Shown piece after piece: positions 1 through 64,000 of a DNA stretch of 64,000 nucleotides. A program made the translations under genes and the position numbers. Below the pieces are notes generated by a model. It saw only the letters and a program-made list of their open reading frames with translations, had not been told where the DNA came from and did no database searches. Source of the stretch: Sphaerisporangium album (GTDB lineage Bacteria; Actinomycetota; Actinomycetes; Streptosporangiales; Streptosporangiaceae); the NCBI RefSeq assembly GCF_003323745.1, contig NZ_QOIL01000014.1, positions 1 to 64,000 of the forward strand. The letters run 5' to 3'. Within the stretch, counting starts at the first letter, position 1. Each line of letters begins with the position of its first letter.

Positions 1-1
1 A

Positions 2-118
2 CGCGCGAACGCCCAGTTGAAGGCCTGGCGCATCCTGCGAAAGCTCCGCTGCTGCCCACTTCGCGCAGGTCAGATCGTCAAAGCAATCCTCGTCCTACAA
101 CTCCGGGAAGCCCGCTGA
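2..118 (+). mobile_element. Transposase C-terminal fragment (IS5-type DDE, partial)
   Basis: An open frame enters from the left edge and runs 38 codons to TGA at 116-118. It reads RANAQLKAWRILRKLRCC and then a hydrophobic, basic tail. The 'N-x-x-L-K-x-W-R-I-L' pattern is typical of the C-terminus of IS5/DDE_Tnp_4 transposases, after the catalytic glutamate. Only the tail lies in the window, so I cannot tell whether the element is intact. It marks the left border of an accessory block. Confidence 0.6.
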
Positions 119-260
119 AATAGGCTCAGTCATCCGTGACCGGAGACGTAACGACTGACCATGATGTTGTTGCGGCTATTTGGAGCCGATATGACACCAT
201 TAGAGGGGACGCCTATCCCCAGCATGTATCGCTGAAGATGATCCACGATGGGATTGATCA

Positions 261-485
261 ATGGACCGCAGAACTCTGAGCAGCGTAGATCTGTCGAAGG
301 CTGCCTGGCAGAAGAGTGCCCGCAGCGGTGGCACGGGAGGTGGGTGCGTGGAGGTCGCGAGGAACCTGCCGGGAGTGACCGCCGTCCGGGACAGCAAGAA
401 CCCCGATGGGCCTGTGCTGCTGTTCGTGCCGGGCGAGTGGGGCGCGTTCCTCAATGGCGTCAGGCGTGATGACCTCACCGCCTAA
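261..485 (+). CDS. DUF397 domain protein
   Basis: This 74-residue protein has the full DUF397 signature. There is a W-x-K-S-x-x-S-G-G segment followed by G-C-V-E-V-A near residues 16-33, then V-R-D-S-K-N-P and the G-E-W-x-A-F-L end. DUF397 proteins are small, actinobacteria-restricted partners of DUF5753/Scr1-type XRE regulators (for example beside WhiJ-like regulators) and are thought to antagonise them. Here the XRE gene lies 2.5 kb away on the other strand, not directly beside it. Residues 30-74 are duplicated as a truncated copy at 4879-5016. Start chosen at ATG 261 because it covers the whole domain. Confidence 0.85.
   Translation: MDRRTLSSVDLSKAAWQKSARSGGTGGGCVEVARNLPGVTAVRDSKNPDGPVLLFVPGEWGAFLNGVRRDDLTA
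348..485 (+). repeat. Direct repeat copy 1 (DUF397 3' part)
   Basis: These 138 bp match 4879-5016 at 123 of 138 positions by hand alignment (89%), in the same orientation and reading frame. Most differences lie in the last 45 bp. The two copies bracket about 4.4 kb holding the radical SAM, exonuclease, kinase, XRE and DUF6879 genes. Confidence 0.85.
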
Positions 486-509
486 CGGGAGCTACCGATG
501 AGGAGCGTG

Positions 510-1178
510 TCACCAGGTGCGGGCATCGGTGGTTTCCAGCTCGGGGACGGCGAAGAAGGCTTGGAGCCGGTCTCGGATGATCTGGGCGAGCTGGTCGGGG
601 GCCATAGTCGTGCAGTCAATGCGCAGGACGTCGTATCCGGCCTGGACGAGGCGGGCACATGCCTGCCGGTAGAAGCGGGATTCGGCGTGGGAGGAGCCGG
701 GGGCGAGCTGGAAGCGGTTGTGGGCTCCGCGGGACTCCAGACGAGCGGCGATCGTCTGCGGGTCGGCTTCGAGGACGACGGCCAGATCGGGGCGGTCGGC
801 GTGGGCGTTCAGGCTCCACAGGAAGGCGGGGTCGACTCCGTCGAACCGCTGCATGACCAGGCCGGACGGCACGTAACGGTCGCAGAGGACGGTCTCGCCG
901 GCCTCCAGCCGAGGCCGGATCTCGCTTTCGAGGTGGTGGTAGCGGTCTGCGCTGTACAGGCAGGCGAGGGCCGGTCCGCTGACGGTCTCGGTGAGGTTGC
1001 GGGCGAGGGTCCCGATGGGCCCGGTGGACGGCTCGGCGGTCGTGTGGACCTGCTCCCCGTCAGCGATGAGGAGCTGGGACAGGTGCGCGAGGATCGTTGA
1101 CTTGCCCGCGCTGGACGGCCCGTCGATCGAGATGAACAGGCCTCGTTGATGGTCAGAAGAGGGCCGGAGCCGGGTCAT
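510..1178 (-). CDS. dTMP kinase-like P-loop nucleotide kinase
   Basis: A 222-residue protein of thymidylate kinase size. A Walker A motif GPSSAGKST lies at residues 20-28 and is followed by a DRYVPSG segment near residue 97, matching the DR(Y/F) catalytic motif of TMP kinases. The family phosphorylates dTMP to dTDP in the cytoplasm. It is the third gene of a minus-strand set; its start lies inside the 3' end of the exonuclease gene (26-nt overlap), with an AAGGAAG ribosome site six bases upstream. The accessory setting and odd partners suggest it is not the housekeeping tmk but a specialised nucleotide or modified-thymidylate kinase. The substrate is unknown. Confidence 0.8.
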   Translation of the reverse strand: MTRLRPSSDHQRGLFISIDGPSSAGKSTILAHLSQLLIADGEQVHTTAEPSTGPIGTLARNLTETVSGPALACLYSADRYHHLESEIRPRLEAGETVLCDRYVPSGLVMQRFDGVDPAFLWSLNAHADRPDLAVVLEADPQTIAARLESRGAHNRFQLAPGSSHAESRFYRQACARLVQAGYDVLRIDCTTMAPDQLAQIIRDRLQAFFAVPELETTDARTW

Positions 1179-1749
1179 CGGGTTCTTCCTTTCCCAGCAG
1201 GCCGAGAAGCGTCAGCCCAGGGTCAGAGTGGGAGGTCGCCAGATGGACGAGGAGCCGTGCGCAGACGATCGCGTCGTAGGCGGCTCGGTGCGGGCGCAGG
1301 TCGGGAGCGATGCCTTCGGCCAGGCCGAAGGCATCGACGAGGTTCCCGAGCTTGTAGGAGACCTGGCCAGGTGCAAGACGGCGGGCGGCCTTCAAGGTGT
1401 CGACGACCTCGATCGGGCTGAAGCCTGGGAGCGAGCGGGTGACCACGTCGAGATCGACGTGCGCGTTGTGGGCGACGAAGACCGCGTCGTCGAGATCCTT
1501 TCGGATCTCATCGGCGACCTCGGCCACCGTCGACGCAGCCGCCACCTCCTCGTCTCCGATCCGGTGGAAGCGCCGGGCCATCAAGGTGATCGGCCTCGGC
1601 GGGTTCACCAGCCACGACCGGGGCTCTCCGACCGTTCCGTTCTCGATCGGGACGATGGCGATCTCAACGAGGTCCGGCGGACGCTGGCCGTTGCCTTCGA
1701 CGTCCACGACGGTGTAGCGGTGACTGTTCCACGGCTTGACGGTGTTCAT
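1153..1749 (-). CDS. DEDDh 3'-5' exonuclease
   Basis: A 198-residue single-domain exonuclease of the DnaQ/RNase T fold. All three exo motifs are visible: DxE at D16-E18 (DVEGNG), NxxxD at N95-D99, and HxAxxD at H154-D159. This predicts a complete DEDDh active site binding two metal ions. The ATG at 1749 overlaps the radical SAM stop as ATGA, so translation is coupled, and a longer in-frame upstream extension was not used. It would trim DNA or RNA 3' ends. Its coupling to a radical SAM enzyme and a thymidylate-kinase-like protein suggests a joint role in nucleic acid or nucleotide processing. Confidence 0.82.
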   Translation of the reverse strand: MNTVKPWNSHRYTVVDVEGNGQRPPDLVEIAIVPIENGTVGEPRSWLVNPPRPITLMARRFHRIGDEEVAAASTVAEVADEIRKDLDDAVFVAHNAHVDLDVVTRSLPGFSPIEVVDTLKAARRLAPGQVSYKLGNLVDAFGLAEGIAPDLRPHRAAYDAIVCARLLVHLATSHSDPGLTLLGLLGKEEPDDPAPALF

Positions 1750-2906
1750 GCGGGCTGTTCCCATCCGATCTCGGCGCGTCCGTGGCGGTTGAGCAGGTGC
1801 GGGTGCTCGGCGTCGTGGATCTGAAAGGCGAACTGGTGCTGGAGGAAGTACCGCGGTTGCTCGTCCCGGACTCCTTCGACCTGCGCCGCCCGCTCGGTGA
1901 CGTCGAGCACCCTCAACCCTGCCGCCTCGGGCAGGTCCACAACGGCCTCTTGAAGCTGCCGTGCCGTGGGAACCTCGTGCGCTCCCGCGCAAAGCTGGAG
2001 CTGTCGGACCGGGCAGATGTCGCAGAGTTCGCGGATGCCGTAGTGCCCGTTGTAGTCCGGAAGCCCGTGGACGAAGGCCACGGCGCAGGAGGTCTTGCGG
2101 AACAGCACGGCCGAGCCCTCCGCATCTGCGAACGCTTCGAGAACCCGCTGTTCCAGCGTCTCGGGCACGATCTTGCGGCGTGCGGTGCCCTCGTAGGGCT
2201 CGGGCAGGCCGTTGGCCTTGTAGTAATCGGCGATTTCGCCCCGATAGAACAGCCCCGTGAAGACGGCGGCGTCCGCGTGCTTGGACAGTTCGGCGGCCGT
2301 GGCGAGGTGCTCCGGGCTGTCGTTGAGGCCGGGGACGAGGGGGCGCCAGTAGAAGACCGTCCGATAGCGGCGCAGCCGTAGCTCGTTGGCGAGCTTCATT
2401 GAGGCGGCAGCGATGCCGGAGGCGAACGGCTCAATGCGCTTGTCGGTGATGCCGGAGTAGGTGAACAGCAGCGTGACCTTCAGGTTCGCCAGCGCGTTCA
2501 GCCGTTCGCTGTCCTCCGGCTTAAGAACGAACCGGGTGATTACCAGGATGTGGTTGGTCAGGCCCCGGCCGTCGAGGTCCTCAAGGCAGGCGAACAAGTG
2601 GTCCTTCACCCCGGGCAGCAGCGGATCGGTCGCCCGGTTGAAGATCTGCAACGGCGTCGTGTGCGGCCGGAAGTAACGGTGCCCCACCAGCAGCTCGACG
2701 GCCTCAGCGTCCGACATGAGCGCGGTCGGCTTGCGGGAGTCCCATAGGCCGTAGGTGTGGCGGATGCAGTAGGCGCAGTCCAGCGGGCAGCCCTGGACGT
2801 GGTTGAGGGATAGCCCGGACTTGCGGTACTCCACGACTTCCTGCGCACGCGGCGGCAACGCGGCCACGGCAGCGGGTTCAAGGAGCGGAACGATGACCTT
2901 GCTCAC
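1746..2906 (-). CDS. Radical SAM enzyme (SplB/COG1533-like)
   Basis: A 386-residue protein whose CxxxCxxC cluster, CPLDCAYC, sits at residues 40-47 and should bind the [4Fe-4S]/SAM centre. The following region (ATDPLLPG; VITRFVL) resembles the SplB/DNA-photolyase-like radical SAM group rather than viperin, because no GGEP motif follows. A second cysteine group, LCDICPVRQLQLC, near the C-terminus could hold another metal centre. Start chosen at GTG 2906, preceded by GGAGG with six-base spacing, instead of an upstream frame extension. It is the first gene of the rSAM-exonuclease-kinase set. Substrate unknown; a thymine-lesion or modified-nucleotide role is a guess from its partners. Confidence 0.78.
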   Translation of the reverse strand: MSKVIVPLLEPAAVAALPPRAQEVVEYRKSGLSLNHVQGCPLDCAYCIRHTYGLWDSRKPTALMSDAEAVELLVGHRYFRPHTTPLQIFNRATDPLLPGVKDHLFACLEDLDGRGLTNHILVITRFVLKPEDSERLNALANLKVTLLFTYSGITDKRIEPFASGIAAASMKLANELRLRRYRTVFYWRPLVPGLNDSPEHLATAAELSKHADAAVFTGLFYRGEIADYYKANGLPEPYEGTARRKIVPETLEQRVLEAFADAEGSAVLFRKTSCAVAFVHGLPDYNGHYGIRELCDICPVRQLQLCAGAHEVPTARQLQEAVVDLPEAAGLRVLDVTERAAQVEGVRDEQPRYFLQHQFAFQIHDAEHPHLLNRHGRAEIGWEQPA

Positions 2907-2953
2907 GGAGCGCCTCCGAAGTATTACGGGGATGACGCCGTGAGGGTGACATG

Positions 2954-2968
2954 TGCGGCATAGCCGCA
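2954..2968. promoter_or_regulatory. Palindrome upstream of radical SAM gene
   Basis: TGCGGC-ATA-GCCGCA is a perfect 6-bp inverted repeat in the 125-bp gap between the XRE stop and the radical SAM start. It could be an operator or a weak hairpin in the leader of the radical SAM transcript. Confidence 0.35.
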
Positions 2969-3015
2969 TCCAGCAATGTTCTCGGGATTTCCGAAACATC
3001 CTCTAGACCCGTTCG

Positions 3016-3029
3016 GCCGAGAAATCGGC
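3016..3029 (-). terminator. Short stem-loop after XRE gene
   Basis: GCCGA-GAAA-TCGGC forms a 5-bp stem with a tetraloop starting two bases beyond the XRE stop codon. There is no T-tract, so it may only be a weak terminator or 3'-end stabiliser separating the regulator from the radical SAM genes. Confidence 0.3.
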
Positions 3030-3031
3030 TG

Positions 3032-3904
3032 CTACTCCTCGTCGGAGGTTTCGCCGTCGGGCAACACGGCCCGCAGGTCCTCCATCACGCGGGTGACGAT
3101 CGCCCGCATGTCCGAACCGTAGGAGGCCATTCCGGCCAGCGATCGGAAGATCCGCGAATAGGCCTCGGTCTCGTGCTGCTGCGCGAGGTTGAGTTCCGCG
3201 GTGAACGTCTCCACCAGGACCCGCTCGGAGTCGAACAGCCAGAAGCCGTGCTTCGGTGCCGTCACATACACGGTGCTGAAGCCGATGACGCCAAGCCGGA
3301 CGTTCGGCAGCGTCGAGGCGGTGACCAGCCGATCGAGCTGCCCGAGCATGACCTCCGGCGAACACATTCGGTACCGCAGTGCGGCCTCGCTGACCACGAG
3401 GTGGAACCGCTTACGGCTGTCGTAGAGCACCTCCTGGCGGAGCATCCGGGCGCGTATCGCCTCGTCGATGTCGTTAGCCAGGCCGTGCATGGCGATGGCC
3501 TCCGCTATGCGCGCTCGGGCATAACCCGGAGTCTGTACGAGGCCGGGGATGTAACAGGGTTCGAAGACGCGAAGAAAGCTCGCACGTTGTTCGTGTTCGC
3601 CCCACTCGTTCTGATGGTGGCGCATACCGTCACGGAGAACCCGCTGCCATTCGGCATGACGTGACTCCAGGGTGCGCAGTGCGGCCAGCAGCGAATCGCG
3701 ATCCTCACCGCTGGCCCCGGTCGCCTCGACCCAGCCCATGACGTCCTGCTCGGCGGGCGTCTGCTTGCCGGTCTCCAACTTGGAGACCTTCGACGGCGGC
3801 CAGCCGAGCGACTCCGCTAGCTCACGACCGGTGAGGCCTGCCGCCCGGCGCAGTTCACGAAGCCGCCCGCCGAGGGCCTCCCGCTCGTGATGAACGTTGG
3901 TCAC
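3032..3904 (-). CDS. XRE regulator with DUF5753 (Scr1 family)
   Basis: A 290-residue cytoplasmic DNA-binding protein. An N-terminal HTH lies near residues 9-60 (LRRAAGLTGRELAESLGW, then SKVSKLETGKQ). The DUF5753 sensor-like domain follows and includes the hallmark IPGLVQTPGYARA segment near residue 120. These regulators are abundant in actinomycetes, pair with DUF397 proteins and control development or antibiotic genes. It follows the DUF6879 gene by 23 bp on the same strand, so both are probably cotranscribed. The nearest DUF397 genes are the two flanking copies at 261 and 4879. Confidence 0.9.
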   Translation of the reverse strand: MTNVHHEREALGGRLRELRRAAGLTGRELAESLGWPPSKVSKLETGKQTPAEQDVMGWVEATGASGEDRDSLLAALRTLESRHAEWQRVLRDGMRHHQNEWGEHEQRASFLRVFEPCYIPGLVQTPGYARARIAEAIAMHGLANDIDEAIRARMLRQEVLYDSRKRFHLVVSEAALRYRMCSPEVMLGQLDRLVTASTLPNVRLGVIGFSTVYVTAPKHGFWLFDSERVLVETFTAELNLAQQHETEAYSRIFRSLAGMASYGSDMRAIVTRVMEDLRAVLPDGETSDEE

Positions 3905-3927
3905 TCGCTACCTCTACCGCACAACGT

Positions 3928-4452
3928 TCACGGGCTTTGAATCCGGGCGGCGAACTCGTCCCGCGACACCGACCGGTGGAAGGCGTCGTCCAGGGCGGTC
4001 GAGCACTCCACGACCACCGAGGGATCGGTGATGATCTCCGCGCCCAGAAGCTTGTGGTCATCGGTGAAATGCAGCTTCGCGACCCGGTTGGAGTCGAACA
4101 CCCAGAAGTCGAACTCGGGCAGCCCGGCCGCGTCCCGCCGGTCGAGATAACGGATGTCCTCACCCGCCGCGTTGTTGTGCCGGGCCAGGTCGAGCCCGTA
4201 TCGGGCGTAGTCGCTCAACGGCACCGACACGACCCGGACCCGCCGCATCGTCCTCCCGTCCGTCACGGCCTGCTTGACGATCCCGGTCCAGTTCTGGAAC
4301 CACGTCATGTCCTCAGACTCACCTGCCAGGAATCGCCGCATCGGCTCGTACTCGCTCGGAGAGTCGTACCAATCCCGCACCTCCAGACGGCGCGCGGTAT
4401 GCGCGAAGGTACGAAAGAGATCGACGAACGCCGGCCCGCTGACGAGACTCAA
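3928..4452 (-). CDS. DUF6879 family protein
   Basis: A 174-residue cytoplasmic protein with the DUF6879 pattern: an N-terminal F-x-x-L-F-x-x-F-x-x-T-A-x-R-L-E region, a central FQNWTGIVK stretch and an FWVFDSNRVAKLHF segment near residues 125-140. Its molecular role is unknown. In actinomycetes it is repeatedly found beside DUF397/XRE genes, as here. Its ATG overlaps the stop of the upstream small gene by ATGA, showing coupled translation. Confidence 0.85.
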   Translation of the reverse strand: MSLVSGPAFVDLFRTFAHTARRLEVRDWYDSPSEYEPMRRFLAGESEDMTWFQNWTGIVKQAVTDGRTMRRVRVVSVPLSDYARYGLDLARHNNAAGEDIRYLDRRDAAGLPEFDFWVFDSNRVAKLHFTDDHKLLGAEIITDPSVVVECSTALDDAFHRSVSRDEFAARIQSP

Positions 4453-4718
4453 CTCTCCTCCAGCGGCGGCCGCCCCTCGGTCGACGTCTTCCGCTGCCGG
4501 TTCCTCCGGGGGTCGACGCCCAGCGGGTTGTTCACGAACTCCAGTAGCTCGATCGGGATTTCGACGAAGTCCTCGTGGCCCGGAACCTCACCGATATCCG
4601 CGAGCGCCTGCCGATCCGTGACCTTGTACCCCTGGATGATCAAGGTTCCGCGATCGGTCGCGAAGACCGTGGGAGACCCGCCCTCGCCCGATCCTGAACC
4701 CAAGTACCTGACCCGCAT
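4449..4718 (-). CDS. Small hypothetical protein, partner of DUF6879
   Basis: An 89-residue protein beginning MRVRYLGSGSGEGGSPTVF. It appears to hold a short beta-rich domain (TLIIQGYKV; DFVEIPIELLEFV) and then a basic tail. Start chosen at ATG 4718 because GGAG stands six bases upstream; a longer frame to 4769 has no ribosome site. It is the first gene of the operon with DUF6879 and XRE. I do not recognise a characterised function; small acidic proteins of this type commonly precede DUF6879 genes in actinomycetes. Confidence 0.7.
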   Translation of the reverse strand: MRVRYLGSGSGEGGSPTVFATDRGTLIIQGYKVTDRQALADIGEVPGHEDFVEIPIELLEFVNNPLGVDPRRNRQRKTSTEGRPPLEES

Positions 4719-4878
4719 CAGCCGCTCCGTACTCGAACTTTCGCGAACCTTTCTCCAGCCAGAGACCATGCGCGATCACCCTACGTCAAGGGGTTGTCGT
4801 AATCATGGCCGACCACGGCCATCCAACTGAGGCACTTCAACGGCCGTCCAGACTGGCAACGACAATCGTTCACTGAGG

Positions 4879-5016
4879 ATGGAGGTCGCGAGGAACCTGC
4901 CGGGAGTGACCGCCGTCCGGGACGGTAAGAACCCCGATGGGCCTGTGCTGCTGTTCGTGCCGGGTGAGTGGGGTGCGTTCCTCCACGGCCTGAGCAGCGG
5001 CGACCTCACCGCCTGA
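4879..5016 (+). pseudogene. Truncated DUF397 copy (direct repeat copy 2)
   Basis: A 45-codon frame, from ATG 4879 to TGA, equivalent to residues 30-74 of the DUF397 protein at 261-485. It keeps V-R-D-G-K-N-P and G-E-W-G-A-F-L but lacks the first 29 residues, including the W-x-K-S-S-G-G part, so it is probably not a working DUF397 protein. DNA identity to copy 1 is 123/138. The ATG replaces the GTG valine codon of copy 1, and no good ribosome site is evident. Confidence 0.7.
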
Positions 5017-5118
5017 CAGGAACTGCCGGTCGCGTGCACCCGTGATGATCCGGTTGGTGGTACGAAGGGTCGCGAGACACGCTGGTTCGCCGGGGGCGCG
5101 GACGAATACCATTCACAG

Positions 5119-5464
5119 GTGGCTGAAGAGTCGGAAGACCCGCTTCGTGACAGGCGTGTGCCCTTCGATCTTGAGGCTTACAAGCTTCGGTCCAGGACCG
5201 GGCCCTGCTTCGTCTGTGCGATCGTGGCCGGCGATCCCGATCACGCCGATCACCAGGTCGTCTTCGAGGACGACGACCACATCGCGTTTCTCGCGAGGTA
5301 CGCGACATTAGTCGGGTATGTGCTGGTCGCTCCGAAGGCGCATATCGAGCACGTGGTGCGGGATCTCGACGAGGGCGCGTTCGGGCGGCTGATGCGGGCC
5401 CTGGGAGCCGGAGCAGGCGGCCTCGCTCGCCGCGCGCATCCGCACAGCACTGGCCGGTCGATGA
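5119..5464 (+). pseudogene. HIT family protein, frameshifted and truncated
   Basis: The first ~90 codons encode a normal actinobacterial HIT domain start: a CFVC zinc-type motif at residues 30-33, then VFEDDDHIAFLARY and VLVAPKAHIEHV. Around 5400 the frame fails. In the +1 frame the helix continues as WEPEQAASLAARIRTAL and stops at 5462-5464. The catalytic H-x-H-x-H segment is absent in every frame downstream, so the gene cannot make an active nucleotide hydrolase or transferase. Decay next to repeats and a toxin-antitoxin pair fits a rearranged accessory region. Confidence 0.75.
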
Positions 5465-5546
5465 AACCCGGGGGTGCCAGGCCACGGGTCATCGACACAG
5501 GGTGGCACGACAACGCGGACGAGCCGAAGCTTTCCGGAAACAGTCC

Positions 5547-5963
5547 CTATGGCGCGGGCCGGCGTGGCTGGACGAGGTGGACCCGTGGGTCGACGTTCGC
5601 CCATTTCTTGTCCGCCGACAAGATCTCCGCATCAAGGAAAATGCCTGTTGCCAGCACGAACGCGTCGGGGAGCCGAAGGAAGCGATGTTCGGCTCGGAGT
5701 CGCGCGGCATCCAAGGCGATGTACTGGACCAGCGGCACCGGTGTCCCGAAGGCGGCACGGATCTGGCCTAGCCGCTCTACCATGCTCTGCCGACCTTGCC
5801 GGGCGGCCCCCACCAGGATCTCTGATACGACGCTGATGGGCACGAGGACGTGGTCGTTCCGTCGGCGTCGATGTCGGACGGCATCCGCCGAGACTTCGTG
5901 CAGCGCATCCTTTGGGTCGAACAACCCGAGCAGGACGCTGCTGTCGATGACTACCTTTCCCAT
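5547..5963 (-). CDS. PIN-domain ribonuclease toxin (VapC-like)
   Basis: A 138-residue PIN protein. Conserved acidic residues are visible: D7 in KVVIDSSVLL, the E of SVVSEILVGA near residue 48, and the D residues of PDAFVLATG and ILSADKKW in the C-terminal half. PIN toxins cleave RNA, often initiator tRNA or rRNA, with Mg2+. The gene overlaps the preceding antitoxin gene by 13 nt, the usual order for a type II toxin-antitoxin pair. It is likely autoregulated by the antitoxin-toxin complex. Confidence 0.85.
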   Translation of the reverse strand: MGKVVIDSSVLLGLFDPKDALHEVSADAVRHRRRRNDHVLVPISVVSEILVGAARQGRQSMVERLGQIRAAFGTPVPLVQYIALDAARLRAEHRFLRLPDAFVLATGIFLDAEILSADKKWANVDPRVHLVQPRRPAP

Positions 5964-6217
5964 TCGTCGCGAAGGCTCTGCAGGTCGGTTGCCTCGGCCA
6001 GCCCCGGAGCGGAGCCGATGAGGTCGTCGAGGGCCGAAAGATCTCCAGGGACGACGTGCGCCTCCACCGCCTCCACGACCTCCGGTGCCACGACCGCGGC
6101 AAGTCGGCGGCCGTTTCTCGTGAGGTAGACGACCTCACCCTCAGCAATCGCGGCGGCTAGATCGTCCAGATGCTCAGGCACCTCGGCCAGAGGCAATTCG
6201 TGCGCGTGGGTGGACAC
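5951..6217 (-). CDS. Phd/YefM-type antitoxin
   Basis: An 88-residue protein with the Phd/YefM N-terminal DNA-binding fold (LPLAEVPEHLDDLAAAI, VVYLTRNGRRLAAVV) and a variable C-terminal tail that should wrap around the PIN toxin. It is the first gene of the pair. The GTG start at 6217 lacks a clear Shine-Dalgarno site. A TACGAT -10-like hexamer ends six bases upstream, so a leaderless transcript is plausible. Confidence 0.82.
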   Translation of the reverse strand: MSTHAHELPLAEVPEHLDDLAAAIAEGEVVYLTRNGRRLAAVVAPEVVEAVEAHVVPGDLSALDDLIGSAPGLAEATDLQSLRDEWER

Positions 6218-6286
6218 GAGTAGATCGTACCCCGGCCCTCCGTGGGCACACTGCGTTATCGCAAATATACGTTCCGGTGCGGCGAT

Positions 6287-6898
6287 TCAACGTGTGGCCG
6301 GCTCCTGGGAGCTGGACGTGCGGGTTTGCATCGCGTGCTCGACGAGGGTGACCAGGACGTTCTTGCTGGACTCGCGGCGGCGGGCGTCGCAGAGGACGAC
6401 GGGGGTGCTCGGCCCGAGGTCCACCGCCATGCGGATCTCCTCGATGTCGTACTGCCGGGCCCCCTCGAAGCAGTTGACGGCGACGATGAACGGCGTGCCG
6501 CGCCGCTCGAAGTAGTCGACGGACGGGAAGCAGTCGGCCAGGCGGCGGGTGTCGGCGATCACGACCGCGCCCATCGCGCCGAGGGCCAGCTCGTCCCACA
6601 CGAACCAGAACCGCTCCTGGCCGGGCGTGCCGAACAGGTACAGGACGTGGTCCTCGCCGATCGAGATGCGGCCGAAGTCCATGGCGACCGTCGTGGTCTT
6701 CTTGGCCTCGATGCCCGACAGGTCGTCGACCCCGACGCCCCGGTCGGTGAGCGTCTCCTCGGTGCGCAGGGGCCGGGTCTCCGACACCGACCCCACCATC
6801 GTGGTCTTCCCGACCCCGAACCCGCCCGCGATCAGGATCTTGATCGCGGTGGGCAGTTTCGCCCGGCCGACGTCGCGGCTAGAGCGTCCGTAGTCCAT
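6287..6898 (-). CDS. cvnD: Conservon Ras-like GTPase CvnD
   Basis: A ~203-residue small GTPase of the conservon/MglA-like group. The P-loop GGFGVGKTTM lies near residues 25-34 and FGTPGQERF marks the G3 region. The usual C-terminal NKxD is replaced by VAVNCFEG, as is normal in this family. CvnD is proposed to switch a membrane-associated complex with CvnA, B and C. Start ATG 6898 lies 20 bp inside the DUF742 gene, so translation is coupled; an in-frame upstream extension was not used. Last gene of the four-gene unit. Confidence 0.9.
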   Translation of the reverse strand: MDYGRSSRDVGRAKLPTAIKILIAGGFGVGKTTMVGSVSETRPLRTEETLTDRGVGVDDLSGIEAKKTTTVAMDFGRISIGEDHVLYLFGTPGQERFWFVWDELALGAMGAVVIADTRRLADCFPSVDYFERRGTPFIVAVNCFEGARQYDIEEIRMAVDLGPSTPVVLCDARRRESSKNVLVTLVEHAMQTRTSSSQEPATR

Positions 6899-7268
6899 TG
6901 AGCACCGCCTTGTAGGTTTCCAGGTCGAGAACGTCGGTCTCACGCGCGGGTTCCTGGATGGCCACGAATCCTCTGTCGACGAGGTCGCCGAGGAGGACGC
7001 GCACGGTCCCGGCCGGGAGATCGAGGTGAGCGGCGATCTCGGCGACGGACAACGGCCGGTCGCAGAGTTTGACGATCGTGTGATGCTCGGGTCCGAGACC
7101 GGGTTCCGCCGTGATCACCGGGTTGATGGTCACGACGAGGGTGATCAGGTCGATCTTGCCCCGGCTGGGCTGGGTGCGGCCGCGCGTCATGACGTACGGG
7201 CGGACGATGCGTCCGGCCTCGTCATCGAGCCACTGCTCGTCCGCGCTGCCGTCGGAGAGGCTCGTCAT
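6879..7268 (-). CDS. cvnC: Conservon DUF742 protein CvnC
   Basis: A 129-residue DUF742 protein. It has VRPYVMTRGRT near the N-terminus and a winged-helix-like DNA-binding-type region (LSVAEIAAHLDLPAGTVRVL) in the second half. Family members bind the CvnA/CvnB/CvnD complex on the membrane side. Its ATG overlaps the CvnB stop (7265-7268), giving ATGA coupling. Confidence 0.9.
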   Translation of the reverse strand: MTSLSDGSADEQWLDDEAGRIVRPYVMTRGRTQPSRGKIDLITLVVTINPVITAEPGLGPEHHTIVKLCDRPLSVAEIAAHLDLPAGTVRVLLGDLVDRGFVAIQEPARETDVLDLETYKAVLNGLRTL

Positions 7269-7696
7269 GTGGCGCCCTCATTCCTTGGGGAAGGGTTCTC
7301 CGATCGTGCGGGGGAGGTGAGGTACTGCCCGACGCGGGCCACGAGCATCGCCATCTCGTAGGCGACGAGGCCGACGTCGGCGTCCTGCGCGCACAGGACG
7401 GCGAGGCAGGCGCCCTGCCCCGCCACGGTGACCACCAGATAGGCCGACTTCATGGCGATGATGGTCTGGCGGACGGCTCCGCCCTCGAAACGCTCGCTGG
7501 CCCCCTGGGCGAGGCTCTGGATCCCCGCCGCCACGGCGGACAGGTGCTCGGCGTCCGCCTGGCCGAGTCCCCGCGACGAGGCGAGGAGCAGCCCGTCGGT
7601 GGACAGGACGATCCCGTGCTCGGCCTCCCTCACCCGCTGGACCAGGTCGTCCAGCAACCAGGTCAGATCGGCGGGGGAACTGGTCCTCTGCATCAC
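7265..7696 (-). CDS. cvnB: Conservon roadblock/LC7 protein CvnB
   Basis: A roadblock/LC7-fold protein of 142-143 residues (LTWLLDDLVQRV, IVLSTDGLLLASS, LSAVAAGIQSLA). Such proteins act as GTPase-activating or scaffold partners for the MglA-like CvnD. Start could be GTG 7696 or ATG 7693, both behind AGAGGA. It sits about 100 bp downstream of the sensor kinase gene and overlaps CvnC. Confidence 0.9.
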   Translation of the reverse strand: MMQRTSSPADLTWLLDDLVQRVREAEHGIVLSTDGLLLASSRGLGQADAEHLSAVAAGIQSLAQGASERFEGGAVRQTIIAMKSAYLVVTVAGQGACLAVLCAQDADVGLVAYEMAMLVARVGQYLTSPARSENPSPRNEGAT

Positions 7697-7793
7697 TCGC
7701 TGTCCTCTTCTGCCTGCTCACGCGGTTCGCGGCGTCCTGTGCGCTGTTCCGGGACGGCCATGGCCGTCCGGTGGTCGTAAGGCGTCCAGGCCA

Positions 7794-10271
7794 TCAGCGG
7801 GGCCGGACCGGGGGCTCGTCGTCCTCGGCCGGGCTCGCGGCCCGGCGGCGCGGCAGCCCGGCGGCCTCCGATCGCCCGCGTTCGGTGCCGCTCTGGAAGG
7901 AGCCCATCAGCCGCCGCAGCTCCTCGGGGGAGAAGTGGTCCTCCTCGTCCACCTGGGGCTCGGGGGCGGGGGCGGCCGGCTCGTGGCGCAGCTCGGGCGC
8001 GAGGTGCGCCTGGGCGACGCGGCGGGGCAGGCCGGAGGGGGTGAAGGCGGGCCCGTCCTCACCCCCTCCGGGTACGGCTTCTCGGGTCGGCCCCTGTGCC
8101 GGGCGGGCGTCGCGGGTCCCGTTCCCCGGGCGGCCGTTCAGGGGGTGAAGGTCCTGGGACGCGGCCTCCATGCCGGCGGGGCGGCCCTCGCGGGCGTTCT
8201 CCCGGCGCCCGCGGGACGTGCCGTCCGTCCCGGGCATCTCGCCCGCGGGCGGGGCCGGGAGTACGGCCGGGCGGGGATCACGGGTGATCGCCGGGAACTC
8301 GCCGGTGCGGTGCCGTCCCTGGGCCGGGACGGCGGCACCGGGGGCCGGCGCGTCGTGTTCGGTCATGGGCTCCGTGCCGGATTCGAGGTCGGCGTCGCCG
8401 TCGATCAGCTCGCGGGGGATCAGGACCACCACCGTCGTGCCGCCGTACGGCGAGGCCTTCAGCGTGACCTTGATGTTGTGACGGGACGCCAGGCGGCTGA
8501 CCACGTACAGCCCGAGGCGCGGGGTGCCGGAGAGCTTGAACTCCGGCGGGTCGGCGATGCGCTCGTTGGCGTCGGCGAGGTCCTCCGGGGTCATGCCGAG
8601 GCCGCGGTCCTCGATCTCGACGACGTACCCCTTGGCGACCCCCTGGCCGGTGACCTGCACCGACGCGTACGGCGGCGAGAAGGAGACCGCGTTCTCGATC
8701 AGCTCGGCCAGCAGGTGGATGACGTCGCCGATCGCGCGGCCGGCCAGCTCGGCCTCGCCCATGGGCATCAGCGTGACCTGGGTGTAGTCCTCGACCTCGG
8801 CCAGCGCGCCGCGCACGACGTCGACCATCGGGACCGATCGGCGCCAGGCGCGGCCGGGGGAGGCGCCGGACAGGACGATGAGGTTCTCGGCGTTGCGCCG
8901 CATGCGGGTGGCCAGGTGGTCGACGCGGAACAGGTCGGCCAGCTCGGCCGGCTCGGTCTCGCGCCGCTCCATGGAGTCCAGGATGGTGAGCTGCCGGTGG
9001 ACCAGCGACTGCGTGCGCCGGGCCAGGCTGAGCAGGATGCCGCGGTAGCTGCGCCGCAGCTCGGCCTGCTCGACCGCGACGCGGATCGCCGTCTGCTGCA
9101 CGGTGTTGAACGCCTGGCCCACCTGGCCGATCGCGTCGTTGCCGGTGGCGAGCGGCGGCGCCTCCGCGGCGACGTCGACGTCCTCTCCGTGTCCGAGCCG
9201 TTCCACCACGTTCGGCAGCTTGCGGCCCGCCAGCTCCAGGGCGGCGGTGCGCAGCTCCTCCAGGCGCCGCACGAGGGCGCGGGCCGTGGTGATGGACAGG
9301 ACGATCGAGGCGATGACCGCGATGAGCCCGAGCCCGCCGGCCAGCGCCAGCCGGACGACGACGCCGATGGCGATCGGCCGGGCGCGCTCGACCAGCGTCG
9401 CGCCTCCGGTGACGATCAGCTTCTCGACCTGCGAGATGACCGCGCTGGAGGCGGTCTTCCAGCGCTCGCCGTCCACGGGGGCGAGCTGGGGCCGGGGCGT
9501 GACCATCAGCTGGTTCTCCAGGCGGCGCAGGCGGTCGTACGGCTCGCTCTTGGCCATCTGGTCGAATGCCGGGCGGACGGGAGCGGGCAGCTCGGCGGCC
9601 ACCTTGGAGAACAGGAACCGCTGGGTGCCCACGAGCTGGGCGAACTGGGCCCGTTCACTCTCTCCGGGGCCGCCGGCGGCCAGGGCTCCCGCGACCAGGG
9701 CGTCCTCCTGCGCGAGGAGCTCGTTGGCGCGGCTCAGCTCGATCATGGTGCGCGTGTCCTTGGCGAAGTCGGCGTCGTCCAGCGTCGCCATCGAGTCGTA
9801 GACGCGGTACAGCGCGTCGATGACCCGGGTGATCGTGACCGAGGCGCGCGCGCGGTCCATCAGGCCCTCGTCCACCTGCTCGCGCATCGGGCGGATGATC
9901 CCCAGCTCGTGGGTCGCCTCCTCGATGCGCCGCCTGAGGCTCTCGTCGGCCGCGTCCTGGACGGCCGCGCCGGTGACCTGCCTGCGGAAGTCGGCGCTCG
10001 CGTTGTCGGTCCTGGTCCGCTGCGCGCTCAGGGCGATGCGCTGCTGGCTGGAGCCCGGGGCGCCGAGCAGGACGAGCGTGAGCCTGCGCTCCTGCTGCAG
10101 TTCGATCCTCAGCCGCTCGCCGGGGTCGGCGATGCCGGAGTTCAGCGTGGCGACCCACAGGACGTTGAAGCCCTCACGCAGGGTGACCCAGGCGGCGAAC
10201 CCCCACAGGGCGACCAGCGACAGCAGGAGCGCCGTGACCTTGGTCCGAATACGCGAATTACGGAAGCGCAT
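7794..10271 (-). CDS. cvnA: Conservon nitrate-sensing-type histidine kinase CvnA
   Basis: A ~825-residue membrane sensor kinase. One membrane helix lies near the N-terminus (VTALLLSLVALWGFAAW) and a long extracellular NIT-type helical domain spans about residues 45-295. A second membrane helix (about 305-330) and a HAMP-like linker follow. The HATPase domain has an N-box (ELIENAVSFS) and a G-box (EDRGLGM). The last ~190 residues are a Pro/Gly-rich disordered tail typical of conservon kinases. No canonical phospho-accepting His box is obvious, as in other CvnA proteins. Start ATG 10271 was preferred (AGGGATGG upstream); GTG 10316 is possible. First gene of the conservon. Confidence 0.88.
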   Translation of the reverse strand: MRFRNSRIRTKVTALLLSLVALWGFAAWVTLREGFNVLWVATLNSGIADPGERLRIELQQERRLTLVLLGAPGSSQQRIALSAQRTRTDNASADFRRQVTGAAVQDAADESLRRRIEEATHELGIIRPMREQVDEGLMDRARASVTITRVIDALYRVYDSMATLDDADFAKDTRTMIELSRANELLAQEDALVAGALAAGGPGESERAQFAQLVGTQRFLFSKVAAELPAPVRPAFDQMAKSEPYDRLRRLENQLMVTPRPQLAPVDGERWKTASSAVISQVEKLIVTGGATLVERARPIAIGVVVRLALAGGLGLIAVIASIVLSITTARALVRRLEELRTAALELAGRKLPNVVERLGHGEDVDVAAEAPPLATGNDAIGQVGQAFNTVQQTAIRVAVEQAELRRSYRGILLSLARRTQSLVHRQLTILDSMERRETEPAELADLFRVDHLATRMRRNAENLIVLSGASPGRAWRRSVPMVDVVRGALAEVEDYTQVTLMPMGEAELAGRAIGDVIHLLAELIENAVSFSPPYASVQVTGQGVAKGYVVEIEDRGLGMTPEDLADANERIADPPEFKLSGTPRLGLYVVSRLASRHNIKVTLKASPYGGTTVVVLIPRELIDGDADLESGTEPMTEHDAPAPGAAVPAQGRHRTGEFPAITRDPRPAVLPAPPAGEMPGTDGTSRGRRENAREGRPAGMEAASQDLHPLNGRPGNGTRDARPAQGPTREAVPGGGEDGPAFTPSGLPRRVAQAHLAPELRHEPAAPAPEPQVDEEDHFSPEELRRLMGSFQSGTERGRSEAAGLPRRRAASPAEDDEPPVRPR

Positions 10272-10356
10272 AAGTCCATCCCTGGCGAGCGTCAGGAAGC
10301 CCATATCACGGTTCACGGCGCATAAGGCTCAGGTCACGCTATGGTGCTCTATTACG

Positions 10357-10394
10357 CCGCATCGCATGGCAATGAGGTATTCCACCGCATCGCA
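10357..10394. promoter_or_regulatory. Direct repeats in conservon promoter region
   Basis: CCGCATCGCA occurs at 10357-10366 and again at 10385-10394 (28-bp period) in the AT-richer ~200-bp gap between the diterpene operon and cvnA. A regulator-binding site for the cvn promoter is the simplest reading. Confidence 0.35.
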
Positions 10395-10514
10395 CTGGGA
10401 ACCCTAGCACGATGCCAAATGGTTCTCCGACAGTTCTGTGTCAGTTTTGTAAACATGTCGGGTTGCTTGTCATGCTTTGTGAGGCAGTATCACGTTTGGC
10501 GGCTGATGGGCGCT

Positions 10515-12110
10515 CTAGTGCTCCGACGGCGTGACGCTCCGTGCCAGGTGCAGGGCGCCGGCGACCACGGCCCGGACGATCGCCACCGGCAGGTACAGGT
10601 CCTTGTCGACCCACATCGGCGGGTCCTCGACGCGCCCGGCCGAGCGCAGGAGGTACTCCTGCCCCCGCTCTGCCGCGGCCGACAGACGCCGGCTCCTGGC
10701 GCTCCCCGCGGCGCCGCCCCCGGCCAGCAGGAGCTGGTACAACGCGTACGCCGTCTCCTCGGGCGTGCCGTCCCAGAGCCCCCAGGAACCGTCCGGGCGC
10801 TGGGACGACAGGACCCAGTCCGCCGCCAGCCGGACCGACCGGCGCGACGCGGCGCCGCCGAACTCGCCGAGCGCCAGCGCGCAGCTCGCCGTCGCGTAGT
10901 ACGGCGAGACGTGCCAGCGGTCCGTCCAGCTCCCGTCCGCCCGCTGCCGCCCGCGCAGCCAGTCCGCCAGCCGCTGGACGGCCTCCGCGTAGCGCGGGCG
11001 CGCGTCGGGGCGCGCCACCATGTACTGGCCGAACGCGTCCAGCACGTGCGCGTTCACCGTCGTCGAGTAGCCGTCCTCGCCGTGCCACGTGCCGAAGTGC
11101 GTGCCCGTGTGGTAGGCCCACAGGCTGCCGGGCTCGCGCGGGACGTCGAGCAGCGCCAGCGTGTACAGCGCCACCGAGGTGGTGTCGGCGTCGGCGGGCA
11201 GCCCCGGCCCGGCCGCGACGCCGTCGGGGTCGATCCGGTCGCCGAGGCTCGCCACCAGCTCGCCGGGCACGTCCACGGGGACACCGGCGCGCAGCAGCCA
11301 GCTCAGCACCCACCCGCGCTCGAACACCGTGATCGGGACCGCGCACGGCACCGGGCCGCCGGACAACCGCGCCACGGCCTCCAGGTGCTCGCGCGCCGCG
11401 GGCGCCGCCCGCCCCGGGCCGCCGGGATCGCCGAGCCACGCCGCCGTGGCCGCCGGGGACGCGCCCACCGTCCCCTCGGGGGTCACCACGACGCCGGGGG
11501 CCCGCAGCGCGGCCTCGCCCGCGACCTCCAGGGCGTGCATCAGCTTCATCGGCAGGGGAGCCCCCTGCCGCAGGTGCTCGCGGACGAGCCGTACCCGGGC
11601 GTCGTCGATGTCCTCGGGGAAGGGAAGGAGCGGGCAGGACTCCCACGACCCCGGCACCGGGGAGCCGGCGAGGGCGCGGATGAGCCGGTTGATCGAGGTG
11701 ATCAGCGAGGGGACGACGAGCTCGATCGCGGGCATGTCCGGCAGCGGCGCGACGAACCCGCGCCGCGCCAGCCGTTCGAGCGCGCGCAGGGCGCGTCCCG
11801 CGGCCTCCGCCACGGCCGGCGAGAAGGCGCGGGAGGTCCGGGCGAGCTCGGTCAGCAGCGCGTCCGCCGCGCTCAGCGTGGGGACGAGCGTGTAGTGCTC
11901 GTGCGGGCCCCACAGGCCGTCCGGGCGCTGGGCGTCCACGAGGAACGCGACCCGCTCGGCGTGCCCGGTCAGCCACGGGGCCAGGGCCGCCAGGCGCCCG
12001 GTCTCGTACACCGAGGGCGAGGCGTCGCCCCACGGGCGCGTGAGAAGCCCGGACACCAGGGCGCGTGCCTCGGCGGCGACATCGGTCAGCGCGTCACCGT
12101 GAATGCTCAT
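10515..12110 (-). CDS. Class II diterpene cyclase (type B, CPP synthase-like)
   Basis: A 531-residue alpha-helical cyclase with QW-like repeats (QRPDGLWG, QRADGSW, QRPDGSWG) and the class II acid motif region D307-A-D309-T-T-S. In class II cyclases the middle Asp of DxDD protonates geranylgeranyl diphosphate to give a copalyl-type diphosphate; here the fourth position is Thr. No DDxxD motif is present, so the protein should be monofunctional. The ATG overlaps the stop of the class I synthase by ATGA. Last gene of a P450-class I-class II operon, so it likely supplies the bicyclic intermediate. Start chosen by the overlap; a long upstream frame is only read-through. Confidence 0.85.
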   Translation of the reverse strand: MSIHGDALTDVAAEARALVSGLLTRPWGDASPSVYETGRLAALAPWLTGHAERVAFLVDAQRPDGLWGPHEHYTLVPTLSAADALLTELARTSRAFSPAVAEAAGRALRALERLARRGFVAPLPDMPAIELVVPSLITSINRLIRALAGSPVPGSWESCPLLPFPEDIDDARVRLVREHLRQGAPLPMKLMHALEVAGEAALRAPGVVVTPEGTVGASPAATAAWLGDPGGPGRAAPAAREHLEAVARLSGGPVPCAVPITVFERGWVLSWLLRAGVPVDVPGELVASLGDRIDPDGVAAGPGLPADADTTSVALYTLALLDVPREPGSLWAYHTGTHFGTWHGEDGYSTTVNAHVLDAFGQYMVARPDARPRYAEAVQRLADWLRGRQRADGSWTDRWHVSPYYATASCALALGEFGGAASRRSVRLAADWVLSSQRPDGSWGLWDGTPEETAYALYQLLLAGGGAAGSARSRRLSAAAERGQEYLLRSAGRVEDPPMWVDKDLYLPVAIVRAVVAGALHLARSVTPSEH

Positions 12111-12979
12111 AAGGCGCCCCAGTAGTCGGCGAGCCGGTAGAAGCCCGCGCAGAAGTCCATCTGGCGTTCGAGGTATCCGGCGATCAGAGGGTCGTCGTCC
12201 CGCAGAGGCCGGATGAGCTCCCTGGCACGGGCCGCCAGCTCGGCGAGGCGCCGGTCCACCTCCTCGCGGGGCGCGCCGAGCAACAGGGCGTTCAGGTCGC
12301 CCCACTCCACGTCCCGCCGGTAGGTCCCGAGGTCGTTCAGCAGGCGGATCACCCGCTCGACGGCCCCCGCCGCCTCCCGCACGGACGCGAGGTCGCCGGA
12401 CGGCGCGCCGGTGTGGATCAGATGGGAGGTGAACACGAAGGTGAAGCCCAGGTTGCCGGCGTTGCCGAGGTACTCCTCCAGCGAGGGCACGGTGCCCGCG
12501 TCGCGCCACCCGCGCTCCCGGCGCATCGCCTCCAGCAGGGCCCGCAGCTCCTCGCGCCAGACGGGCCCGAGCACGGGGAAGGCGGGCGCGGCGGACAGGT
12601 CCCGCCGGACGTCGGCCAGGAAGCGGGCCAGGTCGTCGCCGGGGGCCGGGTCCGCGCCGTCGGCCGCGGCCAGGCACCGCCGGGCGATGTCGTCCACCTC
12701 CGGCGCCGAGGCCGCGACGTAGTCCACCTGCCAGTCGAGCCCGAACGCCCACAGGGTGGCCTTGTTGGCCATCGAGAGCTGCCCGGCGGTGAACCACGGG
12801 CCGCTGAACGCCATGGCCAGCGAGAGCGTGCTGGTCAGCGCGTCGTCGAACGGCTTGGCCGAGAACAGGCCCGGGTAGGCGTCGAGCCACTCCCGCATCT
12901 CCCGCTGGGAGCGCCCGGCGACCGCGCAGATCAGCCCGGACTCCGTGGCGTCCGGCCAGTCGCGGGCGGGAGCCGTCAT
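12107..12979 (-). CDS. Class I terpene synthase
   Basis: A 290-residue bacterial terpene synthase-size protein. The first metal motif reads D82-W-Q-V-D86, a DxxxD form, and the NSE/DTE motif is N215-D-L-G-T219-Y-R-R222-D223. Both are needed to bind three Mg2+ and ionise an allylic diphosphate. The pairing with a class II cyclase suggests it acts on the copalyl-type product to form a diterpene, though direct GGPP use is possible. ATGA overlaps at both ends couple it to the P450 and to the class II gene. Confidence 0.82.
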   Translation of the reverse strand: MTAPARDWPDATESGLICAVAGRSQREMREWLDAYPGLFSAKPFDDALTSTLSLAMAFSGPWFTAGQLSMANKATLWAFGLDWQVDYVAASAPEVDDIARRCLAAADGADPAPGDDLARFLADVRRDLSAAPAFPVLGPVWREELRALLEAMRRERGWRDAGTVPSLEEYLGNAGNLGFTFVFTSHLIHTGAPSGDLASVREAAGAVERVIRLLNDLGTYRRDVEWGDLNALLLGAPREEVDRRLAELAARARELIRPLRDDDPLIAGYLERQMDFCAGFYRLADYWGAL

Positions 12980-14349
12980 CGCGTGCCCGGCCCGGGGCAC
13001 TTCGCGGGGAGCAGCCGCAGCCCCACCCTGCCGCGCGGGCGCAGCAACGCCGTCGCCGCCGGCGCGGGGGTACGGCCGCCGAGCGCCGCCGGGCGGAACC
13101 GGCTCAGGATGGCGGCCATGATCAGCGGGGCGTCCATGTAGAACAGGTGCTTGCCGACGCACTGGTGCGCCCCGCCGCCGAAGGGGAAGTAGGCGTACCG
13201 GTGCCGCCGCTCGCCGCGGTCGGGCGAGAACCGCTCGGGGTCGAACTCCAGGGGCCGGTCCCACACCTCTTCGAGCCGGTGCGTGACGTAGGGGCTGATC
13301 AGCACCATCGAACCGGCCTTCAGGCGCGTGCCGCCGAGGGTCTCGCTCTCCACCACCGTGCGGGGGAGCAGCCAGCCGGACGGGTAGAGGCGCATGACCT
13401 CCTGCAGGACCATCTTGGTGTAGCGCAGCTCGGGCACGTGCGCGGGCAGCGCGGGGCCGTCGCCGACCACCTGGTCGATCTCCGCGTACACCTTCGCGGC
13501 CACCTCGGGGTGGGCCTCCAGCAGCGGCCAGGTCCAGGTGAGCGTCGCCGCCGTGGTCACCGAGGCCGCCGCGTAGATGCTGACGAGGTCGTCGCGGACG
13601 CGCCGGTCCTCGCGCGGGGTGCCGTCCGCCTCGCGGGAGCGGCACAGCGCGGAGACGACGTCGGAGCCGTCGTCCGGCTCCCGCCTGACCTGGCGGATCA
13701 GGGGAAAGATGATCTCGTCGATGGTCGCGACGGCGGTCTTGAAGGCCCGGTCGCCGGGCATCGGCACCCGGTACGGCATGAACGGCAGGAGGAGGCGGGA
13801 GAAGACCGCCGCGTCGGCCGTGTGGTAGGCGGAGGTGAGGCGCTCGCCGTCCCGCAGGGAGATCCGGTCGCCGAACAGCACGCGCACGACGCTCTGGTTG
13901 ACGATGGCGCCCATCGTGCGGCCGGCGTCCATCGGGTCGCCCGAGCGGGCGCGCGCGTTCAGCTCCTCGATGCGCGCGTCGACGGTGGCGGCGATCGTCC
14001 CGGCGAGCGCGGCGACGTACTTCGGCGTGAAGAGCGGCTGGAGGATCCTCCTGCTGGCCTCCCAGCCGGGGCCGTCGCCGAGGATGCTGTCGCCGAGCAG
14101 GCGGCCCAGCGGCTGCCAGAACATGCCCTGGCGGCTGTAGTTGGTCCAGTTGTCGCGCATGACGTGCTGGACGTGGTCGGGGTGGGTCACCAGGTAGGGC
14201 CGCAGGACGCCGAGGTTCAGCCGGACGATCCGCCCGCCGGCCCTCCTGCCCAGATCGGCGAGGCCGTTCACGGGGTCGCGCACGATCGCCGGCGCCACCC
14301 GTGCCAGCACGCGTTTCCCGGTTCGGGCAGCATTGATTTCGACCGGCAT
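12976..14349 (-). CDS. Cytochrome P450 of the diterpenoid operon
   Basis: A 457-residue P450. The heme loop FPFGGGAHQCVG has the thiolate Cys at residue 397, the ExxR motif is in the K helix (QEVMRLYP), and an RFSPDR meander is visible. The I-helix reads AAASVTTAA, so the usual acidic residue of AG(D/E)T is replaced; this can shift oxygen activation or substrate use. It should oxidise the diterpene made by the two downstream cyclases. Start chosen at ATG 14349 behind GGTGGAG; an in-frame GTG 39 bp upstream is weaker. First gene of the operon. Confidence 0.88.
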   Translation of the reverse strand: MPVEINAARTGKRVLARVAPAIVRDPVNGLADLGRRAGGRIVRLNLGVLRPYLVTHPDHVQHVMRDNWTNYSRQGMFWQPLGRLLGDSILGDGPGWEASRRILQPLFTPKYVAALAGTIAATVDARIEELNARARSGDPMDAGRTMGAIVNQSVVRVLFGDRISLRDGERLTSAYHTADAAVFSRLLLPFMPYRVPMPGDRAFKTAVATIDEIIFPLIRQVRREPDDGSDVVSALCRSREADGTPREDRRVRDDLVSIYAAASVTTAATLTWTWPLLEAHPEVAAKVYAEIDQVVGDGPALPAHVPELRYTKMVLQEVMRLYPSGWLLPRTVVESETLGGTRLKAGSMVLISPYVTHRLEEVWDRPLEFDPERFSPDRGERRHRYAYFPFGGGAHQCVGKHLFYMDAPLIMAAILSRFRPAALGGRTPAPAATALLRPRGRVGLRLLPAKCPGPGTR

Positions 14350-14600
14350 CGCGACGTTCTCCACCCTTTCAATGACCCAGAAGCGCACCGTTACGAGGGG
14401 TTCCCTCGCCTGCCGGGGGCTCTACGTCGAACACCGGGTGCCGCACAAGCCGCAAATTTCCCAAGCGGCTACGCTTACGGCAAAGTGACACATGATCGAC
14501 TTGATATCACGGTCATCTGACTTGGAGCAAGATTTTCGGTCAACGGTCTGGCCCGCTATGGCGGGTTGTGTCGTCCGGATATCCGCCGGTCCGGTGCCCC

Positions 14601-14630
14601 GTGACCGATAGATCCGGACTGGGCTAGTCT
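14601..14630 (+). promoter_or_regulatory. Promoter of the Gfo/Idh gene
   Basis: GTGACC (14601-14606) and TAGTCT (14625-14630) with an 18-bp spacer form a SigA/HrdB-like promoter. Transcription would start near 14637, giving a leader of ~29 nt to the GTG at 14666. The rest of 14350-14600 is the AT-richer upstream region of the P450 operon, where a TTGACC lies on the minus strand at about 14539-14544. Confidence 0.5.
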
Positions 14631-14665
14631 CGCCACCAGTGTCGGCACACGTCGGGGAGCTGAGC

Positions 14666-15520
14666 GTGGAACCAGTGTCGGTGGGCCTGATCGGGGCCGG
14701 TCCATGGGCGGAGGCCGTCCACGCCCCCATGCTCGCCTCGGGGCCGCACACCCGGCTCGCCGGCGTCTGGGCGCGCAGGCCCGAGGCCGCGGCCCGGCTC
14801 GGGGCGCCGGTGTACGAGCGGGTCGAAGAGCTCTTCGAGGTCTGCGAGGCCGTCGCGTTCTGCGTCCCCCCGGGCGTCCAGGCCGAGCTGGCCGTCCAGG
14901 CCGCCAAGGCCGGCAAGGCGCTGCTGCTGGAGAAGCCCCTCGCCGCGGACCTCGACTCCGCCCGGCGGGTCGCCGACGCCGTGGGCGAGGCCGCCGTCGC
15001 GTCCCAGATGGTGCTGACCTTCCGCTACGCCCCCGCGACCAGGGAGTTCCTGGAGCGGGCGTCCGAGATCGAGGCCTTCGGCGGGTACGCGGTGAACGTG
15101 TCCGGCGCCCTGCACACCATCGACTCGCCCTGGCGCCGCGAGCGGGGCGCCATCCTCGACGTCGGCCCGCACATGATCGACCTGCTGGACGCGGCGCTCG
15201 GCCGCGTCACCGGCGTGCGCGCCCACGGCGACCCGCTCGGCTGGACCGGGCTGCTGCTGGAGCACGAGACCGGCGCGGTCAGCGAGGCGTCGCTATCCAT
15301 GGCCGCCCGCGCCGAGGACGAAGGCGTCTCCCACGTCGAGGTCTTCGGACGCCGGGGCCGCGCGTCCCTCGGCGGGGACTCCCTGGGCCCCGACGTCTTT
15401 CCGGCCATGGTCGCCGAGTTCGCCGAGACCGTGCGCCGCGGCGGCGGCCACCCCCTGGACGCCCGGCACGGCCTGCGCCTCCAGCAGATCATCACCGCCG
15501 CCGAAACCCAGCTCACCTGA
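14666..15520 (+). CDS. Gfo/Idh/MocA family oxidoreductase
   Basis: A 284-residue NAD(P)-dependent dehydrogenase. The Rossmann motif VGLIGAGPWA is at the N-terminus, followed by ALLLEKPLAADL, the EKP motif with the catalytic Lys of this family. A C-terminal alpha/beta dimerisation domain follows (GAILDVGPHMIDLL). It oxidises or reduces a sugar-like or inositol-like substrate that cannot be named. Start GTG 14666 is preferred because GGGGAG stands six bases upstream; GTG 14639 is in frame. It is monocistronic and divergent from the diterpenoid operon, so a shared role is possible but unproven. Confidence 0.82.
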   Translation: MEPVSVGLIGAGPWAEAVHAPMLASGPHTRLAGVWARRPEAAARLGAPVYERVEELFEVCEAVAFCVPPGVQAELAVQAAKAGKALLLEKPLAADLDSARRVADAVGEAAVASQMVLTFRYAPATREFLERASEIEAFGGYAVNVSGALHTIDSPWRRERGAILDVGPHMIDLLDAALGRVTGVRAHGDPLGWTGLLLEHETGAVSEASLSMAARAEDEGVSHVEVFGRRGRASLGGDSLGPDVFPAMVAEFAETVRRGGGHPLDARHGLRLQQIITAAETQLT

Positions 15521-15589
15521 CCCACAACCCGCCGGGCATCGCCAGTCTGCGCCGCGACGCGGTTCACGCTATGAGCATGGCGACAGGTG

Positions 15590-15916
15590 CTACTTCTCGG
15601 CCGTGCCGGGTTCCCCGCTGATGGATTCCTGATAGATGTCCGCGTAGGTGCGCGAGTCTTTCACCAGGTCGTCGCAGAAGGCCGCGACGTCGTTGCCGAT
15701 GAGCTCCAGGACTCCCTTGCCGGCCGCCACGCCCTCCTCGAAGAAATCGAGGATTCCCGAGAGCAGGGACCCGTCAGCCAGCCCGACCGGCCCCACCTTG
15801 AAGAAGTACCTCTGAATCTCCTTGTAGACGATCTCGTAGTCCCGTGGGAGGGCCTTGACCCGGGCCATGTGCGCCCGCCACTGCTTCTTGCCCTCGATGA
15901 TGTCCTGGATACCCAC
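15590..15916 (-). CDS. DUF1048 family protein (second copy)
   Basis: A 108-residue alpha-helical DUF1048 protein (KKQWRAHMARVKALPRDYEIVYKEI). Members usually sit downstream of PadR regulators; function unknown. It starts at GTG 15916 with GGAGG five bases upstream, one base after the stop of the first DUF1048 gene. The C-terminal segment (VLELIGNDVAAFCDDLV) parallels its neighbour, showing tandem duplication. Confidence 0.82.
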   Translation of the reverse strand: MGIQDIIEGKKQWRAHMARVKALPRDYEIVYKEIQRYFFKVGPVGLADGSLLSGILDFFEEGVAAGKGVLELIGNDVAAFCDDLVKDSRTYADIYQESISGEPGTAEK

Positions 15917-15917
15917 G

Positions 15918-16274
15918 TCAACCTCCTAGCCGGCCCAATTTCCTTGCGACGTTCCTGTTCAACTGCTCGCGCCACCGGTCGCGATAGTTCCGGGCCCCTT
16001 CGCCGCCGGCCAGCGCCGCGCAGAAGCCCTCGATGTCGTCACCCAGCACCTCGTGAATGCTCTGCCCCTCGGACGCCGTCTCTTCGAGCAGCCCCAGAGC
16101 ACCGTCGAGAATCGGCATCAGGTTGCGGCCGGTGAAGTCCGAGTAGGGGAAAAGATGAACCTTGATCTTCTGCCACGCCGCCTGGTAGTCGGCCGGCAAT
16201 GCCTCGGCCCGGGCTTCGAACGTCTTCCATTCCCTGGTGAGATCGCTGCCTGTGATGGTCTCCCAGAAGTTCAT
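15918..16274 (-). CDS. DUF1048 family protein (first copy)
   Basis: A 118-residue DUF1048 protein (REWKTFEARAEALPADYQAAWQKI; IHEVLGDDIEGFCAALA). The ATG at 16274 overlaps the PadR stop by ATGA, which fixes the start and shows coupled translation; an in-frame extension inside padR was not used. It is likely a helical cytoplasmic protein regulated together with PadR. Confidence 0.82.
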   Translation of the reverse strand: MNFWETITGSDLTREWKTFEARAEALPADYQAAWQKIKVHLFPYSDFTGRNLMPILDGALGLLEETASEGQSIHEVLGDDIEGFCAALAGGEGARNYRDRWREQLNRNVARKLGRLGG

Positions 16275-16597
16275 TCCCCGCCCACCTTGAGCTTGTCGAT
16301 CCGTGATGAGATGTACTCCCATTTCGCCCAGAACGTCGCGAGTTGTTCGCGCCCCGCGTCATTGAGCGCATAGAACTTGCGTGGCGGGCCCAGCCCGGAC
16401 GGTCGTTTCGTGACCTGGACGAGCCCGTTCTTCTCCAGTCGCAGCAGGATGGTGTACACCGTTCCTTCGACGACGTCGACGAAGCCGAGTTCGTTCAGCC
16501 GACGCGTGATGGCGTACCCGTAGGTCTCCTCGCTGCCGATGATCTCAAGCACACAGCCCTCGAGTGTGCCCTTCAGCATCTCCGTCAGGTCGTCCAT
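16271..16597 (-). CDS. PadR family transcriptional regulator
   Basis: A 108-residue winged-helix regulator with the PadR signature (LKGTLEGCVLEIIG, YGYAITRRLNELGF, VEGTVYTILLRLEKNGLV). Start ATG 16597 is strongly supported by AGGAGG six bases upstream. It heads the operon with two DUF1048 genes and probably represses its own promoter at 16641-16667. Confidence 0.9.
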   Translation of the reverse strand: MDDLTEMLKGTLEGCVLEIIGSEETYGYAITRRLNELGFVDVVEGTVYTILLRLEKNGLVQVTKRPSGLGPPRKFYALNDAGREQLATFWAKWEYISSRIDKLKVGGE

Positions 16598-16640
16598 CCC
16601 GGTCCTCCTGACTCGCACTAGTACTCCGTGGCACCGAGTA

Positions 16641-16667
16641 CCACTATACGGTACCACAAGGTAGTGG
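16641..16667. promoter_or_regulatory. Inverted repeat, likely PadR operator
   Basis: CCACTA (16641-16646) and TAGTGG (16662-16667) form an inverted repeat 44-70 bp upstream of padR. A GTACCA direct repeat lies within and around it. A TATAGT -10-like hexamer lies on the minus strand inside the left arm. Autoregulation by PadR is the expected reading. Confidence 0.5.
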
Positions 16668-16728
16668 AGTGTCCGGCAAGCGGCGAGCGACGGCTGTCGC
16701 GGCGTGTCAGCCTGCTCAGCGCAGAGAA

Positions 16729-16809
16729 GTTCTGGAGCCGTCAAGGGCAGTGCGATGGGCGATCCCTTGCGCGTCACGACGGAAACACGGCCTGAAAGGC
16801 GTCCCGAAC
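16729..16809. repeat. 101-bp hairpin repeat family, degenerate copy D
   Basis: It begins GTTCTGGAGC, keeps GATCCCTTGC in the right part of the central stem, and ends GCGTCCCGAAC, matching the right three quarters of copy C. The left stem arm is damaged, so it cannot form the full central hairpin. It is followed after 30 bp by copy C, a tandem arrangement with ~131-bp period. Confidence 0.65.
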
Positions 16810-16839
16810 CGCCGTGCCGAAGGCGCGCCCATGAGCATT

Positions 16840-16940
16840 GTTCGGGGCGCGGCGGTGTTCTGGAGCGGTTTCGGGCAAGGGTGAGGAACGATCCCTTGCC
16901 CGAAACCGCGGAAGAACGCCGACTCTAAGGCGCCCCGAAC
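16840..16940. repeat. 101-bp hairpin repeat family, copy C
   Basis: The element is bounded by GTTCGGGGCGC and GCGCCCCGAAC. Its centre is a perfect 15-bp stem (16867-16881 pairing with 16893-16907) around an 11-nt loop. It is the reverse orientation of copies A and B at 61.6-61.8 kb. The inner half of the stem (GCAAGGG) is shared, but the outer eight base pairs differ while still pairing. A GC-rich small hairpin (GCGCC-GGA-GGCGC) follows the element. It lies directly upstream of the cobalamin riboswitch. Confidence 0.8.
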
Positions 16941-16969
16941 CGCCGCGCCGGAGGCGCGGCAATAAGCAC

Positions 16970-17080
16970 TGATACCGTTCCAGTGACGCGTGGCTGGGAG
17001 CGAAGCCGGTGGAAGTCCGGCGCTGTCCCGCAACTGTGAGATCCCCCCGGATCGAGCCAGGTCGCCTCCTGCCGCGCCGA
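16970..17080 (+). promoter_or_regulatory. Cobalamin riboswitch
   Basis: Conserved elements appear in order: GAAGCCGGTGGAAGTCCGGC (17001-17020), then GCTGTCCCGCAACTGTGA, and GAGCCAGG with CCTGCC in the 3' part. This is the B12-binding core of the cobalamin riboswitch class. The btuF start codon lies ~80 bp beyond, with AGGAGG seven bases upstream, so the switch probably shuts the transport and salvage operon when adenosylcobalamin is plentiful, either by hiding the ribosome site or by terminating transcription. Confidence 0.88.
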
Positions 17081-17159
17081 CGTCTTCAACCCTCGTGGAA
17101 AAGGGTGATCCGTCCCACATCAACGGGTCCCTCGTTTCCCGGCAACAGGAGGAACCCAC

Positions 17160-18116
17160 GTGAGGCCCGTACGCACGGCCTTGGCGGGCGCGTTGCTGGG
17201 TGCGCTGACGCTGGCCGGATGCGGCCAGTCGACCGGCACCGCAGAAACCCCCGCCACCCCCGCCACCCCCGCCCCCGCGACCTCCGCGCAGGCCGGGGGC
17301 TTCCCGGTGACCGTCCAGGCCGGCAACGGCGCGGTGACCATCGCCAAGAAGCCGACGAAGATCATATCTCTGTCGGCCAGCCACACGGAGACGCTGTTCG
17401 CCATCGGCGCGGGCCCGCAGGTCCTCGCCGTCGACGACCAGTCGAACTACCCTCCGGAGGTCCCCAAGAGCGACCTGTCCGGGTACAAGCCCAACGCCGA
17501 GGCGATCATCGCCAAGCAGCCCGACCTGGTCGTCGTGTCCAACGACATCGACGGCATCGTCGCCGCGCTCACCAAGGTCGGCGTCCCGGTGCTGCTGGAG
17601 CCCGCCGCCACCAAGCTCGACGAGGCCTACGACGAGGTCGCCGACCTCGGGGCCGCCACCGGCAACGCCGAGAAGGCCGGCCAGGTCGCCGCGGACATGA
17701 AGCGGCAGATCGACGCGATCGCCGCCGCCGCGCCCAAGGGCAAGAACCTGACCTACCTCCACGAGCTGGACAGCACGCCGTACTCCGTGACGTCCAGCAC
17801 GTTCCTCGGCCAGATCTACTCCCTGTTCGGGCTGACCAACATCGCGGACAAGGCGCCCGACCCGGCCGGCGGCTACCCCAAGCTGTCCAGCGAGTTCGTG
17901 GTCAAGGCCGACCCCGACCTGATCTTCCTCGCCGACACCAAGTGCTGCGGCCAGTCCAAGGAGACGCTCGCCAAGCGGCCGGGCTGGGCCGGGCTCTCGG
18001 CGATCAAGAACGACCAGGTGATCGCCCTGGACGACGACATCGCCTCCCGCTGGGGGCCGCGCGTCGTCGACCTCGTCAAAGTGGTGGGCGAGGCCGTCGG
18101 GAAGGCCTCCGGCTGA
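17160..18116 (+). CDS. btuF: Cobalamin/cobinamide ABC transporter substrate-binding lipoprotein
   Basis: A 318-residue class III binding protein. The signal peptide ends in an L-A-G-C lipobox with Cys at residue 21, so it is lipid-anchored outside the membrane. A Thr/Pro/Ala-rich linker follows, and then two lobes of the periplasmic_BP_2 fold (IISLSASHTETLFAIG; PDLVVVSNDIDGI). The B12 riboswitch upstream and cbiZ downstream support a cobalamin or cobinamide ligand rather than a siderophore. GTG start, AGGAGG spaced by seven. Confidence 0.85.
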   Translation: MRPVRTALAGALLGALTLAGCGQSTGTAETPATPATPAPATSAQAGGFPVTVQAGNGAVTIAKKPTKIISLSASHTETLFAIGAGPQVLAVDDQSNYPPEVPKSDLSGYKPNAEAIIAKQPDLVVVSNDIDGIVAALTKVGVPVLLEPAATKLDEAYDEVADLGAATGNAEKAGQVAADMKRQIDAIAAAAPKGKNLTYLHELDSTPYSVTSSTFLGQIYSLFGLTNIADKAPDPAGGYPKLSSEFVVKADPDLIFLADTKCCGQSKETLAKRPGWAGLSAIKNDQVIALDDDIASRWGPRVVDLVKVVGEAVGKASG

Positions 18117-18211
18117 AACCCGCGACGGTCTCCTCCGAGCCCCCCTCGGAGCCACCCTCGGAGTCCCCGGCGCCCTCGGCGGCCCCGGGGGCTTCGGCGC
18201 GGTCGCGGAAG

Positions 18212-19207
18212 GTGGCGCTCACGGCCGCGCTCGCCGTGCTGGCCGTCTGCGTGCTGCTCGGGCTGGTGATCGGCGCGGTCGGCATGCCGGTGAAGGGCGT
18301 GGTGCTCGAACTGCTCGACCGGCTGCCCTTCGTCTCGGCCGACTCAGGGCTGTCGCCGGTCGAGAAGGGGCTGCTCGTCCAGCTCCGCCTGCCCCGGGTG
18401 GTGCTGGCGGCCGTCGTCGGCGGCCTGCTGGCGATGTCCGGCGCCGGCTACCAGGGCGTGTTCCGCAACCCGCTCGCCGACCCCTACCTGCTCGGCGCCG
18501 CCGCGGGCGCGGGCCTCACCGCCACCCTGATGATCGTGGTGATCCAGGTGGACGGGCTGGTGCCGCTCGCGGCGTTCGGCGGGGCGATCGGCGGGGTGCT
18601 GCTGGCGTACGCGCTCGGCAGCACGGCGGGGCGGGGCGGCGGCACGGCCACGCTGGTGCTGGCCGGGGTCGCGGTGTCCTCGTTCCTCGCCGCGCTCCAG
18701 GCGTTCGTGCAGCAGATCCGCGTCGAGCAGTTGCAGAAGATCTACTCGTGGATCCTCGGCGGCATCGGCGGGGACTGGTCGCAGGTGTGGCTGGTCGCAC
18801 CGTACGCCGTGGTGTCGTCGGTGGTCCTGCTGGCCCACGGGCGGCTGCTGGACGTGCTGTCGGTGGGGGACGACGAGGCGGTCGGCCTCGGCGTCGACGC
18901 CCGGCGGGTCCGGCTCGTCGTCCTGTGCGCCGCCTCCCTGGCCACGGCGTCGGCGGTCGCGGTCAGCGGGCTCATCGGGTTCGTCGGCGTGGTCGTCCCG
19001 CACGTCGTGCGCCGCCTGGCGGGCGGCTCCTACCGGGTCGTCCTGCCGTTGTCCCTGGTGGGCGGGGCCGCGTTCATGGTTCTCGCCGACCTGCTCGCCC
19101 GCACCATGCTCGCCCCGGCCGAGCTCCCCATCGGCGTGGTCACGGCCTTCGTCGGCGCGCCGTTCTTCGTCGGCGTGCTGCGCGCCACCAGGGCGGTGAG
19201 CGTGTGA
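18212..19207 (+). CDS. btuC: Cobalamin/cobinamide ABC transporter permease
   Basis: A FecCD-type permease of ~331 residues with about ten membrane segments and the family motif LADPYLLGAAAGAG. It forms the membrane channel between the BtuF-like lipoprotein and the BtuD-like ATPase. The start is uncertain. GTG 18212 is the first standard in-frame start but leaves no basic N-terminus and a poor ribosome site. The open frame continues upstream through a Pro/Ser-rich stretch to the btuF stop, so a non-standard CTG start near 18113 is possible. Confidence 0.85.
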   Translation: MALTAALAVLAVCVLLGLVIGAVGMPVKGVVLELLDRLPFVSADSGLSPVEKGLLVQLRLPRVVLAAVVGGLLAMSGAGYQGVFRNPLADPYLLGAAAGAGLTATLMIVVIQVDGLVPLAAFGGAIGGVLLAYALGSTAGRGGGTATLVLAGVAVSSFLAALQAFVQQIRVEQLQKIYSWILGGIGGDWSQVWLVAPYAVVSSVVLLAHGRLLDVLSVGDDEAVGLGVDARRVRLVVLCAASLATASAVAVSGLIGFVGVVVPHVVRRLAGGSYRVVLPLSLVGGAAFMVLADLLARTMLAPAELPIGVVTAFVGAPFFVGVLRATRAVSV

Positions 19208-20001
19208 CCAGGGAAGGCGAGGCCGGCCCGCGGCCGGTGGTGGTGAGGGACCTCGACGTCTCGCTGGACGGGCGGCCGGTGCTGTCCGGCGTCGGGCTGT
19301 CGGTGCGCGGCGGCGAGTGGCTCGCGGTCATCGGCCCGAACGGCGCGGGCAAGTCCACGCTGTTGCGGGCCATGATGGGCATGGTGGAATCCCGGGGCGA
19401 GGTGCTCGTGGACGGCGTGCCCGCGCGCGGCCTCAGGCCCCGGCAGCGCGCCCGGCTGATGGCGTACGCCCCGCAGGACCCGCTGCTGCCGCCGGCGCTG
19501 ACCGTCTTCGAGTACGCCATGCTGGGCCGCACGCCGTACATCTCCTATTTCGGCCGCGAGTCCCGCCGGGACAGGGAGGTCACCGGCTCGGTGCTCGACC
19601 GCCTCGCGCTGTCCCCGCTCGCCGGACGCCCGCTCGGCCACCTGTCCGGCGGTGAGCGCCAGCGGGTGGTCCTCGCCCGCGCGCTCGCCCAGCAGGCCCC
19701 CGTCCTGCTGCTGGACGAGCCCACCAGCGCCCTCGACCTCGGCCACCAGCAGCAGGTGCTGGAACTGGTGGACGGGCTGCGCCTCGCCGACGGTCTCACG
19801 GTGGTGACCACCATCCACGACCTCGGCCTCGCCGGGCAGTACGCCGACGCGATGCTGCTCATCGCCGGGGGTCGGCACGTCGCTTCCGGCCCGGTCGGGG
19901 ACGTGCTGACCGAGCCCCTGCTCGCCGCCCACTTCGGTGCGCGCGTCCACGTCCGCCCAGGGCCGGGCGGACGCCCGCTGGTCAACCTGGTCCGCCCGTG
20001 A
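19204..20001 (+). CDS. btuD: Cobalamin/cobinamide ABC transporter ATPase
   Basis: A 265-residue ABC ATPase. Walker A is GPNGAGKST (about residues 45-53), the Q-loop is APQDPLL, the signature is LSGGERQRV, Walker B is LLLDEPTSALD, and the H-loop is TIHDLGLA. It powers the BtuC-like permease from the cytoplasmic side. The GTG start overlaps the permease stop as GTGA, so the pair is translationally coupled. Confidence 0.88.
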   Translation: MTREGEAGPRPVVVRDLDVSLDGRPVLSGVGLSVRGGEWLAVIGPNGAGKSTLLRAMMGMVESRGEVLVDGVPARGLRPRQRARLMAYAPQDPLLPPALTVFEYAMLGRTPYISYFGRESRRDREVTGSVLDRLALSPLAGRPLGHLSGGERQRVVLARALAQQAPVLLLDEPTSALDLGHQQQVLELVDGLRLADGLTVVTTIHDLGLAGQYADAMLLIAGGRHVASGPVGDVLTEPLLAAHFGARVHVRPGPGGRPLVNLVRP

Positions 20002-20011
20002 GGAGCGCCCC

Positions 20012-20698
20012 ATGCTGTCCCTGAGTCACCGGCACGAGGACGGCGCGCGCCTCGCCTCGCTTCTGTGGGAGTTCGGCCCCGGCTGGCGGATGATCTCCTC
20101 GGGCGTCCTCGGCGGCGGTATCGGCCCACGCGAGTGGGTGCTGAACGCGCAGGTGGTGGCCGCGTACGCGCGCATGGACCCGGTGGAGCACCTGCGGGAG
20201 CTCGCCCCGCCGGGCCCCGGCGTCGGCATGCTGACCGCGGCCTCGGTCGCCCACTACAACCGCAGGCAGGACGGGGGAGCGGAGGCCGTCGCGACCGTCG
20301 GGCTGCGGGTCCCCACCTGGGCCGCGTCGCCCGAGGGAGAGCCCGACCCCGAGCTGCGGCCCCTGCGGCTCCACCCCGCGGCCCCCGGCACGATCAACAT
20401 CATCGTGGCCGTCCCCGTGGCCATGAGCGACGCCGCCCTGGTCAACACCGTGATGACCGTGACCGAGGCGAAGACCCAGGCCCTGATCGAGGCGGGGTAC
20501 GCCTGCACGGGCACCGCCTCGGACGCGGTCTGCGTGGCCGCGCCCGACACCGGTCCGGAGGAGCCGTTCGGCGGCCCCCGCTCGACCTGGGGCGCCCGCG
20601 TCGCGCGCGCCGTCCACCACGCCGTGCTGGAGGGCGCCCACGCCTGGGCGGCCGCCAACGACCTGGAGCCCGGGGACGCCCCCGTGGCTACGGGGTGA
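20012..20698 (+). CDS. cbiZ: Adenosylcobinamide amidohydrolase CbiZ
   Basis: A 228-residue cytoplasmic enzyme. CbiZ features are visible: SSGVLGGGIGP near residue 30, a GVGMLTAA stretch, and the C-terminal ASDAVCVAAP region. CbiZ removes the aminopropanol side chain from adenosylcobinamide or pseudo-B12-type corrinoids, giving adenosylcobyric acid for remodelling. ATG 20012 with AGGAG, ten bases after the ATPase stop, in the riboswitch-led operon. This makes the operon a corrinoid salvage system, not only B12 import. Its end overlaps the convergent kinase gene by 11 bp. Confidence 0.88.
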   Translation: MLSLSHRHEDGARLASLLWEFGPGWRMISSGVLGGGIGPREWVLNAQVVAAYARMDPVEHLRELAPPGPGVGMLTAASVAHYNRRQDGGAEAVATVGLRVPTWAASPEGEPDPELRPLRLHPAAPGTINIIVAVPVAMSDAALVNTVMTVTEAKTQALIEAGYACTGTASDAVCVAAPDTGPEEPFGGPRSTWGARVARAVHHAVLEGAHAWAAANDLEPGDAPVATG

Positions 20699-22544
20699 AG
20701 GCGGCGGTGCCCAGCAGGCGGTCGATCTGGGTCTGGTCGCATTTGGCGGGCGGGCAGAAGAAGGTGATCAGCGTCACCGGGCGGCCCTGGCCCCTGTTCA
20801 CGATGTAGACGACCAGGTCCAGGCGTCCCTGCTGGCCGGGGTCGTTCACCCCGCCCGTGAGCCGGAACGCGGGGCTGCCCGCGACCGTGGCCGATGTCGG
20901 CGCCGAGGCGAAGTCGGCCGGGCCCGGCAGGACGAAGCTCAGGCTGCGCTTGAGCGTCTCGGGCGCGTCGGAGGTGTTGATCGTGTCGTTGACCTTGGCG
21001 AAGACGCCCGTCGCGCGGTCGGGCTGGGTGCGGAGCAGCGCGTTCACCGCCGTCCAGTCCGAGGCGATCGGCACGGAGAACAGCGCGTCGAACTCGGCCG
21101 CGGCCGGGGAGACGATCAGGTACTCGTCGCTGTGCGTGCGCGCCTCCCACCCGCCGGGGTACTCGAACGCCACCGGCGCGGCCGTGCTGCCCGGGTACCG
21201 CTTGGAGCCCACGGGCGCCGCGCCGCCCTGGCCGAGCAGCAGCGTGGCGGCGACCGCCACCGACACCAGCACCGCCCCCGCCCCGATCAGCATGCCGGCC
21301 GGCAGGCGGCGCCTCTTGGCGGCGGGCCGCGCTCCCGGCGGGTGGGTGGCCGCGCCCCCGGCCGTCCGCTCCAAGCCGGGCGGGACGGTGCCGCCGCCGT
21401 GGACGGGGTGGCCTGAGTGCACGGCGGTGGGGGCGGTGAAGGGCGGCGTGGACTGGGAGAACTGCGCCTGAGGCTGGACGGGCGTCGGCGGGCCGGGCCG
21501 CGCGCCCCCGGGGAAGCCCTGCGGCGCGGGGACCGGTCCCGCCTGCTGGGGCGGCCACGACGAGGGCCGTCCCTCCGCCCCGGCGGCCTGGCGCGGCGGC
21601 CAGGACGGGCGTCCGTCCGGGCCGGGCTCCTGCCGCGGCGGCCAGGAGGACCTGACGTCCGGCCGGCCGGGGTGCTGCTCGTCCCCGCTGATCGCGTCGC
21701 GCAATGCCGCCACGAACCCCCGGCAGGTGTCGAACCGGTCCGTGGGCGACTTGGCGAGGGCCCGTGCCATCACGTGGTTGACGGCGTGCGGCAGGTCGGG
21801 CCGGTACGGGGTGAGCGGCGGCGGGTCGTGCGAGACGTGCGCGTACAGCAACGCCAGCTCGGTGTCCCGCTGGAACGGCGGCTGCCCGCTCAGCGCCTCG
21901 TACACCACGCAGGCGAAGGCGTACAGATCGCTGCGCCCGTCCACGACCTGGCCCCGGATCTGCTCGGGGGCGACGTAGCGCGGCGTGCCCATGAAGTGGC
22001 CCTGGCTGGTGAGGCCCGCCTCGGAGTAGGTGCTCTTGGTCAGCCCGAAGTCGGTCAGGTAGATGTGCTCGGGGCCGCGCTCGGACTCCTCGGTGACGAG
22101 GATGTTCGCCGGCTTCACGTCCCGGTGCACGAGCCCCTGCTGGTGGGCGGCGTCGAGCGCCGAGGCGATCTGCGAGAACAGCGCGTACGCGCGCGCCACC
22201 GGCATCGGACCGCTCGCCTGGATCACCTGGCGAAGGTCGGGCCCCTCGACGAACCGCATGGCGATGAACAGCAGCTCGCCGCTGTCGCCCGCCTCGTAGA
22301 TCGGGATGATGTTGGGATGGTCGATGCCCGCCACCAGCCGTGACTCGCGCACGAACCGGTCGCGGAAGCGCTGGTCCTGCGAGAGCTGCGGCGCCAGCAC
22401 CTTCAACGCGACCGTACGGCCGAGCCGCTGGTCGCGGGCGCGGTAGACCGTCGCCATGCCCCCGCGGCCGACCACCGCCTCCACGAGGTAGTCCGCCACC
22501 TGTGCGCCGATCAGTGGCGGCATCGAGAATCCTTGCTCGCTCAT
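20688..22544 (-). CDS. Membrane Ser/Thr protein kinase (PknB type)
   Basis: A 618-residue kinase. The glycine loop is GRGGMATVY, the ATP-binding Lys is K48, the HRD motif is residues 140-142 and DFG is residues 165-167. A ~130-residue Pro/Gln-rich cytoplasmic linker follows the kinase domain. One membrane helix lies near residues 425-450, and a ~165-residue extracellular domain carries two cysteines at the end (FFCPPAKC). The outer domain is not PASTA and probably senses an unknown signal. The pseudoprotease gene lies just upstream on the same strand (25-bp gap) and is a likely substrate or partner. Confidence 0.9.
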   Translation of the reverse strand: MSEQGFSMPPLIGAQVADYLVEAVVGRGGMATVYRARDQRLGRTVALKVLAPQLSQDQRFRDRFVRESRLVAGIDHPNIIPIYEAGDSGELLFIAMRFVEGPDLRQVIQASGPMPVARAYALFSQIASALDAAHQQGLVHRDVKPANILVTEESERGPEHIYLTDFGLTKSTYSEAGLTSQGHFMGTPRYVAPEQIRGQVVDGRSDLYAFACVVYEALSGQPPFQRDTELALLYAHVSHDPPPLTPYRPDLPHAVNHVMARALAKSPTDRFDTCRGFVAALRDAISGDEQHPGRPDVRSSWPPRQEPGPDGRPSWPPRQAAGAEGRPSSWPPQQAGPVPAPQGFPGGARPGPPTPVQPQAQFSQSTPPFTAPTAVHSGHPVHGGGTVPPGLERTAGGAATHPPGARPAAKRRRLPAGMLIGAGAVLVSVAVAATLLLGQGGAAPVGSKRYPGSTAAPVAFEYPGGWEARTHSDEYLIVSPAAAEFDALFSVPIASDWTAVNALLRTQPDRATGVFAKVNDTINTSDAPETLKRSLSFVLPGPADFASAPTSATVAGSPAFRLTGGVNDPGQQGRLDLVVYIVNRGQGRPVTLITFFCPPAKCDQTQIDRLLGTAAFTP

Positions 22545-22569
22545 GGCCCCCCCGGGGCTCCTCGTTCGC

Positions 22570-24105
22570 TCATCGGTCCACCGGGTGGCCGCAGAAACCG
22601 CAGAATCGGTGCGCCTGGCCGAGCCGCATGCCGCACTGCGTGCAGAACCGCGCCTGCCCGCCCTCGGCGACGGCCCCGTGCCCGGCTCCGGCGTGCGGGG
22701 TCCCCGTGTGCTCCGCTCCGGTGGGCGGAACCCCCGTTCGCGGCTGCCCCGCCGTCCCCTGGCCCTCGCCGGCGGCGGGCATCGCCTGGGTGCCCTGGGA
22801 CGGCCACACGTAGACGCCGGCCATCGCGTCCGGCGGCGGCTCGTCCCCGGCCGCGTTCGCCCGCCGCCTGCGCCGCAGCGTCAGCGGCACGGCGATCGCC
22901 ACCGCGACCCCGGCGACCACCACGCCGATCGCGACGGGCAGCATCGAGGACACGCCCGTCACGCTCCGGGCGGGCGCGGCCCCGGGCGTCGTCGCGCCGG
23001 AGGGAGCCGTGCGGCCGGCGCGGGCGACGCGCAGGTGGTCCTGGGCCACGGCGTGGTCGGGCCGCAGCCTGAGCACCTGCTCGAAGACGGGGATCGCGTT
23101 GGCGTAGGACTTGTTGTGGAACGACGCGAGCCCGGTCTCGTACACGACGTCGACGGGCCCCCTGCGCGCCGTCACGCCCGCCGCGACCAGCGCCGCCCGC
23201 ACGTCGTCCACCGGCGTCAGCGTCTCCGGGCTTCCGCCGCCCCCGGTGACCAGGCCCACGACCTCGCTCTTGACGTCGTCGATCACCGCCGCGCCGTCGC
23301 CGTCGTCGGAGAGGAACGCGTCGAGCTTCGCGCGCTCGGCCGCCTTGAACGTGCGCCCGCCCGGCGGGTCGAGGTGGGCGGTCTGCAGCTTGGGGGGCGC
23401 CTTGGCGCTCGGACGGGCGGGCAGTCCCGCGACGTCGACGGACTCGATGCCGCTGCCCAGCGTCGTGCCGAGGGGGACGGTCGGCAGCGTGGCGTCCTCG
23501 CCGCCCTTGGTGAGCTTGAGGACGGCCGGCGCCCCGGGCGAGGTGCCGGTGTGCAGCAGCTCGGCGGGGTACCCCTCCGGCGCGGGCGGGTCGGCGTAGG
23601 GGAACACGGTGACGTCGGTGGTGACGGTCGCCGAGCAGGTGGAGTTGCGGCCCTGCGGCGGGTAGCACGCCCTCAGGCGGGCGTTCAGGTCGGGGTCCTT
23701 CAGCTTGTGCTCGTCGAAGTCCGCGGGGATCTTCACCTTGAAGTACTCGGCGAAGATCTTGTTGGCGGCGTAGACGCTCGGGTCCTTCTCGGCCTGGACG
23801 ACGCCGGTCGCCGTCACCACGACCCCGTCGGGGGCCACGGTGAACCCGCTGCCGGTGCCGACCGGCGTCTCGTACTCGCGCACGACGCGCCGGATGGTGC
23901 TCCGGTCGTCGAAGAGCGTGATCGACACGTGGGCGCGCGCCTCGACGCGGACCGTTCCAGGCGTCACGCGGTCGGTGGAGCCGCTGGGGTGGGGGTGCAT
24001 CGTCCCCGCGTGGGCGGAGGCGAGCCCGGTGAAGCCGGTGAGCACAGTGAGGCCGAGCGATCCGAAGATGCCGAACCCCGCGACGAGGTGGTGCAGGCGG
24101 GGCAT
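22570..24105 (-). CDS. Secreted/membrane trypsin-like pseudoprotease with TPR-like region and zinc ribbon
   Basis: A 511-residue protein with an N-terminal signal-like helix. A trypsin-fold region follows in which GSGFTVAPDGVVVTATGVV (residues 85-103) matches the protease motif around the catalytic His, but the His is absent. Residues 269-288 match the Ser loop, but read GDGAAV instead of GDSGGP. A TPR-like stretch (AIPVFEQVLRLRPDHAVA), one membrane helix and a cytoplasmic tail with a CTQC..CGFC zinc ribbon complete the protein. Proteolysis is therefore not expected; a scaffold or sensor is more likely. It is cotranscribed with the Ser/Thr kinase. Confidence 0.7.
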   Translation of the reverse strand: MPRLHHLVAGFGIFGSLGLTVLTGFTGLASAHAGTMHPHPSGSTDRVTPGTVRVEARAHVSITLFDDRSTIRRVVREYETPVGTGSGFTVAPDGVVVTATGVVQAEKDPSVYAANKIFAEYFKVKIPADFDEHKLKDPDLNARLRACYPPQGRNSTCSATVTTDVTVFPYADPPAPEGYPAELLHTGTSPGAPAVLKLTKGGEDATLPTVPLGTTLGSGIESVDVAGLPARPSAKAPPKLQTAHLDPPGGRTFKAAERAKLDAFLSDDGDGAAVIDDVKSEVVGLVTGGGGSPETLTPVDDVRAALVAAGVTARRGPVDVVYETGLASFHNKSYANAIPVFEQVLRLRPDHAVAQDHLRVARAGRTAPSGATTPGAAPARSVTGVSSMLPVAIGVVVAGVAVAIAVPLTLRRRRRANAAGDEPPPDAMAGVYVWPSQGTQAMPAAGEGQGTAGQPRTGVPPTGAEHTGTPHAGAGHGAVAEGGQARFCTQCGMRLGQAHRFCGFCGHPVDR

Positions 24106-24375
24106 TTCCGCCTCCTGTTCCGGACCGAGGTGACTCCAGGGTCGCAGCGCGGAGTGCGGCGTTCAAGGCCGATACAGCCGCCGTCACGCAGTTGCAATCG
24201 CGTGTTGAACGATCTGCGACTGCGCCAATGATCTAGGGGTCGCTTGAAGCCCGCTTGTAGGTCGCTTGCGGACGCCCCCACGGCGATGGTGGCGGCCAGG
24301 ATCGGGCGTTAGTGTCCAGGCCATGGCCGTGACGAACGCCCGTCACGACCCGGAGACGACCCGAAGGAGCGCCAC

Positions 24376-25038
24376 ATGACCGTCCGCGTCGTCGTGGCCG
24401 ACGACCAGGCCATGGTCCGCGCCGGCCTGCGCATGGTCGTGGAGTCCGAGCCCGGCATGGACGTCGTCGGCCAGGCCGCGGACGGCGCCGAGGCCGTCGC
24501 CCTGGCCCGCCGCCTGCGTCCCGACGTCGTCCTCATGGACATCTCGATGCCGGTCATGGACGGCCTGGCCGCCGCCCGGCGCATCCTCGGCGAGCCGGAC
24601 CCGCCCCGGGTCGTCATGCTGACGACGTTCGACACCGACGAGAACCTGTACGCCGCGCTGCGGGCGGGCGCGAGCGGGTTCCTGCTCAAGCTGTCGCCGC
24701 CCGAGCAACTGGTGGAGGCCATCCGGGTGGTCGCCGCCGGGGACGCCCTGCTCGACCCGGCCGTGACGACCCGCGTCATCGCCTCCTTCGCGGGCGGGCA
24801 CGTGCCGGTCACGCCGCGCTGCCTGGACGAGCTCACCCCGCGCGAGCTGGAGGTGCTCAGCCACCTGGCCCGCGGCCTTACCAACGCTGAGATCCCGGGG
24901 GAGCTGTTCGTCGGGGAGGCCACGGTCAAGACGCACGTCGCCCGGGTGCTCATGAAGCTCGGCCTGCGCGACCGGGCTCAGGCGGTGGTGTTCGCGTACG
25001 AGTCCGGCGTGGTGCGGCCGGGGGCCGCGGCGGGGTAG
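24376..25038 (+). CDS. NarL/FixJ-type response regulator, orphan
   Basis: A 220-residue regulator. The receiver domain has acidic D9-D10, the phospho-acceptor D55 (VVLMDISMP), a Thr switch (MLTTFD) and the Lys of FLLKLSP. The C-terminal LuxR-type HTH reads LTPRELEVLSHLARGLTNAE, then TVKTHVARVLMKLGL. No histidine kinase gene adjoins it, so the partner is elsewhere. The 3' end overlaps the convergent membrane-protein gene by 61 bp. Confidence 0.9.
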   Translation: MTVRVVVADDQAMVRAGLRMVVESEPGMDVVGQAADGAEAVALARRLRPDVVLMDISMPVMDGLAAARRILGEPDPPRVVMLTTFDTDENLYAALRAGASGFLLKLSPPEQLVEAIRVVAAGDALLDPAVTTRVIASFAGGHVPVTPRCLDELTPRELEVLSHLARGLTNAEIPGELFVGEATVKTHVARVLMKLGLRDRAQAVVFAYESGVVRPGAAAG

Positions 25039-25688
25039 TACGAGGCCCACCCCTCGTCGCCGAGCCTCAGCACCTTCACCCCGAGGTACCCGAGCACGAG
25101 CAGGTTGCCGCCGCTCCACACCAGGCTGCTCGGGCCGTACTCGGTGACGTAGGTCGAGCCCCAGGTGATCAGGCCCGCGACCGGGGCCCACCAGTGGGCG
25201 AACCCGGCCCGCCACAGCGCGACCAGCAGGAGTACCAGCCCGAGCGGGCCGAGGAACACCCACGGCAACTGGAAGGAGAAGACGACGCCGGGCAGGTCGT
25301 AGACCGCGTCGAACATCTTCTCGGCCTGGTCGGGCGGGTAGCGCTGCCCGAAGTACCACTGAACGGGGTCGCCCAGGAGCAGGGCGGACAGGCTGACGAA
25401 CCCGAGGGCGGTCATCGTGCCCGCGATGTGGCCGAGCACGACCGCGCGCGTGCGCAGGAAGTGCAGCAGGCCGATGGCGGCGAGCGGCAGCAGCACCCAG
25501 CTCCAGTGGTAGAGGGCGGACTGCAGCTGGGCCATCGCCGGGTTGTCGCCGAAGCTCACGACCTCGCGCTCGTCGCCCCAGGTACCGGGGTCGGCGAGGG
25601 TGGCGGTGAGCTGGAAGACGCCGGAGAGGATCAGCCCCGCGCCGGTGGCGTACCGGCGGAAGGCGATGGAGCGGGACGGTCTCAGCAT
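24978..25688 (-). CDS. Multipass membrane protein, unknown
   Basis: A 236-residue protein with about six hydrophobic segments. The N-terminus is basic (MLRPSRSIAFRRY). An extracytoplasmic-type loop (WYFGQRYPPDQAEKMFD) lies mid-protein and the C-terminal tail is hydrophilic. I recognise no characterised family. Start ATG 25688 was chosen as the first Met before the first membrane helix; the longer upstream frame is low-complexity Arg/Pro-rich and unlikely. The gene end overlaps the response regulator gene on the other strand. Confidence 0.65.
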   Translation of the reverse strand: MLRPSRSIAFRRYATGAGLILSGVFQLTATLADPGTWGDEREVVSFGDNPAMAQLQSALYHWSWVLLPLAAIGLLHFLRTRAVVLGHIAGTMTALGFVSLSALLLGDPVQWYFGQRYPPDQAEKMFDAVYDLPGVVFSFQLPWVFLGPLGLVLLLVALWRAGFAHWWAPVAGLITWGSTYVTEYGPSSLVWSGGNLLVLGYLGVKVLRLGDEGWASYYPAAAPGRTTPDSYANTTA

Positions 25689-26176
25689 GACGGTTCCATG
25701 TCGGGTTCCTTGATGATGTCGAGGGTGTCGGGGCCGGGCCGGTCCATGCCGGTTCGATGCCTGTTCCACGGTCGGTCGGCGGCGGGTCCGCGGCGGTGGG
25801 GACGGTGAGCCGGCTGCCCGGCCCGCCGTCCCCGAGAGGGGGCCGGCACGGCGTCTGACCGTGCCGGACAGGACGGTACGTGCCGGGGGCCGCGCGGGTC
25901 GTCCGCCGGGCGGGTGACCCGCCATCCCTCTCACGGCTGAACCGGCCTGACGCCTGGACCGGCCTCAGGCCTCAACCGCTCTCAGGTCGAACCGGCCGCC
26001 GCCGGGGACGGGAACCCCGGCGGCGTAGGGGTTTCCGGTCGCCGCCGGGTGGCGGCCCGCCTCTCGTTGATCTCCCCGGGTTCCGGGTTTCCCGCGAGAC
26101 GGCGCTGAGTGTGTATATTTTTCGCATATATCGGGCTGTGGGTGGAGAAATTTCGCTAACGGAGGGACGGAGCGGC
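25689..26176. other. Intergenic region with DUF6421 promoter
   Basis: No gene is supported in these 488 bp. The left part is very GC-rich with short imperfect repeats of ACCGGCCTGA/ACCGGCCTCA near 25940-25975. The right end turns AT-rich, with an inverted repeat TATAT (26114-26118) / ATATA (26126-26130) that likely includes the -10 region for the DUF6421 operon. Confidence 0.5.
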
Positions 26177-28249
26177 ATGAGGGCTTTCCCGCGGGTGCTG
26201 TTCGACGAGGCGCACAACGAGTCGTGGACGATCCGCCGCGAGGTCGCCGAGGCGATCAACCCGGCGCACCCCGACGACAACAGCTACGCCCGCGCCGCCG
26301 ACGTCCTGCGCCGCCTGGGCCACACCGTCACCGCGCACACCGAGGGCGCCGTCACCCCGTCCCTGCTGGCCGCGCACGACGTGTTCGTGATCGCCCACCC
26401 CTCCGGCGAGCGCTGGGAGCGCACCGTCGGCCTGGGCAGCCCCGCGCTGCCCGCCGAGGAGATCGACGCCATCGAGCGGTACGTCGCGGGCGGCGGCGGC
26501 CTGATCGTCCTCGCCGAGTGCGAGCAGGAGAAGTACGGCAACAACCTCGCCGACCTGCTCGCCCGGTTCGGCGTGGGCGTCGAGCACACCACGGTCCAGG
26601 ATCCGGGCAACTCCTACAACGGCGTCGCCACCTGGGTGCGCGGCGTGCCGGTTCCCGGCTCCGGCGACGACCTCACGGCCGGGGCCCGCGAGGCCTGCTT
26701 CTACCGCGCGGGCGTGCTGACCCCGCCCGCCGGGGCGACCGTCCTGTTCGAGACCTCCACGGCCGCCGACCCCGCCGGGCGGGCGCTGGCCGTGGCCCTG
26801 CGCCACGGTGAGGGCCGGGTGGTCGTGTTCGCCGACTCCGACCTGTTCGGCGACGACTCCATCGGCGACCTGCGGCACGCCCGCCTGTGGGGCAACGTCG
26901 TCACCTGGGCCGCCCGCGTCCCGGCCGCCACCGGCGCGCGGGGCGGGGACGACGCCGGCACCGCCGCGCTCAAGCAGGCCCTCAAGGACGCCGTCGAGGA
27001 GTTGAGGCCCCTCACCGCCAAGGACGGCTCCGTCGAGGACGCCGCGGCCGCCTCCCCGATCGTGGACCGCGTCGCCGAGGCCGTCGAGAAGCTCGCGCCG
27101 GCGTTCCCGCACGACGAGGCCTACCTCACCGCCGTGCTCGCCGACCTGCGCAAGTGGCGGGCGGGCGGCTTCGGCGTGCCGGACTTCCTCGACTCGCTCA
27201 ACGCCTTCCACCCCGACGCCCAGCGGGTCGACGGCCTGGAGCACCTGGTCGTCTTCCCGATGTACACCCAGAACGGCAACCCGAACCGCAACCTGGAGGC
27301 GGTCTGGATCCGCACGGTGTGGCCGGAGTGGCTCGCCGCGCTGGAGCGCGACCGGTACGACAACCCGATGTTCGTCCCGATCGAGTTCGTCGACTTCACC
27401 GCCGGGTACGACACCAACTCCGCCGTGCTGTTCCCCGAGACGGTGGCCGTCCGAGAGGTCCCGCCGCGGTTCACCTGGGGCGCGATCTTCTGCGACCGGG
27501 AGGCCGCGCGGTTCCGCAGCGTCGGCCGCGCCGCCGCCGACACCCTCAAGCTGGCCCTCCCGCCGGACGCGGCCCGGCTGCTGGAGAGCCAGGAGCTCGC
27601 GCAGGACACCTTCGTCCTGTGGGACCTCGTGCACGACCGCACCCACAGCCATGGCGACCTGCCGTTCGACCCATTCATGATCAAGCAGCGCATGCCGTAC
27701 TGGCTGTACTCGCTGGAGGAGCTGCGCTGCGACCTGACCGCCTTCGGCGAGGCCGTCGAACTGGAGAAGGAGGGCGTGCCGCACGCCCGGTACGTCCAGT
27801 ACGCGATCCTGTTCGACCGGCTCTTCCGCTTCCCGATCACCGGCGAGCGGGTGCGCAACTACGACGGCCTCGGCGGGCAGCTCCTGTTCGCCTACCTGCA
27901 CCGCAACGACATCGTCCGCTGGACCGACAACCGGCTCAGCGTGGACTGGGAGCGCGTCGCGGACGGCGTCGCCGACCTGCGCGGCGAGGTCGAGAAGCTC
28001 TACCGCGACGGCATCGACCGCCCCAAGCTGGCGCACTGGCTCGCCGCCCACCGGCTCGTCGCCGCCTACGTCGCCCCGCACCCGGCCTCGGTCTGGAACC
28101 GCGGCGTGGACGCGCTGCCCGTCGAGGGCTTCCCGAAGGCCGTGGTCGACGCGGTCCTGCCCGACGAGTTCCCCCTGAGCATGTTCTACGAGGCGCTGCG
28201 TCGTAAGCTTTCGGGCGTCATCGAGGCCACGAAGGGAATCCGCGGGTGA
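26177..28249 (+). CDS. DUF6421 family protein
   Basis: A 690-residue protein. The first ~240 residues resemble a class I glutamine amidotransferase/DUF4350-like Rossmann domain (VLFDEAHNESW, GGGGLIVLAE, GRVVVFADSDLFGDDSI). The rest is the large DUF6421 region, with conserved aromatic stretches (VFPMYTQNGN, HDRTHSHGDLPFDPFMIKQR). The histidine-rich HDRTHSHGD suggests a metal site. Function unknown. ATG 26177 lies behind GGAG; the longer upstream frame is non-coding in character. The stop overlaps the SDR start as GTGA, making a coupled operon with the SDR and aldolase genes. Confidence 0.75.
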   Translation: MRAFPRVLFDEAHNESWTIRREVAEAINPAHPDDNSYARAADVLRRLGHTVTAHTEGAVTPSLLAAHDVFVIAHPSGERWERTVGLGSPALPAEEIDAIERYVAGGGGLIVLAECEQEKYGNNLADLLARFGVGVEHTTVQDPGNSYNGVATWVRGVPVPGSGDDLTAGAREACFYRAGVLTPPAGATVLFETSTAADPAGRALAVALRHGEGRVVVFADSDLFGDDSIGDLRHARLWGNVVTWAARVPAATGARGGDDAGTAALKQALKDAVEELRPLTAKDGSVEDAAAASPIVDRVAEAVEKLAPAFPHDEAYLTAVLADLRKWRAGGFGVPDFLDSLNAFHPDAQRVDGLEHLVVFPMYTQNGNPNRNLEAVWIRTVWPEWLAALERDRYDNPMFVPIEFVDFTAGYDTNSAVLFPETVAVREVPPRFTWGAIFCDREAARFRSVGRAAADTLKLALPPDAARLLESQELAQDTFVLWDLVHDRTHSHGDLPFDPFMIKQRMPYWLYSLEELRCDLTAFGEAVELEKEGVPHARYVQYAILFDRLFRFPITGERVRNYDGLGGQLLFAYLHRNDIVRWTDNRLSVDWERVADGVADLRGEVEKLYRDGIDRPKLAHWLAAHRLVAAYVAPHPASVWNRGVDALPVEGFPKAVVDAVLPDEFPLSMFYEALRRKLSGVIEATKGIRG

Positions 28250-28938
28250 GCACCACCGAGCACGCCGGCAGAGAGGCCGGCACCGCCGGCAGGGTAGTCG
28301 TCGTCACGGGCGCCAGCGGCCCCACGGGCGAGGCCGTCACCGCACGCCTGGCCGCCCGCGGCGACACGGTGATCGGCGCCGCGCGGCACGAGGGCCCGGG
28401 CGTGCTCGCCGTCGACCTCACCGACGCCGAGGCCGTGCGCGGGCTCGCGCGCCGCGTCGAGGACGAGTACGGGCGGGTGGACGGCGTCGTCCACCTCGTC
28501 GGCGGCTGGCGGGGCTCCAAGACCTTCGCCGAGACCGACCTCGCCGACTGGGACGCCCTGCACCTCCAGCTCATCCGCACCCTGCAGAACGTCTCGCTCG
28601 CCTTCGAGCCGCTGCTGAGGGCCGGCCACGACGCCAGGTTCGCAATCGTCTCGGCCACGGCGGCCCGGCGGCCCACCCAGGGAAACGCGGCGTACGCGGC
28701 GGCCAAGGCGGCGGCCGAGGCCTGGACGCTGGCTCTCGCCGACGCGCTGCGCGGCACCCAGGCCGCCGCCGTTATCCTGGTCGTCAAGGCCCTGGTCAAC
28801 GACGCGATGCGGGCCGCCGCGCCCGAGCGGGCCTTCCCCGGGTTCACCGACGTGAAGGACCTCGCCGAGGCCGTCGCCGGCCTGTGGGACCGGCCCGCCG
28901 AGGACGTCAACGGCACGCGATTGGACCTCACCACGTGA
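28246..28938 (+). CDS. SDR family oxidoreductase
   Basis: A 230-residue short-chain dehydrogenase. The TGASGPTG cofactor loop lies at about residues 21-28. In the active-site region the catalytic Tyr-x-x-x-Lys appears as AAYAAAKAA, with IVSATAARR providing the Ser. Substrate unknown. Its GTG overlaps the DUF6421 stop, and its stop overlaps the aldolase start, so all three proteins are made from one coupled message. Confidence 0.85.
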   Translation: MSTTEHAGREAGTAGRVVVVTGASGPTGEAVTARLAARGDTVIGAARHEGPGVLAVDLTDAEAVRGLARRVEDEYGRVDGVVHLVGGWRGSKTFAETDLADWDALHLQLIRTLQNVSLAFEPLLRAGHDARFAIVSATAARRPTQGNAAYAAAKAAAEAWTLALADALRGTQAAAVILVVKALVNDAMRAAAPERAFPGFTDVKDLAEAVAGLWDRPAEDVNGTRLDLTT

Positions 28939-30011
28939 CCCAGGCACGACGCCACCACGACCCCGAGGCGAAGGGGTTCGCCAGCGACAACTACGCCGGC
29001 GTCCACCCGGAGGTCCTGGAGGCGCTGGCCCTGGCCAACGGCGGCCACCAGGTCGCCTACGGCGAGGACGACTACACCAGGGCCCTCCAGGACGTGTTCA
29101 AGCGGCACTTCGGGCCCGCCGCCGAGGCGTGGCCGGTGTTCAACGGCACCGGCGCCAACGTGGTCGGCCTGCGCGCGATGACCGCCCTGTGGGAGGCGGT
29201 CGTCTGCGCCGAGACCGCGCACATCAACACCGACGAGGGCGGGGCGCCCGAGCGCAGCGCGGGGCTCAAGCTGATGAGCGTCCCCACCCCCGACGGCAAG
29301 CTGACGCCGGCGCTGATCGACCGGCAGGCGTGGGGCTTCGGCGACGAGCACCGCGCCCAGCCCCGGGTGGTGTCGATCTCGCAGAGCACCGAGCTCGGCA
29401 CCCTCTACACGCCGGAGGAGATCGCCGCGATCGCCGCGCACTGCCGCGAGCTCGGCATGCTGCTGCACCTCGACGGGTCCCGCCTGATCAACGCCGCCGC
29501 CGCCCTGGACGTGCCGCTGCGCGCGCTCACCACCGACGCGGGCGTGGACGTGCTGTCGTTCGGCGGCACCAAGAGCGGCCTGATGTTCGGCGAGGTGGTC
29601 GTCGTGCTCAACCCCTCCGCCGTGCGGGGCATGGTCTACCTGCGCAAGACCGCGATGCAGCTCGCCTCCAAGATGCGCTTCGTCTCGGTGCAGTTCGAGG
29701 CGCTGCTGGCCGGCGACCTGTGGCTGCGCAACGCCAGGAACGCCAACGCCATGGCGGCCCGCCTGGCGGCGGCCGTGCGCGAGATCCCCGGCGTCACGCT
29801 CACCCGGCCCGTCCAGGCCAACGCCGTCTTCGCCGTCATCCCGCCCGACGTGGCCGACCGCGTCCGCAAGCGGTTCCGCTTCTACACCTGGGACGCCGCC
29901 ACGGGCGAGGTCCGCTGGATGACCTCCTTCGACACCACCGAGCGCGACGTCGACGCCTTCGCCGCGGCCATCGCCGAGGAGATGAGCTCGCCCCCTGGGC
30001 GGGTCAGTTGA
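28935..30011 (+). CDS. Threonine aldolase family PLP enzyme
   Basis: A 358-residue beta-eliminating lyase. Visible features are GFASDNYAGVHPEVLEA at the N-terminus, HLDGSRLINAAAAL (cofactor-binding Asp) and the PLP Lys in SFGGTKSGLMFGE. The family cleaves L-threonine or L-allo-threonine to glycine and acetaldehyde, or related beta-hydroxy amino acids. GTG start overlaps the SDR stop. In this operon the SDR and DUF6421 partners suggest a pathway-specific substrate. The 3' end overlaps the convergent DUF305 gene by 8 bp. Confidence 0.85.
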   Translation: MTQARRHHDPEAKGFASDNYAGVHPEVLEALALANGGHQVAYGEDDYTRALQDVFKRHFGPAAEAWPVFNGTGANVVGLRAMTALWEAVVCAETAHINTDEGGAPERSAGLKLMSVPTPDGKLTPALIDRQAWGFGDEHRAQPRVVSISQSTELGTLYTPEEIAAIAAHCRELGMLLHLDGSRLINAAAALDVPLRALTTDAGVDVLSFGGTKSGLMFGEVVVVLNPSAVRGMVYLRKTAMQLASKMRFVSVQFEALLAGDLWLRNARNANAMAARLAAAVREIPGVTLTRPVQANAVFAVIPPDVADRVRKRFRFYTWDAATGEVRWMTSFDTTERDVDAFAAAIAEEMSSPPGRVS

Positions 30012-30651
30012 GGATCGAGGGGTAGGGCTTGGCGCCGCGGGACCGGAGTAGGTCGGTCATGTAGGCGATCTCGCTGTCCTGGGTGTCCACGATGTGCTGG
30101 GCCATCGTCCGCACCTCGGGGCGGTTCGTCCGGTTCAGGACCGCCCGGGCCATCTGCACGCCTCCCTCGTGGTGACGGATCATGAGCTGGAGGAAGAGGA
30201 TCTCGGCGTCCTTGCCCTTGGCTGCCTGGAGGCGCTTCATCTCGGCATCGGTCGCCATGCCGGGCATCTTGCCGGGAGCCGTCGCGGGTCCGGTGGCCGT
30301 CGCGGGGGCGCCGTGCCCGTGCCCGGCCATCCACGCCATCGCCGGCCGGGTGGCCGCCTGGTTCAGGCCCCACTGCTGGAGCCATCCCATGAAGACGCCC
30401 CGCTGCGCCGTCTGGGTGGTGATGATGTCGTACGCGAGGCCCCGGATCGCGGGGTCGGTGCTCGCGTCGCGGACGGCGAAGCCCATCTCGGCCGCCTGCG
30501 CGTGGTGCACGCCCATGTCACGGGAGAAGCCCGCCTCGGCGGAGGCGTCCCCGGGTGGCCCCGACCTGCCGTTGACCAGCAGCATGACCGCGGCCGTGGC
30601 CAGGCAGGAGATCAGGGCGACGAGGACCGAGCGCGTTCGTGTGGTTGCCAT
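30004..30651 (-). CDS. DUF305 secreted/membrane-anchored protein
   Basis: A 215-residue protein with an N-terminal membrane helix (VLVALISCLATAAVMLLV) and a DUF305 domain duplicated as two ferritin-like halves: FSRDMGVHHAQAAEMG and LQLMIRHHEGGVQMA. The paired histidines and methionines between them (MAWMAGHGHGA, MPGMA) suggest copper or other metal binding outside the membrane. It is divergent from the DUF3105 gene, a pairing common in actinobacteria. Confidence 0.85.
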   Translation of the reverse strand: MATTRTRSVLVALISCLATAAVMLLVNGRSGPPGDASAEAGFSRDMGVHHAQAAEMGFAVRDASTDPAIRGLAYDIITTQTAQRGVFMGWLQQWGLNQAATRPAMAWMAGHGHGAPATATGPATAPGKMPGMATDAEMKRLQAAKGKDAEILFLQLMIRHHEGGVQMARAVLNRTNRPEVRTMAQHIVDTQDSEIAYMTDLLRSRGAKPYPSILN

Positions 30652-30772
30652 TTCCAGCCAGATCAGTGAATGTCCCGGGCGTTAGACGCAAACGTTATTA
30701 CCTACCCACTATCCTCCACATAAGTATCGGGAGCTTGAGCAGTCAGGGTCTTGACCAGCAGTTGGAGGACTG

Positions 30773-31477
30773 ATGACCAAGGAGAAGACGCAGGCGCGGC
30801 GGGAGCAACTCGCCAAGCTGCGTGCCGCGCAGCAGCGTAAGGAGCGGCGCACGGCGATGCTCATGTGGGGAGCGGGGGCCTTCGTCATCATCCTGCTGGT
30901 CGGCGTAGTCGGGTTCTACGTGATCCAGGACCGCGCCGCGAGTTCCCTCGACGGGGTGAAGTCGTTCGCCTACAAGGGCTCCCAGCACACGCTGATCAAG
31001 GTCTCGTACAAGGAGAGCCCGCCGGTCGGCGGCGAGCACAACCCCGTCTGGCAGCAGTGCGGCGTCTACGACGAGCCGATCAACAGCGAGAACGGCGTCC
31101 ACTCCATGGAGCACGGCTCGGTGTGGATCACCTACCGGCCGGACCTGCCGAAGGCCGACGTCGACAAGCTCAAGGCGCTGGTCACCAGTGACTACCTGCT
31201 GCTCAGCCCGTACCCGGGGCTGAAGGCGCCCGTGGTCGCCAGCTCCTGGAACCACCAGATCGAGCTCAAGGGCGTCGACGACCCCCGCCTGGCCCGGTAC
31301 ATCACCAAGTACAAGCAGAACCCGACCGAGACGCCCGAGTACGGCGCGACCTGCAGCGGCAGCGGCAGCACCGACCAGACGGCCGCGCAGAGCCCGATCC
31401 CGGCCACGTCGCCGAGCCCGGCTCCGAGCGGCGCGCCCAGCGCCTCCACGATGCCCAGCGCGTCGCCGAGCTCCTGA
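30773..31477 (+). CDS. DUF3105 membrane protein
   Basis: A 234-residue single-pass protein. The cytoplasmic N-terminus is basic (KEKTQARREQLAKL), a membrane helix covers about residues 29-53, and the extracytoplasmic DUF3105 domain includes the motifs GGEHNPVWQQCGVYDEPI and HSMEHGSVWITYRP. The C-terminal tail is rich in Ser/Pro/Ala. Role unknown; the His/Met/Cys content and the divergent DUF305 neighbour point to metal handling. The ATG is preceded by TTGGAGGACTG, a good ribosome site. Confidence 0.85.
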   Translation: MTKEKTQARREQLAKLRAAQQRKERRTAMLMWGAGAFVIILLVGVVGFYVIQDRAASSLDGVKSFAYKGSQHTLIKVSYKESPPVGGEHNPVWQQCGVYDEPINSENGVHSMEHGSVWITYRPDLPKADVDKLKALVTSDYLLLSPYPGLKAPVVASSWNHQIELKGVDDPRLARYITKYKQNPTETPEYGATCSGSGSTDQTAAQSPIPATSPSPAPSGAPSASTMPSASPSS

Positions 31478-31487
31478 GGCCCCGGCC

Positions 31488-31515
31488 GGGCCCGGCCGCC
31501 ACGTCAGCCGGGTCC
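31488..31515. terminator. Stem-loop between convergent DUF3105 and ald genes
   Basis: GGGCCCGGC (31488-31496) pairs with GCCGGGTCC (31507-31515), with one G-T pair, around a 10-nt loop. It lies 11 bp after the DUF3105 stop and before the ald stop, so it can end transcripts from both sides. Confidence 0.45.
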
Positions 31516-31556
31516 GGCCCGCTGGGCACGGGTGAGCGCGATCGGCACAGAGAAGG

Positions 31557-32672
31557 TCAGCGCAGCACCGCGCCGGGGTCCACGGCCTCAAGGCCGTGGG
31601 CCTCGCCGACGGGAAGGCTGGTCAGCACGCCCGCGTGCGTGTTCAGCCCGAGCCCGAGCGCCGTGTCGCCGCGCAGGGCCTCCCGCCAGCCCCGGTCGGC
31701 GATCGCCAGGGCGTAGGGCAGGGTGACGTTGGTCAGCGCGTACGTCGAGGTCGTCGGGACCGCGCCCGGCATGTTCGCCACGCAGTAGAAGACCGTGTTG
31801 TGCACCCGGTACGTCGGGTGGGCGTGGGTGGTGGGACGGGAGTCCTCGAAGCAGCCGCCCTGGTCGATCGAGATGTCCACCAGCACGGCGCCCTCCTTCA
31901 TGCGCGACACCAGCTCGTTGCTGACGAGCTTCGGCGCCCGCGCGCCCGGCACCAGCACCGCCCCGATGACGAGGTCGGCGTCCAGGACGGCGCGCTCGAT
32001 CTCGTAGGCGTTGGACGCGACGGTCTGCATCTGCCCCCGGTAGATCGTGTCCACCTGGCGCAGCCGCTCGATGTTCTTGTCCAGCAGCAGCACCTCGGCC
32101 TGCATGCCGAGCGCGATGGTGGCGGCGTTCATGCCGGTCACGCCCGCGCCGAGCACGACCACCTTGGCCGGGTAGACGCCCGGCACCCCGCCCATCAGCA
32201 CGCCCCGGCCGCCGCCCTGCCGCATCAGGTGGTAGGCCCCGACCTGCGGGGCGAGGCGTCCGGCGACCTCGGACATGGGGGCCAGCAGCGGCAGCGCGCC
32301 GTTGCCCAGTTGCACGGTCTCGTACGCGATGCCGGTGACCCCGGACTCCATCAGGGCGAGGGTCAGCTTCCGCGACGCGGCGAGGTGCAGGTAGGTGAAC
32401 AGCACCTGCCCCTCGCGCATCAGGCCGTACTCCGAGGCGATGGGCTCCTTCACCTTCAGGATGAGATCTCCCTCGCGCCAGACGTCCTCCGCGGTGTCCA
32501 GGATCGTCGCGCCGGCGGCGCGGTAGTCCTCGTCGTGGATGGACGAGCCCTCGCCCGCGCCGCGCTCGACGAACACCTGGTGACCGTGCCGGACGAACTC
32601 GTTCACCCCCGCGGGAGTGATCGCCACCCGGTGCTCCTGCTCCTTGACCTCTCGGGGAATGCCGACTTTCAT
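31557..32672 (-). CDS. ald: Alanine dehydrogenase
   Basis: A 371-residue enzyme starting [20 protein letters not shown], the diagnostic N-terminus of alanine dehydrogenase, with the Rossmann site [14 protein letters not shown] near residue 170. It converts L-alanine and NAD+ to pyruvate, ammonia and NADH in the cytoplasm, usually as a hexamer. ATG 32672 has AGGAGG four bases upstream; an upstream extension in frame is rejected. Monocistronic. Confidence 0.95.
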
Positions 32673-32989
32673 GAGTCCTCCTTGACCCTGCTCGCCGGTG
32701 CCGTACTTCCTCGTGAACTCCTGGTGGCCGCTGTGCTTCCTCGTGCTCGCCACCCGCTTCGCCAGGGGGCCGTGGCGGGGCGCCCGCGGGACGGATCCGG
32801 TGCCGGTGGTGACCCGTCCGGACGGGGACGTGGCCCTTGCCGGGCCCGGCCCTCTTACTTTGCGTGCCCCGCCGGGCGCCGGCCATGGGGCAGGGTGAAA
32901 CCAATCGGCCCAGGTACGTGGCAAATTGTCAGGCTCTCTCCAGCCTAGGACGAGCCTGTGAAAGGGCTGTGGGCGGTTAGCTGGATCTC
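32673..32989. other. Intergenic region ald / Excalibur-domain gene
   Basis: These 317 bp hold no gene I can support. They contain the ald promoter region on the minus strand and the leader of the next plus-strand gene. A short AT-richer stretch near 32895-32975 is the likeliest place for the divergent promoters. Confidence 0.4.
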
Positions 32990-34432
32990 ATGAGCCTCGA
33001 TAGGCTCGGCCCTGCGATGCAAGGCACAGGGGTGAGGATGCGTAACCATCCGGCGGACGATCATGCTGGTCGCCCGGAGGAGCCGCCGGGCGTTCCCGGC
33101 ATGCCGTCCGGCGAACCTCCGCCGGCCGCCGGCGAGGTCCCGGGTGGTCCCGGCGAGCGGCCGCCGGGCGGGGAGGTCCCGCCCTCGGGCCCGGGCGGTC
33201 CCGCCGCGCCGGGTGATCCCGCGCCCCCCGGCGGTCCTCCGGCCGGTCCGCCGGGTCCGCCGCGCGCCTCGCGGTCGACCACCATCGCCCTGCTGGCCGG
33301 GCTCGTCGTCGTCATCGTCGTCACCGGCGTGGTGGGCACGATCGCCGTGCTGATGACCCGCACGCCCGACCGTCCCCTGGGCGCCCCGCCGCCCCGCCGC
33401 CTGGCCACCACGATCCACTTCGCGCCGGTGACCGGCACCCGCCCCGCGCCGTGCCCGGGAGCCGAGGCCGTCCTCGACGACGCGGGCACGACCTGCTACC
33501 AGGTCGCCCCCGGGGTCACGGTCACCTCCGTGGTGAAGGTCGAGGCCGTCGCCGACGTGGACGGCAGCTACTCCGTCCGCATCGTCCCCGCGCCCGAGAG
33601 CCGCAGCCGGCTGTCCTCCCTCACCGAGGACTCGCTCAACCAGTTGCTCGCCGTCGTGGTGGGCGACCGCGTCGTGACGGCGCCGAGGGTCGCCCAGGCG
33701 CTCACCGCCGACAGCTTCAGCATCTCCGGCCTCACCAAGGAGGCCGCCGACGCGATGGTGACGCGCCTGCTCGGCGCCCCCGCGCCGGCCACTCCGTCCG
33801 GGCCGCCCTCGACGTGCCCGCCCGGCGGCACGGGCACCGACCAGCAGGGCACCCTCACCCCGAACGGGACCACCGGTCAAACCCCGCCTCCGGGCGGCAC
33901 CGGCCAGCAGGGCACGCCGCCTCCAGGGGGCACGGGCCAGCAGGGCACCCCGCTCCTGGGGGACACCGGCACGCCGTCCGGCTCCACGGCCACGCCCGGC
34001 GGCGCCGCGACCTGCGACCCGGCCGCCGGCCGGCCGACCGGCCTCCCCGACACGGGCACGCCCAACACCGGCCTTCCCGGCACGGGTCTCCCCACGGGGA
34101 CCTCCACCGGGCCCTCCACCGGGCCCTCCGCCCCCTCCACCGGGGCGGCCACCCCGCCCGTCTCGGACAACGGCCCCGGCCCGCTCGTCCCCCCGGCAGC
34201 GCAGGGCGGCCCCTCCGCGCAGGGCACGCCGTCCTCATCGGCGGGCAGCACCCCCGCTCCCCGCGAGACCGGGGTGTCCGCCCACCGCACGCCCGACCCG
34301 CGCTTCCCCGACTGCAAAAAGGCCAACGCCGCCGGGTACGGCCCGTACACCAAGGGCGTCCACGTCGAGTACGACTGGTACGTCGACGGCGACCACGACG
34401 GCTACGCCTGCGAGCGGGGCGACATCACCTGA
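32990..34432 (+). CDS. Membrane-anchored protein with SecD-like head and Excalibur domain
   Basis: A 480-residue protein. The N-terminus is Pro/Gly-rich and cytoplasmic, followed by one membrane helix (IALLAGLVVVIVVTGVVGTIAVL, shown broken as about residues 98-120). The extracytoplasmic domain resembles the SecDF P1 head (VVGDRVVTAPRVAQALTAD). A long Gly/Thr/Pro repeat region (GGTGQQGTPPP units) leads to a C-terminal Excalibur calcium-binding motif, DCKKANAAGYGPY with VDGDHDGYACE. The DxDxDG loop should bind Ca2+. ATG 32990 or 33038 could start it. Probably surface-exposed; role unknown. Confidence 0.75.
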   Translation: MSLDRLGPAMQGTGVRMRNHPADDHAGRPEEPPGVPGMPSGEPPPAAGEVPGGPGERPPGGEVPPSGPGGPAAPGDPAPPGGPPAGPPGPPRASRSTTIALLAGLVVVIVVTGVVGTIAVLMTRTPDRPLGAPPPRRLATTIHFAPVTGTRPAPCPGAEAVLDDAGTTCYQVAPGVTVTSVVKVEAVADVDGSYSVRIVPAPESRSRLSSLTEDSLNQLLAVVVGDRVVTAPRVAQALTADSFSISGLTKEAADAMVTRLLGAPAPATPSGPPSTCPPGGTGTDQQGTLTPNGTTGQTPPPGGTGQQGTPPPGGTGQQGTPLLGDTGTPSGSTATPGGAATCDPAAGRPTGLPDTGTPNTGLPGTGLPTGTSTGPSTGPSAPSTGAATPPVSDNGPGPLVPPAAQGGPSAQGTPSSSAGSTPAPRETGVSAHRTPDPRFPDCKKANAAGYGPYTKGVHVEYDWYVDGDHDGYACERGDIT

Positions 34433-34531
34433 GCGCGGCGTCGCCGCCCGTGGCCTCCCTCGCTCGCGGGGATGCCACGCGGGCACGACGTCCGGTCCTC
34501 GGGACGGCGACGTGCCGCCCTCCTGGGGACG

Positions 34532-36772
34532 TCAGGCGAGCGCGATGTCCTGCGGCCGCAGCGGGATCCTCGCCAGGGGCAGGCCGGTGGCGGCGCGGAC
34601 GGCGGCGACGATCGCGGGGGTCGAGGACAGCGTGGGCGGCTCGCCCGCGCCGCGCAGCCCGTACGGCGCGGCGGGGTCGGGGTTCTCCAGGATCGACAGC
34701 CTCATGGGCGGCATGTCGAGGATCGTCGGGATCAGATAGTCGGTGAATGACGGGTTGAGCACCCGCCCGTCCCGGACCTGGATCTCCTCCATGAGCGCGA
34801 GCCCGAGCCCCTGGGCCGAGCCCCCGTGGATCTGCCCCTCCAGCGCGACCGGGTTGAGGATCTTCCCGACGTCCTGGACGGCGGCCAGCTCGACCACCTT
34901 GACCAGCCCGAGCTCGACGTCGACGTCCACCACGGCCCGGTGCACGCACAGCGCGAGCTGGGTGTGGGAGTCGCCCTGGCCGGTGACCGGGTCCATGGGG
35001 TAGGTCGGCCGGTGGCGGTACTCGCGGGTCTCCTCTATGGGCCCGAACCGCTCCACCAGCTCTTCGCGCGTCAGCTCGGCGTGCTCGGCGCGCAGCTTGT
35101 CCAGGCGTTCGCGCACCGCCTCGCACGCGGTCTTGACCGCGCCGCCGGTCACGTACGACTGCCGGGACGCCGAGGAGGAGCCCGCCGAGCCGACGGAGGT
35201 GTCGGCCGGGGCGACGGTCACCCGCTCGACTCCGAGCTCGGTGCGGGCGATCTGCGCCTGGAGCGTGACGAGTCCCTGGCCGACTTCGGCCGCCGCCGTG
35301 TGCACCTGCACGTGCAGCGCGCCGCCGAGCAGTTCGATCTTCACGCGGGCCGTCGAGTAGTCGTCGAAGCCCTCGGAGAAGCAGATGTTCTTGATGCCCA
35401 CCCCGTACCCGACGCCCCGGCGCACCCCCTCGCCGTGCGTCGTCTGCGCGACCCCCCCGGGCAGCGACCGCAGGTCGGACGAGGGCTCGCCGGCGGGCAG
35501 CGGCATCGCGGCGAGCTCGCGCAGCATGCCGGCCAGCGGCGCGGGGGAGTCGATGACCTGGCCGGTCGCCAGCCGCGACCCCTGGGAGACGGCGTTGCGC
35601 ACGCGGATCTCCACCGGGTCGATCCCGCACGCCTCGGCCAGCCGGTCCATCTGCGACTCGTACGCGTAGCAGGCCTGCACGGCGCCGAAGCCGCGCATCG
35701 CGCCGCACGGCGGGTTGTTGGTGTACGCGCCGTAGGCGTCGATCTCGATGTTGGGCACCTCGTACGGGCCGACGCCGAGCGAGGCGGCGTTGCCGACGAC
35801 GGCGGGGGAGGAGGAGCAGTACGCCCCGCCGTCCAGGACGATCTCGGCCCTGACGTGGACGAGCCTGCCGTCGCGGGTGGCGCCGTGCTCGTAGCGCATG
35901 CGCGCGGGATGCCGGTGGACGTGGCCGAAGAACGACTCCTCGCGGCCGTACACCATCTTCACCGGGCGGCCCGTGCGCAGGGCCAGCAGCGCGGCGTGGA
36001 TCTGCATCGACAGGTCCTCGCGGGCGCCGAACGCGCCGCCGACCCCGGCGAGGGCCAGGCGCACCTTGTCCTTGGGCAGGTCCAGGCAGGGGGCGATCTG
36101 GTCCTGGTCCACGTGCAGCCACTGTGTCGCTATGTACAGGTCGACGCCGCCGTCCTCGGCGGGCACGGCGAGGCCGGACTCCGGGCCGAGGAACGCCTGG
36201 TCCTGCATCCCGACCTCGTACTCGCCGGTCACCACGACCTCGGCGGCCCCGGGCGTCCCCGCCTCGGCGATCCTGCCCACGCGGACGGGCTGGTGGCGCA
36301 CGACGTTGCCGCCCGGCCCCACCTGCGGCGACTCGGGGTCGAACAGCGCGCGCCGCGCGTCGGTGACCGCCTCGCGGATCTCGTACTCGACCCGGACGGC
36401 CGCCGCCGCGCGCCGGGCGGTCTCCGGATGGCCGGCGGCGACGATCGCCACGGCCTCGCCCTGGTAGCGGACCTGGTCGATGGCCAGCACCGGCTGGTCC
36501 TTGTGCTCCAGGCCGTAGAACTTCCTGCCCGGCACGTCCTCGTGGGTGAGCACGGCGTGCACGCCCGGCATCGCCAGCGCGGCGCTCACGTCGATCGCGC
36601 GGATCCACGCGGACGGATGCGGGCTGCGCACCGTGGCGCCCCACAGCATGTCCGCCAGGTACAGGTCCGAGGAGTAGGCGAACTCGCCGGTCACCTTCAG
36701 CGTGCCGTCCGGCCGGGGCGCGCTCGCCCCCACCCCCTGGTCCTGGCTGCGGCTGCTCGCGGTGTGGGTCAC
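34532..36772 (-). CDS. Xanthine dehydrogenase-type molybdopterin-binding subunit
   Basis: A 746-residue large subunit of the xanthine oxidase family. Recognisable parts are the N-terminal a/b hammerhead, GVGGAFGARED and AMRGFGAVQ loops that hold the molybdenum cofactor, and the catalytic Glu region GLRGAGEPPTLSS. Such proteins hydroxylate purines or other heterocycles, and need an FAD subunit and a 2Fe-2S subunit. Neither lies in the flanking genes, so the partners must be elsewhere or lost. It is divergent from a PucR regulator, which supports a role in purine breakdown. Confidence 0.85.
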   Translation of the reverse strand: MTHTASSRSQDQGVGASAPRPDGTLKVTGEFAYSSDLYLADMLWGATVRSPHPSAWIRAIDVSAALAMPGVHAVLTHEDVPGRKFYGLEHKDQPVLAIDQVRYQGEAVAIVAAGHPETARRAAAAVRVEYEIREAVTDARRALFDPESPQVGPGGNVVRHQPVRVGRIAEAGTPGAAEVVVTGEYEVGMQDQAFLGPESGLAVPAEDGGVDLYIATQWLHVDQDQIAPCLDLPKDKVRLALAGVGGAFGAREDLSMQIHAALLALRTGRPVKMVYGREESFFGHVHRHPARMRYEHGATRDGRLVHVRAEIVLDGGAYCSSSPAVVGNAASLGVGPYEVPNIEIDAYGAYTNNPPCGAMRGFGAVQACYAYESQMDRLAEACGIDPVEIRVRNAVSQGSRLATGQVIDSPAPLAGMLRELAAMPLPAGEPSSDLRSLPGGVAQTTHGEGVRRGVGYGVGIKNICFSEGFDDYSTARVKIELLGGALHVQVHTAAAEVGQGLVTLQAQIARTELGVERVTVAPADTSVGSAGSSSASRQSYVTGGAVKTACEAVRERLDKLRAEHAELTREELVERFGPIEETREYRHRPTYPMDPVTGQGDSHTQLALCVHRAVVDVDVELGLVKVVELAAVQDVGKILNPVALEGQIHGGSAQGLGLALMEEIQVRDGRVLNPSFTDYLIPTILDMPPMRLSILENPDPAAPYGLRGAGEPPTLSSTPAIVAAVRAATGLPLARIPLRPQDIALA

Positions 36773-36888
36773 ACCTGCAGTACATCAGCCGCCTTCTGGT
36801 GGGCCAATGGACACCGGCGCGAAACGCCCGGGCCGCCCGGTGGGGCCGCTTGTAGGTTCGTCCAAATCCGCCCGGTTAGCCTGGGACG

Positions 36889-38541
36889 GTGCTGATACGT
36901 GAGCTGGTGGCGATGGACGAGCTCCGCCTGGCCCTGCTGTCGGACCCCGGGCACCTCGACCGGGGGTTCGCCGGCGTGCACATCACCGACCTGCCCGACC
37001 CCGGCCGCTACCTGTCCGGCGGGGAGCTGGTGCTCACCGGGCTCATGTGGCGGCGCGACCCGGCGGACTCCCGTCGTTTCGTCCAGGCCCTCGCCGCGGC
37101 GGGCGTCGCCGCGCTCGGCGCCGGACGGGCCCTGCTCGGCATGGTGCCCGAGGATCTGGTCGAGGCATGCCGCGAGCACGACCTCCCCCTGCTGGACGTG
37201 CCGGAGGAGACCTCGTTCCGCACGCTGGCCGAGAGGGCGCAGGCCCACGCCGGCGTGGCCGCCGATCCGCGCGGCGCGCTCGGCCGGCACCGGCGCATCG
37301 TCGCCGCCGTCGCCGAGGGCACCGGCCTGGACGAGCTGTTCGCGCTGACCGCGCAGGAGCTCGGCGTCAGCGGCGCCGTCGTCTCGGCGGCGGGCGGGGT
37401 CGTCGCGGGCCGGCTCGACGGCGACCTCGCGGCCCGGCTCGCCCGCGAGTACCTCACCGCGCCCCGGCTGCCGCACGTCGCGCGCACGCCGGAGGGGACG
37501 TTCACGCTGTTCGCCGTGGACCGCGCGCACCGGGCGGCCGGCTGGGCGCTGGTCTTCGAGTCCGACCTGACGGACCAGGCGGACATGGGGTTCGAGCTGG
37601 CGGCGTGCGTCGCGCTCGCCCGCGGCCGCACGGAGGAGGGGCGCCGGGTGGAGCGGCGGCTCGCCGAGCAGCTCATCGGCCTCGCCTCGTCGGCCGCCCC
37701 GGATCCCGCTGAGCTGGCCGCGCGCCTGCGCACCTGTGGCGTCGGCGCGGAGGAGCCGTATGTCGTGGTCACCGCGACGGTGGCGCGGCCCGGGGCCACG
37801 GACGGGCCGGACCCGTCCGCGCTGGGCGGGCAGGTGATCGAGGAGTTCCTGGAGCGCAGAGTGGTGGCGGCCGTGGGCGCGGACGGCGCGGTCGCGCTCG
37901 TCCCCCTGCGCGTGTTCGCGGCGCCGGACGATGAGAGGCGGCACGGGAAGGGGGAGGAGACCGAGAAGAGATCGAAAGTGGACGGCCCCGGATCCGGGAC
38001 AGAAACGCGAGTGCGTAGTACCGTGCAGGTGCAAGGTCGATCGCATGTGCAACGTAGTGTGCACGTGATTTTGGGCCTACTGGGGAGTGGGGTGGCGGCG
38101 CTCCAGGCCGTCCCGCGGATGCGGGTCTCAGTCGGCGTGAGTGCCGTTCTGAACGGTCCCGGAGCCGTCCGCGGTGGCGCCGAAGAGGCGGGCCACGCGA
38201 GACGTCTCGCTGAGGCGCGAGGTGGAGGGGTGGTGACCAGCGATGAGATCTATACTCACGCTCTCCTGCTGGCCACCGTTCCCGACGATGTGCGGCGATC
38301 GTTCGCGGATCGGATCTTGGAACCGCTCTTCGAGTACGACCGGCGTCACCAATCGGAGTTGGTCCGTACCCTTGGGGTGTTCCTCGACTGTGCCGGATCT
38401 TGGAACGGCTGTGCCGCCCGTATGCACGTGCACGTCAACACTGTGCGATACCGCATCCGCCGGGTGGAGGACCTTACGGGACGGAACCTGTCCTCAATGG
38501 CGGACAGGGTGGACCTTTTCCTCGCGTTACGTGCCTGCTGA
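36889..38541 (+). CDS. PucR family transcriptional regulator
   Basis: A 550-residue regulator. The N-terminal PucR purine-sensing region reads VHITDLPDPGRYLSGGELVLTG (residues 30-52), a CdaR GGDEF-like domain sits in the middle, and the C-terminal HTH_30 reads HVHVNTVRYRIRRVEDLTG. The GGDEF-like part is interrupted at about residues 347-385 by a charged, low-complexity insertion (DERRHGKGEETEKRSK). From ~37.93 kb onward base and codon usage turn less GC-rich than in the first half. Divergent from the xanthine dehydrogenase subunit gene, which it probably activates. Confidence 0.88.
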   Translation: MLIRELVAMDELRLALLSDPGHLDRGFAGVHITDLPDPGRYLSGGELVLTGLMWRRDPADSRRFVQALAAAGVAALGAGRALLGMVPEDLVEACREHDLPLLDVPEETSFRTLAERAQAHAGVAADPRGALGRHRRIVAAVAEGTGLDELFALTAQELGVSGAVVSAAGGVVAGRLDGDLAARLAREYLTAPRLPHVARTPEGTFTLFAVDRAHRAAGWALVFESDLTDQADMGFELAACVALARGRTEEGRRVERRLAEQLIGLASSAAPDPAELAARLRTCGVGAEEPYVVVTATVARPGATDGPDPSALGGQVIEEFLERRVVAAVGADGAVALVPLRVFAAPDDERRHGKGEETEKRSKVDGPGSGTETRVRSTVQVQGRSHVQRSVHVILGLLGSGVAALQAVPRMRVSVGVSAVLNGPGAVRGGAEEAGHARRLAEARGGGVVTSDEIYTHALLLATVPDDVRRSFADRILEPLFEYDRRHQSELVRTLGVFLDCAGSWNGCAARMHVHVNTVRYRIRRVEDLTGRNLSSMADRVDLFLALRAC

Positions 38542-38549
38542 GTTACAAA

Positions 38550-38681
38550 TCAGCAGCACCAGACGGCCGGCGCCTGGTCAAGGGAAGACGTAGAAGCTTC
38601 TGTAGTCGTAGCATTGGCTCCAACGCCGATGAGCGTCATAAAGCAGACGCTCAGGGCGGACAGTACAAAGCGGCGGCGCAT
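38550..38681 (-). CDS. Small secreted peptide precursor (43 aa), candidate signalling peptide
   Basis: A 43-codon frame from ATG 38681 to TGA 38550-38552, too short for common ORF cut-offs. It reads like a classic pre-peptide: MRRR, a hydrophobic core FVLSALSVCFMTLIGVG, then the signal-peptidase site A-N-A before T25. The predicted mature part is TTTEASTSSLDQAPAVWCC, with a Trp-Cys-Cys end. A GGGAG ribosome site stands six bases upstream. It lies convergent to pucR and divergent, by 52 bp, from an XRE-TPR regulator. GC at third positions is 67% (29 of 43), lower than in neighbours, so coding is likely but not certain. Confidence 0.62.
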   Translation of the reverse strand: MRRRFVLSALSVCFMTLIGVGANATTTEASTSSLDQAPAVWCC

Positions 38682-38733
38682 GGGGGACTCCCGTTCGTGG
38701 CAGTTGTCGGGTTTACATCTTCAAGGAGTGCCG
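38682..38733. promoter_or_regulatory. 52-bp divergent control region peptide / XRE-TPR
   Basis: The short gap carries the ribosome sites of both genes (GGGAG for the peptide on the minus strand, AAGGAG for the regulator) and a GGGACTCCC palindrome at 38684-38692. It is too short for two separate promoters, so the promoters must reach into the coding regions. This makes mutual control by the XRE protein likely. Confidence 0.45.
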
Positions 38734-40035
38734 GTGACCGGTCAAGATCTCATAGGGCAGCGAATCAAGACGATTCGCCGCCAGCGTGGTCTTTCTCAAG
38801 CGCAGCTGGCGCACCCTGAACTCTCGGACAGCTATGTATCCCTGATCGAGAGTGGCAAGCGTACGCCGACGGCCGCCGTTCTGGAACTGCTCGCGGCGAA
38901 GCTTGATTGCTCCCTAACGTATCTGATCAACGGTGTCACCGCCGAACAGATGCAGGACCTTGAACTGGGCCTCGGGTACGCCACCATGGCGCTCAACAAC
39001 GGCGAGGTCTCGGAGGCCCGGCGGCGGTATGCCGAGCTTCTGGAGGACGGCAGCCTCGCCGGCCTGACCGGCCTGCGCCAGCAGGCCGAGTACGGCTATG
39101 CCCTCGCCAGCGAGGCGTGCGGCGACCTCGACGAGGCGATCACCGTCCTGTGCCGCCTGCGCGAGTCCGCCACCGAGCCGCTGCCCGCCGAGCGTGCGAT
39201 CGCCGTGGCCATCGCGCTGTCGCGCTGCTACCGCGACCGCGGCGACCTCGCCGACGCCGTGCGCGTCGGCGAAGAGGCGATCATGGGCCCCGCCAGGCCC
39301 GCCAGGCCCGCCTGGAACGACGACCTCGTCGAGCTCGGCGCCACCCTGCTCGCCGCCTACACCGTGCGTCACGACATGCTCAGGGCCCGGCAGTTCGCCG
39401 GAGAGCTGCTGTCGGCCGCCGAGATGCTCGGCACCCCCCGCGCCACCGTCGCCGCCTGCTGGAACGCCGCCATGGTCGCCGAGCGCACCGGGCGTGGCGA
39501 GGAGGCCCTCGTTCTCGGCGAGCGCGCCCTGGCCATCCAGTCCGAGACCGGCGAGCCCCGCAATCTCGCCCGTCTGCGGCTGGCCCTCGCCATCCTGCGG
39601 TCCCGGGTGCGCCCCGCCGAGGCCGAGACGTGCCGCGGGCTGTTCCTGCGCAGCGAGCAGGAGCTGACCGAGACCTTCGGCAGCGCGGTCGACCGCGCGC
39701 GGTGCGCGATCGAGCTGGCCAAGGTCGAGATGGTCCTCGGCAACCCCGACCAGGCCCTCGTGTACGCCCGCAAGGCCGGTGACCTCGTCCAGGACCGTCC
39801 CCGGGCGCTGCGTGCCGACGCCCAGCTGCTGCTCGGCAACGCCCTGCTCCTGCTCGGGCAGGTCGAGCAGGCCGCCGCCGAGCTGGCCGCGGCCGAAGAC
39901 CTCCTCGCCTCCGCGCCTGCCACGGGCGAGGTGGCCGAGGGCTGGCTGACCGCCGCCACGGCGCTGGAGCGCCTCGACGACGGCGAGGCCAGTGTGACCG
40001 CCTACCAGCGCGCCCTCGCCTGCGTCGGCTTGTGA
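38734..40035 (+). CDS. XRE regulator with TPR repeats (RRNPP-like architecture)
   Basis: A 433-residue cytoplasmic protein. The N-terminal HTH_XRE is at about residues 9-62 (IKTIRRQRGLSQAQLA, SYVSLIESGKRTPT). The rest is a long run of TPR-type helical hairpins (ARRRYAELLEDGSLAGLTG, AYTVRHDMLRARQFAGELL, LGERALAIQSETGEPRNLA, QALVYARKAGDLVQ). HTH plus TPR is the layout of RRNPP receptors that bind short imported peptides. GTG 38734 with AAGGAG five bases upstream was chosen over an in-frame ATG at 38614. The adjacent divergent pre-peptide gene is the natural ligand candidate. Confidence 0.85.
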   Translation: MTGQDLIGQRIKTIRRQRGLSQAQLAHPELSDSYVSLIESGKRTPTAAVLELLAAKLDCSLTYLINGVTAEQMQDLELGLGYATMALNNGEVSEARRRYAELLEDGSLAGLTGLRQQAEYGYALASEACGDLDEAITVLCRLRESATEPLPAERAIAVAIALSRCYRDRGDLADAVRVGEEAIMGPARPARPAWNDDLVELGATLLAAYTVRHDMLRARQFAGELLSAAEMLGTPRATVAACWNAAMVAERTGRGEEALVLGERALAIQSETGEPRNLARLRLALAILRSRVRPAEAETCRGLFLRSEQELTETFGSAVDRARCAIELAKVEMVLGNPDQALVYARKAGDLVQDRPRALRADAQLLLGNALLLLGQVEQAAAELAAAEDLLASAPATGEVAEGWLTAATALERLDDGEASVTAYQRALACVGL

Positions 40036-40194
40036 GCCACCGCCGTCCGTCCTGAACGCCGGCCTGTCCTCCAGGAGACCGCACGGTCCCGCGAGGACCA
40101 CGCCTTGGCGCTCGCGGACGGCGCGCGCCACGCCCGTTGGTAAGGGGACGGCTGTGGTAGGACCGCCCCCTCGCCTGAGTAGCCTTAGGGCACT

Positions 40195-40785
40195 ATGAGG
40201 ACTTCTCCGCTCGCGGCCCTGCTCGCGTTCGTCGCCGCCGTCGTGCTGGGCACCGCCGTGGCGTCCCCGGCGCTGGCCCACACGGCCCTCAAGAGCAGCG
40301 ACCCCAAGAAGGGCGCCACCGTCGAGACCCTCGACAAGGTGACGCTGACCTTCACCGAGAGCGTGAAGTTCCCCGTCGTGCTGGTGCGCGACGCGGAGGG
40401 CCGCGACCACAAGGACGGCAAGCCCAAGACCGACGGGCCGACGGTCACGCAGAAGGTCGCCGGCACTCTGCCCTCCGGCAAGTACACCATCGCCTGGCGC
40501 GTGGTCTCCGAGGACGGTCACCCCATCGAGGGCGAGATCCCGTTCACCGTCAAGGCCCCCGCCGCGAGCACGCCCTCGCCCACCCCCACGCCCCCGGCCG
40601 CCTCGCCGTCCCCCACCGAGAGCCCCATCGCCGTCGCCCCCACGCCGCCGCCGTTCACCCCGACCCCGGTGGCCGAGCAGGGGGACGCGGGCTCGGGCGG
40701 CATCCCCGCCTGGGTGTGGATCGCCGTCTTCGGCGTCGCCGGCATCGGCATCGGCACGATGATCAGCCTGCGGAAGAAGCCGTGA
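40195..40785 (+). CDS. copC: CopC domain copper-binding protein
   Basis: A 196-residue protein. The signal peptide ends in ALA-H, leaving an N-terminal His as the first copper ligand, as usual for CopC. The beta-sandwich domain includes TLTFTESVKFP and IAWRVVSEDGHPIEGEIPF with a second His ligand. A Pro/Thr/Ser linker and a C-terminal membrane anchor ending in RKKP follow. It hands copper to or from the CopD protein encoded next; the stop overlaps the next GTG start. The -10-like TAGCCT lies just upstream and the leader is short. Confidence 0.9.
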   Translation: MRTSPLAALLAFVAAVVLGTAVASPALAHTALKSSDPKKGATVETLDKVTLTFTESVKFPVVLVRDAEGRDHKDGKPKTDGPTVTQKVAGTLPSGKYTIAWRVVSEDGHPIEGEIPFTVKAPAASTPSPTPTPPAASPSPTESPIAVAPTPPPFTPTPVAEQGDAGSGGIPAWVWIAVFGVAGIGIGTMISLRKKP

Positions 40786-42833
40786 GCGCACGGCTCCGCC
40801 TCGCCCTGGCCGGCGTGGGCGCCGCGCTGGCCGGCCTGGTCGTCGCCATGGTCGCGGGCGGCGCGGCCACCCCCCGGATCATCCCGGGCCTCCCCGACGA
40901 GGGGACGCTCACCCGCTGGGCGCTGCCCCTGTCCAAGCTGACCATGGACGTCACCGGCGTGCTCACCGTCGGCCTGCTGCTCATGGCGACCGTCTTCCTG
41001 CCGAACGACAAGGGCCTGCTCGGCAAACCCGCCCAGGGCTACGTCAGGGCCGCGGCGTGGACGGCGCTCGTCTGGGCGCTGGCCGCCGCGTCGTCCCTGG
41101 TCTTCAGCCTGTCGGAGACGCTCGGCACACCCGTCACCGAGGTGCTCGGCGGCAACGAGCTGACCAGCTACGCCAGCCAGGTGCCGCAGGGCATCGCGCT
41201 CACGCTGGTGGTGCTGTTCGGCACCGCCATCGCGCTGTTCTCGCGCGGCGCGATCACCGCGGGCGCCTCCGGAGGTCTGCTGGTCCTGGCGCTCGCCACG
41301 CTGATGCCCCCCGCGCTGACCGGCCACTCCTCCTCCGCGCCCAACCACAGCCTGGCCACGACCGGCGTCGCGCTGCACCTGGTGGTGCTGTCGCTGTGGG
41401 TGGGCGGGCTCCTGCTGCTGGTCGCCCACGCCGTGCGCGGGCAGCCCCACCTCGACCTCGCCGCCCGGCGCTTCTCGCGCATGGCGCTGTGGTGCTTCGC
41501 CGGGACCGGCCTGTCGGGCGTGTTCAGCGCGCTGGCCCGCCTGAGCGCCGCCGGCGAGCTGTTCACCACCTCCTACGGCCTGATCATCGTCGCCAAGGGG
41601 GCCGCCTTCGCCGGTCTCGGGGCGCTCGGCTGGTGGCACCGCCGACGCACGCTGCCCGAGCTGACCGCGGGCCGGCCCGGGGCGTTCACCCGGCTCGCCG
41701 GGGTCGAGGGCCTGATCATGCTGGTGGCGGTCGGCCTCGCCGTCGCCCTCTCGCGCACCGCCCCGCCGCCGCTGGACCTCCCCGTCGACCGCGCCTTCGA
41801 GCTGCTCGGCTACCTGATCCCGCCGCCGGTCTCGCTCGCCAACCTGGCCACCCTGTGGTGGTTCGACCTGTTCTTCGCGGTGGTCGCCGCGGCGCTGGCC
41901 GGCCTGTACGGCGCGGGCGTCGTACGGCTGGCCCGCCGCGGCGACCGCTGGCCGATCGGACGCACGATCAGCTGGGGCGTGGGCGTGCTGCTGCTGGTAC
42001 TCGCCACGCAGAGCGGCGTCGCCCGCTACGCGCCGGTGCTGTTCAGCGTGCACATGGCCGAGCACATGGTCCTCTCGATGCTCGTGCCGATCTTCCTGGT
42101 GCTCGGCGCGCCGGTGACGCTGGCCCTGCGCGCGCTCAAGCCCGCCGCGCGGCGCGGCGACCGCGGCCCGCGCGAGTGGATCACTGTGATCCTGCACAGC
42201 CGCGTCACCAAGGTCGTCACGCACCCCGCCGTCGCGACGGCCCTGTTCGTGACGTCCACCTACGCGCTGTACTTCACGCCGCTGTTCGCCTCGGCGATGG
42301 AGGAGCACCTCGGCCACATCGCGATGACCCTGCACTTCCTGCTCAGCGGAAGCCTGTTCTTCTGGGTGGTCATCGGGGTGGACCCGGCGCCGACCCGGCT
42401 GCCGCACATCGCGCGGCTGCTGCTGCTGTTCGTCACCATGCCGTTCCACGCGTTCTTCGGCATCGCGCTCATGAACATGGGCACGGTGATCGCCGCCGAC
42501 TGGTACGACCAGCTCGGCCGCACGTGGGGCGCTAGCGGGCTGTCCGACCAGAGCACCGGCGGCGGCATCGCCTGGGCCTTCGGCGAGATCCCCACGCTGA
42601 TCGTCCTGATCGCGATCGCCTTCCAGTGGTACCGCGCCGACGACCGCTCGGCCCGGCGCGCCGACCGCCGCGCCGACGCGCGCGCGGCGAAGGTCGGCGG
42701 CAGCGGCGACGTCGAGCTCGACGCCTACAACGACTACCTGGCCAGGCTCAGCAAGATGGACGGCGCCGGCGGGCCGGAGAAGGCCGGGAGGGCCGGGAAG
42801 GCCGACAAGATGGACAAGAGCCGCCGGGATTAA
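40782..42833 (+). CDS. CopD / CtaG (caa3 assembly) fusion membrane protein
   Basis: A 683-residue polytopic protein. The first ~330 residues form a CopD-type domain (LHLVVLSLWVGGLLLLVAHAV). The second half is a CtaG-like cytochrome c oxidase assembly domain (FSVHMAEHMVLSMLVPIFLV; FFWVVIGVDPAPTRLPHIAR; MPFHAFFGIALM), with membrane histidines and methionines suited to copper. It probably moves copper into the cytoplasm or to cytochrome oxidase. The C-terminus is a charged Lys/Arg/Asp-rich tail. The GTG start overlaps the CopC stop. Confidence 0.9.
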   Translation: MSARLRLALAGVGAALAGLVVAMVAGGAATPRIIPGLPDEGTLTRWALPLSKLTMDVTGVLTVGLLLMATVFLPNDKGLLGKPAQGYVRAAAWTALVWALAAASSLVFSLSETLGTPVTEVLGGNELTSYASQVPQGIALTLVVLFGTAIALFSRGAITAGASGGLLVLALATLMPPALTGHSSSAPNHSLATTGVALHLVVLSLWVGGLLLLVAHAVRGQPHLDLAARRFSRMALWCFAGTGLSGVFSALARLSAAGELFTTSYGLIIVAKGAAFAGLGALGWWHRRRTLPELTAGRPGAFTRLAGVEGLIMLVAVGLAVALSRTAPPPLDLPVDRAFELLGYLIPPPVSLANLATLWWFDLFFAVVAAALAGLYGAGVVRLARRGDRWPIGRTISWGVGVLLLVLATQSGVARYAPVLFSVHMAEHMVLSMLVPIFLVLGAPVTLALRALKPAARRGDRGPREWITVILHSRVTKVVTHPAVATALFVTSTYALYFTPLFASAMEEHLGHIAMTLHFLLSGSLFFWVVIGVDPAPTRLPHIARLLLLFVTMPFHAFFGIALMNMGTVIAADWYDQLGRTWGASGLSDQSTGGGIAWAFGEIPTLIVLIAIAFQWYRADDRSARRADRRADARAAKVGGSGDVELDAYNDYLARLSKMDGAGGPEKAGRAGKADKMDKSRRD

Positions 42834-42945
42834 CGCCTGTCCGGATTAGGTTCCGGGCCAGGTTCGCAGAGAAGAGGTCAAGCCTCCGATCACCGAAGCG
42901 CGTCATGCCCTACCTGCGGGTAGCGTGGCAGCCAGGGTATCGGGC

Positions 42946-43001
42946 ATAGAGACAGTGAGTGGGCTTGCCGGACACCTCGCCCGGGGTCGTCCTGTCTCTA
43001 T
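42946..43001. promoter_or_regulatory. Long-loop inverted repeat after the copper operon
   Basis: ATAGAGACAG (42946-42955) and CTGTCTCTAT (42992-43001) are perfect 10-bp inverted arms around 36 nt. It lies ~110 bp after the CopD-CtaG stop and ~110 bp before the next gene. It may be a terminator, an attenuator or a protein-binding site. Confidence 0.45.
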
Positions 43002-43113
43002 CTCACTCAGGTACAACCGCTCTCCAAGTACGCGTCGGTAGCGTCGCCCGTAAAGGCAGCGCGGTGGGGACCGTGATCACGTCGCCGGAGCGGTGCGCCA
43101 GGAGGGTGGGATT

Positions 43114-43509
43114 TTGTACGAAGAGTTGCGCATGCGCGGAAAGCGAAGTCTGGCGCGGGCGATCGAGGACTATCTGACGGAATGGTCAGAACGCACCGGC
43201 ATCACCGTCGAGGTGTGGGCGATGCCCAAGGACCGCGTCACCGGCCCCGTCGCCGACGCCGTCTACGCCGTCGTGACCGAGGCGCTGACCAACGTGGAGC
43301 GGCACAGCGGCGCGCACACCGTCTCCATCGCCCTCACCGTGGGCCGGGGCGGGCTCAGGCTCACCGTCAGCGACAACGGCATCGGCTTCCCCCCGGGGCG
43401 CACCGGCCGCGGCATGGACATGATGAAGCTGCGCTTCAGTCAGGTGGGGGGCGTGCTGACGATCAACAGCGTCGTCGGCGAGGGCACGACCGTCAGCGGC
43501 CAGATCTGA
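43114..43509 (+). CDS. Stand-alone HATPase domain protein (histidine kinase-like)
   Basis: A ~131-residue protein consisting only of a GHKL ATPase domain of the NarX/LiaS type. The N-box is VVTEALTNVERHS, the G1 box is SDNGIGF, and a second glycine region GRTGRGMDMMKLR follows. It lacks a sensor, membrane segments and a phospho-His helix. TTG 43114 behind AGGAGG is preferred; GTG 43093 is in frame. No response regulator adjoins it. It could supply ATPase function to a split kinase or act as an anti-sigma-like kinase. Confidence 0.7.
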   Translation: MYEELRMRGKRSLARAIEDYLTEWSERTGITVEVWAMPKDRVTGPVADAVYAVVTEALTNVERHSGAHTVSIALTVGRGGLRLTVSDNGIGFPPGRTGRGMDMMKLRFSQVGGVLTINSVVGEGTTVSGQI

Positions 43510-43557
43510 GCCCGGACACCGCCGGAGCCCCACGAGGTGAAGCCCCGGCGGAGACCG

Positions 43558-46407
43558 TCACGGCTCCGGGCAGCCGGGGTTCGGCGCCTGCTTGGCGTAC
43601 AGCTTGCCGCACTGGCGCACCACCACCTGGCGGCCGTCCGGGTCGATGGCCACCAGCAGGATCGGGCGGTCCTTGGCGTGCCGGCCGTCCGCGGCGCCGT
43701 GCAGCTTGACCAGCCCGCTGTCCCCGTCGATCTCCTGGAGGTTCTCCAGCGCGAGCAGCACGCCGCCCCGGTCGACCACCCCCGGCCCGCCGTCCTCGGG
43801 GGCGGGGGCGCCCTGCCCGGAGAACGCCTCCTGGGCGGCCCGCATCAGCGCCACCGCCGCGTCCTGCGCCTGCACGGCGTACTCGGGCGAGGGAAGCCGC
43901 GTCCGCTCCAGCTTCGCCATGCCGAGCTCGCGGACCAGGCCGTCGAGCCTCTTGTAGAAGTCCGTCCCGTAGTTCGGGGGGAAGATGTTCCGCTCGTCCT
44001 TCTTGGTGCTCGGCGGCGCCAGCGCGACGTACATGACCCGCACGCGGTCGTTGCCGCCGAGCTCGGGGGCGTGGTCGTTGACGTACTGCGTGACGTCGTC
44101 GTTGGCCATGACCGTGAGCTGGTGGCACTGCGATTTGGCGAGCGCGTCGACGAAGGCCCCGAACTGCGCCGTCCGGCCCGCGTAGTACACCAGATCCGGC
44201 TGGTCCCTGCCCCGGCACACCTCGGTGATCCCCTTCTCCAGGTCGGCGGCCCTGGAGTACCGGATCGGCGTTGCTCCCTTCCCGAACGCGGCGATGAACT
44301 TGTCGCCGAGGTCCTCGCCGAGCAGGTCGCTGGGCGTGGCGTCGATGAAGACCTTCGCCGTCCTGGCCGGGGGCGCCTTCCGCTCCGGCACCCCCGCGCG
44401 GGCCCACCCGGCCGCCACGGCGGTGAGCCGGGTGTTGGGCGGGGCGAGCGGGAAGAACGACGGGATGTGCCTGCCGTCCGCCTCCCGCATGCCCAGGTCG
44501 TCGAAGGTGGACGTGGTGCTGATCACGGGCAGCGCCTTCCTGCCCAGCTCCTGGATCGCCGCGCGCACCTGCTTCCTGCTCTCGCCGAGCCCGATCACGC
44601 CGATGATCGTGGGGTCGTCGCGCACCCGGCGCAGGATCTCCCGGGCGACGTCCTCGGCGTACACGAAGTCGGCGCCGCCGTTCGCCGGCAGCACCCGCAT
44701 CTGGAGCAGGCTGCCGTCGGCGTTGTTCTCGATCAGCCGCCCCTGCGCCAGCGCGATGCCGGCCAGCTCGCCGTTGATGTCGGTCAGCGGGTCGTAGGCC
44801 CCGGCCTGCGAATGCCCCGAAGTGGTCAGCTTGCCGAAGTAGACCACGGAGGCGTACGGGTGGCCGGAGGCCAGGATGGCGCGGTTCTGCCGGTCGATGA
44901 GCCCGAGCACGGGGGCGAGGTGCGGGGCGAAGACGAACCCGTCCTCGCTGACCCCGACGCACTCGCCCGAGGGCACGCGCCAGATGCCGGGGCCGCAGGT
45001 GGCGGTCGCGGTCGCGAGCACCCGCACCAGCGACACCGCCACCAGCGCCGCCACCACGAGCCACGGGATCGCCGGATGCGCGAGCAGGGGCCTCGGCCGT
45101 CCCTCCGGCGGAACCGAGTTGGCCTTGGCCATGGCCTGCTCGTCCTCCGCCTCCAGTTCGATGCGCAGGACGCGGTGCGAGCCGAGGGCGCGGTCGCGGG
45201 CCAGCTCGGCCTCCCACTGGGCCCACAGCTCCTCGGCGCGGTCGGGCCGTCCGGCCAGGACGCTCACGCGACGGGCGGGGACCGCGCGCGGCGCCCCCGC
45301 CACGTCGCCGGGGCCGGTGACGACGACGAGCAGCGGGTCGGCCAGGCGCGTGGCCGCGCGCACCTCCTCGACGCGCGCCACCAGGCGGTCGTCGTCGCCG
45401 TTCACCAGCAACACCGGGTAGGACGTGCGCGCCCAGGCGACCCGCCGCCAGACCTTCCAGAGCCGCCGCTCGTAGCCCTGGCGCAGGTCTTCCAGGAACG
45501 CGTTCACCAGCAGGCGCTCGATCTCGTCGTTCGCCTGGGCGGCCTCCCTCTGCCGGCGCGGGTCGGCCGAGGCGGCGTCGTCGCGGGCGGACAGCAGGCG
45601 CACGGCGAAGCCGGTCAGGTCGCGCGGCTGGTTGCGCCGGTTGTCGGGCATCAGGTACGGCTGCCGCAGGAACCACATGTACCGGCGGCGACCGGCCCAG
45701 TTGCGCGACAGCAGCAGCACGTGGAAGGAGCCGATGACCGGGCCGGCGAGGATCGCGCACAACCCGAACAGGGTGGTGAGCTGGTCGGCCCACCCGGCGC
45801 TGAGGATGGCCGTGGCGGCGGCCCACGCGGGCAGCGGGCCCTCGGCGTAGGCGCGGACGTTCTTCCAGAAGCCCCTGCGCTCCTGCTCGGTGCCCGTGCC
45901 GATCTGCCGGCGCCGCTGGTTCATCGCGCGCCTGACGCCGTCGCGCAGCTCGTGGCCCTCCTCGGTGACGTGCAGGCCGAGCAGCCACTGCACCTGCGCG
46001 AACAGCGGGAAGCGCAGGTGCGCCTCCCCGGGTGAGGCGTGCTCGGCCAGGTTCTTCGCCGCCTCGGACAGGCGTGCCGCCCGCGTCGCGTACGGGGGCG
46101 CAGGCTCGGCCGGGCCCTCGGCCTCCTGGGGCGGGGTGAGGACGGCACAGGGCGTGCCGGCGCACCGTTCTTCGAGGGCGTCGGCCATCGCCGACGTCGC
46201 CTCCCACGGCCCGGTCACCCACAGAACGGGCAGGGGGATGTCGCCGCTGCGCCGGGTCGGGCGCACCCGGACGCGGTCGAAGACGCGCAGGAGTTCCTGC
46301 AGGCCCTCGCGCCGCGACTGGGACGTGTGAACGGGATCCGCCTGCGCCGGGCCGGCGGTCACGGGGGAGCGCGGCCCTTCCGGGACGGAAAGGGGGGCTG
46401 AGGTCAC
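43558..46407 (-). CDS. Large membrane protein: cytoplasmic domain plus type I periplasmic-binding-like ectodomain
   Basis: A 949-residue protein. The first ~470 residues appear cytoplasmic and contain a possible short membrane pair near residues 195-225 (PAWAAATAILSAGWAD; FGLCAILAGPVIGSF). The segment PLPVLWVTGPWEAT near residue 58 lacks a clear Walker A. A membrane helix (AIPWLVVAALVAVSLVRVL) near residue 475 leads to a ~450-residue outer domain that resembles branched-chain amino acid/ANF-receptor binding proteins (GVIGLGESRKQV, ALPVISTTSTFDD, DLVYYAGRTAQFGAFVDAL). No permease genes adjoin it, so it is likely a sensor, not a transporter part. ATG 46407 is used; a rival long frame on this strand is a shadow. 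Confidence 0.75.
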   Translation of the reverse strand: MTSAPLSVPEGPRSPVTAGPAQADPVHTSQSRREGLQELLRVFDRVRVRPTRRSGDIPLPVLWVTGPWEATSAMADALEERCAGTPCAVLTPPQEAEGPAEPAPPYATRAARLSEAAKNLAEHASPGEAHLRFPLFAQVQWLLGLHVTEEGHELRDGVRRAMNQRRRQIGTGTEQERRGFWKNVRAYAEGPLPAWAAATAILSAGWADQLTTLFGLCAILAGPVIGSFHVLLLSRNWAGRRRYMWFLRQPYLMPDNRRNQPRDLTGFAVRLLSARDDAASADPRRQREAAQANDEIERLLVNAFLEDLRQGYERRLWKVWRRVAWARTSYPVLLVNGDDDRLVARVEEVRAATRLADPLLVVVTGPGDVAGAPRAVPARRVSVLAGRPDRAEELWAQWEAELARDRALGSHRVLRIELEAEDEQAMAKANSVPPEGRPRPLLAHPAIPWLVVAALVAVSLVRVLATATATCGPGIWRVPSGECVGVSEDGFVFAPHLAPVLGLIDRQNRAILASGHPYASVVYFGKLTTSGHSQAGAYDPLTDINGELAGIALAQGRLIENNADGSLLQMRVLPANGGADFVYAEDVAREILRRVRDDPTIIGVIGLGESRKQVRAAIQELGRKALPVISTTSTFDDLGMREADGRHIPSFFPLAPPNTRLTAVAAGWARAGVPERKAPPARTAKVFIDATPSDLLGEDLGDKFIAAFGKGATPIRYSRAADLEKGITEVCRGRDQPDLVYYAGRTAQFGAFVDALAKSQCHQLTVMANDDVTQYVNDHAPELGGNDRVRVMYVALAPPSTKKDERNIFPPNYGTDFYKRLDGLVRELGMAKLERTRLPSPEYAVQAQDAAVALMRAAQEAFSGQGAPAPEDGGPGVVDRGGVLLALENLQEIDGDSGLVKLHGAADGRHAKDRPILLVAIDPDGRQVVVRQCGKLYAKQAPNPGCPEP

Positions 46408-46590
46408 GGATCTCCTCGGTGGTCCCCTGAAAAGGCTTGGGATCGGCGGGAAGTCGGGAATGGAAAAGGGGCCGTGAACGGCTTCTTGCCCTCTCCAGCA
46501 TAAGTCGGGCGCACGTCCCGCGCGGGGCCGATCAGCGGATCATTCGCCGCCGGAGCGACCGGGAGAAACGGCCTCGTGTGAAGAAGATCG

Positions 46591-46621
46591 CGGCCGGATA
46601 CGCGCGTGGCTTATCCGGCCG
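46591..46621 (-). terminator. Stem-loop between GNAT and large membrane-protein genes
   Basis: CGGCCGGATA pairs perfectly with TATCCGGCCG around 11 nt. It lies ~80 bp after the GNAT stop on the minus strand, and the bases following on that strand (CGATCTTCTTC) are pyrimidine-rich, as in a factor-independent terminator. Confidence 0.5.
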
Positions 46622-46698
46622 GGGGAGGAGCGCTGAATCAGCGAAAATCCTGAAATCGCCAAAATCCGGGTTATTGTCGGCTGAAAAGGGCGGACGAC

Positions 46699-47205
46699 TC
46701 AAAGGTCCCGGCGCATGCACACCCGCGGCCACCGGTCGAGCCCCAGCGCGGCCTCACGGCGGCGAAGCGCCCGCAGGCCCGGGGTCAGCTCGGCGTCGTC
46801 CAGGGACCAGAAACCGCAGCGCTCGTAGTAGGGGGCGTTCCACGGGACGCGGGCGAAGGTGATCAGCGTGAGCGCGGGCAGGCCCTCGTCCTTGGCGTGG
46901 GCGGCGGCGTGGTCGATGAGCGCCCGCCCGAGGCCGTGGCGCGCCGCGGCCGGGTGCACCGAGACCTGCTCCAGGTGCAGGTTGCCGTCGACCGTCTCCG
47001 CGATGAGGTAGGCCACCGGACGGCCGGTGTCGTCGGCCGTCACCCACGCCCGCCCGGCCCGCTGGTATCCGGCGAGCACGTCCAGGGACGGCGGCTCGTC
47101 GTCGGCCACCGACGGCATGCCGATCTCGCGGAAGAGCCGCCCGGCGGCGCGTTCGATGTCCTGCAGGAGGGGAAGCTCGTCCAGGGCGGCCATGCGAATG
47201 CTCAT
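46699..47205 (-). CDS. GNAT family N-acetyltransferase
   Basis: A 168-residue acetyltransferase. The acetyl-CoA loop follows LEQVSVHPAAARHGLGRALI (beta-4 and the R/Q-x-x-G-x-G/A motif as ARHGLGRA), and the C-terminal NAPYYERCGF is typical of the family. Substrate unknown. ATG 47205 is chosen because the fold begins at once; there is no good ribosome site, so the message may be leaderless. Divergent from the LuxR regulator gene by ~450 bp. Confidence 0.85.
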   Translation of the reverse strand: MSIRMAALDELPLLQDIERAAGRLFREIGMPSVADDEPPSLDVLAGYQRAGRAWVTADDTGRPVAYLIAETVDGNLHLEQVSVHPAAARHGLGRALIDHAAAHAKDEGLPALTLITFARVPWNAPYYERCGFWSLDDAELTPGLRALRRREAALGLDRWPRVCMRRDL

Positions 47206-47346
47206 CGGATCATTGTGGCGGGCGCGGCGGCGCCTGAACAGCCGCCCGCCCCCGGGCACGCCGTCCGCCCGGGGGCGGGGACGCGGCCCGTGCGGGGGCG
47301 TTCACCTCCCGGCCACCCCCGCGTGCGGCGGCGCGCGGTGTCCTTC

Positions 47347-47376
47347 GGATGCCGAAGTCATAAACACCCGGCATCC
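47347..47376. promoter_or_regulatory. Inverted repeat upstream of LuxR-type gene
   Basis: GGATGCCG (47347-47354) and CGGCATCC (47369-47376) are perfect 8-bp arms around 14 bp. The stretch 47206-47658 contains no supported gene; it holds this site, a second palindrome at 47538-47547, and AT-richer promoter-like DNA. Confidence 0.45.
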
Positions 47377-47537
47377 TTGACTGACCCCATGAATTCCGAG
47401 TCAGCGCATGCGGAGCGTAGCGTTTCGAGCCCGGAGCGAAGTGTCGCGTTCTAAATGATGCCGGAACCGCATACGCCGAGGTCGTGGCTTCGCGGTGGGG
47501 CGGAGGCGTGCGTCTCGTGCGGCCGTGCCGGACATCA

Positions 47538-47547
47538 AAGATATCTT
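47538..47547. promoter_or_regulatory. AAGATATCTT palindrome upstream of LuxR-type gene
   Basis: A perfect 10-bp palindrome, unusually AT-rich for the neighbourhood, ~110 bp upstream of the LuxR-family start. It is a candidate operator for autoregulation. Confidence 0.35.
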
Positions 47548-47658
47548 GTGGCAACCAAATTCAGCGAAATGGTGACATGGCGCGTGCCAGTCAGGAAGGC
47601 TCTTCCCGGCGCCGGATCTTCGCCGGGTACCGGGGCTTTGCCGTCGCCGAGGTCAGTC

Positions 47659-48678
47659 ATGGGAGGACGAGTGTCCGTGCCTCGTTCGCGTTCCGGGTTC
47701 TCGCCGGAGGTCGCCGCGGCCCTGAGCCAGGCGGACCGCGGACTCCGCGCGCGCATGGGCGACCACTACGCCCTGTTCGACTACTGGCGCTTCGCCATGA
47801 CCACGATCTGTGCCGTGGACGCCTTCTACGTCGGCTTCTACCGCGAGGACCGGAAGATCGTCTACCCGTACACATTCGACGACTCCCTGCCGATCAAGCG
47901 GTACGTCCCGCCGGAGGTCTCCGGCTACGGCCCGAACGGGCAGGCCGCGTGGATCCTGCGGCACCGGCGCGCGTACACCTTCGCCGGCGACAACGGCAGG
48001 CTGCTGCACCACGGCATCGCGTTCGGCGACGAGAGGCGGGTGTCGGAGGACGCCATCACCGTTCCCATCTTCGAGCGGCGCGACGCCGGGCAGACGATCA
48101 TCGGGCTCGCCTCGGTGCAGTCGTACAAGCCCGAGGTCTACACCGCCGAGCACGTGCGCGCGTTCGAGTGGACGGCGAGGTCGGTGGCGACCGTGCTGGC
48201 GCGGGAGCGCGAGGACGCCCGCGTCCGGGAGGAGCTCGCCGCCCCCGGGTCCGGCTCGGAGACCGATCCGCCGACCCTCATGGAGGTGGTGCAGGACGTC
48301 TCCGCCATCCTCGCCGCCCTGCACACCGGCATCTGCGAGCTGGAGGAGGCCGTGTCGATGTCCGGCTCCCCGCTGCTCGGCCAGGTCAGGCGGCTCCGGC
48401 GGCAGTGCGAGCAGGGGCAGACCGAGACGATGGACATCATCGCCCGGCCCTCGCTGCACGCGGAGAACCTCCTCAACTCGCTGTCCTCCAAGGAGCGCGA
48501 GATCGCGTTCCTGATCGCCAGGGGCGGCATGACGAACAAGGAGATCGCCGCCCGGGTCTTCGTCACCGAATCGACGATCAAAGGCCATGTCTCGCGGATA
48601 TTGCGGAAACTCGGCGTCGAACAGCGGTCGGGCATCGCGGCGAAGCTCGGTCATTTCGTCGACGAGCTTCACCGATAA
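47659..48678 (+). CDS. GAF-LuxR transcriptional regulator
   Basis: A ~339-residue regulator. The N-terminal GAF-like sensor spans about residues 40-190 (FAMTTICAVDAFYVGFYREDR; GIAFGDERRVSEDAITVPIFE; IGLASVQSYKPEVYTAEHVRAF, quoted as short parts). A helical linker follows, and then a C-terminal LuxR HTH (SSKEREIAFLIARGGMTNKE; VTESTIKGHVSRILRKLGV). ATG 47659 has GAGG six bases upstream; GTG 47671 with GGAGG is also possible. The ligand is unknown. Two palindromes lie upstream. Confidence 0.85.
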   Translation: MGGRVSVPRSRSGFSPEVAAALSQADRGLRARMGDHYALFDYWRFAMTTICAVDAFYVGFYREDRKIVYPYTFDDSLPIKRYVPPEVSGYGPNGQAAWILRHRRAYTFAGDNGRLLHHGIAFGDERRVSEDAITVPIFERRDAGQTIIGLASVQSYKPEVYTAEHVRAFEWTARSVATVLAREREDARVREELAAPGSGSETDPPTLMEVVQDVSAILAALHTGICELEEAVSMSGSPLLGQVRRLRRQCEQGQTETMDIIARPSLHAENLLNSLSSKEREIAFLIARGGMTNKEIAARVFVTESTIKGHVSRILRKLGVEQRSGIAAKLGHFVDELHR

Positions 48679-48846
48679 GGGTTCTGGACGCCCCCCGCTC
48701 CGGCGCGCCACAGGCGTCCCGCGCGCGGGATTCCCGTCACTCGGCGTTCACGGTCGTTCACGCCGTGGGCATCGGCAGTACTAAGTACTAAGGGCGACCC
48801 GGGGAAAACACGCCGCGGATGAGGACGCCGACGATGATCGGTGGGG

Positions 48847-48859
48847 ATATGGTCCATAT
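48847..48859. promoter_or_regulatory. ATATGG-T-CCATAT palindrome
   Basis: A perfect 6-bp inverted repeat around one base, ~100 bp upstream of the next start codon. It is a candidate operator or -10 region of the unknown membrane-anchored protein gene. The rest of 48679-48957 has no supported gene. Confidence 0.35.
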
Positions 48860-48957
48860 GTCTAAAGGGAGGATTTGTCCGAGCCTGACGGTTTTCTCCG
48901 CACCCGGTCACGCGGTGTGCGGCGAACCGGGCGGCCCGGCGCAGGCAAGGAGCCGGC

Positions 48958-49491
48958 ATGGAGGGGTTGACCATCGCCATCCTCCTGATCACGCTCTTCT
49001 TCGGAGTCATCGTCTCCCGGCTGAACCGCCAGGGGCTCGCGGCGCGCGAGAGCGTCGCCGGAGTCTTCCCGCTGACCCCCGAACGAGCGATGCGGATCAC
49101 GATGGAGGCGGGTCTCACGTCACGGGAACGGCTGCTGGGGGTGGCCGTGCCCGTGCTCTGCACAGGAAAGGGGATGAAACTCGCGTTCGCCTGCCGGGCG
49201 GGCGTGATGAGCTTCGAGATCAGCCGGGTGGGGGAGCCGGCGGGCGCCCAGGTGCTCGCCTACGCGGAGAGCGTCGCGGTGATCCGGCTGCCGGAGATCG
49301 GCACTCTCGGCGCGCCCGCGACGAGCGCGCTGTACCTGAGGGGGACCCTGGCCAGGAACCCGGCCAAGCTGCTCCGCCGGCGCGAGCGAGTCTTCCGCGC
49401 GCTCGACCTGGCGGCCCGGCGGCAGGACCGGCCCGTGGACGGCGAGCGCGTGGGGAGACGCGCCCGTGCCCTGCGGGCCGGGCGTGCCTAG
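48958..49491 (+). CDS. Small membrane-anchored protein, unknown
   Basis: A 177-residue protein. One N-terminal membrane helix (LTIAILLITLFFGVIV) is followed by a hydrophilic domain, mixed alpha/beta in appearance, and a strongly basic C-terminus (RRRERVFRALDLAARR). I recognise no family. ATG 48958 has AAGGAG six bases upstream. It is monocistronic, upstream of a hairpin and a likely IS remnant. Confidence 0.65.
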   Translation: MEGLTIAILLITLFFGVIVSRLNRQGLAARESVAGVFPLTPERAMRITMEAGLTSRERLLGVAVPVLCTGKGMKLAFACRAGVMSFEISRVGEPAGAQVLAYAESVAVIRLPEIGTLGAPATSALYLRGTLARNPAKLLRRRERVFRALDLAARRQDRPVDGERVGRRARALRAGRA

Positions 49492-49543
49492 GCGTCCTTG
49501 GCCGGCGGGTCGATGCACGCCGCAGCGGATGCTCGATCAGTGA

Positions 49544-49640
49544 GAAGACCTCCGGATGTGGTGAAGGTGCCGCCTTCACCGAACCGGAGGTCTTCGTGTC
49601 CCGCGCCAACGTCAGGCTGACCGCTCCTGATCCCGGGACA
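49544..49640 (+). mobile_element. Strong hairpin plus possible IS481 5' remnant
   Basis: GAAGACCTCCGG (49544-49555) pairs with CCGGAGGTCTTC (49584-49595). Inside, GTGAAGG pairs with CCTTCAC, giving a long nested hairpin. Directly after it a GTG frame reads VSRANVRLTAPDPG, like the start of IS481-type transposases, and then degrades. So this may be the left-end leader of a decayed insertion sequence. It could also simply terminate the upstream gene. Confidence 0.4.
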
Positions 49641-49687
49641 CTGCTGGGCGATGTCCTCCACCCGCCGCCCTGGGGGTGCCGCCCGGG

Positions 49688-50326
49688 TCAGTGGACCGCA
49701 TGTTCGCCTTTGCGCCGATCCCTGACGCGTACGGCCACGAACACCGCCACGGCCAGGACGACCAGGCCGATGACGGCCTTCGAGAGGATCCCGGCGTAGG
49801 TCTCCACCAGCGACCAGTTATCGCCGAGCAGGTGCCCGGCCATGATGAAGATGGTGTTCCAGATCAGGCTCCCCAAGGTGGTCAGCAGGGTGAAGGGGAC
49901 GAGTGGCATGCGCTCCACCCCGGCGGGGATCGAGATGAGGCTGCGGAAGAGCGGGACCATGCGCCCGAAGAACACCGTCTTGCGCCCGTGCCGTCCGAAC
50001 CACGCCTCGGTCTTCTCGATGTCCGACACCTTGACCAGCGGCAGGCGCGATGCCACGGCGACCACCCGGTCGCGGCCCAGCAGGGCCCCGACGGCGTACA
50101 GCGCGAGCGCCCCGACCACCGAGCCCAGCGTGGTCCACACCAGCGCGTCCAGCAGGCTCATGTCCCCCCGGCTGGCGGTGAACCCCGCCAGCGGGAGGAT
50201 CACCTCGCTCGGCAGCGGGGGGAACAGGTTCTCCAGCGCGATGGCGAGCCCCGCCCCGGGCGCGCCGAGCTGTTCCATGAGTCCGATCGCCCATCCGGCG
50301 ACCCCGTCCACGGTCGTCGTATCCAT
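49688..50326 (-). CDS. DedA family membrane protein
   Basis: A 212-residue polytopic protein. The DedA/SNARE-associated motifs are ALENLFPPLPSEVILPLAG (residues 28-46) and FFGRMVPLFRSLISIPAG with the membrane-embedded arginines, then GSLIWNTIFIMAGHLLG. DedA proteins move undecaprenyl phosphate or other lipids between leaflets. ATG 50326 starts just before the first helix; an upstream extension is rejected. Monocistronic. Confidence 0.9.
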   Translation of the reverse strand: MDTTTVDGVAGWAIGLMEQLGAPGAGLAIALENLFPPLPSEVILPLAGFTASRGDMSLLDALVWTTLGSVVGALALYAVGALLGRDRVVAVASRLPLVKVSDIEKTEAWFGRHGRKTVFFGRMVPLFRSLISIPAGVERMPLVPFTLLTTLGSLIWNTIFIMAGHLLGDNWSLVETYAGILSKAVIGLVVLAVAVFVAVRVRDRRKGEHAVH

Positions 50327-50586
50327 GCCCGTGAGGCTATTCAAGATGAGACATATCCGGGGATGAGGGCGACCGTTCGTTTCGCGGGGGGCGCACCACA
50401 GAAGCCCACCTGCGGAAAACCCCACACCGTCGCCCGTGCGGCGTCGTTACGCGCGTCCGGCGGTGGGCAGGGGAGCGCCTGCCATCGTCGCGGGCGGACG
50501 GGCTAGTCTCCTGATCGGCTCGCGCGTACCCCCTGCCCGACGGAGTTGACCATGGCCTTTCCCCTGGATTCCTGCGGAGTGGGCGG

Positions 50587-52473
50587 GTGACCCGGATGCC
50601 CGGACCGCCGAGAGGCCGCCCGGCGGTCCGGCGGCGCGGCGTCACAGCGGCGACGGCGCTCGTCTTCCTCCTCGCCCTGCTCCTGGGGGTGCCGTCGCCG
50701 GCGGCGTCCTCGGCGCGGGCCGGGGTACGGCTGGAGGAGCACCCGTGCCCGGTGGCGGTGCCGGCCGGCACCCGGTGCGGCTACCTGGTGGTGCCGGAGC
50801 GCAGGGACGTGTCCGGCGGCCAGGAGATCCGCGTCGGCTACGCCGTCCACCGCTCGACCTCCCCCGGACGCCGGCCCGACCCCGTCGTCTACAGCAGTGG
50901 CGGCCCCGGCTCGGCGTCGCTCCAGCTCACCGGCTACCTCACGCAGATGTCCTTCGGCGCCGACCGGGACGTCGTCGTGATCGAGCAGCGCGGCGGCCGG
51001 TGGTCGCTGCCACGCCTGGACTGCCCCGAGATCGCCCGCGCCCTTCTCACCACGCTCACCACGCCCGGCCGCACCGGCGACCCGGCCGAGCGCGCGGGGA
51101 TGGCCGGGGGCGCCGCCGCCTGCAAGGACCGGCTCACGCGGCAGGGCGTCGACCTGCGGGGGTACGTCTCCGCCGAGATCGCCGCCGACGTCGTGGACCT
51201 GCGCCGCGCTCTCGGCTACGCCCGCTGGAACCTGTTCGGCGTGAGCTACTCGACCAGGACCATGCTGATGGCCGCGGCCGCGGACCCGCAGGGCACGCGC
51301 TCGGTGGTCCTGGACTCCTTCTGGCCCGAGGGCACGCACTGGTACGACCGCGCCACGGCCAAGCTGGCGGGCACGCTCGCGCGGCTCGGCCGCTCCTGGC
51401 CCGGGCTGCCCGGCCGCTTCGCGGAGATGGTCCGCGCACTGGACCGGACGCCGGCGCGGCTGGAGACCTCCGATCCGCTCACCGGCCGCCCGCTGACGGT
51501 CGTGCTGAACGGGGACGACGTGGCGACCGTCCTCACCGAGGCCATGCACGAGGTGGACGTCCTGCCCGTCGTGCCCGCGCTGGTCGACGCGGTGGCGGGC
51601 GGCGACCACCGCCCCTTGCAGCCGCTCGCCGACCAGGCGGGAGGGGCCCTGCTGTCGCACGAGTTCGGGCTCTACTACGCGGTGATGTGCCAGGACGAGG
51701 CGCCGGCCAACACCTTCGCCGCCGGCCAGGGCCCGCGCCTGTTCACGGTGACGGGGGACCAGGCCGTGTGCGACGCCTGGCGGCTGCCCGCCTCACCGGC
51801 CAGGCCGTCCGTCTCCGGCATGACCGCCCCCGTGCTCGTCGTGGGCGGGGAGTACGACCCGGCCACGCCACCCGCCGACGCCAGGACCGCCGCCGCGGCG
51901 CTGCCCGCCGCCCGGTTCACCGAGTTCGCCGGGGTCGGGCACGCCGTCTTCCTGTCCAGCCGGTGCGGCAGGCAGACGATCTCGGCGTTCGTCGAGAACC
52001 CCGCCGCCCAGGCGCCGTGCGACCCGCGCCAGGCGGAGTACAAGGTGTGGCGGCCGGGGGAGCTCTACGTCACCCCGGTCGTCTACCGCCTGAGCACGGG
52101 CACGTGGTTGCCGCTGATCCCTTTCGTGCTCTTCTTCGTGGCCTCGGCCGCGCAGCTCGTGGCCGGGCTCCTGGGCCTGAGGCGCGGCCGGGGGAGGCGG
52201 ATCTCCTCACAGCTGGCCCTGACGACGGTGGCCGGTCTCGCGGGGGTCGCGTTCACGATCATGGCGGCGACCGGGGTGTACGGCGTGGCCGCCCACGACG
52301 AGACGGTGCTGGCGGTGGGCGTGCCGACCTCGGTCCTGCTGTACGGCACGCTGGCCGCCGTCTCCGCCGTGCTCGCCCTGGCCGTGGTGGTGCGCGGCCC
52401 GTTCCGGTGGTGCGACGCGCTGACCGCCCTCGTCGGGGTCGTGCTCGTGGTCTGGTGGTTCGTGTTCCTCTGA
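50587..52473 (+). CDS. Secreted/membrane alpha/beta hydrolase (tripeptidyl peptidase-like)
   Basis: A 628-residue hydrolase. An N-terminal signal or anchor helix (ATALVFLLALLLGV) leads to an alpha/beta fold with an oxyanion region VYSSGGPGSAS, the nucleophile S220 in GVSYSTR, an acid in VGGEYDPATPP and the His of VGVGH-type loop (AGVGHAVFLS). The arrangement resembles actinobacterial tripeptidyl aminopeptidases with a TAP-like C-terminal part. Four further membrane helices at residues ~500-628 are unusual and would tether the enzyme outside the cell. Confidence 0.82.
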   Translation: MTRMPGPPRGRPAVRRRGVTAATALVFLLALLLGVPSPAASSARAGVRLEEHPCPVAVPAGTRCGYLVVPERRDVSGGQEIRVGYAVHRSTSPGRRPDPVVYSSGGPGSASLQLTGYLTQMSFGADRDVVVIEQRGGRWSLPRLDCPEIARALLTTLTTPGRTGDPAERAGMAGGAAACKDRLTRQGVDLRGYVSAEIAADVVDLRRALGYARWNLFGVSYSTRTMLMAAAADPQGTRSVVLDSFWPEGTHWYDRATAKLAGTLARLGRSWPGLPGRFAEMVRALDRTPARLETSDPLTGRPLTVVLNGDDVATVLTEAMHEVDVLPVVPALVDAVAGGDHRPLQPLADQAGGALLSHEFGLYYAVMCQDEAPANTFAAGQGPRLFTVTGDQAVCDAWRLPASPARPSVSGMTAPVLVVGGEYDPATPPADARTAAAALPAARFTEFAGVGHAVFLSSRCGRQTISAFVENPAAQAPCDPRQAEYKVWRPGELYVTPVVYRLSTGTWLPLIPFVLFFVASAAQLVAGLLGLRRGRGRRISSQLALTTVAGLAGVAFTIMAATGVYGVAAHDETVLAVGVPTSVLLYGTLAAVSAVLALAVVVRGPFRWCDALTALVGVVLVVWWFVFL

Positions 52474-52512
52474 CCGGCGTGTCCCTGCGACCTGCGGGGC
52501 GGCGCGCGCGGG

Positions 52513-53361
52513 TCAGGGGAGGGTGAGGATCTCGCTGCCGGAGTCGGTCACGACGATCGTGTGCTCGAACTGGGCGGTGCGCCTGCGGTCCTTGGTGACG
52601 GCCGTCCAGCCGTCGGGCCACACGTCGTACTCGATGGTGCCGAGCGTGAGCATGGGCTCGATCGTGAACGTCATGCCCGGCACCAGCGTCACCGACAGGG
52701 ACGGGTCGTCGTAGTGGGGCACGATCAGGCCGGAGTGGAACGAGGTCGAGATGCCGTGGCCGGTGAAGTCGCGCACGACGCCGTAGCCGAACCGCTTGGC
52801 GTAGGCCGAGATGACCCGGCCGACGATGTTGAGCTGGCGGCCGGGGGCCACGGCCTTGATCGCGCGCATCATCGCCTCGCGGGTGCGCTCGACCAGCAGC
52901 CGCGACTCCTCGTCCACCTCGCCGACGAGGAAGGTGGCGTCGGTGTCGCCGTGCACGCCGCCGATGTAGGCGGTGATGTCGACGTTGACGATGTCGCCGT
53001 CACGCAGCACGGTGTCGTCCGGGATGCCGTGGCAGATGACCTCGTTGATCGAGGTGCACAGCGACTTCGGATAGCCGCGGTAGCCGAGCGTGGAGGGGTA
53101 GGCGTCGTGGTCGCAGAGGAACTCGTGGCCGATGCGGTCGAGCTCGTCGGTGGTCACGCCGGGGGCGACGTGCCGGCCGACCTCCTCCAGGGCCTGGGCG
53201 GCGATGCGCCCGGCGACGCGCATGCGCTCGATCGTCTCGGGCGTCTGGACGTCGGTTTCGCCCCTGCGGGGCTCCTTACGGCCGACATACTCCGGGCGCT
53301 CGATGTGGGCGGGGACCTTGAGGGTGGGCGAGAGCCGTCCGGGCCGGAGCAATGTCGTCAT
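52513..53361 (-). CDS. map: Methionine aminopeptidase, type I
   Basis: A 282-residue M24 peptidase. Metal ligands are the Asp residues of [19 protein letters not shown], the His of TGHGIST, and the Glu residues of FTIEPML and QFEHTIVV. It removes the initiator Met from new proteins. A ~40-residue N-terminal extension with [12 protein letters not shown] is typical of the longer actinobacterial isoform. Second housekeeping-type map copies are common in actinomycetes. Confidence 0.95.
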
Positions 53362-53462
53362 GGGGGCAAGTCTAGTTCGGTGACGATAGGGCAGGATCTG
53401 ACTGGACGGCGAGCGCCGCGGGCGTCCGGGACCCGACCCGAACCCGCGGGTGAGGAGGGCAC

Positions 53463-53645
53463 ATGAGCGGTGAGCAGTGGTGGTTCTGTCTCAGGCACAT
53501 GCAGGTCGAGCCGGACAAGGGCTGCCCGGACAAGCACCGGCTGGGGCCGTACGCCACCCGCGACGAGGCGGCCGGCGCGCTGGAGACGGCCGCCGCCCGC
53601 AACCGGGCCTGGCACGAGGGCGACAAGGACTGGGACGACAACTGA
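53463..53645 (+). CDS. Small conserved actinobacterial protein (60 aa)
   Basis: A 60-residue soluble protein with [12 protein letters not shown], then a paired Cys ([12 protein letters not shown]) and a tail of acidic and tryptophan residues. The CxxH and C..H pattern could bind zinc. The ATG has GAGGAGG four bases upstream, a strong site, and the GC3 bias supports coding. Similar small proteins are found beside map in actinomycetes; function unknown. Confidence 0.72.
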
Positions 53646-53683
53646 CACGCCGCCTTTCCGGCATTTCCGCTCGCCCGGTGACC

Positions 53684-53974
53684 TCAGCCAGGACGGCCGC
53701 CTGACGTCTGCCGCCGCTTCCAGGGCCTGGCCGCGATGATGCGGGTGAGGGCCAGGACGCCGACCCCGCACCAGATCAGGTTCAGCACGGCCGACGGCCA
53801 GGCGAAGTGGTAGGCGGAGTTGACCATCAGGGCGGCGGCGCCCCAGAGGTTGATGACCTGGTAGGTCAGGCCGGCGCCGGACATCTTCGACATGGACAGC
53901 ATGGCGTAGGCGTACAGGAGCGACGCGGCGCCGAGGATGCCGGCGACGTCGATGAGGATGGCCAGGGAGGACAC
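53684..53974 (-). CDS. Small three-helix membrane protein (CBU_0592-like)
   Basis: A 96-residue protein with three hydrophobic segments (LAILIDVAGILGAASLLYAY; YQVINLWGAAALMVNSAY; AVLNLIWCGVGVLAL) and a basic C-terminus. The layout matches the CBU_0592 family of small bacterial membrane proteins with no assigned function. GTG 53974 starts the first helix; the frame extending to 54031 is Arg/Pro-rich and less likely. Confidence 0.68.
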   Translation of the reverse strand: MSSLAILIDVAGILGAASLLYAYAMLSMSKMSGAGLTYQVINLWGAAALMVNSAYHFAWPSAVLNLIWCGVGVLALTRIIAARPWKRRQTSGGRPG

Positions 53975-54476
53975 CGTCTCAGTCCCCGGTGGGACGGGCG
54001 GCCGCCCGCGGCGCGCGATGGGCGCCGCCACGGCCGTGGCTCGGGACCCTGCAGTACAACGAACTCACCCCAATCAATGCGGAAAGCGTGTCCGCGCGGA
54101 GCGATCGGACGGGCGGCCGTCGCGACGGCGCGGGACGTGAGCGGTGACGGGACGTACGGTGGCCTGCGGAGGCGGGACGCGGGGCTTCCTCGCGGGTCGG
54201 CGGGACGGAAGGCCGTCCGGGCACGGGCGGCGGCCTCACCGGTGGTGCCGCGACGCCGTGACCGGCTCGTTTCCCCAAGGCTACGCCCGGCCGGGCGCGG
54301 CGCCCCCGGGACGCGGGGGCAGGGATGCGACGCGGGCGGTCAGGTATCTGACGCGAGCGGAACGCCATGGCAACCCGATGAAAGGATTTGCCTCTGATTT
54401 CGGACGGGACCGGGTCCGCCGACGGTCAGGCCGCTTCGAGACGCTCGCCGTCGGCCGGTCCGGGGGACGGATCCGA
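53975..54476. other. Intergenic region without a supported gene
   Basis: About 500 bp between two minus-strand genes. All open frames here are Arg/Pro/Gly-rich shadows with no ribosome site or family resemblance. A short AT-richer stretch near 54050-54085 (CAGTACAACGAACTCACC) could hold the promoter of the small membrane protein gene. Confidence 0.5.
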
Positions 54477-55070
54477 TCAGTCGGGGACGCGGGGACCGGT
54501 GACGCGCTCGGCCAGGCGGGCCAGCCGGTCCAGGAGGCGGCCGCGCTGCCGGGGCGCCTCGCCCGCCGCCATGCTGACCAGGTGCTGGGCCGCGTCGAAC
54601 GTGAACAGCCCGTCGCGTTCCGGCACGGCGAGCGCGTCGTGGGCCAGCCCTTCCAGATCGGGGTCCCCGCCGTCGAGGGCGAGGATCGTCGCGCCCGTGC
54701 GCCGGGCGTCGTCCACGCGTTCGAGCAGGGGAACGGGCGCCTTGCGCTCGGCGACCACGAACAGCGTCTCGCCGCGCCGCGCCGCCTGGATGCGGTCGAT
54801 GCCCACGGCGAGGTGGGGAGGGGCCCCCGGGGGCGGCGACCAGCGCACGAGCGTGGGGGCGAGCTGGGCGAGCCCGCTGACCCGCGCCTCGTCGTCGAGG
54901 TGCGCCGCCAGGTGCCACGGCTCGTCCTCAGGGGTGCCGACGACGAGCAGCCCGCCCGGCGTGCGGGTGGCGCGTAGCGGGAGCGCGAACTCGCAGGTGC
55001 GCTCCACCCAGCCGGTCGTGGCGAGCACCTCGCGCAGGAAGGTCACCGACGCAGCGTCCATGGCCTCCAT
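54477..55070 (-). CDS. Conserved hypothetical protein divergent from npdG
   Basis: A 197-residue soluble protein with alpha/beta character: TLFVVAERKAPVPLLERV and GATILALDGGDPDLEGLAHD in the middle resemble a SIS or Rossmann-like half, but no cofactor motif is convincing. The C-terminus is helical and basic. Start ATG 55070 (an inner ATG is 9 bp further in). It is divergent from the F420-dependent reductase gene, with under 100 bp between the starts. I do not assign a function. Confidence 0.65.
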   Translation of the reverse strand: MEAMDAASVTFLREVLATTGWVERTCEFALPLRATRTPGGLLVVGTPEDEPWHLAAHLDDEARVSGLAQLAPTLVRWSPPPGAPPHLAVGIDRIQAARRGETLFVVAERKAPVPLLERVDDARRTGATILALDGGDPDLEGLAHDALAVPERDGLFTFDAAQHLVSMAAGEAPRQRGRLLDRLARLAERVTGPRVPD

Positions 55071-55160
55071 GGTGCATCACGGCCCCCGGCGCCGTCCCGA
55101 TAAGAAACACCTGACATGATCGGGAGAACTGCGACCGCGATCGAGGGGACGATCAGCATC

Positions 55161-55832
55161 ATGAGCGATGAGCTTCGGGACGTCGGCGGGCTGTCGATCG
55201 GCATCCTCGGCGGCACGGGGGACCAGGGCAAGGGCCTCGCGCACCGGTTCGCGGTGGCGGGCCACCAGGTCCTGATCGGGTCGCGCAGCGCCTCGCGGGC
55301 GCGGGAGGCGGCCGCGAGCCTCGGCGAGGGGCTGCCCGTGCGCGGCGACGAGAACGCCGCGGTGGCCGCCGAGGCCGACGTCGTGATCGTCGCGGTGCCG
55401 TGGGACGGGCACCGCGCCCTGCTGGAGTCGCTGCGCTCGGAGCTGGCGGGCAAGATCGTCGTCGACTGCGTGAACCCCCTGGGCTTCGACAAGCAGGGCG
55501 CGTTCGCGCTGGACGTCGAGGAGGGCAGCGCGGCCCAGCAGGCGGCGGTCGTCCTGCCCGACAGCCGGGTCGTGGCGGCGTTCCACCACGTCTCCGCCGT
55601 GCTGCTGCTCGACCCCGAGGTCGCCGAGATCGACCTGGACGTGCTCGTGCTCGGCGACGACCGCGAGGCCACCGACACCGTGCAGGCGCTGGCGGCCCGC
55701 ATCCCGGGCGTGCGCGGCGTCTACGGCGGGCGGCTGCGCAACGCCCACCAGATCGAGGCGTTCACCGCGAACCTGATCTCGATCAACCGCCGCTACAAGG
55801 CCCACGCCGGGATCCGCGTCACCGATGTGTGA
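55161..55832 (+). CDS. npdG: F420-dependent NADP oxidoreductase
   Basis: A 223-residue reductase. The N-terminal NADP site is SIGILGGTGDQGKGLA, followed by the phosphate-binding GSRSASRA and a DVVIVAVPWDG core. The C-terminal region includes RVVAAFHHVSA and GGRLRNAHQIEAFTANLI. It transfers hydride between coenzyme F420 and NADP+, so the organism makes F420, consistent with an actinomycete. ATG 55161 fits family N-termini; ATG 55116 is in frame upstream. Confidence 0.9.
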   Translation: MSDELRDVGGLSIGILGGTGDQGKGLAHRFAVAGHQVLIGSRSASRAREAAASLGEGLPVRGDENAAVAAEADVVIVAVPWDGHRALLESLRSELAGKIVVDCVNPLGFDKQGAFALDVEEGSAAQQAAVVLPDSRVVAAFHHVSAVLLLDPEVAEIDLDVLVLGDDREATDTVQALAARIPGVRGVYGGRLRNAHQIEAFTANLISINRRYKAHAGIRVTDV

Positions 55833-55994
55833 GCCGCCGTCCGAGACGGGGGCGGGGAGCGCTGCCGCGCGTCGGTTCGCGGTGCGTCCATGAGCGCGGC
55901 CGTGCGCCCGTCCGAGCGGGGGTCCGCGACTGCGGCCGTGTGCCCGTCCGGAAGCGCGGCCTGGCGAGGTGAATCTGACAAATTGGGTGTTTTA

Positions 55995-56010
55995 CCGTCA
56001 TTCTTGACGG
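55995..56010. promoter_or_regulatory. CCGTCA-TTCT-TGACGG palindrome at the start codon
   Basis: A perfect 6-bp inverted repeat ends one base before the ATG of the PLP enzyme gene, leaving no room for a normal ribosome site. It may be an operator overlapping the transcription start of a leaderless message. Upstream, 55833-55990 contains imperfect ~19-bp GC-rich repeats (GCGGCCGTGCGCCCGTCCG and one variant). Confidence 0.4.
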
Positions 56011-56011
56011 C

Positions 56012-57187
56012 ATGAGCGATCTGCACCCGGATACCCGTGCCGTCCATGTGCCGCAGCCGCCGCTGAACGGCAGCGTCCCCATCGCGACCCCCATCTACCA
56101 GACCTCCGGATTCGCCTTCGAGGACCCCGCGGTCTTCGCCGACGGAATGTCCCGCCCCGACGGCGCCTTCGTCTACGGGCGGCTGTCCAACCCGACCGTC
56201 CGCGCGCTGGAGGACGCGGTCGCCGGTCTGGAGGGCGGCGTGGCCGCCGTCGCCGCGGGGTCGGGCATGGGCGCGATCAACTGCGTGCTGTTCGGGCTGC
56301 TCTCGCCGGGCGACCACCTGATCGCCCAGAAGCCGCTGTACGGCGGGACGGCCACGGTCATCGCGGACCTGGCCCGCCGGTTCGGGATCGCGGTCAGCTA
56401 CGTCCCGGAGGACGACCCCGCGGCGGTGCGCGACGCCGTACGCCCCGAGACGCGGCTGCTGTACCTGGAGACGATCGCCAACCCCATGACCCAGGTCGCC
56501 GACCTGCCCGGCATGTGCGCCGCCGCGCGCGAGGCGGGCCTGATCTCCGTGGTGGACAACACCTTCGCCTCGCCGGTGCTGTGCCGCCCGCTGGAGCACG
56601 GGGCCGACGTCGTCGTCCACTCGGTGACCAAGTACCTCAGCGGGCACAGCGACGTCCTCGGCGGGATCGCCGTCTTCGCCGACGAGGCGCTGCACCGCAA
56701 GGTGTGGTCGTTCTCCACCGAGCTCGGCGCCACGCTGGACCCCTTCGCCGCCTGGCTGACCGTGCGCGGCATGCAGACCCTGCCCCTGCGCATGGCGCGC
56801 CACTGCGAGAACACCCGCGTCCTCGCCACCCGCCTGGCCGAGCACCCCGCCGTCGAGGCCGTCCACTGGCCTGGGCTGCCCGGACACCCCTCCCACCAGC
56901 TCGCCGTCAAGCTCCTGCCCGGCTTCGGGGCCGTCTTCTCCTTCGATCTGACCGGCGGGCGCGCGGCGGGGGAGCGGTTCATGAGCTCGGTACGGCTGGC
57001 GCTGCTCGCGCCTTCGCTGGGCGGGGTCGAGACGCTGATCCTGCACCCGGCCACCACCTCTCACCGCTCGCAGACCCCCGGGGAACTGGCCGCCTCAGGG
57101 ATCGGCGAGGGCACCGTGCGCGTGGCGGTCGGCATCGAGCACGCCGAGGACCTCTGGTCCGACTTCACCCAGGCCCTTGACCGCTAG
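56012..57187 (+). CDS. Cys/Met metabolism PLP enzyme (trans-sulfuration family)
   Basis: A 391-residue enzyme of the cystathionine gamma-synthase/lyase and methionine gamma-lyase family. Features are PIYQTSGFAFED, the YGRLSNPTVRALE substrate loop, VDNTFASPVLCRPLEHGAD and the PLP Lys in HSVTKYLSGHSDVLGG. It eliminates or replaces sulfur-containing side chains. The exact reaction cannot be fixed from sequence alone. It is followed after 9 bp by a threonine/serine dehydratase gene, so the two are probably one operon for amino-acid breakdown. Confidence 0.88.
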   Translation: MSDLHPDTRAVHVPQPPLNGSVPIATPIYQTSGFAFEDPAVFADGMSRPDGAFVYGRLSNPTVRALEDAVAGLEGGVAAVAAGSGMGAINCVLFGLLSPGDHLIAQKPLYGGTATVIADLARRFGIAVSYVPEDDPAAVRDAVRPETRLLYLETIANPMTQVADLPGMCAAAREAGLISVVDNTFASPVLCRPLEHGADVVVHSVTKYLSGHSDVLGGIAVFADEALHRKVWSFSTELGATLDPFAAWLTVRGMQTLPLRMARHCENTRVLATRLAEHPAVEAVHWPGLPGHPSHQLAVKLLPGFGAVFSFDLTGGRAAGERFMSSVRLALLAPSLGGVETLILHPATTSHRSQTPGELAASGIGEGTVRVAVGIEHAEDLWSDFTQALDR

Positions 57188-57196
57188 GAGACACCA

Positions 57197-58117
57197 GTGA
57201 TCATCACGCGGCGGGACGTCGAAGAGGCGGACGCGCGCATCGCCGGGCGCGTCCGGCGCACGCCGGTGATCGAGGGAGAGCCGGGGCTCGTGCTGAAGCT
57301 GGAGAGCCTCCAGCACGCGGGCTCGTTCAAGGTCCGCGGCGCGTTCAACCGCATCCTCGGCGCCGGCCCCACGCCGGACGCCGGGGTGATCGCGGCGAGC
57401 GGGGGCAACCACGGGGTCGCGGTGGCGTACGCGGCGCGCGTGCTCGGCGTCCGTGCGGAGATCTTCGTCCCCGAGGTGTGCGCGCCGATCAAGGTCGCCG
57501 GGCTCCGGGCGCTCGGCGCGCACGTCACCCAGACCGGCGCGATCTTCGCCGACGCCTACGAGGCCTCGGCCAAGCGGGCCGCCGAGACCGGAGCCCTGGA
57601 GATCCACGCCTACGACCAGCCGGAGGTCGTGGCGGGCCAGGGCACGCTCGGGCTGGAGCTCATCGGCCAGGCCCGGACGCTGGGCGGTGTGGACACCATC
57701 CTCGTCGCGGTGGGCGGCGGCGGGCTGATCGCGGGCGTGGCGGCGGCGGTGGCGGGCGAGGCCCGGGTCGTCGCCGTGGAGCCCGAGCGCATTCCGACGC
57801 TGCACGACGCGATGGCCCACGGCGGTCCGGTGGCGGTCGAGGTCAGCGGGGTCGGCGCCGACGCCCTGGGCGCGAGCAGGGCCGGGCGCATCGCGTACGA
57901 GACGGCGCGGGCGGCGGGCGTACGGGCGCTGCTGGTCACCGACGAGGCGATCACCGAGGCGCGCCGCGAACTGTGGCGCGACTACCGCCTCGCCACCGAG
58001 CACGCGGGCGCGACCGCTCTGGCCGCCCTCCGCTCGGGCGCGTACACCCCCGACCCGGGCGAGCGGGTCGCCGTCGTCGTCTGCGGCGCCAACACCGACC
58101 CGTCCACCCTCACCTGA
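57197..58117 (+). CDS. Threonine/serine dehydratase-like PLP enzyme
   Basis: A 306-residue fold-type II enzyme. The PLP Lys is in HAGSFKVRGAFN (residue ~45), SGGNHGVA and the phosphate-binding VGGGGLIAG loop are present, and an alternative regulatory domain is lacking, so it is a catabolic (IlvA/TdcB-short) type. It deaminates L-threonine or L-serine to 2-oxo acids. ATG 57197 is preceded by AGGAGACACC. Second gene of the operon with the trans-sulfuration enzyme. Confidence 0.85.
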   Translation: MIITRRDVEEADARIAGRVRRTPVIEGEPGLVLKLESLQHAGSFKVRGAFNRILGAGPTPDAGVIAASGGNHGVAVAYAARVLGVRAEIFVPEVCAPIKVAGLRALGAHVTQTGAIFADAYEASAKRAAETGALEIHAYDQPEVVAGQGTLGLELIGQARTLGGVDTILVAVGGGGLIAGVAAAVAGEARVVAVEPERIPTLHDAMAHGGPVAVEVSGVGADALGASRAGRIAYETARAAGVRALLVTDEAITEARRELWRDYRLATEHAGATALAALRSGAYTPDPGERVAVVVCGANTDPSTLT

Positions 58118-58179
58118 CCAAGTCCAGGCCGCCTCCCGAGTCCCTTGAACCCGGCAGAGCGAACCCAGGCAATGGCCAC

Positions 58180-58211
58180 GTTCGGGGCGCCGACTCCAGG
58201 GCGCCCCGAAC
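58180..58211. repeat. 101-bp hairpin repeat family, core-deleted copy E
   Basis: Only the terminal inverted repeats remain: GTTCGGGGCGCC, 8 nt, GGCGCCCCGAAC, a perfect 12-bp stem. The central 69-bp hairpin section is missing. A flank CGCCGTGCCGGAGGCGCG follows, like that after copies C and D. It lies between the convergent dehydratase and panB genes. Confidence 0.65.
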
Positions 58212-58243
58212 CGCCGTGCCGGAGGCGCGGCCATGAACGCAGC

Positions 58244-59098
58244 TCAGCTGTAGCTGTGCTCCGGGGCGGGGAACACGCCGGAGACGACCTCGTCGGCGAA
58301 GGCGCGGACCGCGTGGTCCATCTCGCCGGCCAGGTCGAAGTACTTCTTCACGAACTTCGCGGGGTGCGGGGTGAGGCCCATGAGGTCCTGCCAGACCAGG
58401 ACCTGGGCGTCGGTGGACGGTCCGGCGCCGATGCCGATCGTCGGGATGGACAGCGCGGCCGTGACCCGCGCGGCGAGGTCGGCGGGCACGCATTCGAGCA
58501 CGACGGCGAACGCGCCCGCGTGCTCCAGCGCCTTGGCGTCGGCCATCAGCTCGTCGCCCGACTGGCCCCGGCCCTGGACGCGGTAGCCGCCGAACGCGTT
58601 CACCGACTGCGGGGTCAGCCCGAGGTGGCCCATGACGGGGATGCCGGCCGAGACCAGCAGGTCGATCTGCGGCAGTACGCGGCGCCCGCCCTCCAGCTTG
58701 ACCGCGTGGGCGCCCGCCTCCTTCATGAACCGCGCGGCAGAGGCCAGCGCGTCCTGCGGGGACGCCTGGTAGGAGCCGAACGGCAGGTCGGCCACCACCA
58801 GCGCGCGGGAGGACCCGCGGACGACGGCGGCGGTGAGCGGGATGAGGTCGTCGACGGAGACCGGCAGCGTGGAGTCGTAGCCGTACACGACCATCGCGGC
58901 GGAGTCGCCGACGAGCATGACCGGAATGCCGGCCTCGTCGAACACCTTGGCGGTCATCGCGTCGTAGGCGGTGACCATCGGCCACTTCTCGCCGCGGTCC
59001 TTGGCGGCGGCGAGGTCGCGGACGGTCACCCTTCGCCCAGCTTGGCCGCCGTAGAGCGCGGTCGGCGAGCTGGAGTTTCTCGACGTAGAGGACATCAT
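58244..59098 (-). CDS. panB: Ketopantoate hydroxymethyltransferase
   Basis: A 284-residue PanB. Motifs seen are [36 protein letters not shown], the catalytic region HAVKLEGG and [18 protein letters not shown]. It adds a hydroxymethyl group from methylene-THF to 2-oxoisovalerate in pantothenate (CoA) synthesis. ATG 59098 has GGAGG five bases upstream. It is convergent with the dehydratase gene and divergent from the MFS operon. Confidence 0.95.
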
Positions 59099-59326
59099 GG
59101 GTACCTCCAGGTCTCGAGGCGCCCCTGTGGCGTCCCCGGACGGTCAGATCATCGCACGGCTGACCGTTATGACAACACCCGGGATGCCCTCTACTCATCC
59201 CTTCACGCGCCCTGACCCGGGCTTTACCGAGGAGACCGCCCGGCGGTCCCGGTGAGGTGCGCCGACGCCGGCGCCTTCCTTCCCGCCGGACCCGCGCCGG
59301 CGGGCGAACATAACGAAACGCGACTG

Positions 59327-59389
59327 TTGCGTATCGAATCCCCGCGCGCTACGGTAGCGCTGCGAAACGCACCCGTATCGATATTTCGC
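59327..59389 (+). promoter_or_regulatory. MFS-TetR operon promoter with two palindromes
   Basis: TTGCGT (59327-59332) and TACGGT (59350-59355), 17 bp apart, make a good -35/-10 pair. The -10 is covered by a perfect palindrome GCGCTA-CGG-TAGCGC (59346-59360). A second repeat, GCGAAA (59362-59367) with TTTCGC (59384-59389), covers the expected start point. Binding of the TetR protein encoded downstream would block the promoter. GTATCGAAT and GTATCGATA half-sites also occur here. The remaining parts of 59099-59412 hold no gene. Confidence 0.6.
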
Positions 59390-59412
59390 TCTTAACTGTA
59401 CTTGGGGGGTTC

Positions 59413-60972
59413 GTGGACAACCCGACAGGTCACCCACGCCGCTGGCAGGTCCTCGGCGTGATGGTGTTCAGCCTGCTCGCCGTCGTTCTCGACAACACGA
59501 TTCTCAACGTGGCTCTGAAGGTCATCTCCGACCCCGAGGCGGGGCTCGGGGCGACGCAGAGCCAGCTCGAATGGGCCATCAACTCCTACACGCTCGTCTT
59601 CGCCGGCCTGCTGTTCACCTTCGGGGTGCTCGGCGACCGGTTCGGGCGCAAGCGCATGCTGCAGATCGGCATGGTGCTGTTCGGCCTGGCGTCCCTGGCC
59701 AGCGCCTACGCGCAGGACCCCGCGCAACTGATCGCCGCGCGGGCCGCCATGGGCCTCGGCGGCGCGGCCGTCATGCCCGCCACCCTGGCGATCATCTCCA
59801 ACGTCTTCGCGCCGCAGGAGCGCGGCAAGGCCATCGGCATCTGGTCCGGCGGGGTGGGCCTCGCGGTCGCCATCGGCCCGATCACCGGCGGCATCCTGCT
59901 GGAGCACTTCTGGTGGGGCTCGGTCTTCCTGGTTAACGTGCCCGTCGTCATCATCAGCTCGGTGCTGATCGCGTTGCTGGTGCCCGAGTCGCGCAACCCC
60001 GACAAGGCCCAGCTCGACCCGTTCGGCGTGCTGCTGTCCATCGTCGGCCTGGTCGGCATCGTCTACGGCATCATCAAGATCGGCGAGCTGGGCACGGTCA
60101 CCGACCCGCAGGTCTGGGCGTCCACTCTCGTCGGCGTGGCCGTGCTCGCGGGCTTCGTCCTGCACGAGCGCAGGACGGCCCACCCGGCCTTCGACGTGCG
60201 CTACTTCGCCATCCCGAGGTTCTCCACCGCCGTCGCCAGCGTCGGCCTGGCGTTCTTCGCCATGATGGGCGTGATGTTCTTCATGGCGTTCTACCTGCAG
60301 ATCGTCAAGGGGTACTCGCCGCTCGTGGCGGGCGCGCTCGTGCTGCCGTTCGCGGCGGCCCAGCTCATCTTCTCGCCGCTCAGCGCCCAGATGGTCCGCC
60401 GCTTCGGCGGCAAGGTGCTCGCCACCGCGAGCATGCTGCTGGTCGCGGCGTCCCTCGCGAGCTACACGATCCTCCAGGTGGACACCCCGATCTGGGTGTT
60501 CGAGATCCTCGGCTTCGTGCAAGGGGCGGCGCTCGCCAACATCGGCCCGCCGGCCACCGAGGCCGTGATGTCCTCGGTGCCCCGCGAGAAGGCGGGCGTC
60601 GGCTCGGCCATGACCAACACCGTCCGCCAGGTCGGCGGTGCGCTCGGGGTCGCGCTGCTCGGCTCGGTCCTGTCCGCGACCTACCGCGACAACGTGGCCG
60701 GCACGCTGACGATCCTCCCGGAGGGCCTCCGGCACGCGGCGGGCGAGTCCATCACGGCCACCATGGGCGTCGCCGAGTCCCTCGGCGCCAAGGGCGCCGC
60801 GCTCGTCGCCCCCGCCAAGCAGGCCTTCGTGGACGGCATGCACGTGACGGCCGTCTGCGCCGCCGTGATCGCGCTCGTCGGCGCGGCCGTGGTGGCGAAG
60901 TGGCTGCCAGGGAAGGAAACGGTCGTGCCGCCGGTGGCGGCACCGGAAAGCGCCGAACCGGCAGTAGTGTGA
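59413..60972 (+). CDS. MFS drug efflux transporter (DHA2, 14-TM type)
   Basis: A 519-residue transporter with about 14 hydrophobic segments. DHA2 motifs are [10 protein letters not shown] in the first helix, [10 protein letters not shown] (motif A) after the second, and the proline/glycine-rich motif C region [14 protein letters not shown] in helix 5. It should export a drug or metabolite by proton antiport. GTG 59413 has GGGGGG three bases upstream. Cotranscribed with the tetR gene 7 bp downstream, which probably represses both. Confidence 0.92.
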
Positions 60973-60979
60973 ACAGATC

Positions 60980-61585
60980 ATGGTGACTGAGCAGATGGGG
61001 GTCGCCCGAGCGCCGGGCCGCCCTCGCAGCGAGAAGGCGGAGCGCGCGATCGTCGACGCGACGATCGACATGCTGGCGGAGGGCACGAGCGTGGCGGAGC
61101 TCTCCATCGAGGCCATCGCCACGCGGGCGGGCGTGGGCAAGACCACCATCTACCGGCGCTGGTCCAACAAGGAGGACCTGGTCGTCGACGCGCTGGCCAC
61201 CCTCAAGCCCCCCGTGCCCGAGCCGCTCGGCAGGTCCGCGCGCGAGGACATCGTCCGCCACCTCGGTGCGATGCAGCAGGAGACCCACGACCGGCGCCTG
61301 CGCTGCATCACGACCATCGCGCTGAGCGAGTCCGACCGCTACCCGCACCTGGCCGAGCGCTTCCGCGAGATCGCGATCAAGCCCCGGCGCGAGGCGCTGC
61401 GGGCGATCATCCAGCGGGGCGTCGACACGGGGGAGTTCCGCGCCGGCATCGACGTCGAGATGGCGATGGCCGCGCTCAGCGGGGCGATGCTGTTCTTCAC
61501 CAAGTGGCGTGACCCCAAAGAGGAACTCCCCGCCGACCTGGCCGAGCGCATCACCGCCCAGGTACTGGCGGGCCTGCACGCCTGA
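60980..61585 (+). CDS. TetR family regulator of the MFS pump
   Basis: A 201-residue regulator with HTH IEAIATRAGVGKTTIYRRWSNKEDLV at about residues 44-70 (shown as one known block in two halves: IEAIATRAGVGKT and TIYRRWSNKEDLV). A C-terminal ligand-binding helical domain follows. It lies 7 bp after the pump gene. The operon structure and the palindromes over the promoter point to self-regulated repression relieved by the pump's substrate. Confidence 0.9.
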   Translation: MVTEQMGVARAPGRPRSEKAERAIVDATIDMLAEGTSVAELSIEAIATRAGVGKTTIYRRWSNKEDLVVDALATLKPPVPEPLGRSAREDIVRHLGAMQQETHDRRLRCITTIALSESDRYPHLAERFREIAIKPRREALRAIIQRGVDTGEFRAGIDVEMAMAALSGAMLFFTKWRDPKEELPADLAERITAQVLAGLHA

Positions 61586-61616
61586 GCTGTGCCTATGGCC
61601 TCGCTTCGCTCGGCTG

Positions 61617-61717
61617 GTTCGGGGCGCCTTAGAGTCGGCGTTCTTCCGCCCTCGCAGGCAAGGGATCGTCCCTCACCCTTGCCTGCGAGGACTCCAGAAC
61701 ACCGCCGCGCCCCGAAC
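61617..61717. repeat. 101-bp hairpin repeat family, copy A
   Basis: Bounded by GTTCGGGGCGCC and GCGCCCCGAAC. The centre, CCTCGCAGGCAAGGG (61650-61664), pairs perfectly with CCCTTGCCTGCGAGG (61676-61690) around loop ATCGTCCCTCA. It is in tandem with copy B (129-bp period), separated by GTGCCTATGGCCTC-type linker. Located between the convergent tetR and nadE genes. Confidence 0.8.
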
Positions 61718-61745
61718 GTGCCTATGGCCTCCCTTTGCTCGGCTG

Positions 61746-61846
61746 GTTCGGGGCGCCTTAGAGTCGGCGTTCTTCCGCCGTCACACGCAAGGGATCGTCC
61801 CTCACCCTTGCGCGTGACGGCTCCAGAACACCGCCGCGCCCCGAAC
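61746..61846. repeat. 101-bp hairpin repeat family, copy B
   Basis: Same ends and outer segments as copy A, but the stem reads CGTCACACGCAAGGG (61779-61793) with CCCTTGCGCGTGACG (61805-61819), 14 of 15 pairs. The loop is identical to copy A. The outer eight stem positions thus differ from A and C while pairing is kept. Confidence 0.8.
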
Positions 61847-61890
61847 GTGCCTATGGCCTCGCTCCGCTCGGCGGTTCGGGGCGGCTTGGG
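61847..61890. repeat. Hairpin repeat family, third partial tandem unit
   Basis: The linker GTGCCTATGGCCTCGC and the start GTTCGGGGCGGCTTGG of a third unit are present, after which similarity ends just before the nadE stop. It is a truncated copy at the end of the tandem array. Confidence 0.6.
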
Positions 61891-61908
61891 ATGCGTGGCG
61901 CGGACAGG

Positions 61909-63699
61909 TCAGGTGGCGGGGGTCTCGCGCCAGCGGTTGGTGATCGGCAGCCTGCGGTCGCGTCCGAAGTTCTTCGGGGTGATCTTGGGGCCCGGCGGGT
62001 ACTGGCGCCGCTTGTACTCGGCGAGGTCCACCAGCCGGATCACCCGGGCGACCAGCTCAGGGTCGTGCCCGGCCGCGACCAGCTCCTTCTTGCCCATGTC
62101 GTGCTCGACGTAGTCGGCCAGCAGCCGGTCGAGGACGTCGTACGGCGGGAGCGAGTCGGTGTCGCGCTGGCCCGGGCGCAGCTCGGCGCTCGGCTCCTTG
62201 GTGATGGAGCTCTCGGGGATGGGCGGGACGGCGAAGGGGTGCAGCAGGTCGCCCTCGCGGCCGGTCTGGGCGTTGCGCCACCGCGACAGCTCCCACACCA
62301 TCGTCTTCAGCACGTCCTTGATCGGCGCGAACCCGCCCGCCGAGTCGCCGTACAGCGTGGAGTAGCCGGTGGCCAGCTCGCTCTTGTTGCCCGTGGTCAG
62401 CACCAGGTGGCCGTGCTCGTTGGACAGGCTCATCAGCAGCATGCCGCGCACCCGCGCCTGAAGGTTCTCGGCGGCCAGGCCGTGCAGGTCGATCTCCTTC
62501 TCGAAGGCGTCCACGATGCCCTCGATGGGCACCAGCCGCGCGTGCGAGCCCTGCCGCTCGACCAGGTCACGGGCGTCGCCCACCGAGTGGTCGGAGGAGT
62601 GGCGGGACGGCATGAGCACGACGTGCACGCGGTCGGGGCCCACGGCGTCGGCCGCGATGGTCGCGGTCAGCGCCGAGTCGATGCCGCCGGACAGGCCGAG
62701 GATCACCGATCGGAAGCCGTTCTTGGCGAAGTAGTCGCGCACGCCGAGCACGAGCGCCGAGTACACCTCTTCCAGGTCGTCCAGGCGCGGGGCCACGACG
62801 GGCGGCTCGGGGGTGTAGACGGGAAGGGGATCGGCGGAGATCTCCAGCCGCTCGACGGTGATCGTCGTGCCGTCCCTGGCGTCCACCGGGAAGGACCCGG
62901 GACGCGCGGCGGGGTCGGCGGCGGGCAGCTCCAGGTCGGTGACCAGCAGTTCCTCGCGGAACTGGCCCGCGCGGGCGATGAGCTCGCCGCCGGCGCCGAC
63001 CACGATCGAGTCGCCGTCGAAGATCAGCTCGTCCTGGCCGCCGACCTGGTTCGCGTAGGCGAGCGCGCACCCGGCCTCGCGGGCGCGGTCGGCGCACAGC
63101 TCCAGCCGGACGTCGTCCTTCTCGCGCTCGTACGGCGAGGCGTTCGGCACGACCAGCAGGCCCGCGCCCGCCTGGGCGACGGCCGACACCGGGCCGCCGT
63201 CCTGCCACAGGTCCTCGCAGACGGCGATCGCCACGTCCACGCCGTGCAGGCGGAAGATCGGCAACCGGTCGCCGCGCACGAAGTAGCGGTACTCGTCGAA
63301 GACGCCGTAGTTCGGCAGGTGGTGCTTGGCCGTGCGGGTGACGACGCGGCCGCGGTGCAGCAGCGCGGCCGCGTCCAGCGGCGCGCCCTTCGGCTGCCCG
63401 GCGCGGGGCGCCATGCCCGAGCGGTCGACGTACCCGACGACGACGGGCACCTCGCCGAGCCCCTCCTCGGCCAGCCGTGCGGCCACGGCGTCCAGCGTCG
63501 CGATCGAGGCGTCCACGAACGACGTGCGGAGCACCAGGTCTTCGACGGGATATCCGGTCAGGAACATCTCGGTGAAGACCACCAGGTGCGCGCCGCGGTC
63601 GGCGGCCCGACGCGTCCACCCGATCAGCGCGTCGGCGTTGGCGGAAAGGTCGCCCACCACCGGGTTGGTCTGGGCGAGGGCGATACGCAGTTGAGGCAC
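61909..63699 (-). CDS. nadE: Glutamine-dependent NAD+ synthetase
   Basis: A 596-residue two-domain enzyme. The N-terminal nitrilase-type glutaminase has Glu in VFTEMFLTGYP, Lys in KHHLPNYGVFDE and Cys in VAVCEDLWQDG-like context (AIAVCEDLWQ). The C-terminal synthetase has the ATP loop LGLSGGIDSAL and STLYGDSAGGFAPIKD. It amidates nicotinic acid adenine dinucleotide with ammonia from glutamine. GTG 63699 gives the family N-terminus (PQLRIALAQTNPVVGDL) behind GGTGGAG; the longer frame to 63804 is rejected. Confidence 0.95.
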   Translation of the reverse strand: MPQLRIALAQTNPVVGDLSANADALIGWTRRAADRGAHLVVFTEMFLTGYPVEDLVLRTSFVDASIATLDAVAARLAEEGLGEVPVVVGYVDRSGMAPRAGQPKGAPLDAAALLHRGRVVTRTAKHHLPNYGVFDEYRYFVRGDRLPIFRLHGVDVAIAVCEDLWQDGGPVSAVAQAGAGLLVVPNASPYEREKDDVRLELCADRAREAGCALAYANQVGGQDELIFDGDSIVVGAGGELIARAGQFREELLVTDLELPAADPAARPGSFPVDARDGTTITVERLEISADPLPVYTPEPPVVAPRLDDLEEVYSALVLGVRDYFAKNGFRSVILGLSGGIDSALTATIAADAVGPDRVHVVLMPSRHSSDHSVGDARDLVERQGSHARLVPIEGIVDAFEKEIDLHGLAAENLQARVRGMLLMSLSNEHGHLVLTTGNKSELATGYSTLYGDSAGGFAPIKDVLKTMVWELSRWRNAQTGREGDLLHPFAVPPIPESSITKEPSAELRPGQRDTDSLPPYDVLDRLLADYVEHDMGKKELVAAGHDPELVARVIRLVDLAEYKRRQYPPGPKITPKNFGRDRRLPITNRWRETPAT

Positions 63700-63741
63700 G
63701 ATCTCCACCTTACGTGTGCCGCCCGCCCGCCCCTCGCGGAG

Positions 63742-63890
63742 GTTCAGCTCTGAGGGCGCACGCCGCCCATGGGAAGTGCCGGTACAGCGTGCCGATGCCC
63801 ACACCCGCCCGGCTCGCGATCTCCCCAGCCGAGCGCAGGCCCCCTGCTCGGCGAACGCCGCCCGCGCCTCGGTGAGCAGCGGCTAGAGCC
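63742..63890 (-). pseudogene. TetR regulator remnant
   Basis: On the minus strand, LLTEARAAFAEQG is followed, after a frame change and a short deletion, by GEIASRAGVGIGTLYRHFP, the unmistakable TetR DNA-binding helix pair. Nothing recognisable follows. It is a decayed regulator that once stood divergent to the gene starting at 63944. Confidence 0.65.
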
Positions 63891-63895
63891 GGATC

Positions 63896-63944
63896 TGTAT
63901 CGAATCCACCCCCTAGGAGGGCTGGTCGGGTAGCATTCGATACA
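63896..63944. promoter_or_regulatory. TGTATCGAAT...ATTCGATACA operator
   Basis: Perfect 10-bp inverted arms at 63896-63905 and 63935-63944, 29 bp apart, with the right arm ending on the A of the ATG. TAGCAT (63931-63936) could be the -10 of a leaderless message. It resembles a TetR-type operator, and GTATCGAAT also occurs in the MFS promoter. Confidence 0.55.
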
Positions 63945-64000
63945 TGACTCCCGGAGTGGGCTCTCGGCTCGAAGCGCGCCTGGCCGTGCTTCCCGCGACG
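63944..64000 (+). CDS. Start of a gene cut by the window edge
   Basis: ATG 63944 opens a frame, MTPGVGSRLEARLAVLPAT, that continues beyond the window. Nineteen codons are too few to name a family. The operator over its start and the neighbouring TetR remnant suggest it was a regulated transporter or enzyme gene. The message is probably leaderless. Confidence 0.5.
   Translation, partial: MTPGVGSRLEARLAVLPAT

What the first reader, a model, noticed from the sequence alone, without database searches (positions are those of the whole stretch)
38550..40035. Divergent pre-peptide gene and XRE-TPR receptor: a possible actinobacterial RRNPP-type signalling module
Seen: a 43-codon ORF with a good ribosome site, an RRR-hydrophobic-ANA signal peptide and a short tail ending in Trp-Cys-Cys, lying 52 bp from and divergent to an XRE regulator with TPR repeats. 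Known: RRNPP receptors (Rap, PlcR, NprR families) pair an HTH with TPRs and bind peptides from a neighbouring secreted precursor. Inference: the peptide is exported, processed and re-imported to control the regulator, making this a quorum-sensing or self-sensing pair in a high-GC actinomycete. Weak point: the ORF's GC3 (67%) is below that of its neighbours.
Basis: partly seen in the sequence, partly recalled or inferred. Interest (0 to 1): 0.86.

Follow-up and report, generated by a model that had tools for sequence, protein, structure and literature searches.

The report
Actinobacterial secreted-peptide and TPR-regulator pair
Next to a DNA-binding regulator, this soil actinomycete carries a tiny gene for a secreted peptide ending in two cysteines; comparable pairs sit side by side in many families of the phylum, which suggests an unrecognised peptide signalling system in bacteria thought to signal mainly with small molecules.

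Summary
In detail: a 43-codon ORF (38550-38681, minus strand) with ribosome site, signal peptide and Trp-Cys-Cys end lies 52 bp from, and divergent to, an XRE-TPR regulator (38734-40035). It is not chance. All 34 distinct regulators at 55% identity or more (the window's included; one family) have a divergent signal-peptide ORF 50-62 bp away; 27 end in Cys-Cys, the other 7, one clade, mostly in Trp-rich tails. Of 97 class-level regulators with fetched DNA, 78 have a candidate peptide next door (70 with Cys-Cys), in three layouts; 17 have none. In 25 loci of other classes, 15 have 28-35-aa ORFs with Trp/Phe-Pro and/or Cys-Cys tails. Cys-Cys ORFs number 42 per 59.5 kb beside the regulators, 2 per 493 kb farther off, 0 per 125.5 kb at 30 NsdA-type controls. 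Cys-Cys receptors keep a TPR asparagine (68 of 73) resembling the RNPP peptide clamp; the Trp-tail clade lost it. Most likely a peptide-signalling pair working like Firmicutes RRNPP systems. Export, processing, re-import, binding and quorum function are inferred. Ten open-access paper searches listed no actinobacterial case.

The parts
38550..38681 (-). Peptide precursor ORF, 43 aa plus stop: basic n-region, hydrophobic core, ANA/T region, tail ...LDQAPAVWCC
   Evidence: corresponding ORFs
38688..38692 (-). Ribosome site GGGAG of the peptide ORF, 6 nt before ATG
   Evidence: 3-4 of the 5 GGAGG bases before the ORF at all 34 close regulators
38553..38558 (-). Terminal Cys-Cys codons (hallmark of the precursor family)
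   Evidence: 73 of 126 tabulated regulators have a neighbouring precursor with CC at or within the last few residues
38682..38733 (.). 52-bp intergenic region between the two start codons; both promoters and any operator must overlap here or reach into the coding regions
   Evidence: alignment of 34 corresponding regions
38713..38720 (+). Partly conserved element TTACATCT upstream of the regulator, possibly its -10 region
   Evidence: consensus (AcAtct); promoter role inferred
38723..38728 (+). Ribosome site AAGGAG of the regulator
38734..40035 (+). XRE-TPR regulator (433 aa plus stop), proposed cytoplasmic receptor
39460..39465 (+). Codons of W243-N244 on a TPR A helix; candidate peptide-clamping Asn
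   Evidence: W243 invariant and N244 at least 90% in A2; N244 in 68 of 73 CC-associated receptors
39562..39564 (+). Codon of N277, Asn on the next A helix, replaced in the Trp-tail clade
   Evidence: 59 of 73 CC receptors, 0 of 7 in the Trp-tail clade

Best explanation
The two genes are a peptide-signalling pair that works like an RRNPP system. The short ORF makes a precursor that is exported by its signal sequence and cut to a short C-terminal peptide ending, here, in ...AVWCC. The peptide is taken back into the cytoplasm, probably by an oligopeptide (Opp-type) transporter, and binds the concave face of the TPR superhelix of the neighbouring XRE regulator, with Asn244 as a likely clamp on the peptide backbone. 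Binding changes DNA binding by the HTH domain at the shared 52-bp divergent region, giving a feedback loop, and possibly at other targets. Shown: the ORF, its conservation, the recurring CC end, recurrence of the pair in three layouts, and correlated difference of tail type and receptor residues in one clade. Inferred: export, processing, import, binding, direction of the effect, and whether it senses neighbours or self.
For: (1) Divergent signal-peptide ORF at 34 of 34 distinct regulators at 55% identity or more, the window's included; 27 end CC. (2) Of 97 distinct class-level regulators with fetched DNA, 70 have a neighbouring precursor with CC at or near the end (60 divergent, 9 convergent, 1 co-directional) and 8 more a precursor with another, mostly Trp-rich tail. 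(3) In 25 loci of other classes, 3 divergent ORFs end in CC or CCG and 12 have Trp-Pro or Phe-Pro tails such as GYPWPK, NWPHH, SFPWGGT; lengths 28-35 aa. (4) Density of CC+signal-peptide ORFs: 42 per 59.5 kb next to the regulators (39 of 60 loci), 2 per 493 kb farther away, 0 per 125.5 kb at 30 NsdA-family XRE-TPR loci. (5) Gene neighbours differ between families; regulator and peptide are the common part (19 loci). (6) PlcR matches the receptor profile at E=1.8e-13 over one stretch, profile 3-190; PlcR-PapR and Rap-phi3T are among the Foldseek hits. (7) N244: 68 of 73 CC receptors, 0 of 7 in the Trp-tail clade; 8 of 10 strict switch sites lie on TPR A helices, Fisher p=0.02. [quoted passage not shown] (8) Four f21 loci carry two CC precursors flanking one regulator. 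(9) dN below dS. (10) The host has 14 matches to SBP_bac_5 importer proteins.
Against: 17 of 97 class-level regulators have no candidate peptide by my rules, and of the 29 loci tabulated, 10 have none (6 of 25 in other classes, 4 of 4 f20 loci); so the receptor family also exists without a peptide next door. The receptor itself is patchy: 62 of 394 class genomes at E 1e-25, 32 of 396 phylum genomes at E 1e-40. The Trp-tail clade is one evolutionary event, so the residue switch is not independent replication. N244 is also kept in 11 of 28 regulators then scored 'none' and in 7 of 11 Trp/Phe-Pro ones. The looser set of 30 switch positions is not enriched on A helices (16 of 30, p=0.25). Signal peptides were judged by my own hydrophobicity and charge rule, not a trained predictor. 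Peptide dN exceeds the regulator's in 14 of 14 pairs (e.g. 0.28/0.80 against 0.10/0.35), and one pair is near neutral (0.37/0.39). TPR matches are common: LGN and designed TPR proteins rank above PlcR by fold and designed ones by profile. No expression, peptidomics or binding data.
Confidence: 0.72

Rival explanations
1. The peptide is an output, not a signal: a small exported or membrane peptide (antimicrobial, envelope or stress peptide) whose gene is controlled by the adjacent regulator, which senses something else.
For: Adjacent divergent regulators often control their neighbour (general knowledge); very short intergenic regions fit this. 17 of 97 related regulators lack a peptide.
Against: The end of the tail is the conserved part, and in the 28-35-aa precursors little else follows the hydrophobic stretch, too short for most effectors; layout varies (divergent, convergent, co-directional) although only the divergent one shares a promoter region; receptor TPR residues differ together with tail type in one clade.
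Confidence: 0.17
2. The Cys-Cys tail is a metal or redox sensor: the exported peptide binds copper or another metal, or forms a vicinal disulfide, and the regulator reads its state; copC/copD next door would be targets.
For: CopC and CopD-CtaG genes lie directly downstream in the window; by ORF start and position CopC-like and CopD-like ORFs also follow the regulator in L106, L107 and L109, and a CopD-like ORF in L110 and L124. Vicinal Cys can bind soft metals (general knowledge).
Against: The neighbours look different in other families that keep the CC peptide, and related peptides without Cys exist (GYPWPK, NWPHH, GWGWPG), so metal binding is unlikely to be the common function.
Confidence: 0.07
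3. A small membrane peptide acts in cis on the regulator (membrane sequestration) without export or re-import, or the pair is a toxin with its repressor.
For: Precursors of 28-35 aa consist mostly of one hydrophobic segment.
Against: Basic N-termini predict the conserved tail outside the membrane, away from a cytoplasmic TPR protein (positive-inside rule, general knowledge). In the f21 genomes listed there is one regulator match each at E 1e-25, which does not look like a spreading addiction module.
Confidence: 0.03
4. Chance ORF.
For: GC3 below that of the regulator (67% against 90%).
Against: Conservation and controls; it would need intact ORFs with a CC end to recur by chance in many lineages.
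Confidence: 0.01

Closest known systems
PlcR-PapR (RRNPP, Bacillus cereus group)
   Same: XRE-type HTH followed by TPRs; small secreted precursor next to the regulator (recalled); PlcR is the best-scoring natural chain in the profile search (E=1.8e-13, profile 3-190) and a Foldseek hit (rank 13).
   Different: About nine TPR hairpins against fewer in PlcR (recalled); precursor usually divergent; tail ends in CC or Trp-Pro; other phylum; no PlcR-type model among the NCBIfam or Pfam matches.
Rgg-SHP and ComR-ComS (RRNPP, streptococci)
   Same: Very short hydrophobic precursors with the signal in the last residues, often divergent to the receptor gene (recalled).
   Different: No Cys-Cys hallmark that I recall; among the solved chains listed, only HTH-sized ComR fragments (68-69 aa) matched (60 of 137 hits shown).
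NsdA-family and RamB-type XRE-TPR regulators of actinobacteria
   Same: XRE plus TPR-like architecture; NsdA-family genes in the same genomes; weak NCBIfam matches.
   Different: Scores far below cut-offs (25.1 of 75 bits; 24.5 of 700 bits); no CC peptide in 125.5 kb around 30 NsdA-family loci.

Membership tests
RRNPP(A) peptide-signalling systems | Cytoplasmic receptor with HTH and TPR repeats | tested here: met
RRNPP(A) peptide-signalling systems | Adjacent gene for a small exported propeptide | tested here: met
   signal peptide by hydrophobicity and charge rule only
RRNPP(A) peptide-signalling systems | Conserved TPR Asn that holds the peptide backbone (RapF Asn227; PMC3601957 passages) | tested here: inconclusive
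   N244 on an A helix in 68 of 73 CC receptors, but structural equivalence with RapF Asn227 was not tested and 5 of 73 lack it
[quoted passage not shown]
   No such family among the Pfam or NCBIfam matches; profile hit to the PlcR chain. The published subfamily profiles were not available
RRNPP(A) peptide-signalling systems | Mature peptide binds the TPR domain and changes receptor activity | not testable with these tools
   needs binding or reporter assays
RRNPP(A) peptide-signalling systems | Re-import by an oligopeptide permease | not testable with these tools
   14 SBP_bac_5 matches exist in the genome, which is common (11 of 14 control genomes) and not diagnostic
NsdA family regulators (NF053720) | Score above the curated cut-off | tested here: not met
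   25.1 bits against 75

The most novel reading that the evidence does not exclude
A phylum-wide peptide-signalling class in Actinomycetota: XRE-TPR receptors paired with tiny secreted precursors whose signal lies in the last five to ten residues, in two tail codes, Trp-Pro and Cys-Cys, with receptors changing TPR groove residues when the code changes. The C-terminal Cys-Cys could make the active signal a vicinal disulfide or thiol form, so that it reports redox or oxygen state as well as cell density.
Probability: 0.45. Interest if true: 0.93.

Novelty: new variant of a known kind. Interest (0 to 1): 0.85.

Why it matters
The two RRNPP surveys that I looked into covered Firmicutes and viruses (PMC10075063, passages) or Firmicutes (PMC9765709, passages), and PMC10075063 states that actinobacterial signals are typically enzyme-made small molecules. 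If this pair works as proposed, actinomycetes, the main antibiotic producers, have gene-encoded peptide signals with short, readily synthesised active ends. That is directly testable by adding synthetic peptides such as AVWCC or GYPWPK to cultures, and could give a handle on silent gene clusters or development. The conserved Cys-Cys end raises a chemical question (disulfide, thiol or modified ending).

Tried and rejected
Copper-sensing reading: suggested by CopC/CopD next door, weakened because neighbours look different in other families and Cys-free tails exist. Regulon by operator: 18 of 20 f21 intergenic regions aligned share the palindrome TGTCATGACA over the regulator start; the motif CAATANTGTCATGAC occurs without mismatch once in each of 6 f21 genomes, at the pair itself, while sites with 1-2 mismatches number 26 against 19 for the reversed-pattern control, so no wider regulon was found. 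I saw no clear palindrome in the Streptosporangiaceae intergenic regions by eye. A dedicated third gene (protease, transporter, modifying enzyme) was looked for in 19 loci by position and ORF start only; I saw none recurring across families; Pfam was run only on the window's own neighbours. Enrichment of all 30 switch sites on A helices: not significant. The paralogue in the same genome (G000:C62:262741, L101) has no peptide by my rules. A peptide-receptor co-fold was not possible with the tools. Literature: ten searches listed no actinobacterial RRNPP-type pair; several lists were cut (25 of 604 papers, 15 of 24, 15 of 16, 12 of 345, 12 of 15,983, which was too loose to be of use); the library has no bioRxiv and lacks most subscription journals, and I read no paper in full (passages of PMC10075063, PMC3601957, PMC9765709; all others as search listings).

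Full report
What is there. The ORF at 38681..38550 (-) encodes MRRRFVLSALSVCFMTLIGVGANATTTEASTSSLDQAPAVWCC. GGGAG stands 6 nt before its ATG and its GC3 is 67.4%. The regulator at 38734-40035 (+) is 433 aa, with HTH_3 at residues 11-64 and TPR matches behind it. The AlphaFold2 model, made from the window protein and L001-L007 only, has mean pLDDT 84.4 and pTM 0.63: an HTH and then helices that I count as nine TPR-like hairpins. The window lies in a genome of the genus of Sphaerisporangium corydalis: G007, listed as same genus, carries its hit on a contig of the same length, 272,017 bases, as the named S. corydalis record.

Conservation in the family. I collected homologous regulators and oriented them by tblastn. 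All 34 distinct regulators at 55% identity or more (the window's own included; all from the window's family) have a divergent ORF of 41-51 codons whose start lies 50-62 bp from the regulator start, preceded by 3-4 of the 5 GGAGG bases. Twenty-seven end in Cys-Cys. The other seven (L023, L024, L043, L044, L045, L048, L049), one clade with support 100, end in LGPLNNAE, GWGWPG, GWVYPG, GWNHPG, PWQWPI, PWGYPI and AWNGPW while the signal peptide stays recognisable. Nonomuraea gerenzanensis, a named record not among the 34, has the same layout with ...MTGDAGCC. In 14 of 14 hand-picked pairs the peptide's dN is below its dS, though in all 14 its dN is higher than the regulator's; in 55 pairs of 11 f21 peptides the median dN/dS is 0.34.

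Beyond the family. Of 97 distinct class-level regulators with fetched DNA, 60 have a divergent precursor with CC at or near the end, 9 a convergent one just 3' of the regulator, 1 a co-directional one, 7 the divergent non-CC precursors above, 1 (an f20 genome) a co-directional ORF ending IEWP, 2 are cut by contig ends, and 17 have none by my rules. Some end in CC plus one or two residues (WCCG, WCCLV). Four f21 loci (L060, L064, L066, L068) carry two CC precursors, one on each side of the regulator. A profile of 42 receptors (A2) found the same family in other classes of the phylum: 32 of 396 genomes at E 1e-40 or better, the window's own and 6 f20 genomes of the same class included. Of the 29 loci tabulated from that search, 25 are from other classes and 4 from f20. 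In the 25, 3 have CC or CCG tails (APWPPCC, APWPHCC, APFPGCCG), 12 have Trp-Pro or Phe-Pro tails such as GYPWPK, GFPWPK, NWPHH, AGWPKH and SFPWGGT (L189 added), 4 have other short ORFs (three of them co-directional, at the 3' end of the regulator), and 6 have none; the 4 f20 loci have none of these tails.

Controls. With one rule (30-85 aa, hydrophobic stretch near the N-terminus, basic n-region, at least 3 of 5 SD bases, CC in the last four residues) I counted 42 ORFs next to the regulator (within 500 bp) in 39 of 60 long loci (59.5 kb), 2 in the remaining 493 kb of the same loci (one of them, at L081, looks like a genuine member 1.6 kb away), none in 125.5 kb around 30 NsdA-family XRE-TPR genes, and one, the finding, in the whole window. 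The rule was fixed after the first peptides were known, but the near/far contrast uses the same rule on the same DNA. Terminal CC codons are TGC-TGC in 53 of 58 and other codons in 5, as expected for a protein-level constraint in GC-rich DNA.

Neighbours. In the window, a PucR-type regulator and a molybdenum hydroxylase gene lie on one side and CopC and CopD-CtaG genes on the other. By ORF start and position the full order appears in L106 and L107; CopC-like and CopD-like ORFs also follow in L109, and a CopD-like ORF in L110 and L124. In the loci of other families the flanking genes look different while regulator and peptide stay together (19 loci). That makes a role tied to copper or purines unlikely for the system as a whole.

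Receptor. The profile matches PlcR at E=1.8e-13 over one stretch (profile 3-190, chain 2-189), which includes HTH and TPRs; designed TPR proteins score higher. Foldseek puts PlcR-PapR at rank 13 and a Rap-pheromone complex at rank 44, behind LGN-type and designed TPR proteins. W243 is invariant and N244 at least 90% conserved in A2. Over 126 receptors, N244 is Asn in 68 of 73 with a CC precursor, 0 of 7 in the Trp-tail clade, 7 of 11 with Trp/Phe-Pro tails and 11 of 28 then scored without peptide; N277 is Asn in 59 of 73, 0 of 7, 0 of 11 and 5 of 28. Of ten positions conserved in the CC group and replaced in the Trp-tail clade, eight (among them A240, N244, N277, A322, L367) are on TPR A helices (Fisher p=0.02); a looser set of 30 is not enriched (16 of 30, p=0.25). 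In RapF the strictly conserved RNPP Asn227, also on a TPR, binds the peptide main chain and its mutation impairs binding (PMC3601957, passages). Whether N244 is the same position was not tested.

How it most likely works. The signal peptide exports the precursor; a protease releases the short tail; an oligopeptide importer (14 SBP_bac_5 matches in the genome) brings it back; the tail binds the TPR groove; DNA binding by the HTH changes at the shared 52-bp region. In the f21 family the palindrome TGTCATGACA spans the regulator start in 18 of 20 aligned loci, and the longer motif CAATANTGTCATGAC is found without mismatch only there in each of six genomes, which points to local feedback. Export, cutting, import, binding and the sign of the effect are inferred.

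What is known. PMC10075063 (passages) screened Firmicutes and viral genomes and says that actinobacterial signals are typically small molecules; PMC9765709 (passages) reports RRNPPA proteins in Firmicutes. Ten paper searches listed no actinobacterial case; several lists were capped, and bioRxiv and most subscription journals are outside the library. I therefore call it a new variant of a known kind: it works like RRNPP by anatomy, with membership open until binding is shown.

Limits.

Noticed in passing
40195-42833 (+): CopC-domain and CopD/CtaG-domain genes directly downstream of the regulator; by ORF position and start the arrangement recurs in L106, L107 and L109.
   Followed up: partly
34532-38541: Molybdenum hydroxylase (xanthine dehydrogenase-like, minus strand) next to a PucR-type regulator, whose 3' end lies 8 bp from the 3' end of the peptide ORF.
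   Followed up: no
L060, L064, L066, L068 (f21): Two different CC-tailed precursors flank one regulator; in three of four the residue before CC is the same in both (Tyr/Tyr, Phe/Phe, Phe/Phe; L064 has Phe/Tyr).
   Followed up: partly
f21 loci, e.g. L064, intergenic region: Palindrome TGTCATGACA spans the regulator ATG in 18 of 20 aligned f21 loci; the motif CAATANTGTCATGAC is found without mismatch once in each of 6 genomes searched.
   Followed up: yes
G000:C62:262741-264024 (L101): A 31-32% identical XRE-TPR paralogue without a neighbouring peptide by my rules; L095 and L102 of the same clade lack one too.
   Followed up: partly
L126, 5001-7108 (Streptomyces goshikiensis plasmid): XRE-TPR homologue in a region with sugar-nucleotide and P450 genes, followed by two small co-directional ORFs; one has a signal-peptide-like start but no CC or Trp-Pro end.
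   Followed up: no
G000, whole genome: 25 matches to the NsdA family of TPR-like regulators in one genome at E 1e-30; ten other genomes of the genus have 8-23.
   Followed up: no
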